This document shows, in pieces, positions 1 through 32,628 of a stretch of 32,628 nt of DNA (positions are counted from its first letter, which is position 1; every line of letters begins with the position of its first letter). Source of the DNA: Phycisphaerales bacterium. GTDB lineage: Bacteria > Planctomycetota > Phycisphaerae > Tepidisphaerales > Tepidisphaeraceae. The notes below the pieces were generated by a model. The model was given only the letters and a program-made list of their open reading frames with translations. It searched no databases and was not told the DNA's origin. The stretch lies in the NCBI GenBank assembly GCA_020847545.1, contig JADLBV010000023.1:1-32628 (forward strand), given 5' to 3'. The translations under genes and the position numbers were made by a program.

Positions 1-89
1 AAAACAGGCCCATCTGCGTCGTTGTCGGACCTCAACGACTCTTTCCATTGAGTCGATTCGGTCCGTCGCCTAGCATCTGGGCCTGTTTT
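1..89. repeat. Long imperfect palindrome (REP/MITE-like)
   Basis: The outer arms, 12 bp at 1-12 and 78-89, are perfect inverted copies. Inside, GCG (16-18) pairs with CGC (67-69), CGGACC (26-31) with GGTCCG (60-65), and CGACTC (36-41) with GAGTCG (50-55), with symmetric 4-nt internal loops and an 8-nt apical loop. The nested pairing is read directly. A small non-autonomous mobile element, a REP-type repeat or a structured 3' end of a gene before the window are all possible. The right arm ends in TTTT, so it could also work as a terminator. Confidence 0.6.
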
Positions 90-129
90 GGCCCATCGCA
101 GGTTCATTAGGTTCTGAGATAGATTCTAT

Positions 130-192
130 GTAGGTCCGGCTCTGCCGGACTTTTTTTTATTGGCCAACATTCTCCGGCACAGCCGGACCTAC
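130..192. repeat. Paired inverted repeat with internal hairpins (REPIN-like)
   Basis: Two 20-bp arms (130-149 and 173-192) are inverted copies with one mismatch, around a 23-nt centre. Each arm is itself a short hairpin: GTCCGGC TCT GCCGGAC on the left and CCGGC ACA GCCGG on the right. This hairpin-within-inverted-repeat form is typical of REP doublets. The right arm overlaps the end of the sialidase-like gene and supplies its TAG stop (189-191). Confidence 0.6.
134..158 (+). terminator. Hairpin plus T-tract, plus-strand terminator candidate
   Basis: A 7-bp GC-rich stem with a 3-nt loop (134-150) is followed directly by eight T residues (151-158), the classic intrinsic terminator form for transcription entering from the left. 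It coincides with the left arm of the REP-like doublet, so the repeat itself may serve as the terminator. Confidence 0.55.
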
Positions 193-1295
193 AAAGTTAT
201 TTGAAGCCGGACATAACGAATCTGAAACAGACCCTCCGCGCAGCACCAGAACGCCGCCATAATTTCCCCATCCGACAACCGACACAGCGAAGGATATCCC
301 ACCTTGAGATCGCTCAGTTCATCGCTGGCGCTGCGCTGGCCGAACATGCGTGTGTCAGCGTTTTGCCAGATGGGGCATTGTTCAAGCGTGATCCATGTAT
401 CGCCCTCAAGCCGCGCCACGGCCGCCCAAAGTCCCGGTTGATCGCCACGGCGATAGACGCACAACACATGAGAGTCACCCAATGGGATGATTTTGGCCGT
501 CTCGCCGGCCAGGCCGGTTGACCGGGGCTTGCCAAATCCATGTTTCAAATCACCAAATGCAAACTGAATCTCCCGCGACACCCCCCGCCGTTTATCAAAT
601 GCCCACGCCACCGCCAAGAGCCTTCCATTCGGCCACTCCATCAGCGATTGCTCCAGATAAATCACCCCATTGGCATCATCATCCATCACATCGATAAAAC
701 GCGGCCACGTCTCGCCATGATCGGTCGATACCAGCGCCACCGCCTTCATCCCGTTGGGACAATTCCCATCCCATCCCCGCCACGTCGATGTCGGCGCCAG
801 CCAAGTACCATCGGAAAGTTCCACGATGCTGTGACAAATCTCAAACGCAGGCCCCACCAACGGCGGCTGAATCACGGTTGGGCTTTGCCACGACCGGCCA
901 TCTTCCCCGCCTCGCAACAAAATTAAATCCATCGGGACAAAACCCATGTTCTGCCGGTTGGTCAATCCCTCTTCGGGATTTTCGCGATGAAAACAGGCCC
1001 CAAAACCGACCAAAGAGCCATCGCGTAATCGCGTCAGCCGGGCGGTGTGGGATGTGGGGTGTTCGGTTTCACGGCCGATCAGCCGGGTGGGTGTGCTCCA
1101 TGACTGGCCGTTGTCACGGGATCGGCTCAGATAGGTGCGATAATCCAGGCTCTCCGCCCCCTGTCCCAGGTCAAAGGAGGCCAGCAACTGGCCGTCAGGC
1201 AGTTTCAGCAGGGTTGGGTGCCACGCATTGACCGCCCGTAAATACGGCTTGGGATTGCGAAAAATCTCCCCACGACCAAGAATCTCAATCATCAT
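189..1295 (-). CDS. BNR/Asp-box sialidase-like protein
   Basis: 368-aa protein of the sialidase (neuraminidase) six-bladed propeller type. Three Asp-box motifs (S-x-D-x-G-x-x-W) are visible: SRDNGQSW near residues 59-66, GGEDGRSW at 129-136 and STDHGETW at 190-197. There is no signal peptide, so the product should be cytoplasmic. The start ATG has an AAGGA sequence 5 nt upstream. I cannot identify the full arginine triad and Tyr/Glu pair of true GH33 sialidases, so the substrate is open; many planctomycete members are simply 'exo-alpha-sialidase-like'. It is last in a minus-strand block with an oxidoreductase and two PEP-CTERM genes, which suggests intracellular processing of a glycan. Its TAG stop lies inside a REP-like repeat arm, so the original C-terminus may have been slightly longer. 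Confidence 0.8.
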   Translation of the reverse strand: MMIEILGRGEIFRNPKPYLRAVNAWHPTLLKLPDGQLLASFDLGQGAESLDYRTYLSRSRDNGQSWSTPTRLIGRETEHPTSHTARLTRLRDGSLVGFGACFHRENPEEGLTNRQNMGFVPMDLILLRGGEDGRSWQSPTVIQPPLVGPAFEICHSIVELSDGTWLAPTSTWRGWDGNCPNGMKAVALVSTDHGETWPRFIDVMDDDANGVIYLEQSLMEWPNGRLLAVAWAFDKRRGVSREIQFAFGDLKHGFGKPRSTGLAGETAKIIPLGDSHVLCVYRRGDQPGLWAAVARLEGDTWITLEQCPIWQNADTRMFGQRSASDELSDLKVGYPSLCRLSDGEIMAAFWCCAEGLFQIRYVRLQITL

Positions 1296-1336
1296 CCGTT
1301 TCCTTCAGAGGCACTCGATATTCAAATGGGTCATGA

Positions 1337-3052
1337 TCAACCCCGGCCAATGCTTCGCCGACGCCAAAATATAGCCGCCAACATCACCGGAATCGAGAAC
1401 ATTGAAGGTTCAGGGACCATATGGCCAATCCAGACATTGTCAAACGCCCCATCGGCCCCCTGGGAAAAAAGCGAGATCGAAAGATCGCCAGGTATTCCCG
1501 ATAAATTCCACGTCACCGGTCCGCCGATCCATGAACCATTGGAGGCATCGTAGACATTGAATCGCGCGCTATCAATGCTCAGCCGTTCGATCTGATAGAC
1601 ATAGGTGCTGCCTGTCGGCTGGTCGTTATTGACCAGGGTGATCAGTTGATCGGTGCCATTGGCGTCGTTGATGCCGATATAAATCTTATTGTCATTGTTT
1701 GACCAGAAGAGGCTGGCCAGCCGTGTGTCGCTCAATGTACCGGCGGTTGTGCCGCCTGAATCGTTCGTCAGTGCGATTCCCAATTTCGCGAATTGTGAAT
1801 AACCAGAACTGCTTGTAGACGTATTGTTGGTGATCTCGACGGCCAGAACCTCGCCGACGCCGAGCGTCAGTGTTTTGGTCGTGTAATCGACAACCGATGC
1901 GCCCGATATCCCGACGCCATCCACCATAATCTTGTCGTTCTGACCGATGCCGCCGGAACCTTGCACATACGGCGACCAGACAGCAGGCTCCTTTGTCGTC
2001 CCTGTAAATCGCTCGATCTGCCCCTGTTTTCGCACATCCTGCAATGCCTGGACATATTCCTGTGGCATGGAGCCGTTGAACCAGCGAAGGTTGTTGGTGA
2101 AAAGCCAGATGTTCCGATCGGTCCGTTTCGCCGCCTCCTGAACTGCAAACTGAAACTGCTGGGGTGTGTAATAATTGTTTCCGATGTTCTGAGCGTCAAA
2201 CGTATTGCCGGTGTCGAGCCATACCCCATACCCGACGCCAAGCCCCTGCTGGCGCATCGTCTCGTAGGCCGATTCAAACTCCGTGCTGCCGCGATAACTG
2301 TAGGAGCCTTCCCAGCCGTTGTAGATCGTGTTTGCCGGCCCGGCGGCCGATTTCATTCCGTCGATGAAATAAGGCAGCAGGTTGTACTCCACCCCGTGCG
2401 GCTCAGGCCCGAAGGCCAGCAACACACGCACATTGGGATTGCCCGCCTTGAGCGCGTTCATATATTCCATGCCGCGCTGCTGCACCCGTGCGGCGTACTG
2501 TGCAAAAGTATGCAGGCCGGCTTGCGGCTGGGATTCATAATGAAATACCTTGCTCTGGTCGGAATAAAATTCGGGATCAAAAAAGATGCCACGCAGGTTG
2601 GTCTGCTGGGTTACGCCTGAAATCCACTGTGAATTGGCCATCGCGACACTCTGATCATCAAACCAATCCATCCCGCCGGGCGTGACGTTCATGCGAAGGT
2701 AAACATCTTCATAATTCCCCCAGGAGAGGTTGGTCAGCGCGTTGATCGATTGTGAAAACTCTGCGGGATTGATTGGTTGCGAACCCCAGGCGTTCCAACT
2801 GAAAATATCGGATTTGTTGACGTCGTTGGGCATGTTTTTCACCAGGTCGGTGACCAAACCGCCAAACGGGATATCCTGCATCGCCGCGAGGTTGTAAGGG
2901 ATATTTTGCGGAACGACCTGATGGCTCCATTCCATGTCGATGACACGGGCGTTGCGCTGCTCAAAGTCCGCGCGAGCCGGCAACGCCGACACGCACAGGA
3001 GCAAAGTAGTCAATGCGACACGAATCATTCCGATATGGGTGGCACGCGGCAT
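1337..3052 (-). CDS. PEP-CTERM protein with TIM-barrel-like catalytic region
   Basis: 571 aa. An N-terminal signal peptide ends near PARA (about residue 28). Residues about 35-365 alternate aromatic-rich strands and helices with an FFDPEFYSD segment and a FGPEPHG segment, which resembles a glycosidase-type barrel; I cannot assign a GH family. Residues about 370-540 look like a beta-rich lectin or LamG-like module. The C-terminus is a PEP-CTERM tail: VPEPS, a hydrophobic stretch with IPVMLAAIF, then a WRRRS basic cluster. That tail predicts processing by an exosortase and release to or retention at the cell surface. The ATG has GAGG 6 nt upstream. It lies 41 nt upstream of the sialidase-like gene and 31 nt downstream of the Gfo/Idh gene, so co-transcription is likely. 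Confidence 0.75.
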   Translation of the reverse strand: MPRATHIGMIRVALTTLLLCVSALPARADFEQRNARVIDMEWSHQVVPQNIPYNLAAMQDIPFGGLVTDLVKNMPNDVNKSDIFSWNAWGSQPINPAEFSQSINALTNLSWGNYEDVYLRMNVTPGGMDWFDDQSVAMANSQWISGVTQQTNLRGIFFDPEFYSDQSKVFHYESQPQAGLHTFAQYAARVQQRGMEYMNALKAGNPNVRVLLAFGPEPHGVEYNLLPYFIDGMKSAAGPANTIYNGWEGSYSYRGSTEFESAYETMRQQGLGVGYGVWLDTGNTFDAQNIGNNYYTPQQFQFAVQEAAKRTDRNIWLFTNNLRWFNGSMPQEYVQALQDVRKQGQIERFTGTTKEPAVWSPYVQGSGGIGQNDKIMVDGVGISGASVVDYTTKTLTLGVGEVLAVEITNNTSTSSSGYSQFAKLGIALTNDSGGTTAGTLSDTRLASLFWSNNDNKIYIGINDANGTDQLITLVNNDQPTGSTYVYQIERLSIDSARFNVYDASNGSWIGGPVTWNLSGIPGDLSISLFSQGADGAFDNVWIGHMVPEPSMFSIPVMLAAIFWRRRSIGRG

Positions 3053-3083
3053 AATCTCCCTCGATTCACAAGTTGTCCGATGG

Positions 3084-4130
3084 TTACACGTTGCCGATCA
3101 AAACCGGATTTCCCGTCCGGCTCGATTGAAAAATCGCCTCCGCCAGCACGATCGCCGTCAAGCCGTCCTCTGCGGTGCAGAGCGGCTTGGTCTGGCCGCG
3201 AACGCAGTCATAGAAGTGTTCGAGTTCGGATCGATATCCGCTCACATTGACCGCCCAGTCGGTTTCCCACGGCCATTGCAGTGTCGGCGTGTCGAGCTTT
3301 TTCTTATAGTCATAATACGACAGCACCTTTTGCCCATCCGCGGTCGGAAAATGCAATGACCCCGCCTTGCCGATCACATCCAGAGTCGGACGAACATGCC
3401 GGCCGACACAGATCGGTTCCCACCCGAAACCCGCCGCCGCCCACGATTCCGACCAGACCGCCTGGTCGCCGCCGGCGAAATCGATGATCGCGGTAAAGGT
3501 GTCGCCCGCGGTGGTGTTGTCCGGTTTGAAGCGTGAAACGGTTGCATACACCTTGGTCGCCGGGCCGAAGATGCTGGAGACATAATCCAGCCAGTGTGTG
3601 TGTTCATACACCACGCCGCCGCCAAGATCGGCATCGTGAATCGCCGGGCTGGGCGATCCCTTGCACAACCCCCAGATGTCGCGGAACAACACAGGCCGGC
3701 CAAGTTTCCCGCTGAGAATGATGTCGCGCAGGTTGGCCGCATCGGGTGAATGGCGCATCGGATAACCCAGCAGAAACACCCTCCCCGTCTCCTTCGACGC
3801 CCGCACGATCTGCCGACACTGCTCGCTGGTTCTGGCCAGCGGTTTTTCGCAGAAAACATGCTTGCCGGCCTTCATCGCCGCGATGGCGATCTCGGCATGG
3901 TTCGACGGCGGGGTCAACACAAACACCCCCTCCACACGCTCATCATCCAAAATGGTTCGGTAATCCGTCGTCCATGATGGAATCTCAAATTCTTTGGCCC
4001 GCTTTTGGGCCGATGCCTGCGCGACATCCGCCACGGAGACGATTTCAAACCGCTCCGAACGCTTCAAGTTCGCCAGATGCGTTCCGGCCACCTGTCCACA
4101 ACCAATCAAGGATACGCGTACGGGATTCAT
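3084..4130 (-). CDS. Gfo/Idh/MocA family oxidoreductase
   Basis: 348 aa, a usual length for the family. The N-terminal Rossmann fold begins with SLIGCGQVAGTHLANL (GxGxxx dinucleotide-binding loop, residues 7-22). The EKP motif characteristic of the family is at about residues 95-97, with Lys96 the expected catalytic lysine, and a GGGVVYEHTHWLD segment matches the conserved H-x-x-D of the substrate domain. These NAD(P)-dependent enzymes oxidise or epimerise sugars, inositols and sugar derivatives. An AAGGA ribosome-binding site lies 7 nt before the ATG. Placed between a prepilin-like gene and a PEP-CTERM glycosidase-like gene, it probably processes a sugar released by the locus; the substrate cannot be read from the sequence. 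Confidence 0.88.
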   Translation of the reverse strand: MNPVRVSLIGCGQVAGTHLANLKRSERFEIVSVADVAQASAQKRAKEFEIPSWTTDYRTILDDERVEGVFVLTPPSNHAEIAIAAMKAGKHVFCEKPLARTSEQCRQIVRASKETGRVFLLGYPMRHSPDAANLRDIILSGKLGRPVLFRDIWGLCKGSPSPAIHDADLGGGVVYEHTHWLDYVSSIFGPATKVYATVSRFKPDNTTAGDTFTAIIDFAGGDQAVWSESWAAAGFGWEPICVGRHVRPTLDVIGKAGSLHFPTADGQKVLSYYDYKKKLDTPTLQWPWETDWAVNVSGYRSELEHFYDCVRGQTKPLCTAEDGLTAIVLAEAIFQSSRTGNPVLIGNV

Positions 4131-4316
4131 GGGAAATCCTTGTTTCTATGCCTGTAAAAAAGTCCATCGATATCGTTTTGGAGTGTGCTGCCCCGGTTCC
4201 CAGCGGGTCGGAGGGACATTCATGCTGACAGAACAAGTGGAGCCGCCCGGAAAACAAACAGTCAAACGTGGCTTCGGAATCTTGCGGATACGATGTCGTG
4301 TTCGGGACAATGCGGA

Positions 4317-5027
4317 TCACATGCCGAGAATGAAGCTGTAATCCTGGCCTGCGAATGTTTTATCGATCCGAACCGGTGCGGCATGACCATCGACAAAGAC
4401 CACGTTCCAAATGATGTCGCTGGTATGCCAGTAGTATTGACGTTGGGTGTAATCCCCCGACCAGCCGGGATAATACGCACCCTCATCCGCCAGCAACACG
4501 ATGCGCGATGGCTGACGCACCTTGCTGTATCTTATTCCATCCCAGGGATCATCCACACCCGATAGCGAACCCTGAACAATAATGTTGGCCCCGTAGGAGG
4601 TTCCCACCACATCGTAGAACGATCCCCCCTGCCCCAGCGTGGCGATGTCCTCCGGGCAGCGGGCCACTTCAACCTCATTGTCCGGCCCGAATCGTCCCAG
4701 ATATTTGTTCAACGGCCGCACATCCGCCGGCAAATGGTCATACCCATACAGCGCTGTTCCGCGCTTCCCCGCCCATCCGCACTGCGTTCGCTTAAAGAGT
4801 ATGCCATCCGGCTCAACCACCTGTCCACCGGGGAAGACAAAGTGATTGTCATTCAGATACAGATAGACAGCGGCGCCCAGTTGCCGCAGGTTGCTGAGAC
4901 ATTGCGTATTCTTGGCCGCCCGCCGGGCCTTGTTCAATGCCGGCAACAGCATCGAGATCAAAAGCGCGATGATTCCCACAACGACCAGCAATTCGACCAA
5001 GGTAAATCCACGGCGTGAGGTTTTCAT
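4317..5027 (-). CDS. Prepilin-like protein with N-terminal methylation motif
   Basis: 236 aa. The N-terminus is a textbook type IV prepilin/type II pseudopilin signal: a basic leader, cleavage expected after Gly7 (RRG/FTLVE), Glu at +5 of the mature chain, then a hydrophobic helix (LVVVGIIALLISMLLPAL). The body matches the planctomycete-expanded family with a C-terminal VFVDGHA motif close to the end (DUF1559-like, H-X9-DG type). I chose ATG 5027, not the in-frame GTG at 5039, because GGAG lies 6 nt before the ATG. Such proteins often sit inside planctomycete carbohydrate loci; whether they form a pseudopilus or a surface binding filament is unknown. A 15-bp inverted repeat separates it from the PEP-CTERM gene upstream. 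Confidence 0.88.
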   Translation of the reverse strand: MKTSRRGFTLVELLVVVGIIALLISMLLPALNKARRAAKNTQCLSNLRQLGAAVYLYLNDNHFVFPGGQVVEPDGILFKRTQCGWAGKRGTALYGYDHLPADVRPLNKYLGRFGPDNEVEVARCPEDIATLGQGGSFYDVVGTSYGANIIVQGSLSGVDDPWDGIRYSKVRQPSRIVLLADEGAYYPGWSGDYTQRQYYWHTSDIIWNVVFVDGHAAPVRIDKTFAGQDYSFILGM

Positions 5028-5058
5028 GGACAACTCCACACAACCAAAACAGACAAGC

Positions 5059-5102
5059 CACAGATGGACACAGACACCTGATTGGGCCTGTGTCCATCTG
5101 TG
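5059..5102. repeat. Perfect 15-bp inverted repeat between two co-directional genes
   Basis: The arms 5059-5073 and 5088-5102 are perfectly complementary, around a 14-nt loop. It lies 3' of the PEP-CTERM gene (stop at 5115) and before the prepilin-like start on the minus strand. There is no clean T-tract, so it may be an RNA-stabilising or attenuating hairpin, not a strong terminator. The arm sequence resembles short dispersed repeats I have seen in other genomes, so a REP origin is possible. Confidence 0.6.
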
Positions 5103-5114
5103 ACGACAATATTC

Positions 5115-5873
5115 CTACTTCCGTCGACGCAATGCCAGCGCGCCCAGGCCAAGCAGCGAAAGCGCGGCCGGTTCGGGCACAGCCACCGGCGCGCCGTTCA
5201 CGTTCCATGCGACATAGTCCCAGGTCGAGCTGCCCAGTTCATCTCCACTACCATCACCGAAATACATTCCTCCGAAACCGGGATTTGAATCAAGCGATGC
5301 ATTGTTCACGACAGGGGTATTCATGTCGTCGATCCAGAGAGAGTACGTACCACCGTCTGTCGCAACGCGGTAGGTATGGTATTGCGATACGTCTAACTCC
5401 GCGATATTGGTTCGTGATTTCAGGAACACACCAGTTTTGGTGACCCAGCCGGTTTCCACGCCAGCGTAAGTTCCGAATTCAAGCTGCAAGTAGTAGCCAC
5501 TGTTGCTGCCGATAACCATTCCATCCCCAAACAACCCAGTTTGCGAATTCACCTTCGTCCGGAATTGCACATAAGCAACATTGCCCGAATCAGGATCCCA
5601 TGCGCCGCCGGAATTAATTTGAAAATATTTAGTCTCATTACTGACCGTGGTAGCAATGGTCATTTCGCCGCCGCTTACCGAGGCGCTGCCCGTACCACCG
5701 GTAATCCAAGATGGTGTGGAAACCGTGGGAAGGATATCCCCATCGCCCGTATAGGCGGAATCCCAGGTATATCCACCAACAACCACACTGGCCTGCGCGG
5801 CCGTCGAAAAGGCCAGCGTCGCGGCGAGTGCGCCCGTTGCCAGCAACATCGAACGTGAAATGAATCGCTGCAT
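5115..5873 (-). CDS. PEP-CTERM protein with lectin-like (LamG-type) body
   Basis: 252 aa. A signal peptide (basic start, then MLLATGALAATLAFSTAAQA) precedes a beta-rich domain. Its YHTYRV...YSLWIDD pattern is typical of concanavalin A/LamG-like jelly-roll modules. The C-terminus VPEPAALSLLGLGALALRRRK is a complete PEP-CTERM tail: motif, transmembrane helix and basic cluster. The start is firm: AGGAGG lies 6 nt before the ATG. No catalytic residues are apparent, so a glycan-binding or matrix role is the simplest reading. It is the promoter-proximal gene of the minus-strand block and diverges from the GntR-type regulator, with a TTGACA-type promoter and candidate operators between them. Confidence 0.8.
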   Translation of the reverse strand: MQRFISRSMLLATGALAATLAFSTAAQASVVVGGYTWDSAYTGDGDILPTVSTPSWITGGTGSASVSGGEMTIATTVSNETKYFQINSGGAWDPDSGNVAYVQFRTKVNSQTGLFGDGMVIGSNSGYYLQLEFGTYAGVETGWVTKTGVFLKSRTNIAELDVSQYHTYRVATDGGTYSLWIDDMNTPVVNNASLDSNPGFGGMYFGDGSGDELGSSTWDYVAWNVNGAPVAVPEPAALSLLGLGALALRRRK

Positions 5874-5917
5874 ATGAGACCTCCTGAAGAAGAGAAAAAG
5901 GGTTTATGACACGAGGG

Positions 5918-5947
5918 ATAATGTACACCCATTTTTGGGTTTGTCAA
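5918..5947 (-). promoter_or_regulatory. Sigma70-like promoter for the PEP-CTERM block
   Basis: On the minus strand, TTGACA (5947-5942) and CATTAT (5923-5918) are separated by 18 nt. The spacer contains a small palindrome, ACCCA-TTTT-TGGGT. The strong -35 match and the position about 45 nt before the start codon support it. Confidence 0.6.
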
Positions 5948-5957
5948 GTCGTGTACA
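5922..5957. promoter_or_regulatory. Candidate operator: inverted TGTACAC / GTGTACA half-sites
   Basis: TGTACAC (5922-5928) and GTGTACA (5951-5957) are inverted copies whose centres are 29 bp apart. Each contains the palindrome TGTACA. One overlaps the -10 of the minus-strand promoter; the other lies just upstream of its -35 and upstream of the regulator's promoter. Operators of AraR, a GntR/LacI hybrid like the neighbouring regulator, also contain GTAC-type palindromes. Binding by the product of the 6041 gene is inferred. Confidence 0.5.
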
Positions 5958-5972
5958 AAAAAAATACACAAC

Positions 5973-6000
5973 TAGACAAAATATTTAATCGTGGTATACT
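5973..6000 (+). promoter_or_regulatory. Sigma70-like promoter for the GntR/LacI-type regulator
   Basis: TAGACA (5973-5978) and TATACT (5995-6000) are 16 nt apart, giving a predicted start of transcription near 6007 and a leader of about 34 nt before the ATG at 6041. Confidence 0.55.
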
Positions 6001-6040
6001 GGGTTGATCAGCCACCTGTGGTCGATTTGCGTATATAAGA

Positions 6041-7372
6041 ATGAAATCCATGCCCAAACAGCCTCTCACGTTTCCGACCGTCACCCGGCAGATCGCCGAT
6101 CAACTCCAGCAGATGATCCGCGGCGGGCGGTGGCTGGCCGATGGAAAAGTCCCCCCCATGCGGAAACTGGCCGGCGAGTTCAACGTCAGTGCCGCCACGG
6201 TGCAGTCGGCGCTGCAAATCCTGCAGGACAAGGGAATTGTCGAAATGCGCGATCGGTCGGGCGTCTTCATCAATCGTCCCCGGTATCAATCCGCCAAGTC
6301 AACATATGTTGGCCTGCTGACCCCTTATCTTGAAGTGGACATGAGCGAGCAGGACCGCGAGCTGCTTCGGCGGCAGATGTCCTTTTCTTTTGATGCCGAT
6401 GAATGGTCATCGCACATCAATCGCTCATTTTTGCGAACACTCAAGTCGCACCACCTCGATTTGATGGCGATTCCCGTGCCGCTGGACCAGGGTGATTTTG
6501 CGGCCGCCGCCACGCAGCGGATCGAACGACTTGGCACGCCTTTGGCCGGCGCGATGTTCACGGCATTTGATTTCACGCGCCCGCTGGTCAAGGAACTTGA
6601 TAAACGCGACATCCCTTGGGTCACCATCAACCCCCTGACCCAGCACAGCGTCTATAATTTCGTCGCGGCCGACAATCTGCACGGTGGAAAGCGCGTTGGC
6701 CGATGTCTGGCGGCAATGGGTCTGCGCGAAGTGCTGGTTTTGTGCCGCTCGATGGGGTCGTTCCGGACGGATGTGGAAAAAACCCTTGGGTTGTATCAGG
6801 GTTACATGGAAAAGGATGTTCCGGTCGATCGGATCGTGACACGAACGGTCAAGGATCCGCTGGAAGCAACCGGTTATGCCCAAACCAAGGCCTACCTGGC
6901 CGAAACCGGCGGCAAGGCGCCTCAGGCGATCTTCGCCATCTCCGATTCGCTGGCGATTGGAGCGATCCGGGCCTTGCATGAAGCGAAATTTCGCGTACCG
7001 CAGGATGTCGGCGTGATCGGCGCAACCGGGCTGAACCTCGCATCCACCAGCGATCCCGCGCTCACCACACTGACCCAGCCCATGAACGAGATCGGTCATC
7101 AGGCCGGGGAAATGCTGACGTTTATGATCCGCGAAGGCGTTCGCCGGCTTGTCGGCCGGCGCGTGCCCGGGCCGTTGATCTTCCGCGATTCGATCCGCAT
7201 TCCCGAGGAACAGCGCAGGGAAGCCGATCTGGAATTTCAACAGACCGTCGAACAGCTTCGTGCCGTCGCGGTCGATGCGGTTGAAGCGACAATCCACCTG
7301 AAGGACACTCAGCTCACCGGCGATCCTGGCGGTGATTCGGACAACAGCGTGGAATCAACAACCGAACGCTAA
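6041..7372 (+). CDS. GntR-type regulator with LacI-like sensor domain
   Basis: 443 aa. Residues about 10-80 are a GntR winged helix-turn-helix: VPPMRKLAGEFNVSAATVQS followed by a short wing ending GVFIN. Residues about 88-395 are a periplasmic-binding-protein-like LacI effector domain, with DNLHGGKRVGRCLAAMG and IFAISDSLAIGAIRALHEA segments. This is the architecture of AraR, where a sugar releases the repressor from its operator. A hydrophilic 45-aa tail after residue 395 is extra. The ribosome-binding site is weak; ATG 6050 is an alternative start. It is transcribed away from the PEP-CTERM block, with paired TGTACA-containing sites between them, and reads towards the glycosidase-like fusion gene. 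It is likely the local sugar-responsive switch for both directions; the inducer is unknown. Confidence 0.88.
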   Translation: MKSMPKQPLTFPTVTRQIADQLQQMIRGGRWLADGKVPPMRKLAGEFNVSAATVQSALQILQDKGIVEMRDRSGVFINRPRYQSAKSTYVGLLTPYLEVDMSEQDRELLRRQMSFSFDADEWSSHINRSFLRTLKSHHLDLMAIPVPLDQGDFAAAATQRIERLGTPLAGAMFTAFDFTRPLVKELDKRDIPWVTINPLTQHSVYNFVAADNLHGGKRVGRCLAAMGLREVLVLCRSMGSFRTDVEKTLGLYQGYMEKDVPVDRIVTRTVKDPLEATGYAQTKAYLAETGGKAPQAIFAISDSLAIGAIRALHEAKFRVPQDVGVIGATGLNLASTSDPALTTLTQPMNEIGHQAGEMLTFMIREGVRRLVGRRVPGPLIFRDSIRIPEEQRREADLEFQQTVEQLRAVAVDAVEATIHLKDTQLTGDPGGDSDNSVESTTER

Positions 7373-7415
7373 ATTGCAATCGCGCCTGCGCGCTTCATCC
7401 GGCAATTTCGCGATT
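7371..7415 (+). other. Interleaved inverted repeats (possible pseudoknot)
   Basis: AAATTGC (7371-7377) pairs with GCAATTT (7402-7408), and AATCGCG (7378-7384) pairs with CGCGATT (7409-7415). The order A-B-A'-B' is that of an H-type pseudoknot. It begins at the stop codon of the regulator gene and lies 41 nt before the chosen TTG start of the next gene. Function is unknown; chance cannot be excluded. Confidence 0.35.
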
Positions 7416-7456
7416 TTCCATAATTGAACGACACCTTTCATTGGGAGGATCCCACC

Positions 7457-10400
7457 TTGTTCCCATTGCACAATCGACTGAAATGTCTTGCCATATTAGC
7501 CCTCATCATATTGTCGATGGTGGCCATGACACCCGGCGAATCAAACGCGCAGGTCAAGGCAACCCCATGGTGGAAACAGCAGAAGATCCGCTTTATGTGG
7601 GGACAATGGAACCTCAATCGTGTCGACGCCGCCGATGACAATGGCATCCGGCTGTCGCGCCAACACTTTCGCAATGTCGCACAGGCCGGCGGAACGGTTT
7701 ACGTCGAGTTTCGGGGAATGTATGGCGAATCCAACGCTCGTCTGGCCAAAGAATTCGGCATGAAATATTTCGCCTATGCCGAGGCCGCCATGATTCCCGG
7801 CCTCACCGGCGGCCGACGGGCGATCGCGGCCAATGGCGAGCCGACCGACCCGAAGCACCCGACCTGCCCACTCGATGAGACCATCTATCACCACTGGCTG
7901 ATCGATCCATACGCCGATGGCATCCGCAATGACTTGATCGACGGCATCCACGTCGACTGGGAACCGTACAGCGGGCAAGGTGAGCCGGACATCTGTTATT
8001 GCGACGATTGTTTTTCCCATTTCATGGCGGTCCAGAAGGCGGGCCAAAATCTCCCCGATGCGCCCAATCGCGCAAAATGGCTGAAACAGAGGAACCTTGA
8101 ACAGGCATATGAAACGGTCTTCACCAACCGGCGGATCGAAATGTTTGGCGGGATTCGACAGGAACTGCACGCCCTGAAGCCCGATCTGATCTTCTCATCC
8201 TACGGCTTGAACTATGGTCGTGCGCCGGACTTTGCGCGTGGTGTTCACACGGCCGATGTGCCGTTCGTTTACGTCAGCAGCGAACATTACACCGACCATG
8301 ACTTCAAACCCTGGTGGATAACGGATGCCGCCCGTTGGCGCAAGGAAGGATACTTGTACATCTCCGGCAGTTGGACGCAGTCGCTCTTTGGCGCGCAGGC
8401 GTCGCAGGTCAGCGCCGCCCGTTGGATCTATGAAGCCGCCGTCGATCAGGATGGTGTATGGGTCTGGTTTGAACGACAGCTTGATGATGAAATTCTCCGC
8501 GCCTTCGCATCGGCCGACCGCCAGATCAGGACGGCCGAACACGCCGTCGGCAAATATATCCTGCAAGGAGAGCGCGATCCGAACTATGTCACCACGGTCG
8601 AATGGAGCGGTCGGCCGGAACTAGAGCAGGAGATCAAGCAAACCACTTACCACCTGAACGATGAACACCTGGCGCACCTGAGCAACGTCCATACCGAATG
8701 GCCGATTCGACTGCGCATCCGCTTCCCGCGCATTCCCACACGGAAAATCTGGACGGTGTGCGACCCACTCTCAGGTTCATTCTACACGCACGATGGACAC
8801 TCCATATCATGGACCAGCGAGCAGCTTCAGAAGGGTGTGACCATCGCACTCGAACCCCGCAGCGATGCCTATCTCTTGATTTCACCCGCCGGGGGCAATG
8901 AACAGGTTGATCATTCACAACTGATTTTCACGCGCGAATTTGACACCATGCCGACCCATGAAGTCGCGGCCGCCCAGGCCGACCCGATCACACATGGCAC
9001 TTCGGGCAAAATCGACGCCACAAATCCGGATGACCTGGCCAAAACCGCCGAAACACTCCTCACTCTTCCCAAAGGGGGATGGCATTTCCGGATGGACACC
9101 GCCGATGTCGGCGTGAAAAACCGCTGGTATTCACCCACATTTGATCACAAGGGATGGTCGTCGATCGGCATTGAAACCTTCTGGGGTCAGGCCGGCGGCG
9201 TGGGCGCGGGGTGGTATCACCGTGAATTGATCATTCCAGAACTCCCAAAGGATCGCCGCTATTTCCTTCATTTTGGCGGCGTGGATGAACAGCTCATGCT
9301 ATGGATCGATGGCCAACCGGCCGGCGAACACAATCTCGACGCCGATGGCTGGGACAAACCTTTCGTGCTGGATGTCACTAAAATCCTCAAACCCGGCCGG
9401 CATTCTTTCACCATGCGCGTCTACAACTCCGCGATGGCCGGCGGCGTTTGGAAGCCGGTGACTTTGCTCGCCGTACCGATCCAGGGTGAATCATTGCCCG
9501 CGGGATTGCTCTATACGGCCACCGAACCGATGGGATATGTCGGCGCGGAAGGTCCTTCCACCATCGGCAATGCCATCCGATTCATCGACCCATCCGGCAC
9601 GACGACACGCCTTCGCCATCTGAAGGGCCACCTCTGGTCGCCGGTTTTTTCACCCGATGCCAGGCGGATCGCCTATGTCCACGACGCCGGCGGACGCGGA
9701 CAAATTTATGTCATGAACGCGGATGGAACGGGCGTCAAAAACATCAGCAACAACACATTCTGCGACCGCTTTCCGGTCTGGTCCCCCGATGGCACGCGCA
9801 TCGCGATGATGTCCGATCGCGATGGAGACTGGGACATCTGGATCATGAACGCCGATGGCGGCAATGCACTCAAGGTGGGCGGCAATCTCGGCCTCGATCG
9901 TGCGCCAAACTGGTCGCCCGATGGCAAACAGATCGTATGGGAAAGCCACGTCTCCGGAATGCCCGATCTCTGGATCGCCCCCGTGGAAGGCGGCACAAGT
10001 CGTCGCCTCATCTCGGCGGATCATTTCAAGGCATACGAGATCGCCGCCGAACGAACCACAAAGGATCTGAAACTGACCTTCTCCGACAATACGCTCTATT
10101 TAACAAACCCCAAATGGTCGCCGGATGGCAAACACATCGCCGCCGTGATGATGGGCGGCGCCATTGTCGTCTTTGATGCAGATGGCTCGAACATGCTTCA
10201 ACTCCGCTGGTTGCCATACGCCGCCAATCTGTGCTGGTCCCCTGACAGCACTCAGCTTGCCGCGGATTGGCGGGATGCGCCATATTGCACCGATCATTCC
10301 GGGATCATCGTGATGAACGCCGACGGCACCGGCGAGGGAACGATCGGGCCTAATGGTTCGTTCAATCTCGGCCGAAACCTCGTTGATGTTACTCCGCAAG

Positions 10401-10666
10401 GTCCGCGCCTGGCACAAACCACCTACGCCGGGCCTGTCCACACCTGGTATTCACACGGCAGCGCCGAACCAAGACGTCCACTGAAAGTCTTCTCGTCACT
10501 GGCATGGTCTCCGGATGGCAGGACATTGGCCTTCTCATCGGACCTGTCGACCAACGGCACATTCTACATCTACACGATCCCCACCACCGGCGGCGATCCG
10601 ACACGCCTTAATTCCACTCTCAGCGCCTGGCCGCAAAAAGTCGCATGGTCAAACCCAAGGCATTGA
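7457..10666 (+). CDS. Secreted glycosidase-like / beta-sandwich / TolB-propeller fusion
   Basis: 1069 aa from TTG 7457, chosen because GGGAGGA (7443-7449) sits 7 nt upstream and a signal peptide begins at once (CLAILALIILSMVAM, then ESNAQ). An in-frame TTG at 7424 lacks such a site. Residues about 35-480 look like a TIM-barrel glycosidase: HVDWEP at 165-170, with Asp167 and Glu169 as acid candidates, followed by a CYCDDCF cluster common near the active site of several GH families. Residues about 535-680 resemble the sugar-binding jelly roll of GH2 enzymes (WYHRELIIP...LHFGGVDEQLMLWIDG). Residues about 718-1069 are a TolB/PD40 propeller with six WSPD/FSPD-type blades and a final WSNP strand. 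The combination is unusual; the family of the first domain is not identified. It probably acts outside the cytoplasm on a glycan. Confidence 0.78.
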   Translation: MFPLHNRLKCLAILALIILSMVAMTPGESNAQVKATPWWKQQKIRFMWGQWNLNRVDAADDNGIRLSRQHFRNVAQAGGTVYVEFRGMYGESNARLAKEFGMKYFAYAEAAMIPGLTGGRRAIAANGEPTDPKHPTCPLDETIYHHWLIDPYADGIRNDLIDGIHVDWEPYSGQGEPDICYCDDCFSHFMAVQKAGQNLPDAPNRAKWLKQRNLEQAYETVFTNRRIEMFGGIRQELHALKPDLIFSSYGLNYGRAPDFARGVHTADVPFVYVSSEHYTDHDFKPWWITDAARWRKEGYLYISGSWTQSLFGAQASQVSAARWIYEAAVDQDGVWVWFERQLDDEILRAFASADRQIRTAEHAVGKYILQGERDPNYVTTVEWSGRPELEQEIKQTTYHLNDEHLAHLSNVHTEWPIRLRIRFPRIPTRKIWTVCDPLSGSFYTHDGHSISWTSEQLQKGVTIALEPRSDAYLLISPAGGNEQVDHSQLIFTREFDTMPTHEVAAAQADPITHGTSGKIDATNPDDLAKTAETLLTLPKGGWHFRMDTADVGVKNRWYSPTFDHKGWSSIGIETFWGQAGGVGAGWYHRELIIPELPKDRRYFLHFGGVDEQLMLWIDGQPAGEHNLDADGWDKPFVLDVTKILKPGRHSFTMRVYNSAMAGGVWKPVTLLAVPIQGESLPAGLLYTATEPMGYVGAEGPSTIGNAIRFIDPSGTTTRLRHLKGHLWSPVFSPDARRIAYVHDAGGRGQIYVMNADGTGVKNISNNTFCDRFPVWSPDGTRIAMMSDRDGDWDIWIMNADGGNALKVGGNLGLDRAPNWSPDGKQIVWESHVSGMPDLWIAPVEGGTSRRLISADHFKAYEIAAERTTKDLKLTFSDNTLYLTNPKWSPDGKHIAAVMMGGAIVVFDADGSNMLQLRWLPYAANLCWSPDSTQLAADWRDAPYCTDHSGIIVMNADGTGEGTIGPNGSFNLGRNLVDVTPQGPRLAQTTYAGPVHTWYSHGSAEPRRPLKVFSSLAWSPDGRTLAFSSDLSTNGTFYIYTIPTTGGDPTRLNSTLSAWPQKVAWSNPRH

Positions 10667-10740
10667 TAAGATTTGCAGTTTCTGGGTTTGTTATGTCGCG
10701 ATATTCATATCTGCACCAAACAGTACCTTAACAATTCAGG

Positions 10741-10770
10741 AAATCGGACTTGGGATGTCCGATTTTTCTT
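10741..10770 (+). terminator. Intrinsic terminator after the propeller fusion gene
   Basis: AAATCGGAC (10741-10749) and GTCCGATTT (10757-10765) form a perfect 9-bp stem around a 7-nt loop, followed by TTCTT. It lies 75 nt after the stop and separates this gene from the PEP-CTERM gene at 10829. Confidence 0.75.
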
Positions 10771-10828
10771 GCCAAATCCCGCAAGCATCTGTAATATTCC
10801 GCATCATCAATCCATTGGAGTGGCAAAT

Positions 10829-11485
10829 ATGAAATCCGAAGCCTTCTACAAAGCCTGTATGTCCGCCACTGTTGCGGTTGCGTGGGCGGGTTCATCTTCG
10901 CCGGCCATGGCCGTCACACCGGGCGACACCCAGACGGTCTATATCCGAACCAACTTTTGGCATTCCCTGACGGCCGCGCGATTTGTCGGCGCCAACAGCC
11001 TGACATGGGTCATGGTGGACCTCGGCGCGATTGAAGCGGGAACGCAATATCGCACGATAGGTGTTTCCCTCGGTACCGGCCTCGGTTCCGGCTACAATGG
11101 GATGGACTGGTACACCATCATCGGCACGGGCTTGGGGTCGGGTGCTCCCGGTGTTGGTAGCGGTGGCTTCCTCGCGGGCTTCTCTGACAATTCGGGCGCG
11201 CTGGGCCAACCTTTTGAAACGGTCTTTCCTGGAGTGGATGAAGCCTTGCTCAACGAAGCCATCACCACAGGCAGCCCGTTACTCGAAGGCTTCGTCAGTT
11301 CCCTGATGTCACGCCCGGCCAACCAACTTTCATTTGGAACGACCTCCTCCGCGTTGAGCTTCAGCAACGGAACCGATGCGGGCACGATCCTGGCGGATTT
11401 TTCACCCGTGCCCGAGCCTGGATCGGCGATTGTTTGCCTGGGCGCATTGGGGATCGGGATGCTCTGCCGTCGCCGTTCCGTCTGA
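10829..11485 (+). CDS. PEP-CTERM protein, unknown body
   Basis: 218 aa from ATG 10829, chosen because GGAG lies 8 nt upstream and a signal peptide (VAVAWAGSSSPAMA) follows directly. An upstream extension of the frame to 10673 would run through the terminator and is not credible. The mature body is Gly/Thr/Ser-rich (GTGLGSGYNGMDWYTIIGTG) with no recognisable catalytic motif. The C-terminus VPEPGSAIVCLGALG...CRRRSV is a PEP-CTERM sorting signal, so export and exosortase processing are expected. A glycosyltransferase gene begins 15 nt after its stop, so the two probably share a transcript. PEP-CTERM proteins are thought to be linked to exopolysaccharide assembly, which fits this neighbour. Confidence 0.78.
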   Translation: MKSEAFYKACMSATVAVAWAGSSSPAMAVTPGDTQTVYIRTNFWHSLTAARFVGANSLTWVMVDLGAIEAGTQYRTIGVSLGTGLGSGYNGMDWYTIIGTGLGSGAPGVGSGGFLAGFSDNSGALGQPFETVFPGVDEALLNEAITTGSPLLEGFVSSLMSRPANQLSFGTTSSALSFSNGTDAGTILADFSPVPEPGSAIVCLGALGIGMLCRRRSV

Positions 11486-11500
11486 TTGTCGGCCGGTTGA

Positions 11501-12667
11501 ATGAGCAAACTTCTCAGCGTAGCCATGATCGCGCGCGATGAGGCGCATCGAATTGCCGCCTCAATCGAATCCGTCCGCGCGCTGACCGATGAGATCGTGG
11601 TGGTGGACACCGGTTCAAAGGACCAAACAGCGCAAATCGCCCGCGATCTGGGGGCGCGGGTTGTCCTTCACGAATGGAACGACGATTTCGCGGCCGCACG
11701 CAATGCCGCAATTCCTCACCTCCAATCCCGCTGGACCCTCTGGCTCGATGCGGATGAGCGCGTGGTGAGCGACAGCATCGACGAGTTTCGTCCGTTGCTG
11801 ATGCGCGATGATGTGCTTGGCTATGGCGTCATCCGCCGCGATTACGTTGGCGGATTAAAGCCCGGAGCCAAGTCCGATCAGTTCGTTTCATCCATCATTC
11901 TGCGGGTGCTTCGAAACGACATCGGATTTGTCTTCACCGGCCGATGCCACGAACAGCCGTACCCCTGGCCCGATGAAGTCGCGGCAAGCACCGGACTCAA
12001 ACTCGTCGTCTCTCCCCTGATGCTCGATCATGATTGCGACTATTACTTTGACGGCCGACTCCGCAAGGCGCACCGCAACGGCCGGCTGCTGGAGATGGAA
12101 GTCCGCGAACATCCGGGCAGACTCTACTGGATGATCCAGTGCGGCGCAACGCTGCTGGACATCCCCGAATCGGCCGCCCGCGGCCATCAGGTGATGCGCC
12201 AGTCATTGGAGCTGATCGCCAAAATACGCAACCAACACCGGCCACCCTTCGCGCTCGTAGAGATCGCATTGGAATACGCCGCAAATGCGCCACCCAACGA
12301 ACACCTTCCCCTCTCCCGCGATGATGCCGCAGAACTGGCCGAGCGATGGTTCCCCAATGCGGCCCCGGTCGTCTGGTTGCGCGCGCGGCGGGCATTCGAC
12401 CGTGGCGATTACGAAGCGGCCATCCCCATCCTCCGCCGACTTCTGCGAATGGGCCAAACCGGCGCCTACGACCTTGAAGTCCCCTTCGACCACGCCATCA
12501 TCGGCGACGACGCCCGACTAAACCTCGGCGTCTGCCTCCTCAGACAAGGCCAACTCGACGAGGCCGAATCCCTGTTCAACCAAATCCCCCCCACCAGCCT
12601 TCGCGGCCAGGAAGCCGCAATGAACCTCAACGTCATCCAATCCCTGCGACGTCAATTCAACACATAA
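11501..12667 (+). CDS. Family 2 glycosyltransferase with helical C-terminal repeats
   Basis: 388 aa. The N-terminal GT-A domain is clear: LLSVAMIARDEAHRI (4-18), EIVVVDTGSKDQT (31-43), the W-N-D-D-F-A-A-A-R-N segment (59-68), and LWLDADE (80-86) with the DAD metal-binding triad at 83-85. Residues about 260-385 are helix-rich with TPR-like spacing (DRGDYEAAIPILRRLL; LRQGQLDEAESLFNQI), an architecture common in GT2 enzymes of this subgroup. The enzyme should transfer a sugar from a nucleotide sugar to a glycan or protein acceptor in the cytoplasm; the acceptor is unknown. It follows a PEP-CTERM gene by 15 nt. The gene ends convergently with the next PEP-CTERM gene, with only 19 nt between stops. 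Confidence 0.87.
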   Translation: MSKLLSVAMIARDEAHRIAASIESVRALTDEIVVVDTGSKDQTAQIARDLGARVVLHEWNDDFAAARNAAIPHLQSRWTLWLDADERVVSDSIDEFRPLLMRDDVLGYGVIRRDYVGGLKPGAKSDQFVSSIILRVLRNDIGFVFTGRCHEQPYPWPDEVAASTGLKLVVSPLMLDHDCDYYFDGRLRKAHRNGRLLEMEVREHPGRLYWMIQCGATLLDIPESAARGHQVMRQSLELIAKIRNQHRPPFALVEIALEYAANAPPNEHLPLSRDDAAELAERWFPNAAPVVWLRARRAFDRGDYEAAIPILRRLLRMGQTGAYDLEVPFDHAIIGDDARLNLGVCLLRQGQLDEAESLFNQIPPTSLRGQEAAMNLNVIQSLRRQFNT

Positions 12668-12686
12668 CCAGGCTGGTGTATACCAT

Positions 12687-13472
12687 TCAATCTCCTTCGC
12701 CCACCATGACTTCCCGACGAGGACGCAACGCCAACGCACCCAACAATAATGAAACGCCGGCAAGTGAAGCTGGCTCCGGCACCACGCTGGAGAGTTGGAT
12801 GCCGGGCTGTCGGCTGTCGATCACCAAAGGGCTGCCCATGTTATGCTCAGGAACCAAAGCGCTATAAGAATGGGCGTCATATGTTCTCAGCAGCCGCGAG
12901 GTGGGACTCGCCAAATTGCGCCCAAGCCAATAGTGCTGTTGAGTCGCCCAACGATTTGAGCCAACCGAGGTGACGGTCACGAACAGCAGATAGGTACTAT
13001 TCGTGTCCATATAGGCAACACCATCCTGTGTGAAGTCGAACGTCGTCCAATGTTTTCCACCGGACAACCCGGTCACAGTGGCTGTATCCAGCAGCGAATA
13101 CGACGCGATGGTCGCCGCTGACGGGTTGGAATTGGCCGCCGGCATCGCGGGCACCTGATACAACTCCATGCGCAGATTTCCAGTCGTGCCGCCAATATCC
13201 AGGGGAATTTGCGCCTCCGTCAGCGTGCCGGCGGTCGTAGGGGTCAGATAAATCCCATACGCCCATTCCCCCATCGTGGTCGTATATTGGCTGCCGGTGT
13301 CGCCGAACATGCCGATATAGACCGCCCCTGTTTTGATTGATTGCAGGGTATTTATGTCCGTTATCCCTGGTGTGATGTTTGAAAAGATCACCGCCGCTGA
13401 TGCGGCTTCACCGGCCAGCAGGCCCAAACCGACAGTCGCCACCGCGGCCAAAAAACGATATCCCTTACGCAT
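12687..13472 (-). CDS. PEP-CTERM protein, beta-rich
   Basis: 261 aa from ATG 13472. An in-frame ATG at 13496 is less likely because the GGAGGA ribosome-binding site lies inside that extension, 9 nt before 13472. The signal peptide is MRKGYRFLAAVATVGLGLLA and ends near AASA. The body is beta-rich with SYSLLDTATVTGLSGGKHWT and TYLLFVTVTSVGSN segments, like a jelly-roll binding module; no active site is seen. The tail VPEPASLAGVSLLLGALALR is a PEP-CTERM signal, followed by RPRREVMVGEGD, an unusually long acidic end after the basic cluster. A palindrome and a plausible promoter lie upstream. Its role is probably extracellular binding or matrix. Confidence 0.78.
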   Translation of the reverse strand: MRKGYRFLAAVATVGLGLLAGEAASAAVIFSNITPGITDINTLQSIKTGAVYIGMFGDTGSQYTTTMGEWAYGIYLTPTTAGTLTEAQIPLDIGGTTGNLRMELYQVPAMPAANSNPSAATIASYSLLDTATVTGLSGGKHWTTFDFTQDGVAYMDTNSTYLLFVTVTSVGSNRWATQQHYWLGRNLASPTSRLLRTYDAHSYSALVPEHNMGSPLVIDSRQPGIQLSSVVPEPASLAGVSLLLGALALRPRREVMVGEGD

Positions 13473-13794
13473 TGTTCTTCTTCCTCCAAAATTCATGGTT
13501 TGTCGCTGATGGGCAACACATCGAACGAGGTTCGATCACCCTTTGAAACAACTCACCCATTGACGAAACAATCTTACGAGATTCCCCTATTGACACCAAT
13601 CGATATAATCAACTTTTTCTCAATTCGTGGAATATTCAACGTGAACTTGGGGAGACTTTTTGGGTTTCGCGGTAAGTAAAATCATCGTATGGCCAAAAAC
13701 AGAATCCCTTTCTCCATCAACAACATCTCGTTGCGTTCTGATCCAACCCGGATAGTCTGTTTCAGGTACGACTTGTGATCAAAAAGGTAATCCG
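13473..13794. promoter_or_regulatory. Divergent intergenic region with palindrome and promoter
   Basis: 322 nt between the PEP-CTERM gene (minus) and the 139-aa gene (plus). On the minus strand, TTGGTG and TAAGAT are 17 nt apart (about 13595 to 13567), a moderate sigma70 match. Between this and the gene is a perfect inverted repeat, ATCGAAC-GAG-GTTCGAT (13520-13536), an operator-sized site. I see no RNA gene; an open frame on the minus strand at 13682-13882 has no coding features. Confidence 0.4.
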
Positions 13795-14214
13795 ATGAGC
13801 GAACAAGTTCTGGACAAACTGGCGGGGACTTTACTGACCACCGCGCGAAAACGCATGGAAGACCTGGGCCAGTTTTATCCATTTGGCGGCGCGGTCAACC
13901 GCAATGGCGATATTGTGGAAGTGAATTTCAATCCGCCCTCTCAAGGCCGGCCGACGCAGGAATTCATCGATCATGTTCAAACGCGACTTGCATCCGGCGC
14001 CAGGGGCGGCGAATTTGTCGCGGCGGGATTGTGTCTGCTTGGCCGGGCGCATGTGCCGCCGGATAAAAAAGTATCAGAGGCGATTTGCCTGCAATTGTAT
14101 GCGCCGGGCCAAAGTGTGAATCTGTTTCTGCCCTACGAACGCAAGGATAAAAAGATCACCTACAGTGAATTGTTCCGAACCCCCGGCAGAGGAAATTTGT
14201 TTGGAGAGACCTGA
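13795..14214 (+). CDS. Unrecognised 139-aa protein
   Basis: I do not recognise this family. The protein is soluble, without signal peptide or membrane segment. The N-terminus is helical (LDKLAGTLLTTARKRMEDLG), followed by alternating strands and helices: a PFGGAVNRNGDIVEVNF segment, AGLCLLGRAHVPP, and a segment with SEAICLQLYAPGQSV. That order suggests one small alpha/beta domain. AAGG lies 7 nt before the ATG. A gene is supported by the ribosome-binding site, the coherent amino-acid makeup and the isolated position with its own promoter space. It ends 51 nt from the convergent RGD-repeat gene, with a strong hairpin between them. The 'A-x-C-L-x-G-R-A-H-V-P' stretch would be the best query for finding relatives. 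Confidence 0.65.
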   Translation: MSEQVLDKLAGTLLTTARKRMEDLGQFYPFGGAVNRNGDIVEVNFNPPSQGRPTQEFIDHVQTRLASGARGGEFVAAGLCLLGRAHVPPDKKVSEAICLQLYAPGQSVNLFLPYERKDKKITYSELFRTPGRGNLFGET

Positions 14215-14219
14215 AACTC

Positions 14220-14251
14220 CTCCCTCTCCCACATGATCATGGGAGAGGGAG
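14220..14251. terminator. 12-bp hairpin between convergent genes
   Basis: CTCCCTCTCCCA (14220-14231) and TGGGAGAGGGAG (14240-14251) are perfect inverted copies around CATGATCA. It lies between convergent stops and could act in both directions, but lacks T-tracts. The arm resembles a purine/pyrimidine-rich REP-type repeat, so a repeat-derived terminator is possible. Confidence 0.5.
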
Positions 14252-14264
14252 AGAGCGGGTTGTT

Positions 14265-14753
14265 TCACCGACCATAACTGAAGCCGATGTTGACATCATA
14301 ATAGGTGCCGCTGGGGTAGTTGTAGCACGGTGGATTGTAGATCACCGGCGGGCGGCAAATCAGGACCGGCGGGGTATACACCACCGGCGGAGGCGAATAG
14401 ACCACCTCGGGCGGGCAATAGCTGCGCGGCTGATAGTAGCGATAGCTTGGGGTGCTGTAATAATAGTTGCCACCCCAATCGCCGCGACTGTGCCGGCCCC
14501 AGTTGCCACGGTATCGGTCGCCGCGACCCCAGTTGCCGCGATTCCAATCGCCACGATTCCAATCGCCGCGATCCCGATGGCCGCGGCCTTCGCCGAAGTT
14601 GATTCGGGTGTTGCTCCACGAATTATAGCTGTTCTGGCCAAACCCGATGGAGACATCCCAGTGGCTGCCGCCGCCGCGATGGCCCGCTTGGGCCACTGCG
14701 GGCAGCGTACCGACCATCAGCAGCCCCGCCATTGAATACAGTAAGCCTTTCAT
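14265..14753 (-). CDS. Secreted Arg/Gly/Asp/Trp/Asn repeat protein
   Basis: 162 aa with a signal peptide (MKGLLYSMAGLLMVGTLPAV, then AQAG). The mature protein has three parts. First is a short WDVSIGF motif. Next come tandem units of the type R-G-D/N-W-N/G (RGDWNRGDWNRGNWGRGD), also visible as a short tandem DNA repeat at about 14505-14590. Last is a Tyr/Pro-rich segment with PPEVVYSPPPVVYTPP and three cysteines. The chain ends in YDVNIGFSYGR, nearly repeating the first motif. No family is recognised. The low-complexity, aromatic and basic makeup suggests an adhesive, matrix or nucleic acid/polysaccharide-binding secreted protein. RGD triplets may be a coincidence of the repeat. Confidence 0.72.
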   Translation of the reverse strand: MKGLLYSMAGLLMVGTLPAVAQAGHRGGGSHWDVSIGFGQNSYNSWSNTRINFGEGRGHRDRGDWNRGDWNRGNWGRGDRYRGNWGRHSRGDWGGNYYYSTPSYRYYQPRSYCPPEVVYSPPPVVYTPPVLICRPPVIYNPPCYNYPSGTYYDVNIGFSYGR

Positions 14754-15107
14754 GATCTAACTCCTTCCGACATATTGGGTTACAACCGATGGCCCGGTGT
14801 CGGAATTGTCGAGCCACACCAGTATAGACACCCGCCCATGCCAAGGGTTTGGGATGATTTTTGGATTTTTGGACCCACTGTTGGTTGGCGGTCGGCCACG
14901 ATGAAGCTAGAATGATTCGTTGCCGCCACGGGAATGTTCCGATAATGGCGGTGGTATCAGCGGTCTGGCCGGCCATGAATTCCCGGCAGGACCAAGAGTC
15001 ACTTTACTGCGGGATCATGGCGTCCCCTGCGTCTGTCGCGATTGCGACTGCCGTAAGCCACGCCTAGGCATCAATTTAGATGCATCCCGCGGAAGGAAAA
15101 GACTGTT
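14754..15107 (+). promoter_or_regulatory. Intergenic region with candidate promoter for the 15108 gene
   Basis: 354 nt between divergent genes. TTGGCG (14885-14890) and TAGAAT (14908-14913) are 17 nt apart on the plus strand, giving a leader of about 190 nt. A GGAAGGA site (15091-15097) lies 10 nt before the start codon of the large oxidoreductase. I see no tRNA, repeat or clear riboswitch in the leader. Confidence 0.4.
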
Positions 15108-18100
15108 ATGGCGACCGATCCCCGTTTTTTGGCCAGTTCCGGCCACGAGATTTTCACCGGCAACGAACTGTTGGTTAAAGGCGCCCTCGAAACCGAGGGG
15201 GGCGTTCATCTGATGACCGGCTATCCCGGCTCTCCGGTGGCCGGCTTTTTTGACATCCTTGGCGACATCAAAGACGTGCTGACCAAGCATGGCGTCCGCG
15301 CCTTTCAGGCCAACAACGAGGCACTGGGGGCTGCCGCGATCAACGGATCGCAGATGCTGGCCTGCCGATCGATCTGCACCATGAAAAGCGTGGGGGTGCA
15401 TGTGGCATCCGATGCGCTGGCGCTGGGGAACATGGCCGGGGCGCATCCCCAAGGTGGCGCGGTGATCATCATGGGGGAGGATCCGTGGTGCGACTCCACC
15501 CAGGTGCCGGCCGACAGCCGGTTCCTCTGCGAGCATCTGCGGATGGTGGTCGTCGAACCCGAAGGCCCGCAGGAACTCAAGGATTGGATCGATCTGTCGT
15601 TCAAGCTGTCACAGAAGGCCGGTTTGTATGTCGGTTATATCGTGACGACGGCACAGGCGGATGGGGGCGGGTCGGTGCGCTGCAAGCCCAATCAATTCCC
15701 GGACATCAACATGAACCAGCGGGTGGCGCTGGATACGGACAAGATCGACCTCGACAAGGTGTTGCTGCCGCCTCGAACGTGGCAGCACGAATTGCAGATT
15801 CCCGACCGGTTTCAAAAGACAATACAGGCCGCGCGGGAATTGGGGATCAACAAGATCATCCCGGCGCGACATGGGACCGAAGATGGCCCGGCGCCGATCG
15901 GGTTCATCACCACGGGTATGTCCGGGCCATTTCTGGAGCATGTTTTGTCGGACATCGGCCTGCTGGGGCGGTTCCCGATCCTGAAGATGGGGATGAGTTA
16001 TCCCGCCGATGTGCAACTGGTCGCCGAATTCTCGCGGCAATGTCAGAAGATGGTCGTCATCGAGGAACGCCGCAGTTTCCTTGAGAAAAACATCCGCGAT
16101 GGATTGTTTCAGCAATTGCCCACCGATCAGGCCGCACAAATCGCCGGCCGGCTGTATGGCAAGGCCTTTCCAACTGATGCGGGTGGCAAACAACTGCGCG
16201 GGATACCCGAGACACGCGGATTAAATCCTTCCGTCCTGGCACAATTGATCATTCCGCTCATCCAATCCATCGAACAGCTTCCAGCGCATCTGCGCAACGG
16301 CAAGCTGAGCGAGGAGATGAGCCTGATCCGCCGTCAGAGCAAGCCCAAACTCGAAGTGGTGTCGGAGCAGATCATCAAGCGCACGCCGACATTTTGCCCC
16401 GGTTGTCCGCACCGGGACAGCTCGGCGGTGTTGCTGGAACTGCGCCAGAATTTTCTGGACAAGGATTACATGCTGCGGCATCACGGCATGGGTCCGGTGC
16501 AGATGGTGGCGCATGGTGACACCGGCTGCTATACGATGCTGATGTTCCCGCCGACCGAACAGCTCATGCACAACTACAGCGGCATGGGACTGGGGGCCGG
16601 GACCGGCAGCGGCATCGATCCGTTCATCACCAACAAACAGATCGTATTCATGGGGGATGGGACGTTTTTCCACAGCGGACAGATCGCCATCTCCAACGCG
16701 ATCAAGGCCGGCCAGGACATCACCTTCATCATCCTCGAAAACAAGACCACCGCCATGACCGGCCATCAGGAACATCCGGGAACGGAACTGGACCTGCTGG
16801 GCAACCGTTCATACATCCAGGACATCTACGAAATCGTGCGCGGCATGGCGGGGACCAGCCCGCTGACCGTGGTTAAACTTTCGCCCGAAAAACGCAGCGC
16901 CTACAAGAGCGTGCTGGAAAAATCGATCCTGTCGGATGGTGTGAAGGTCATCATCGCCGACAAGGAATGCGGGATCACCTATCATCGCAAGGTCTTCCGC
17001 GAAGAGCGCAAGATCATCAAAAAACACGGATACCTCCCGCGCAAAACGCACATGAACGTCACGCCGGAAGTGTGCGAAAACTGCCTGGAATGCACCAAGG
17101 CGACCAGTTGCCCCGGATTGATCTCCATCGACACCGACTACGGCAAAAAGATCGACACCGATCTGACCTGGTGCGTCAACGACGGCGCGTGCGAGCGGGT
17201 TCGCGTCAGCAACACCGCCGGCACAACCGTCAAACCGTGCCCCAGCTTTGAACAGGTGACGGTGGTGCGCAAACGCCGCCGGCGCTACAAACTACCCCAC
17301 ATGGCGCTGGACAAACTGCCCGATCCCGCCCCCGTGCATCATCTAAAATCGCCCGGCGATGCGTGGCGCGTCCACATGTCCGGCGTGGGGGGCATGGGCA
17401 TCGGCGTGGTAACGGCCATCCTGGTCCGCGCGGGACACAAGCAGGGATATCGCGTGATCTTCACCGATAAAAAAGGATTGGCGATCCGCAACGGCGGCGT
17501 CTTCGCGCAGATCACATTCGCCCACGCCGGGTCAAAATCGGCCAGCGAACCATCGGAGTTCTCCACCACCGGATACATCCCCTACGGCAAGGCGGATCTC
17601 CTTCTGGGCATCGACGTGCTGGAGGCGATGCGCGCCATCGATCCGCGTGAGCAGTTCCGCGTGGCATCCCCCCAGCGAACCAGCGCGGTCTTGAACACCC
17701 ACAAACAGGCCACCGTCAGCACGCTGCTGGGGACGGCCGATTTTGACGCCGAAACGATCCGCGACATGGTGTTGGAGCATTGCCACCCGGAACATTCGTT
17801 TACCATGAACCTGTCGGAACTGTGCGAACAGCGCCTCGGCAGCAAGCAATACGCCAACATCATGATGCTGGGCGTGGCGTATCAACTGGGTCTGATCCCG
17901 GTCAGCGCGCACGCCATCGCATGGTCGATCAAGGACACCATCCGCCGCGACCACCGCAAAAACCTCAAGGCCTTCAACATCGGCCGAAAGCTGGCACTCG
18001 CCCCCCGCGCCCTGCCCAACAAACCCCAGCCCGAAACATGGGAACAACTGGTCACCAACAAGGAGCGCATCCTCCGCAAGAGCCGATTGTTCGGCCGAAC

Positions 18101-18824
18101 CTGGGCGATGCGCTTTGAAAAGCAGGTGCAGTGGGCGATGAAGCAGATGCGCGACCTGCCCGAAAAATCCAAATATGACCTGACGCTGCGGATCTATGAC
18201 CTGATGCAATATCAGGATCATCGACTCTCCAAGCGCTACATCGAATTGGTGCGTGACATGTATCGCCGCGATTCGGCCGACCGCCAATACGCCGCGACCG
18301 TGGCGCTGCTCTGGAATCTGGCCAGGGTGATGCTCATCAAGGATGAGCCTTATGTCTCCTATCTGCTGACGCGCTACGAGAAAAAACAACGCGACATCGC
18401 CAAATACAACGTCGATGTTTCCAACGGCGACAAGCTGGTCTATCGCCATCACACCAACCCTGAATTCAATATCGGCAAGTTCCGCATCCGCCTGCGCCTG
18501 ACCACCACCGACTGGCAGCTGCGCCTCGTCAGCCATTGCAAATGGTGGCGCAAACTCCCCGGCTGGCATCGGCGTGAAACGGCCTTTCGCGATTGGTACA
18601 TCAGCCTGATCGGACGAATCGCCCTCAGTGGCGATGAGGCGTATGCCCAGGCGCTCAAAGCCTTGCAATGCCCAGAACAGGCGACTGGCTATCGCGAAAT
18701 CCGCTACCCCAAGATGGACCGGATCAAGGCGGAATTGGAATCGGAACTCTCCCGCACGCCGGTAGAATCCCAACCCACCCCCGGCGGGATTCTCGAAGGC
18801 CTGCGCGAGCCGACACGCGTCTGA
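15108..18824 (+). CDS. Indolepyruvate:ferredoxin oxidoreductase-like fusion
   Basis: 1238 aa, the long single-chain form in which the IorA- and IorB-type parts are joined. Residues about 15-240 are the pyrimidine-binding domain (TGYPGSPVAGFFD at 37-49). The TPP-binding domain follows: CPGCPHRD near 430, HGDTGCYTM near 469, MGDGTFFHSG near 513 and LENKTTAMTG near 544. A cysteine cluster (CENCLECTKATSCP near 655, then CVNDGAC and KPCPSF) should bind Fe-S. Residues about 753-960 are the gamma-type domain (HMSGVGGMGIGVVTAIL). The last about 230 residues match the DUF6537-type C-terminal domain of this family. Such enzymes oxidatively decarboxylate aryl or branched 2-oxo acids to acyl-CoA with ferredoxin as acceptor. 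The substrate is not determined. It is monocistronic, converging on the WaaP-like gene. Confidence 0.9.
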   Translation: MATDPRFLASSGHEIFTGNELLVKGALETEGGVHLMTGYPGSPVAGFFDILGDIKDVLTKHGVRAFQANNEALGAAAINGSQMLACRSICTMKSVGVHVASDALALGNMAGAHPQGGAVIIMGEDPWCDSTQVPADSRFLCEHLRMVVVEPEGPQELKDWIDLSFKLSQKAGLYVGYIVTTAQADGGGSVRCKPNQFPDINMNQRVALDTDKIDLDKVLLPPRTWQHELQIPDRFQKTIQAARELGINKIIPARHGTEDGPAPIGFITTGMSGPFLEHVLSDIGLLGRFPILKMGMSYPADVQLVAEFSRQCQKMVVIEERRSFLEKNIRDGLFQQLPTDQAAQIAGRLYGKAFPTDAGGKQLRGIPETRGLNPSVLAQLIIPLIQSIEQLPAHLRNGKLSEEMSLIRRQSKPKLEVVSEQIIKRTPTFCPGCPHRDSSAVLLELRQNFLDKDYMLRHHGMGPVQMVAHGDTGCYTMLMFPPTEQLMHNYSGMGLGAGTGSGIDPFITNKQIVFMGDGTFFHSGQIAISNAIKAGQDITFIILENKTTAMTGHQEHPGTELDLLGNRSYIQDIYEIVRGMAGTSPLTVVKLSPEKRSAYKSVLEKSILSDGVKVIIADKECGITYHRKVFREERKIIKKHGYLPRKTHMNVTPEVCENCLECTKATSCPGLISIDTDYGKKIDTDLTWCVNDGACERVRVSNTAGTTVKPCPSFEQVTVVRKRRRRYKLPHMALDKLPDPAPVHHLKSPGDAWRVHMSGVGGMGIGVVTAILVRAGHKQGYRVIFTDKKGLAIRNGGVFAQITFAHAGSKSASEPSEFSTTGYIPYGKADLLLGIDVLEAMRAIDPREQFRVASPQRTSAVLNTHKQATVSTLLGTADFDAETIRDMVLEHCHPEHSFTMNLSELCEQRLGSKQYANIMMLGVAYQLGLIPVSAHAIAWSIKDTIRRDHRKNLKAFNIGRKLALAPRALPNKPQPETWEQLVTNKERILRKSRLFGRTWAMRFEKQVQWAMKQMRDLPEKSKYDLTLRIYDLMQYQDHRLSKRYIELVRDMYRRDSADRQYAATVALLWNLARVMLIKDEPYVSYLLTRYEKKQRDIAKYNVDVSNGDKLVYRHHTNPEFNIGKFRIRLRLTTTDWQLRLVSHCKWWRKLPGWHRRETAFRDWYISLIGRIALSGDEAYAQALKALQCPEQATGYREIRYPKMDRIKAELESELSRTPVESQPTPGGILEGLREPTRV

Positions 18825-18836
18825 TCATTATGCAAT

Positions 18837-19619
18837 TTAATGAGGGATGCTGATGTTGCGCCCCGGCTGGCGTCGGCGCAAATTCACATCGTGTCGGGCG
18901 ATGCGGGCTGACTTGCGGATGACGGACCCAACCAACCGCCCCGCGTGGTATCGTCCGGTTTTGTCGGCGTAATGTTGAAAAAGCGCCCGAACCTTTTGTT
19001 CCGGAATTTGCAACTGGCACAAACTGTACCAAAGTTGCGCCAAATCCTTGACGACCCACCTCCTGCGCAGCGGCCACCTCGGCAATGGTCGAACGCGGGC
19101 CGCGTCAATCAGTCGAATGTCGGCCGGTTGATCCGGATTGACAAAAAAATGACAAAGGTACAGATCGCGATGATGCAAACCGTGATTGTGCAGCCGGGCA
19201 ACCAGATCAGCCAGCGGCAACATCAAACGATCAAAATCAAACCCCCGCTCCAGCAATTTGTCGGCCGGTTGATATCCCCCAAGGTCTTCAACAATCAAAA
19301 ATCCCCGCCCATCCGCCAACCGCCCCCACCCCACCATGCCAACCGTCGGCACTCCATGCCGGTTCAACGCCTCGATTCCCTCCGCCTCCCGTTTTGCCGC
19401 TGATCCCGCATCATTCCCGGCCGGGAAACGCTTGATGTGCCAGCGGATCGCCCGACCATTCGCCAGCTTCGCATCCAGCGTGCAATTCTCACGATCCGGC
19501 AGCTTTCTCCACGGTACGATGCGCGAATCAGAAAAAATCCCCTCGCCATCCAATCCCAACTCCCGCATCACGGGTTGGTGATCGACACAAACGTGGAAAA
19601 CAGTGTGCGAATTGCTCAC
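18837..19619 (-). CDS. WaaP/RfaP-like lipopolysaccharide kinase family protein
   Basis: 260 aa, GTG start at 19619, one nucleotide after the GalU stop, so translation is probably coupled. The kinase-like pattern is visible. IKRFP with Lys63 is the likely ATP lysine, GFLIVEDLGG the hinge region, LHHRDLYLCHFFV (148-160) the catalytic loop with Asp152, and RLIDAARV (169-176) the metal-binding position with Asp172. The HRDxYxCHF form is characteristic of the Kdo/WaaP family, which phosphorylates core sugars of lipopolysaccharide on the cytoplasmic face. The neighbouring galU-like gene and the nearby lpxC-fabZ and lpxA genes support an envelope role. The exact sugar substrate is unknown. The extreme C-terminus is very basic. 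Confidence 0.8.
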   Translation of the reverse strand: MSNSHTVFHVCVDHQPVMRELGLDGEGIFSDSRIVPWRKLPDRENCTLDAKLANGRAIRWHIKRFPAGNDAGSAAKREAEGIEALNRHGVPTVGMVGWGRLADGRGFLIVEDLGGYQPADKLLERGFDFDRLMLPLADLVARLHNHGLHHRDLYLCHFFVNPDQPADIRLIDAARVRPLPRWPLRRRWVVKDLAQLWYSLCQLQIPEQKVRALFQHYADKTGRYHAGRLVGSVIRKSARIARHDVNLRRRQPGRNISIPH

Positions 19620-19620
19620 A

Positions 19621-20577
19621 TCAGTTTTTCACCTGCATCGCCAGAATGCGTGCGATGGCTTCGCAGATTTCGGTTCGATGCACGCCATTGAGCGCCAACG
19701 CCAGTTGCGTCTCCATCAACCCATACGGGATACCCGTGTCATATCGCTGCCCCTGGGTGATTACGCTCCAATATTTGCTGGTGTTCTGCCGCAGGTGTTC
19801 CTGTGCGGCGGTGAGCTGAAACTCCCCTTTTTCCCGCAAATTGTTCTTGATCAGATATTCCAGCGAATCAAAAATCCCCGGCCCAAAAACATGCATCCCG
19901 AAATGCGCCAGATAATTCCCCGCCGGCAACCCCGGCGTCACCAGCTTTTCCCGTGCGGCTTCAATCGACGGCTTTTCGATGATCAATTCCGCCTTGAAAA
20001 TGCCCCGCCCGGCGTCAATCGGCTCACCCTTGATCGTGCCAAACAGATGCAGCAGCCGTTCCACTGTCGGCTGCACGCCGCTGACGGCGTCGCACAGATA
20101 TTGCTCATAAACCCGAATCAATTGCGCAGCGCATCGATCCTTGATGTCGCTGATGTAAACGTGATCCCCCAGCAGCAGCAAAAACGGCTCATCACCGACA
20201 AATTTTTTGGCCTGATAAACCGCATGGCCAAATCCTTCAGGCGAGGTTTGTTCCGCAAAATGCAGCCGCTCGCCAAACGATCCGAGCTTTTCCGATTCCA
20301 GAATCGCCCAGTCCTTGCCGCGAAAACTCTTGACCATCTCGTCGTCCAGACGACGGAAATAGTCGCGATAATGCTTTTCCTCCCCCGGCTGGGTGATGAT
20401 GCAGATTTGCTCAATGCCGCTGTCGATCGCCTCTTCGCCGATGATCTGGATCACCGGCTTGGTCAGGCCATCCCGATCCACCAGCGGAAACATTTCTTTC
20501 TGAACGGCCGTGCTGGCGGGATATTGCCTCGTCCCCCGACCTGCCGCCGTGATGACGGCCTTGCGAACCTTTGCCAT
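19621..20577 (-). CDS. galU: GalU-like UTP-glucose-1-phosphate uridylyltransferase
   Basis: 318 aa, close to the usual length. The nucleotidyltransferase signature is at the N-terminus: KAVITAAGRGTRQYPAST (6-23), with KEMFPLVDRDG and TKPVIQIIGEEAIDSGI following; EKPS occurs in the middle (LIIEKPSIEAA). The enzyme makes UDP-glucose from UTP and glucose-1-phosphate, feeding polysaccharide and lipopolysaccharide synthesis. The G-R-G-T-R loop and the inserted DRDG before the TKP differ slightly from the enterobacterial form, so related sugar-1-phosphate specificities remain possible. It lies 34 nt after the DksA-like gene and 1 nt before the WaaP-like kinase gene, in an apparent three-gene operon. 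Confidence 0.87.
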   Translation of the reverse strand: MAKVRKAVITAAGRGTRQYPASTAVQKEMFPLVDRDGLTKPVIQIIGEEAIDSGIEQICIITQPGEEKHYRDYFRRLDDEMVKSFRGKDWAILESEKLGSFGERLHFAEQTSPEGFGHAVYQAKKFVGDEPFLLLLGDHVYISDIKDRCAAQLIRVYEQYLCDAVSGVQPTVERLLHLFGTIKGEPIDAGRGIFKAELIIEKPSIEAAREKLVTPGLPAGNYLAHFGMHVFGPGIFDSLEYLIKNNLREKGEFQLTAAQEHLRQNTSKYWSVITQGQRYDTGIPYGLMETQLALALNGVHRTEICEAIARILAMQVKN

Positions 20578-20611
20578 GTGACATCATCCTCCGTGAAAAC
20601 GTCCCTCGATT

Positions 20612-21271
20612 TTACCCGCGCACCTCGCCCCGTTCGACCTTACGCGCGTGTTCAATCGAAAATCTTGCCCAGGGCTGTGCTTCCAATCGGGCCTTGGCGA
20701 TGGGGTTTCCCGTCCCTTCGCAAATGCCATACGTTCCGGCCTGAATTTTGGCCAGCGCCGAATTGATCTCACGCAGCATGTTGCGATCCTTTTCGACCAG
20801 CCCCAGCGTGAATTCCTGCTCATAATTGTCCGTGCCCATGTCGGCCATGTGCATCGGCAAATTGGACAAATTGGTCGTCCCACCCGTTCGCAACGCCTCG
20901 CGTTCCATCGAACTCATGTCTCCCACCAGATCCCGGCGTCGAGCCAGCAGCATCTCCCGATAATGCTCCAGCTCCCGCGCGTTCAATCCCGCCTGATTTT
21001 TTCGCGGCTTGCTTGGCACTGTCGCGGCCGGCGATGGAAGATTGGTCGGGGATGCCTTTGTATCGTTTTTCTTCTTCACAACCGCCTCCTTGCGCGTTGT
21101 CACAACCGCGGCCGGTCGACGTGCGACCGCAGACCGAACCGGCTCCTTGTGCCTGCCTTTGGTTCGCGCCGGCGCCGTCGGAGCCGATTTGGCTTTCGAT
21201 TTTGGACTTACAGCTTTGCCGGCCTTCGTCGCGCGGCTCGTCTTCTTGGAGAGGGATTTGGCCACAGCCAA
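20612..21271 (-). CDS. DksA/TraR-like protein with basic tail and degenerate zinc site
   Basis: 219 aa. Residues about 96-180 form the DksA coiled-coil (LEHYREMLLARRRDLVGDM; EKDRNMLREINSALAKIQAG). The C-terminal part aligns with the DksA zinc finger but only Cys184 remains: YGICEGTGNPIAKARLEAQP then FSIEHA, where the other three cysteine positions are Gly or Thr and His. Zinc binding by this site is thus unlikely. Residues 1-92 are a Lys/Ala/Pro/Ser-rich tail resembling histone H1-like bacterial tails. DksA family proteins bind RNA polymerase in the secondary channel and adjust initiation. The start is TTG 21271 (AAAGGA 4 nt upstream), with GTG 21265 as alternative. It precedes galU and the kinase gene. 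Confidence 0.82.
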   Translation of the reverse strand: MAVAKSLSKKTSRATKAGKAVSPKSKAKSAPTAPARTKGRHKEPVRSAVARRPAAVVTTRKEAVVKKKNDTKASPTNLPSPAATVPSKPRKNQAGLNARELEHYREMLLARRRDLVGDMSSMEREALRTGGTTNLSNLPMHMADMGTDNYEQEFTLGLVEKDRNMLREINSALAKIQAGTYGICEGTGNPIAKARLEAQPWARFSIEHARKVERGEVRG

Positions 21272-21458
21272 TCGATCCTTTCAACAGGGGTCGGCCGACT
21301 CAACATCCTCGGCCCGCTGCTCTCACCCTGCCAACTTGGCAGAGACCCATCAGAATAAAATGCAATCCACCCATTGTCAAATTCATGCGTTTATCGGACG
21401 TTCGCAAAATGCCCATCTGTGTCCCCATTGCCATGTATGACGATCTCCACATCCCCTG

Positions 21459-21486
21459 TTTTCACCGCCGAATCTTTGGCTATAAT
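21459..21486 (+). promoter_or_regulatory. Candidate promoter of lpxC-fabZ
   Basis: TTTTCA (21459-21464) and a consensus TATAAT (21481-21486) are 16 nt apart. Transcription would start near 21493, only about 8 nt before ATG 21501, which favours a later start codon for the gene. Confidence 0.5.
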
Positions 21487-21500
21487 CGCCTTGCCCGGAC

Positions 21501-22871
21501 ATGGGAAACCCGGTTTTTGGCGGCTTGGCGACTGGTTCAAATCGTGGTGTTGTTGTGACGGACCCGCAAAACACAATCTCGCGCGAAGTCTCCTTTTCCG
21601 GCCGGGGTTTATTCTCCGGCGAAGAGGCGACCCTCACCCTTTCGCCCGCCGAGGCGGATGCGGGAATCACCTTCGTCCGTGAACAGGATGGCCGCAGCGC
21701 CACCATCCCGGCACTGGTCCAAAACGTCCTCAAACGCCCACGACGCACCTGCCTGCGCAACGGCACACTCTTCGTCGAAACCATCGAACATTGCATGGCG
21801 GCACTGGCCGGCCTGGGAGTGGATAACGCCATCGTCAAAGTCACCGGCGGCGCGGTCGGCGAAATCCCCGGCGGCGATGGCAGCTCACAGGCATTCGTTC
21901 AGGCCATCCAGGACGCCGGCTTAAAACCCCTCGCCTCACCCCGCCAACCTCTGGTCATCAAACGCCCCATTCAGGTCAACCAGAACGATGCCACGCTGAC
22001 CGCCTTGCCCGGCCCAAGTGATTGTCTGGAAATCATTTACGACTTTGAGGCCCCCGCTCCGGTTGGCCGACAGATTTTCGCCTTTCGGCTGGGTAATGAT
22101 GATTTTGTCACCCAACTCGCCCCCGCACGAACATTCGTATTTGAAGCCGAAGCCCGTGAACTTCGAGCGCGGGGCATGGGCCAACACCTCTCCCCCAAAG
22201 AATTGCTGGTGATCTCCCCGCAGGGTCCAATCGACAATACGTTTCGCTTCGCCGATGAATGTGTGCGCCACAAGGTGCTGGACCTGATCGGCGATCTCTA
22301 TCTGGTCGGCCGACCCATTCGCGGCCGAATCATCGCCTATAAAAGCGGCCATTCGCTTAACCACTTGCTGGCAAAGCGTTTACTGGAACAGCAGGAACAA
22401 ACCGACCGCGAGGCGTTGCTCTCGCGGGATGCCGTGCTGGACATTCGCCGAATCCAGCGCATCCTCCCCCACCGCTATCCCATGCTGCTGGTGGATCGCG
22501 TCTTGCGGATCGAAGGGGACCAAAAGGCGATTGGCATCAAAAACGTCACATTCAACGACATCTTCTTCCAAGGCCACTATCCCGGCACGCCGATCATGCC
22601 GGGGGTGTTGATCGTCGAGGCGATGGCGCAACTCGGCGGCATCCTGCTCAGCCAGAAGCTGGAACACACCGGAAAACTTGCGGTCCTGCTCAGTATGGAT
22701 AAGGTGAAGATGCGAAATCCGGTCGTGCCGGGCGATCAATTGATCCTGGAAGCCCTGACCGTGCGCGTCAAAAGCCGCACCGGTCATGTTCGTTGCAAAG
22801 CGTTTGTGGGAGAGAAGTTAGCCGCCGAAGCGGACATTAAGTTCATGCTGGTCGACGCCGAACCGGTATAA
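21501..22871 (+). CDS. lpxC-fabZ: LpxC-FabZ fusion: UDP-acyl-GlcNAc deacetylase / hydroxyacyl-ACP dehydratase
   Basis: 456 aa, two enzymes in one chain. Residues about 25-300 are LpxC, the zinc deacetylase of the committed lipid A step. Visible are TIEHCMAALAGLGVDNA (His97 as zinc ligand, Glu96 as general base), VRHKVLDLIGDL (His257, Asp261) and YKSGHSLNH (His284 as acid). Residues about 315-452 are FabZ: RYPMLLVDRV and GHYPGTPIMPGVLIVEAMAQ, with His359 and Glu373 catalytic. The same fusion is known in Bacteroidetes and some other Gram-negative phyla. The start is uncertain: ATG 21501 leaves almost no leader after the TATAAT at 21481, and GTG 21555 gives a more usual LpxC N-terminus. lpxA follows after 21 nt. 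Confidence 0.93.
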   Translation: MGNPVFGGLATGSNRGVVVTDPQNTISREVSFSGRGLFSGEEATLTLSPAEADAGITFVREQDGRSATIPALVQNVLKRPRRTCLRNGTLFVETIEHCMAALAGLGVDNAIVKVTGGAVGEIPGGDGSSQAFVQAIQDAGLKPLASPRQPLVIKRPIQVNQNDATLTALPGPSDCLEIIYDFEAPAPVGRQIFAFRLGNDDFVTQLAPARTFVFEAEARELRARGMGQHLSPKELLVISPQGPIDNTFRFADECVRHKVLDLIGDLYLVGRPIRGRIIAYKSGHSLNHLLAKRLLEQQEQTDREALLSRDAVLDIRRIQRILPHRYPMLLVDRVLRIEGDQKAIGIKNVTFNDIFFQGHYPGTPIMPGVLIVEAMAQLGGILLSQKLEHTGKLAVLLSMDKVKMRNPVVPGDQLILEALTVRVKSRTGHVRCKAFVGEKLAAEADIKFMLVDAEPV

Positions 22872-22892
22872 AAAAACGGTCCAATTAGAACC

Positions 22893-23702
22893 ATGCCAAA
22901 GATATCGCCCCTAGCCGTGATTGATCCGCAGGCCAAACTGGCCGACGATGTGGAAGTCGGTCCATTTTGCGTCATCGGCCCGCAGGTCACGGTGGGGGCC
23001 GGCTGTCGGCTGATCAACAACGTCACGCTGCGGGGTGTCACCACCATCGGCAGTGGCAATCTGTTCCATCCCAACTGCGTCATCGGCGATGCGCCACAGG
23101 ACAAAAAGTATAAAGGCGCCCCCACCCGCCTGGAAATGGGCAACGACAACATCATCCGCGAAGCGGTGACGATCCACACCGGCACCGAAAAAGGGGGAAG
23201 CGTCACGCGGGTTGGCAACAACAACCTCCTGATGGTCAATGCCCACCTCGGCCATGATGTGCAACTGGGGTCCAATTGCATCCTGGCGAACAATGTCATG
23301 GTCGCGGGGCATGTGGTGATCGGCGATTCGGTGGCGATCATGGGGGGTGTGGGGATTCATCATTTTGTCACCGTCGGCGATTTCGCCTATCTGGGAGCCT
23401 ATTCGCGGGTTCATCACGATGTCCCCCCGTTTTTGAAGGTGGATGGATCCGATCAGGTGCGGGGATTGAATTCAGTCGGTTTGAAACGCGCCGGCTTTTC
23501 CGATGCCGACATCGAGGCGCTGGAAGAAGCCTGTCGGGAACTTTTTTATCGCGACAAACCCTTTTCGGTGGCCATGGCCGAACTCGCCTCCGGCAACGGC
23601 GCCACCCCTCCCAACCCCCACGTCCAACGACTGGTGCAATTCCTGCGCAAACGCGACCAGGGCCGACAAGGGCGCTTCCTCGAAAGTCTGCGTCCCAAAT
23701 AA
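22893..23702 (+). CDS. lpxA: LpxA acyl-ACP--UDP-GlcNAc O-acyltransferase
   Basis: 269 aa, normal for LpxA. The first about 190 residues form the left-handed beta helix of hexapeptide repeats, for example VGPFCVIGPQVTVGAGCRL and VGNNNLLMVNAHLGHDVQLG. In the latter, NAHLGHD contains the catalytic histidine, here His121, equivalent to His125 of E. coli. The GDAPQDKKYKG loop is conserved in the family. The last about 80 residues are the helical trimer domain (NSVGLKRAGFSDADIEAL). The enzyme performs the first lipid A step in the cytoplasm, adding a hydroxyacyl chain from ACP to UDP-GlcNAc. It directly follows lpxC-fabZ and precedes the RNase P RNA gene. Confidence 0.94.
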   Translation: MPKISPLAVIDPQAKLADDVEVGPFCVIGPQVTVGAGCRLINNVTLRGVTTIGSGNLFHPNCVIGDAPQDKKYKGAPTRLEMGNDNIIREAVTIHTGTEKGGSVTRVGNNNLLMVNAHLGHDVQLGSNCILANNVMVAGHVVIGDSVAIMGGVGIHHFVTVGDFAYLGAYSRVHHDVPPFLKVDGSDQVRGLNSVGLKRAGFSDADIEALEEACRELFYRDKPFSVAMAELASGNGATPPNPHVQRLVQFLRKRDQGRQGRFLESLRPK

Positions 23703-23737
23703 TTTCACCCTGTCGAGCATTACCCCTGATTTGATCG

Positions 23738-23743
23738 TATAAT
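23738..23743 (+). promoter_or_regulatory. -10 element of the RNase P RNA gene
   Basis: A consensus TATAAT ends 7 nt before the predicted 5' end (23751) of the RNA. No convincing -35 hexamer is seen at 16-18 nt spacing; it lies in the short gap after lpxA. Confidence 0.55.
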
Positions 23744-23750
23744 CCCCTGT

Positions 23751-24170
23751 TCGCGGCGGGCGCGGCGGTCGCGCCGGAGATTTCTCCGGTGAGGAAAGTC
23801 CGAACTGCCCAGGGCACGGTGCTTGATAACATCAAGGCGGAACAAGCGACGCCGGCTTGCCGGCCCGCCCAAACCGACGGAAAGTGCAACAGAAAAAATA
23901 CCGCCGCGCCTCGTCGCGGTAAGGGTGAAATGGTGCGGTAAGAGCGCACCGCGCCGATGGTGACATCGACGGCATGGCAAACCCCACCGGCAGCAAGACC
24001 AAATATGCGGAGAGGGTTCTATCCAGCCCGCGCAACGGCCCGTTGCGCCATCATCCGCGGGTAGGTCGCTTGAGGTTTCGAGCAATCGAAATCCCAGAGA
24101 AATGACCGCCTCCCCTGATCCTTTTTAAGGACCAGCGGGAAACAGAATTCGGCTTACCGCCCCGCCGCGA
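23751..24170 (+). ncRNA. rnpB: RNase P RNA, bacterial type A
   Basis: About 420 nt. The ends pair: TCGCGGCGGG (23751-23760) with CCCGCCGCGA (24161-24170), the P1 helix. A P3-like hairpin (CCGGAG/CTCCGG, 23774-23789) is followed by the highly conserved GAGGAAAGTCCGAAC (23791-23805). The 3' conserved block ACAGAATTCGGCTTAC (24142-24157) precedes the P1 strand. An AGAGGGTTCTATCCAGCCC-like segment near 24011 fits the P15 region that binds the tRNA CCA end. The molecule is the catalytic subunit that cleaves pre-tRNA leaders. No protein-coding gene fits this stretch. Confidence 0.95.
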
Positions 24171-24180
24171 TAAAAATCAA

Positions 24181-24225
24181 ACCCCCGGCCATTTGACTCG
24201 CATCAAAATGGCCGGGGGTTTTTTA
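24181..24225 (+). terminator. Intrinsic terminator of the RNase P RNA gene
   Basis: ACCCCCGGCCATTT (24181-24194) and AAATGGCCGGGGGT (24206-24219) form a perfect 14-bp stem, followed by a run of T residues. This is the strongest terminator in the window. Confidence 0.92.
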
Positions 24226-24291
24226 TTATTCCGTGCGATTCACGGGAAATAATTTTTTCGGCCGGACGTTTGGGATGTTGGAGTAATTTTT

Positions 24292-25155
24292 ATGACCAAC
24301 CCATTTTCCAAACCATTCATCACATTTGTTGTCATGGCCTCCATCTCAACCATCGCCCTTGCGCGCCCATCATCCAGAGAGCCGCTTCCCAAGGGCACGC
24401 GCGTGGACCGCGACGTTTCCTACGGCTCCGATCCCGCACAGAAGATGGATGTTTATTCTCCCCAGGATGCCAAGGACGCCCCCGTCATTTTCATGGTTCA
24501 CGGCGGCGGCTGGCGGCGCGGCGACAAGGCCTACCCCAATGTCTACACCAACAAGGTCGCACACTGGATTCCAAAGGGATTCATCTTCATCTCCATCAAC
24601 TACCGAATGCTCCCGGATGCCAACCCGATCGAACAGGCCGATGATGTCGCCAAGGCCCTGGCATACGCGCAGGAACATGCCAAATCATGGGGCGCCGACC
24701 CCGCCCGATTCATCCTCATGGGCCATTCCGCCGGCGCCCATCTCGTCGCCCTCATCACCGCAGACCCCACCATTGCCACCCACCAAGGCGCAAAACCGTG
24801 GCTCGGCACCATCCCCCTCGACAGCGCCGCCTATGATGTCGTCTCCATCATGGAACATCGCCACTTTGAACTCTATGACCAGGCGTTCGGCAAAAACCGC
24901 GATTTCTGGGAAAAGGCATCCCCCACCCATCGCCTCAAATCCGCCACCGTCCCCATGCTGCTGGTCTGTTCCAGCCGCCGAATCCTCTCCCAAGCCAACG
25001 CAAAAGCCTTCGCCGAAAAAGACCATTCCCTCGGCGGCAAGGCCACCCTCCTCCCCCAAGACCTCTCCCACGGCCAAATCAACGCCGAACTCGGCCTACC
25101 CGGCGCGTACACCGACAAGGTCGATGAATTCATCCATTCACTTTTATCCAAATAA
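24292..25155 (+). CDS. Secreted alpha/beta hydrolase (esterase family)
   Basis: 287 aa with an N-terminal signal peptide (FITFVVMASISTIALA). The BD-FAE/carboxylesterase-like fold shows the oxyanion motif HGGGWRRGDKA (from His70), a SINYRMLPDA segment, and the nucleophile elbow MGHSAGAH with Ser146. The C-terminal LSHGQIN contains a plausible catalytic histidine at 260. The acid residue is less clear: the usual position after the CSS strand has RRILS. GGAG lies 8 nt before the ATG. Exported members cleave acyl or feruloyl/acetyl esters from polysaccharides or small esters; the substrate is not readable. It stands alone between the RNase P terminator and the convergent small gene. Confidence 0.85.
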   Translation: MTNPFSKPFITFVVMASISTIALARPSSREPLPKGTRVDRDVSYGSDPAQKMDVYSPQDAKDAPVIFMVHGGGWRRGDKAYPNVYTNKVAHWIPKGFIFISINYRMLPDANPIEQADDVAKALAYAQEHAKSWGADPARFILMGHSAGAHLVALITADPTIATHQGAKPWLGTIPLDSAAYDVVSIMEHRHFELYDQAFGKNRDFWEKASPTHRLKSATVPMLLVCSSRRILSQANAKAFAEKDHSLGGKATLLPQDLSHGQINAELGLPGAYTDKVDEFIHSLLSK

Positions 25156-25185
25156 CGAAGTAATCGAGGCTTGCCCCCCGCCTCT

Positions 25186-25332
25186 TTATACCGATGCGCC
25201 GCTCAAATGATGGCCATGCGGAAATACAATTGTGAAATAAACCACCACCAGCGCGATAATCCACAAGGCCAATACCACGCACAGTGTCACAAAAAGTTTT
25301 TTATGCGGCTTTAGGACAGGCGTATTTGACAT
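25186..25332 (-). CDS. 48-aa single-span membrane protein
   Basis: An ATG at 25332 opens a 48-codon frame ending in TAA at 25186. The product is MSNTPVLKPHKK, then one strong transmembrane helix (LFVTLCVVLALWIIALVVVY), then a short His-rich end FPHGHHLSGASV. The positive-inside rule predicts the basic N-terminus in the cytoplasm and the His-rich end outside. It starts 33 nt after the stop of the Minf_1886-family gene on the same strand, so it is probably co-transcribed. The ribosome-binding site is weak. The hydropathy pattern argues for a real gene; its function is unknown. Confidence 0.55.
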   Translation of the reverse strand: MSNTPVLKPHKKLFVTLCVVLALWIIALVVVYFTIVFPHGHHLSGASV

Positions 25333-25365
25333 TTAAGTACAGCTTATAAAAGAATTTATATTAAA

Positions 25366-25776
25366 TTACGCCGACCCTTTGGAGATGCGGTAGTCCGCCT
25401 CAAAGACGGCCCCAAAATCATATACATTGCGAAAATCTTCTACCGTATCCTCATCCGTTTTACGAAGCACCCCATTATCCACCAATGCGAAGACAATCCG
25501 CCCAAAATCCATCGTGCAGGTGATGTTCCAGCGTTTGAGGACCGTGCGGGCCAATAATCCCCACTGGGACAAGGCTAAATCCCGCAAACCTTCGCACAAT
25601 TGTGTGCCGCTGACGTGGCGGTTGAGTTCCGGGTCGGGGTTGTCCCCGTGCAGCTTTTTGACGGTAAAACCAAGCCCCTGTTGCACAAAAACAAAGGCCT
25701 CCACGGGGTAAACCCCGGTCTCTTCAACAATCTGCTGAAGGGTCTTGGAAGGGGCAGGCTCGTCCAGATCGGCCAT
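25366..25776 (-). CDS. Minf_1886 family conserved protein
   Basis: 136 aa from ATG 25776; in-frame ATG 25851 would give 161 aa, but relatives begin with an acidic helix close to the later start. I recognise the family from TLQQIVEETGVYPVEAFVFV, the central HVSGTQLCEGLRDLALSQWG, LLARTVLKRWNI and the end KTDEDTVEDFRNVYDF. It is a conserved cytoplasmic family known to me only from Planctomycetes, Verrucomicrobia and relatives, with no established function. That restricted spread supports the PVC assignment. It diverges from the TolC-like gene and is followed by the 48-aa membrane protein. Confidence 0.82.
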   Translation of the reverse strand: MADLDEPAPSKTLQQIVEETGVYPVEAFVFVQQGLGFTVKKLHGDNPDPELNRHVSGTQLCEGLRDLALSQWGLLARTVLKRWNITCTMDFGRIVFALVDNGVLRKTDEDTVEDFRNVYDFGAVFEADYRISKGSA

Positions 25777-25881
25777 ATCCCAGTAATTTACCACGCATTC
25801 GCCCCTTCCGCCAAGACTGGTATTTTGGGCGTCGAGTGGATTTTTCAGCAAATAAATGTCGATTTTAAGGCTATAAGGTGG

Positions 25882-25909
25882 TTGAGGCGCGGGGGGTCGT
25901 CCCTATAAT
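25882..25909 (+). promoter_or_regulatory. Promoter of the TolC-like gene
   Basis: TTGAGG (25882-25887) and consensus TATAAT (25904-25909) are 16 nt apart. The predicted transcript start, near 25916, makes the first in-frame ATG (25919) almost leaderless and supports the start at 25946. Confidence 0.6.
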
Positions 25910-25945
25910 GCGCCACGCATGAACCCAAGGATGGAGCGATTGTCG

Positions 25946-27676
25946 ATGCGAAAATTCTTCCAGTCATCCGGTCTTTGTCTCTCGGCCGTGCTTTTGGCCG
26001 CCGGATGCAAAGTCACCGAACCGACCCCCTTCAGCCCCCAACTGCTGCAACAGTCCGAACGCAGTCATTCCAGCGAAGTGGTCACCCAAAACATGCGCCC
26101 CCTCCCCACCACGCTGGAAAGCCCCTTCCCCGGTCGGGATGGCAAATCCCCCTCCTCACAACCGACCACCGGCCCATCAACCATCCCCGCCCAGACCCGT
26201 CGGATGACCCTTCAGGAGATCGTTCATCGCGCCGTCGCCAACAACTATGATGTGCGCGTCGCCGGCTACAACACGGCCATCGACGAAACCCGCGTTGTCG
26301 AGGCGGAGGCCGCCTTCGATCCGGTCTTTTTCGCCAATGGCCAACACGAACGCCGCGACAATGTCGTTCCCGGCACTGTTTATGCCCCTCCCGGCAGCAG
26401 CACGCCGGTCTTCACCAACGTCGATCAGGCCAGCATCACCTCCGCCGCCGCCGGCATCCGCCAGAACCTGACCAGCGGCGGGCAGATTCAGGTGCAATAC
26501 CAGACCGCCTACAACCATCTGAACCCCCCGCGTTATTCGATCAACAACTATTGGGAAAACAACCTCGTGCTGGAATTGACCCAGCCCCTGCTGCGTGATT
26601 TCGGCAGCACCGTCAACAAGGCGCGCATCACCGTCTCGCGGCAAAACCAGCGTATCAGCCTGCTCGATTTCCGTCTGGCGCTGGTGAAAAACATCGCCGA
26701 GATCGAACAAACCTACTGGCAATTGTCCGCCGCCGAACGGGATGTGAGGATTCAGGAGGAACTGCTCAAGCGCACCGAGGACACCGCCATCATTCTGGAC
26801 AAGCGTCGTCGGCAGGATGTCACGCGATTGCAGGTGTCGCAGGCGGATGCGGCCGTCCAGTCGCGCCGGGCCGCGCTGGTGCGGGCCAAGGCGCGCATCC
26901 GCGACCTCTCCGACCAACTCAAGCAATTGATGAACGATGCGGATTTCCCGATCACCAGCGCCCTGGTGATCCTGCCAGCCGATGCCCCGGCCGAGTCGCC
27001 GATCCATTTCGATCTGCAGGACCAGATCGAAACCGCCATGGAAAACCGCGCCGAACTGGGCCAGCAGCAACTCCGCGTCGATACCGCATCGGTGGTGGTG
27101 CAGGTGGCCAAGAACAACCTGTTGCCGCAATTGAATTTGGTCGGTTCGGTCGGCGCACAGGGATTGGGCGGCAATTTTGACAATGCGGTCGACGTGCAGA
27201 GCGATTTTGATCACATCGGCTACCGCATCGGCCTGCAACTGGAAATTCCCATCGGCAACCGCGCCGCCCGCGCCGCCTATCGTCGAAGCTGGCTGCAACG
27301 CCAACAGGCGATCGACACCTACGCCTCGCTGGTTTCCAAGGTCGCCTTGGAAGTCAAACAGGCCCAGCGCGAAGTGCAGACAAGCTGGGATGAAATGGTC
27401 GCCACCCGCCAGGCCCGCTTCGCCCAGGCGGATGCCCTGCTGGCATTGCAACAACGCGAAGACAATGGCGAAGCACTCACCCCCACCTTCGTGCAGTTAA
27501 AGCTCGACACCCAGGCCAATCTGGCCAACGCCCAGCGCGCTGAATCAACCGCGCTGACCAATTACAACCTCTCCATCGTCAACCTCGAACGCACCAAGGG
27601 AACGCTGCTGCGATACAACAACATCCTGATGGATGAAGCCACGCCGCAGTACGCAACCCGTCAGGTGGAACGATAA
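25946..27676 (+). CDS. TolC-family outer membrane efflux lipoprotein
   Basis: 576 aa from ATG 25946, chosen because GGAG lies 9 nt upstream and the predicted transcript begins near 25916. The lipoprotein signal ends in the lipobox LLAAGC with Cys21 as the lipidated residue. Two outer-membrane-efflux repeats follow, with long coiled-coil helices (ERDVRIQEELLKRTEDTAII; EVKQAQREVQTSWDEM), separated by beta-strand segments such as LVLELTQPLLRDFGSTVNKA. TolC-like channels join inner-membrane pumps or secretion systems to the outer membrane. No pump or membrane-fusion gene is adjacent, so its partner is elsewhere. An FHA-GAF-histidine kinase gene begins 73 nt downstream. Confidence 0.88.
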   Translation: MRKFFQSSGLCLSAVLLAAGCKVTEPTPFSPQLLQQSERSHSSEVVTQNMRPLPTTLESPFPGRDGKSPSSQPTTGPSTIPAQTRRMTLQEIVHRAVANNYDVRVAGYNTAIDETRVVEAEAAFDPVFFANGQHERRDNVVPGTVYAPPGSSTPVFTNVDQASITSAAAGIRQNLTSGGQIQVQYQTAYNHLNPPRYSINNYWENNLVLELTQPLLRDFGSTVNKARITVSRQNQRISLLDFRLALVKNIAEIEQTYWQLSAAERDVRIQEELLKRTEDTAIILDKRRRQDVTRLQVSQADAAVQSRRAALVRAKARIRDLSDQLKQLMNDADFPITSALVILPADAPAESPIHFDLQDQIETAMENRAELGQQQLRVDTASVVVQVAKNNLLPQLNLVGSVGAQGLGGNFDNAVDVQSDFDHIGYRIGLQLEIPIGNRAARAAYRRSWLQRQQAIDTYASLVSKVALEVKQAQREVQTSWDEMVATRQARFAQADALLALQQREDNGEALTPTFVQLKLDTQANLANAQRAESTALTNYNLSIVNLERTKGTLLRYNNILMDEATPQYATRQVER

Positions 27677-27733
27677 ACCACTTTCCGGCCGGGCATCGAC
27701 AATCTTCCGATTTCTTCCCCAAATCCAAAAATT

Positions 27734-27748
27734 CGGGTAATTTACCCG
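27734..27748. promoter_or_regulatory. 15-bp palindrome just before the kinase start
   Basis: CGGGTAA (27734-27740) and TTACCCG (27742-27748) are perfect inverted copies around a single T and end 1 nt before the GTG start at 27750. It could be an operator or an RNA hairpin masking initiation; no protein can be assigned. Confidence 0.35.
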
Positions 27749-27749
27749 C

Positions 27750-29471
27750 GTGCTCACCCTGTTGATGCTGCAAGGCCCCGACAAGGGGCGACGCTTTGAA
27801 CTCCCTGATGCGCCGACCCTCGTCGGTCGCGACAGCCGGCAGATTCCCCTGACGGACAACACCGTCAGCCGGCGTCACTGCGAACTGCTCCCCTCCAACG
27901 GCAACTGGATTCTCAACGATCTGGGCAGCGCCAACGGAACCTACATCAACGGCGCCCGCGTCGACCGCCGATACACCCTCAAACCGGGCGACCAGATTCG
28001 TGTCGGTCGAACCCTCATGGTCTTTGGCGCCCAACCGGGTGTCCTGCGCGCCTCCAGCGGCAACGTCAGTCTCGCCGGCGAAGAGATGGGCATGGACGCC
28101 TCGATCATGCACACCGTCCCCTCCAACGAGGACTCGATGGTCATGGCCGTCCCCGAGCCGGCCGCCGCCGCCATGAGCAACCTCAAATTGCTCTATCAAC
28201 TCAACGCATCCCTGGGCAGCAGTTTCAACGTCGATCAGGTATTGGAAGTGGTCATGGACCTGGTCTTTGAGCACGTTCAGGCCGACCGCGGCATCATCAT
28301 GCTGATCAATGAGGAGACCAACGAAGTGGTCCCCAAGATCGCCCGCGCCCGCGAGGAACACACCCGCAAATCAGATGGCAAGGACGAAGTCGACAGCGTC
28401 GCCGGCTCAACCAAAATCTCCCCAAACGAAAAAATCCACGCCTCGCGCACCATCATCAACCACGTCATCCTCAACGATGAAGGGGTTCTCTCCTCCAACG
28501 CCATGGCCGACCAGCGTTTCAGCAAGGGCAAAAGCGTTCACGATCTGGGCATCCGCTCCGCCTTGTGCGTCCCCATCAAGGCCCGCAAGCTCGACGCCCA
28601 GGAAGGGGACCAGGTCATCGGTGTGATCTACATCGACAGCTCGGTCAAAAATTACACCTACTCCCCCGACCAGTTGCGGCTCTTGACCGCCATTGGCCTG
28701 CAGGCGGGGTTGGCGATTCAAAACGCCCGCCTTTATCAGATCGGCCTCCAAGGTGAGCGCATGGCCGCCATCGGCGAAACCACCGCGGCCCTCTCGCACT
28801 CGATCAAAAACATCCTCCAGGCCCTTCGCGGCGGGGCGGATGTGGTGGAAATGGGCTTCCGATCGGGCAATCTTCCCCAAGCGTCCAAAGGATGGGGCAT
28901 CGTTGACCGAAACCTGCGGAAAATTTTCAACCTGACCACCAACCTGCTTGCTTACAGCAGGCCACGCGAACCCAAGCTCGAACCGGTCAACCTCAAAACC
29001 CTCATCAACGATTGTCTCGAACTGGTCGCCGCCGTCGCCAATGAAAAACATGTCATGGTCGTCGCCGATGTGGACCGCGACATGCCCGCCATCCCGCTCG
29101 ATCCCGATGGCATCCACCAGGTCATCATGAACCTGCTCAGCAACGCCCTCGACGCCGTTGTGCCGGACAAGGGACTCATCCGCGTCGTCTGCCGATATGA
29201 AGCCAACCAGCGCCGAAGCACCATCGAGGTCATCGACAACGGCATCGGCATCCCACCCCCCATGATGCCCCATATCTTCCAATTGTTTCATTCCACCAAG
29301 GGCAATCGCGGCACCGGCCTGGGTCTGGCCGTCGCCAAAAAAATCGTCGAGGAACACGAGGGAACGATCAGCGCCAAAAGCTCCCCCGAAGGGAGCACCT
29401 TCACCGTCCGCCTGCCCGCCTATCACGAAAGCATCGCCGACCCCTCCCATACCCACGGCCCGGCCCGTTGA
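27750..29471 (+). CDS. FHA-GAF sensor histidine kinase
   Basis: 573 aa with a GTG start. Residues about 22-95 are an FHA phosphothreonine-binding domain (LVGRDSRQIPLTDNTVSRRH; LNDLGSANGTYING). Residues about 165-330 are GAF-like (QLNASLGSSFNVDQVLEVVM; LCVPIKARK...GVIYIDSS). The kinase core follows: ALSHSIKNILQALRGG with phospho-acceptor His350; the N-box in HQVIMNLLSNALDAV near 456-470; then DNGIGIP, FHSTKGNRGTGLGLAVAKKI. There is no membrane segment or receiver domain, so it should be a cytoplasmic two-component kinase with its response regulator elsewhere. FHA plus histidine kinase suggests crosstalk with Ser/Thr phosphorylation, known to be rich in Planctomycetes. Convergent LOG gene 8 nt downstream. 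Confidence 0.9.
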   Translation: MLTLLMLQGPDKGRRFELPDAPTLVGRDSRQIPLTDNTVSRRHCELLPSNGNWILNDLGSANGTYINGARVDRRYTLKPGDQIRVGRTLMVFGAQPGVLRASSGNVSLAGEEMGMDASIMHTVPSNEDSMVMAVPEPAAAAMSNLKLLYQLNASLGSSFNVDQVLEVVMDLVFEHVQADRGIIMLINEETNEVVPKIARAREEHTRKSDGKDEVDSVAGSTKISPNEKIHASRTIINHVILNDEGVLSSNAMADQRFSKGKSVHDLGIRSALCVPIKARKLDAQEGDQVIGVIYIDSSVKNYTYSPDQLRLLTAIGLQAGLAIQNARLYQIGLQGERMAAIGETTAALSHSIKNILQALRGGADVVEMGFRSGNLPQASKGWGIVDRNLRKIFNLTTNLLAYSRPREPKLEPVNLKTLINDCLELVAAVANEKHVMVVADVDRDMPAIPLDPDGIHQVIMNLLSNALDAVVPDKGLIRVVCRYEANQRRSTIEVIDNGIGIPPPMMPHIFQLFHSTKGNRGTGLGLAVAKKIVEEHEGTISAKSSPEGSTFTVRLPAYHESIADPSHTHGPAR

Positions 29472-29479
29472 ATCAACCA

Positions 29480-30289
29480 TCATTGCTGCGGCTTGCGACC
29501 GGCCTTGACGTGCTTCTTGTCCGAACGTTTGGGCCGACGTCCATATCGCGTCCCCTCCCCCGTGCCGGATGCCTTTGACCCGGCCAATGGCGGGCGGTGG
29601 CGATTCTCCCCGTTGCCGGTCACATGGCTTAATTCCGCATCCAGCGGCTTCCACCAATGTTTCTTCATCCCCATCCGCACCAGCTTCACCGCCTCCTTTG
29701 GATCATCCACCACCTTGAAAATGTTCAGGTCCTCCGGGTCCACAAAACGCGGCCGCAATTCCCTCCTCATCCAATCCACCAACCCACCCCAATAGCTCGA
29801 CCCATACAAAATGATCGGAAACGCCTCCACCTTCAGCGTCTGAATCAACGTGATCGTCTCAAAAAATTCATCCAGCGTCCCATACCCGCCCGGAAAACAG
29901 ATGAACGCCGAGGCATATTTCACAAACATCACTTTACGCGCATAAAAATAATGAAAGTCCAGGCTGATCGTCTGATACTTGTTCGCCTCCTGCTCCTGCG
30001 GCAGTGTGATGTTCAGGCCGATCGATTGCCCCTTCCCCTCCAGCGCACCCTTGTTTCCCGCCTCCATGATTCCCGGCCCACCGCCGGTGATCACCGCGAA
30101 TCCATGCTTCGCCAACAATCTTGAGGTCTCCTCCGCGGCGCGATACATCGGATCGGATGGCTTGGTGCGGGCGCTGCCGAAGACCGTCACCGCCGGTCCC
30201 ACCGGCCCCATCACCTCAAACCCCTCCACAAATTCCGCCATGATCCGAAATATCCGCCAACTCTCCATGTCATCGCGTGCGATCGGCAT
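29480..30289 (-). CDS. LOG-family (TIGR00730-type) Rossmann protein
   Basis: 269 aa. The nucleotide-binding core is clear: TVFGSARTKP (35-44), ITGGGPGIMEAGNKGA (67-82), and the signature PGGYGTLDEFFE (133-144). Many members are cytokinin riboside 5'-monophosphate phosphoribohydrolases (LOG), formerly called lysine decarboxylases; some act on other nucleotide monophosphates. The last about 45 residues are a basic, Gly/Lys/Arg-rich extension (GTRYGRRPKRSDKKHVKAGR) beyond the usual fold, possibly nucleic-acid binding. It is transcribed away from the peptidase gene and ends 8 nt from the kinase stop. Confidence 0.87.
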   Translation of the reverse strand: MPIARDDMESWRIFRIMAEFVEGFEVMGPVGPAVTVFGSARTKPSDPMYRAAEETSRLLAKHGFAVITGGGPGIMEAGNKGALEGKGQSIGLNITLPQEQEANKYQTISLDFHYFYARKVMFVKYASAFICFPGGYGTLDEFFETITLIQTLKVEAFPIILYGSSYWGGLVDWMRRELRPRFVDPEDLNIFKVVDDPKEAVKLVRMGMKKHWWKPLDAELSHVTGNGENRHRPPLAGSKASGTGEGTRYGRRPKRSDKKHVKAGRKPQQ

Positions 30290-30411
30290 CTTTCAAAACT
30301 CCCATATCAAAAAATCACCCCGGACATTATGTTTATCGCCCCCCCGACACCCAACTCTTTACGTCCAATGTCCCATTGCCCCGCGCATGGCCTTGCGATA
30401 GCCTCTAATCC

Positions 30412-31548
30412 ATGCCCCAAGGTGAAAAAATCGCTCATTTGCTCTCGGAAATGGTCCGCATCCCCAGCGTCACCCCCGCCCAGGCCGGCCCGCGCTCCGG
30501 CACGCCCGGCGAGGCCAAAATGACCCAGTGGGTCACGCAACAACTCCAGTCGCTGGGCGCGCAGGTTCACCATCAGGAAGTCCTCCCCGGCCGACACAAT
30601 GTCTTTGGTCTCTTTCACGGCCAATCCAACAAATGGCTTGGCGTCGATGTCCACATGGACACCGTTGGCGTCGAGCAGATGCAAGGTGATCCCTTCGACG
30701 GCCGAATCGAAAACGACCGCGTTTATGGTCGAGGTTCCGTCGACACCAAAGCCACGCTGGCCGTCTGCCTGAACCTGTTGCAAAACCACCCCAACAAACC
30801 GCTCCCCCACAACCTGCTCATCGCCGCCACCTGTGATGAGGAGGATGCCGCGCGCGGCGCATCCGCCATGGCCCGCTGGCTCAAGGATCGCAACATGGTC
30901 ATCGATGAACTGGCCGTCGCCGAACCCACCCTCTGCGCCCCCATTCACGGCCACAAGGGAGTCATGCGCCAAAAATACCGCATCCAAGGCGTCGCCGCCC
31001 ATTCATCACGCCCCGAGCTGGGCAAAAACACCATCACCGCCGCCGCCAAACTGGCGCTGGCGTTTGATGCCGAAAATCATCGCCTCAATCAACTCACCCC
31101 CACGCCACTCGGCCACGGCACGCTCACCGTCACTACCATCCACGGCGGCGTGGGCATCAATGTCGTCCCCGATGCCACCGAATTCACCATCGACCGAAGG
31201 GTCGTCCCCGGCGAAAGCGCTGAAAAACTGGCCGACCAATGCCTGCAACTGGCCCGACGATCCACCGAGCTGCCGGTGGAGGCCGAAAATTATCTCATGA
31301 TCGACGCCTTCTATCGCCCGACTCAGGATGATTTTATCCAACGCATGGCCCAATGGTCCGGCCAATCGCCCGCCACCGTCCCCTATTGCACCAACGCCTG
31401 GGCCTACACCCCCGCCACCGCCAGACAATGCCTCATCATCGGCCCCGGCTCCATCGATCAGGCCCACGGCGCGGTGGAGTGGGTCGAAATCGCCCAATTG
31501 CAAAAACTCTCCGACCTTTACACCCGCTGGTGGGAAATCAAACCATGA
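30412..31548 (+). CDS. M20 family metallopeptidase (ArgE/DapE/CPG2 type)
   Basis: 378 aa. The metal ligands of the di-zinc site are visible. His81 and Asp83 lie in VDVHMDTVGVE, Asp111 in GRGSVDTKATLA (the bridging aspartate), Glu143/Glu144 in ATCDEEDAARGA (general base and ligand), and His352 in DQAHGAVEWVE near the C-terminus. The dimerisation domain occupies about residues 175-290 (KGVMRQKYRIQGVAAHSSRP). Members hydrolyse N-acyl amino acids, dipeptides or succinyl-diaminopimelate; this sequence does not tell which. The start lacks a strong ribosome-binding site. Its stop overlaps the start of the next oxidoreductase by ATGA, so the two are translationally coupled. Confidence 0.88.
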   Translation: MPQGEKIAHLLSEMVRIPSVTPAQAGPRSGTPGEAKMTQWVTQQLQSLGAQVHHQEVLPGRHNVFGLFHGQSNKWLGVDVHMDTVGVEQMQGDPFDGRIENDRVYGRGSVDTKATLAVCLNLLQNHPNKPLPHNLLIAATCDEEDAARGASAMARWLKDRNMVIDELAVAEPTLCAPIHGHKGVMRQKYRIQGVAAHSSRPELGKNTITAAAKLALAFDAENHRLNQLTPTPLGHGTLTVTTIHGGVGINVVPDATEFTIDRRVVPGESAEKLADQCLQLARRSTELPVEAENYLMIDAFYRPTQDDFIQRMAQWSGQSPATVPYCTNAWAYTPATARQCLIIGPGSIDQAHGAVEWVEIAQLQKLSDLYTRWWEIKP

Positions 31549-32588
31549 ACCCCGTCCGCATCATCGTCATCGGGGCCGGCAACTTTGGCCGAATGCACGC
31601 CCGCACACTGCAGGGACTGGCCGAGGCCGAGCTGGTCGGCGTCGTCGATCAAAACGCCGCCGCGCTGCAAACCCTTCGCCAATCCCTGCCCGATGTCCGG
31701 TCATGGCCCAATTTATCCGATGCCCTGGCCGATACCGATGCCGAAGCCTTCATCATCGCCACGCGCACCGATTCGCATGTCCCCATCGCGAGACAGCTTC
31801 TGTCGGCCGGCAAAACCGTCCTGGTCGAAAAACCCCTGGCCCAAAACCCCGACGAAGCACAAACCCTTGCCCCCCTGATCGCTCCCGATTCGACGAATTT
31901 CATGGCCGGCCACATCGTCCTCTTCGCTCCTGAATTTCAACGCCTGTTGCGCGACGTGCGCGCTCACGGCCCGTTGCTCCATTTTTCCGCATTCCGTCAC
32001 CGCCCCCGCACCCTGGGCGATCTATTCCCTGAAGAAACACCCCTTCGCATGACAATGGTCCACGACCTCTATCTTGCACTGGCCCTGACCAACGGCGAAT
32101 CACCCACAAAAATGACCTCGCAATTCCGCCGCCGACCCGATGGCAGAGCCGACCTGGCATTGGCCTGGATCCAATGGCCCAGCGGAACCCTGGGTTCCTT
32201 CACCGCATCCTTCATGACACCCAAAGGAATGCCCGAAGATGGCTTCGACCGCCTCGAAGTCTTCGGCGAATCCTGGGCCGCCCGCTTACACCTCAACCCC
32301 CAACCCTACGAACTATTCACCGACCGCGCCCAATGGCCCATCGGCCTGAACATCGACGACACCCCCCTCTCCCCCAGTGGCTGGCTGGCCGAGGAACTCC
32401 GCTGCTTGTGCCGAATCACCCGCCGCCAATCCCCCGTCCCCACCGGCGCCCGCTACCAGGACGCCCTGACCATCCAGCACTGGCTTGGCCAACTGGAAAC
32501 AAAGGGGTCAGGAAGTAATGGCACTAAATCTAGCATCGGCACCTCTTTTTATGCGAGGCTAATCGCATCTGATTTCTGGGTTGGGTGA
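31545..32588 (+). CDS. Gfo/Idh/MocA oxidoreductase with replaced C-terminus
   Basis: 347 aa from ATG 31545, which overlaps the peptidase stop (ATGA). An upstream extension of this frame lies inside the peptidase gene and is rejected. The Rossmann fold opens with IIVIGAGNFGRMHARTL (6-22); the family lysine is Lys96 in VEKPLAQNP, and VHDLYLAL is the substrate-domain His/Asp segment. Residues to about 318 are coherent and end in DALTIQHWLGQLE, the usual final helix. The last 29 residues (from TKGSGSNGTKSS) are unlike the family and coincide with the mobile-element end at about 32501. The gene probably keeps a full domain with a foreign tail. Its substrate is unknown. Confidence 0.83.
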   Translation: MNPVRIIVIGAGNFGRMHARTLQGLAEAELVGVVDQNAAALQTLRQSLPDVRSWPNLSDALADTDAEAFIIATRTDSHVPIARQLLSAGKTVLVEKPLAQNPDEAQTLAPLIAPDSTNFMAGHIVLFAPEFQRLLRDVRAHGPLLHFSAFRHRPRTLGDLFPEETPLRMTMVHDLYLALALTNGESPTKMTSQFRRRPDGRADLALAWIQWPSGTLGSFTASFMTPKGMPEDGFDRLEVFGESWAARLHLNPQPYELFTDRAQWPIGLNIDDTPLSPSGWLAEELRCLCRITRRQSPVPTGARYQDALTIQHWLGQLETKGSGSNGTKSSIGTSFYARLIASDFWVG

Positions 32589-32628
32589 GCAGGCTGAAGC
32601 TGTCGTTTCGGCGTTTTTTGAGGCGGGG
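32501..32628. mobile_element. End of a mobile element (IS200/RAYT-like), partial
   Basis: From AAAGGGGTCAGGAAG (32501-32515) the sequence changes abruptly within the oxidoreductase gene. A GGGGTCAGG motif of this kind recurs at the ends of REP-associated tyrosine transposase (IS200-like) elements as I remember them; I cannot search to confirm. The element runs past the window. The left boundary is estimated from where the family C-terminus ends. Confidence 0.45.
32530..32628 (-). CDS. Possible C-terminal end of a transposase (partial)
   Basis: On the minus strand an open frame enters from beyond the window and stops at TAG (32532-32530). The visible 32 residues are strongly basic (PRLKKRRNDSFSLL; MRLASHKKRCRC), which would suit the tail of a transposase of the element at 32501. 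With so little sequence, chance is a real alternative. Confidence 0.25.
   Translation of the reverse strand, partial: PRLKKRRNDSFSLLTQPRNQMRLASHKKRCRC

Follow-up and report, generated by a model that had tools for sequence, protein, structure and literature searches.

How are a regulator gene and its divergently transcribed neighbour controlled from the 167-bp intergenic region that separates them in a Phycisphaerales bacterium? The window, which is the whole stretch of DNA analysed (32,628 nucleotides of contig JADLBV010000023.1), carries on its plus strand a gene for a regulator of 443 aa (6041–7372). This regulator combines a GntR-type winged helix (PF00392, residues 16–77, 8.6e-17) with a LacI-type sensor (PF13377, residues 223–384, 6.9e-25), and both domains scored above the cut-off. 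Divergent from it on the minus strand lies a gene for a secreted PEP-CTERM protein of 252 aa (5115–5873; PF07589, 5.2e-05), which is the proposed target. The original prediction was that an AraR-like regulator binds a pair of TGTACA sites in this region and represses by looping or cooperative binding. Literature searches for the phylum listed no title or abstract opening specific to these regulators.

Divergent promoters and gene neighbourhood

Two divergent promoters had been proposed, and both were recovered by a consensus promoter scan, which supports the claim. The promoter-like site of the PEP-CTERM gene (5918–5947, minus strand) has the -35 box TTGACA (5947–5942), followed by CATTAT (N18), as previously described, or by TACATT (N16) as the -10 box. 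The promoter-like site of the regulator (5973–6000, plus strand) reads TAGACA-N16-TATACT. Three sigma-70-like sites were found against 0.5 expected, the earlier-named ones among them.

One ortholog of the regulator was found in a genome of the same genus (G001), with 89% protein identity and an identical best-matching winged-helix segment of 73 aa; the locus there retains the divergent PEP-CTERM and prepilin-like genes. Searches of 198 relatives, 392 phylum genomes, 26 family genomes and 397 class genomes (the last with the winged-helix segment), together with a contig search, yielded no ortholog beyond G001. Other matches were only 26–43% identical and were not treated as orthologs, and no plasmid match was found. 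The phylogenetic footprint is therefore thin, since the locus was found in two genomes and gives a single comparison. In this comparison, the spacing between the opposed -35 boxes, read from both sequences, is exactly 25 bp in the two species. The -35 box of the PEP-CTERM promoter is conserved in the alignment and its -10 box is not, and the regulator promoter of G001 reads TTGACA-N17-CATAAT.

Paired TGTACA heptamers

The heptamers TGTACAC (5922–5928, plus strand) and GTGTACA (5951–5957) occur exactly at the positions reported earlier. In the window as a whole TGTACA shows no enrichment (three copies against 2.2 expected). Of the dinucleotide shuffles made from the intergenic region, 27% contained, within 40 bp, an exact inverted pair of 7 nt, so the heptamer pair alone is not significant. 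A search for TGTACA sites beside orthologues of the regulator then divided the two, and the half-site conservation on which the original prediction was to stand or fall held for one of them. The proximal TGTACA (5952–5957) is retained in G001 within a conserved block, whereas the distal TGTACA (5922–5927) has no counterpart at that point of the alignment with this sole ortholog, despite the identical matched DNA-binding segment. The distal TGTACAC, which overlaps the -10 box of the minus-strand promoter, is probably incidental, and the reported pair is most likely half real and half chance.

These results bear directly on the model in which the regulator occupies both of two TGTACA sites, 30 bp apart, cooperatively or with a small loop, as by AraR at two-box promoters. 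The heptamers do form an exact inverted pair, and TGTACAC-N16..28-GTGTACA occurs once in the 3.7-Mb genome, at this locus; moreover, where two boxes are in phase, AraR binds them cooperatively and forms a small loop (PMC4218819). However, the pair is within chance by shuffling, the distal site overlaps a -10 hexamer, so that TACATT or CATTAT explains part of its letters, and its loss from G001 leaves the model without conservation behind it. Cooperative or looping repression from two sites is thus improbable, and the looping part of the original prediction is not supported.

In the upstream regions of ten distant relatives, TGTACA occurred only in G106, where the recognition helix is different. 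Across both upstream surveys TGTACA was scarce in distant relatives, with G106 and the G031 locus L081 as the cases found; from the second survey, motif positions alone entered the analysis.

Conserved block and dyad between the promoters

Conservation with G001 is concentrated in one intergenic block, TTGTCAAGTnnTGTACAAAAAnAATACACnnnTnGACAA (5941–5979), which contains both -35 boxes and a probable operator. Within it 32 of 39 positions are identical, against 70 of 141 elsewhere in the intergenic alignment (~50%), an excess with a Fisher p of ~6e-4; the block alignment comprised 40 columns with one gap, and one column was counted as a gap in this test. Between the -35 boxes alone, the excess is modest (19/25 identical, p ~0.02). 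The probable operator core, TGTA-N9-TACA (TGTACAAAAAAAATACA, 5952–5968), lies between these boxes, and its TGTACAAAAANAATACA is kept in G001, as are the TGTACA of the proximal site and the AATACAC that faces it. One exact copy of TGTACAAAAANAATACA is present in each of the two genomes, the next best match having two mismatches, and a single copy fits a local regulator.

A palindrome search also detected an imperfect 41-bp dyad (5940–5980, centred at 5960), which had been overlooked in the first reading of the region. Its 16-nt arms, TTTGTCAAGTCGTGTA (5940–5955) and TACACAACTAGACAAA (5965–5980), are 88% complementary, and its score was matched by 1 of 300 shuffles. Part of this symmetry is promoter symmetry, because both opposed -35 boxes fall in the arms. 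In G001, symmetry is kept only for TTGTC.A....TGTA of each arm, and outside the -35 boxes the dyad is reduced to TGTA/TACA, which counts against a single operator.

We consider it probable, at roughly 0.6, that the adjacent GntR-LacI regulator has one operator in the region, placed between back-to-back sigma-70-type promoters and silencing both genes. The conserved block might instead lack a repressor site and be promoter sequence only, made up of two -35 boxes and an A-tract that serves as an UP element or a bend. The -35 hexamers account for 12 of the 39 block positions, the A-tract lies in the middle and the opposed boxes give part of the dyad; however, the conserved TGTAC and AATACAC that flank the A-tract are needless for -35 and UP elements, and a GntR-LacI regulator adjoins the region, which makes this explanation unlikely. 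The operator might also lie elsewhere, for example at the imperfect palindrome GGTTGATCAGCC (6002–6013), which the palindrome search detected directly after the regulator -10 box and at whose position some paralogous regulators have conserved repeats. This palindrome is lost in G001, and we regard such a placement as very unlikely.

Relation of the regulator to AraR

The regulator had been described as having the architecture of AraR. The domain order agrees with this, as an N-terminal GntR winged helix and a C-terminal LacI/GalR-type sensor define the AraR subfamily by architecture, and the AraR DNA-binding domain itself matches the regulator over residues 16–77 (E 0.0014). The label is limited to this architecture. 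AraR E30, R41 and R45 are residues that read or position DNA in AraR/FadR (PMC4218819, PMC4494728), whereas the regulator has Met40, Ala51 and Gln55 in their place, which sets it apart from AraR proper; residue equivalence was taken from the PdhR alignment (kLPPERELA / VSRPSLREA against KVPPMRKLA / VSAATVQSA).

The AraR box At(T/A)tGTaCGTAcaa(A/T)T is likewise absent from the window region, where the best match is 9/16 and typical of shuffles; in G001 the best match to the AraR consensus is 11/16, at another place. With the helix residues replaced and the box absent, the operator letters of AraR cannot be transferred to this regulator. The core TGTA-N9-TACA also differs from AraR's TTGTACGTACAA, and the resemblance of TGTAC to the AraR half-site may be taken as weak evidence. 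The neighbours scanned (BNR_2 sialidase-like, Gfo/Idh/MocA, prepilin-like, PEP-CTERM, and GH2-N plus PD40) included no recognisable arabinose gene.

Candidate operators and repeats at related regulators

Several other loci carry repeats or palindromes beside regulator genes. At L081 (G031:C270), ATGTACAGATGTACAT directly precedes a GntR-plus-sensor-like regulator gene, ~31 bp ahead of its first Met; it consists of two TGTACA hexamers in a nearly perfect palindrome and is likely the operator of its adjoining regulator. As it was found post hoc, it was left out of the support for the window operator. Upstream of the regulator gene at L034 (G000:C113), a -10-like TATTAT is spanned by the perfect dyad GTGTATTATACAC, which shares GTGTA/TACAC arms with the window dyad at a shorter gap. 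AGGACA repeats, partly aligned, surround the promoters upstream of the regulators at L035 (G000:C32) and L043 (G018:C27), whose proteins are 69% identical. L031 (G000:C154) and L040 (G001:C33), with regulators 75% identical, have a common GTCCA-[AG]-TCTGGCCTATT after the promoter as a candidate operator. The paralogous regulator frame at L036 (G000:C45:267-1439) has two internal stop codons in the match, which may reflect a pseudogene or an error of assembly.

Discussion

We infer binding, repression and an effector for the single operator as follows. The regulator would occupy the core TGTA-N9-TACA between the two -35 boxes, where it would obstruct RNA polymerase at the two promoters, silencing the regulator gene as well as the PEP-CTERM gene divergent from it; binding of a sugar or glycan breakdown product to the LacI-type domain would release the regulator.

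Known systems offer partial likenesses. Divergons of the FadR and HutC subfamilies of GntR regulators usually have a single central site that serves both operons (PMC4494728), and in Bacillus subtilis AraR is known to regulate its own gene from a single operator close to the regulator promoter (PMC4218819). The likeness to the latter lies in the GntR winged helix plus LacI-type sensor, and the araR promoter has a single box. However, the FadR and HutC divergons use GT-Nx-AC motifs that the window site does not appear to match, and the N9 spacing of the core exceeds theirs, which counts against a single operator. Against the GntR-family consensus NyGTNxACNy, GT and AC are 11 bp apart in TGTA-N9-TACA and have no gap in TGTACA alone; this consensus is not universal within the family (PMC4494728). 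A more novel and rather doubtful reading gives the GntR-LacI regulator a rewired recognition helix and, as its target, an unusually wide dyad, TGTA-N9-TACA. This dyad would be symmetric with the two -35 boxes that face each other, and a single dimer lying between the promoters would thereby touch both.

The region is most likely an ordinary local repressor switch, an arrangement that is common. The testable operator shifts from the TGTACA pair to one 39-bp block. To our knowledge, planctomycete-type genomes hold many GntR-family regulators, with few known operators, and the genome of the window has 55 GntR matches. A defined operator site at this locus would be locally useful and generally unsurprising.

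Follow-up and report, generated by a model that had tools for sequence, protein, structure and literature searches.

A conserved gene for a predicted small membrane protein accompanies Minf_1886 in one class of Planctomycetota

Which protein, if any, works together with Minf_1886 is the question raised by the locus described here. Minf_1886, named in 2008, is presented as the closest candidate for a signature gene of Verrucomicrobia and Planctomycetes and as absent from Chlamydiae (PMC2474590). A full-text literature search with the names Minf_1886, TIGR04138 and Plancto_Ver_chp retrieved no paper besides this one, and no partner of Minf_1886 was found in the portions of text returned by such name-based searches. 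In the window, by which we mean the whole stretch of 32,628 nucleotides analyzed, a short frame lies behind a Minf_1886-family gene, and the original prediction, which called the frame unlisted, held that its product could be a functional partner of this family if the pair were conserved. Here, we asked whether the frame is a gene, how far it accompanies Minf_1886, and which role its product may have.

The small frame and its position behind Minf_1886

The Minf_1886 gene lies on the minus strand, within an open frame at 25851..25366. This frame is a clear member of the TIGR04138 family, with a score of 126.2 bits (cut-off, 60; E 7.1e-37) and a match spanning positions 2-121 of the 123 in the profile. 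Translation of this gene probably begins with an ATG at 25776, since the same-genus relative (L060) carries a stop codon just 5' of the aligned part; the coding region would then be 25776..25366 (136 aa).

The small frame runs from an ATG at 25332 down to 25186, stop codon included, and encodes 48 amino acids. The original prediction had placed it exactly and had named no strand; it is the minus strand, as the plus-strand reading of 25186..25332 contains two stops and an ORF exists only on the minus strand. Likewise, the predicted distance of 33 nt to the Minf_1886 stop was confirmed by the junction sequences. This spacer (25333..25365, minus strand) is AT-rich, and no obvious Shine-Dalgarno sequence was found in it by eye. 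The protein has a single hydrophobic segment, with a 19-residue Kyte-Doolittle mean of 3.18, in agreement with the one transmembrane helix that had been predicted.

The frame was then compared between the window's genome (G000) and a same-genus genome (G009) that is 84% identical. By the Nei-Gojobori method, pN was 0.14 vs. a pS of 0.76, and the differences at codon positions 1, 2 and 3 numbered 11, 6 and 26, respectively. The small frame is under purifying selection. Its protein is single-copy in the window's genome, where the next match had an E value of 0.65 and fell inside a 520-aa frame.

With regard to the surroundings, a divergent gene for an OEP outer membrane efflux protein (PF02321, Pfam match; 25919..27676, plus strand) precedes the pair, and a convergent esterase-like gene (Pfam search; 24292-25155, plus strand) follows it. 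Judging by these orientations, Minf_1886 and the small gene would make up a separate unit of two genes on the minus strand. The small gene would encode a small inner-membrane protein that is presumably co-expressed with Minf_1886. Further along, a bacterial class A RNase P RNA gene (Rfam RF00010, 284.4 bits) is found upstream of the esterase-like gene at 23752-24173 on the plus strand. An open frame of 456 aa (21501-22871, plus strand) may be an LpxC-FabZ fusion, and the frame that comes next, at 22893, is putatively LpxA-like. We also observed a 294-aa open frame (24326-25210, plus strand) that overlaps the esterase-like gene on the same strand in another reading frame and is most likely a GC-rich artefact.

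Reach of the pair in the order, class and phylum

Adjacency was scored in the window's order, which among the genomes drawn consists of the window's family; 26 genomes were searched, two gave no Minf_1886 match, and 24 loci were obtained. We defined strict adjacency as a same-strand frame of 30-120 aa that has a hydrophobic 19-mer and starts within -20 to +60 nt of the Minf_1886 stop. Such a frame followed Minf_1886 at 22 of the 24 loci, compared to 3/158 for the control, i.e., other long frames at the same loci. The two loci lacking a small gene next to Minf_1886 were those of G012 and G017, and both stayed negative when the loci were read again. A 4-nt overlap of the start codon with the Minf_1886 stop was seen in 15 of the 22 small genes; in the window and in its relative from the same genus, spacers of 33 and 48 nt, respectively, separate the two genes.

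Tight junctions with overlapping start and stop codons would also suit a regulatory small frame, where the act of translation matters, e.g., by stabilizing or terminating the Minf_1886 message, and the product is irrelevant. We consider this improbable. The amino acids were kept between the same-genus genomes while synonymous sites approached saturation, several families have sequence motifs in common, and in the window's genus a gap of 33-48 nt takes the place of the overlap.

To cover the class, a 38-position profile of the small protein (A4, 32 rows) was searched through 178 whole class genomes; Minf_1886 itself was looked for with TIGR04138 in an independently run search, again of 178 class genomes drawn in the same way, and was present in 173. 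Among the genomes left out of profile building, 25 had a best match at E<=1e-3, and in 18 of these it lay within 2 kb 3' of Minf_1886 on the same strand. Given 2 kb in a genome of about 4 Mb, a random same-strand match in that interval would be expected in well under 0.1% of cases. The seven held-out exceptions were G239, G265, G045 and G268, all from family f14, together with G017, G042 and G161; in G161 a second match (E 0.025) is linked to Minf_1886.

Altogether, the linked pair was found in at least 60 of the 173 Minf_1886-bearing class genomes, a lower bound, with a minority of the other 113 read by eye. By family, linked pairs occurred in 16/18 genomes of f1, 20/23 of f10, 9/10 of f3, 7/7 of f68, 4/4 of f11, 2/2 of f2, 1/2 of f7 and 1/2 of f73. 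This total includes five genomes (G250, G162, G277, G192 and G211) where the pair was recognized solely by eye at the locus and scored weakly (E 0.0044 to 4.9), four (G181, G166, G201 and G253) with genome-wide E values of 0.03-0.13, and G003, where the pair was seen at the locus and the class profile search did not report the linked match. In the f10 genomes G034, G176 and G246, no linked small gene was found on reading. The small gene of the two f2 genomes starts 184 and 221 nt past the Minf_1886 stop.

In the first sample, strict adjacency for class families outside the order amounted to 5/35 loci (control, 6/193). A plain lack of the small gene in these families was partly rejected as an explanation, since the gene was found behind an AI-2E permease gene or, in f14, apart from Minf_1886. 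Outside the class, adjacency was seen at 1/80 loci, about the control rate of 4/445, and the idea of a small gene behind Minf_1886 throughout the phylum was rejected on this ground. In the lone outside-class case (G078), the frame is 103 aa long, has two hydrophobic stretches and is not matched by the profile. Likewise, at E<=0.01 the small-protein profile matched none of the 92 genomes searched from the rest of the phylum, though 81 of them hold Minf_1886; this search comprised 99 genomes, in which the window's own genome was the sole match and six further class members had none. The small protein is therefore a class-restricted accessory and no universal partner of Minf_1886, which does without it elsewhere.

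These surveys downstream of other Minf_1886 genes, which the original prediction had called for, were positive in that similar frames stand beside orthologues in the order and in part of the class. The proposed conservation of the pair holds within these limits; it does not extend beyond the class, and in f14 the two genes are separated. Selection, position, shared sequence and the blind profile search led us to take the frame as a gene: 25332..25186 is a real, conserved gene, beyond chance. The short length of 48 aa would suit a chance frame, an explanation that is contradicted by the class profile search, by selection and by adjacency and that we regard as practically dismissed. The size and the single hydrophobic helix are also all that would speak for a type I-like system in which the small protein is a hydrophobic toxin. 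This is very improbable, given that the window's genome has one copy and that the gene is kept beside one particular gene across many genera.

Sequence features and affiliation of the small protein

An alignment delimited a family core at 25219..25314 (minus strand; ends chosen by eye), in which a basic/proline stretch, LKPHKK in the window, precedes the predicted transmembrane helix with its W(x3)L motif, followed by YFTIVFP at the exit. Members from the order share the basic/proline stretch right before the helix, and [LFMP]KP was present in 17 of the 22 alignment rows. One tryptophan is present in every one of the 32 rows of A4, and a leucine four residues further on is almost invariant. 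The pre-helix stretch reads LKPRR in the order and DGIPDR, APYGT..PRR or WEKELAPK in other families. The original prediction had also pointed to a His-rich end: three histidines do occur in the window and in its same-genus relative, and with 0 or 1 histidine in the other 20 order members this is no feature of the family.

To relate the two sets of proteins, the order profile was aligned with the other-family profile by hhalign, which gave a probability of 93.7% over 24 columns. When 24,300 frames were ranked with a profile built free of the order, the top positions were taken by seven training members, four other non-order frames and eight order frames before the first stray appeared. From these profile matches, the small proteins of the order and of the other families appear to be homologous; scores are soft for such short hydrophobic sequences, and position and motif agree with them.

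The positive-inside rule is an established rule for membrane topology. Lysine plus arginine were more numerous in the N-side flank than in the C-side flank in 26 of 29 proteins, the other 3 having the same number on both sides, and by this rule the N-flank excess predicts an N-in/C-out topology.

In searches of family collections, the small protein matched no Pfam-A family above the gathering cut-off and no NCBIfam family. DUF7536 (PF24380), at E 0.04 and 14.6 bits, below its curated cut-off of 27, was taken as chance hydrophobic similarity, and it did not come up when the 32 core sequences were scanned at E<=0.5. At the same threshold, no Pfam family was matched by more than two of the core sequences (best E 0.0072), and no NCBIfam model was matched above its cut-off, the best (E 0.0039, two members) being a TAT signal model. 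A search of the small-protein profile against PDB sequences gave nothing at E<=10. The neighbouring gene is a member of TIGR04138, a family to which the small protein does not belong. The small protein forms a profile-definable family with a recurrent neighbour and without Pfam or NCBIfam coverage.

Small single-span proteins such as CydX and KdpF are encoded in the operons of their partners. CydX and AcrZ are described as proteins of tens of residues with one helix that work with a larger partner (PMC4325964, PMC6005532, PMC7267776). The small protein resembles CydX, KdpF and AcrZ in its size, in its single helix and in the work with a larger partner that is proposed here, a likeness of kind with no membership claimed. 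With its short one-helix frame and its conserved place beside a candidate partner gene, it would fit the operon-coupled small single-span membrane proteins, which are a kind and no homology family. It differs from these examples in that the proposed partner, Minf_1886, is soluble and no membrane complex.

Gene neighbours and candidate roles

We also analyzed Minf_1886 itself. No strongly hydrophobic segment was found in it across 170 loci, the top 19-mer mean being 1.56, and no natural fusion with the small protein occurred among these loci. An AlphaFold2 model computed from a 10-row alignment (A3) was helical, with a mean pLDDT of 73.8 and core blocks mostly at 84-94. Neither Foldseek (best E 1.5) nor VIA-align (best Z 5.2) gave a usable or convincing PDB fold match for this model; the top VIA-align match, which would point to winged-helix proteins of the MukE type, was chain 9gm7_D from a MukBEF entry (rmsd 4.0, 78 aligned). 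The best hit of a PDB sequence search with Minf_1886 (E 0.38) was an unrelated dehydrogenase and was rejected.

Our main reading, to which we assign a probability of about 40%, is that the small protein crosses the membrane once, N-terminus in, and tethers the soluble, helical protein Minf_1886 or serves it as an adaptor, with Minf_1886 docking at the pre-helix stretch. The start/stop overlap has the geometry of translational coupling, by which the two proteins would be made together in matched amounts. The short pre-helix stretch would face the cytoplasm and serve as a docking peptide for Minf_1886, and the small protein may in this way tether or recruit Minf_1886 to the inner membrane.

The neighbours of the two genes bear on this reading. 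Frames around Minf_1886 were picked by length and some lay in a wrong frame, which weakens the following counts: at 139 loci (L069-L206 and the window), the same-strand frames directly 5' of Minf_1886 (n=90) comprised 35 metG (methionyl-tRNA synthetase), 23 holB (DNA polymerase III delta prime) and 20 PSP1 genes, 21 of the 66 same-strand frames on the 3' side encoded an AI-2E transporter, a count that may be low, and among the 52 neighbouring frames in the order OEP was the commonest family (13) and metG accounted for 3. The metG, holB and PSP1 genes that usually stand upstream suggest that Minf_1886 takes part in a basic cytoplasmic process. In the order, Minf_1886 lies mostly outside this setting and the small gene is still beside it; that the small gene was kept with Minf_1886 although the metG setting was mostly lost argues for a working pair.

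In nine genomes (G031 of f7, G035 and G052 of f11, and six of the seven f68 genomes), the small gene was located about 1-1.4 kb further on, with an AI-2E gene in between. All nine intervening frames (L097, L101, L118, L212-L215, L238 and L239) matched PF01594 with 162-212 bits, and in four of them (L214, L215, L238 and L239) there is a 4-nt overlap between the AI-2E start and the Minf_1886 stop. In these genomes the gene after Minf_1886 thus encodes a membrane protein too, which would fit a membrane-side role for Minf_1886.

The same placement, with the permease gene lying between the two others in f7, f11 and f68, fits equally well a different explanation: the small protein would be a genuine, conserved membrane protein that serves the envelope, with an AI-2E permease, a glycosyltransferase-like enzyme or outer-membrane export, and Minf_1886 would be a mere positional neighbour. 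The prominence of OEP genes in the order favours this as well, as does f14, where no Minf_1886 gene was found in the 6-7 kb around the small gene (G045, G239, G265 and G268; L207-L210). In these four genomes, the small gene is flanked by a DUF1573-type gene, so labelled by Pfam at L207 and by blastp relatedness at the other three loci, and by a gene of about 600 aa, relatives of which also come after the small gene in f3 and f68. Of the ten genes of about 580-877 aa found after the small gene in f3, f68 and f14, all except that of G197 were interrelated by blastp, and three of the five scanned matched the glycosyltransferase-like PF13524. The separation in f14 argues against an obligate pair. 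However, Minf_1886 is a neighbour in all eight families (f1, f2, f3, f7, f10, f11, f68 and f73), whereas the AI-2E, ~600-aa and OEP genes were each seen as neighbours in some families only, and the 4-nt overlaps in the order are with Minf_1886. An envelope role is in our view a serious possibility, though short of probable.

A further, bolder variant would make Minf_1886 a nucleic-acid-associated, helical, winged-helix-like protein of the metG/holB/PSP1 neighbourhood that acts at the inner membrane, elsewhere next to an AI-2E-type permease and in the class pinned there by a dedicated small membrane protein of about 40-120 residues. We consider it unlikely; if true, planctomycetes would have an as yet unrecognized module that keeps a replication- or translation-linked process at the membrane.

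With this recurrent neighbour, Minf_1886 gains a concrete candidate partner in the class and with it a testable question, namely whether it is located at the membrane and whether this depends on the small protein. The metG/holB/PSP1 neighbourhood offers a second lead on what Minf_1886 may do.
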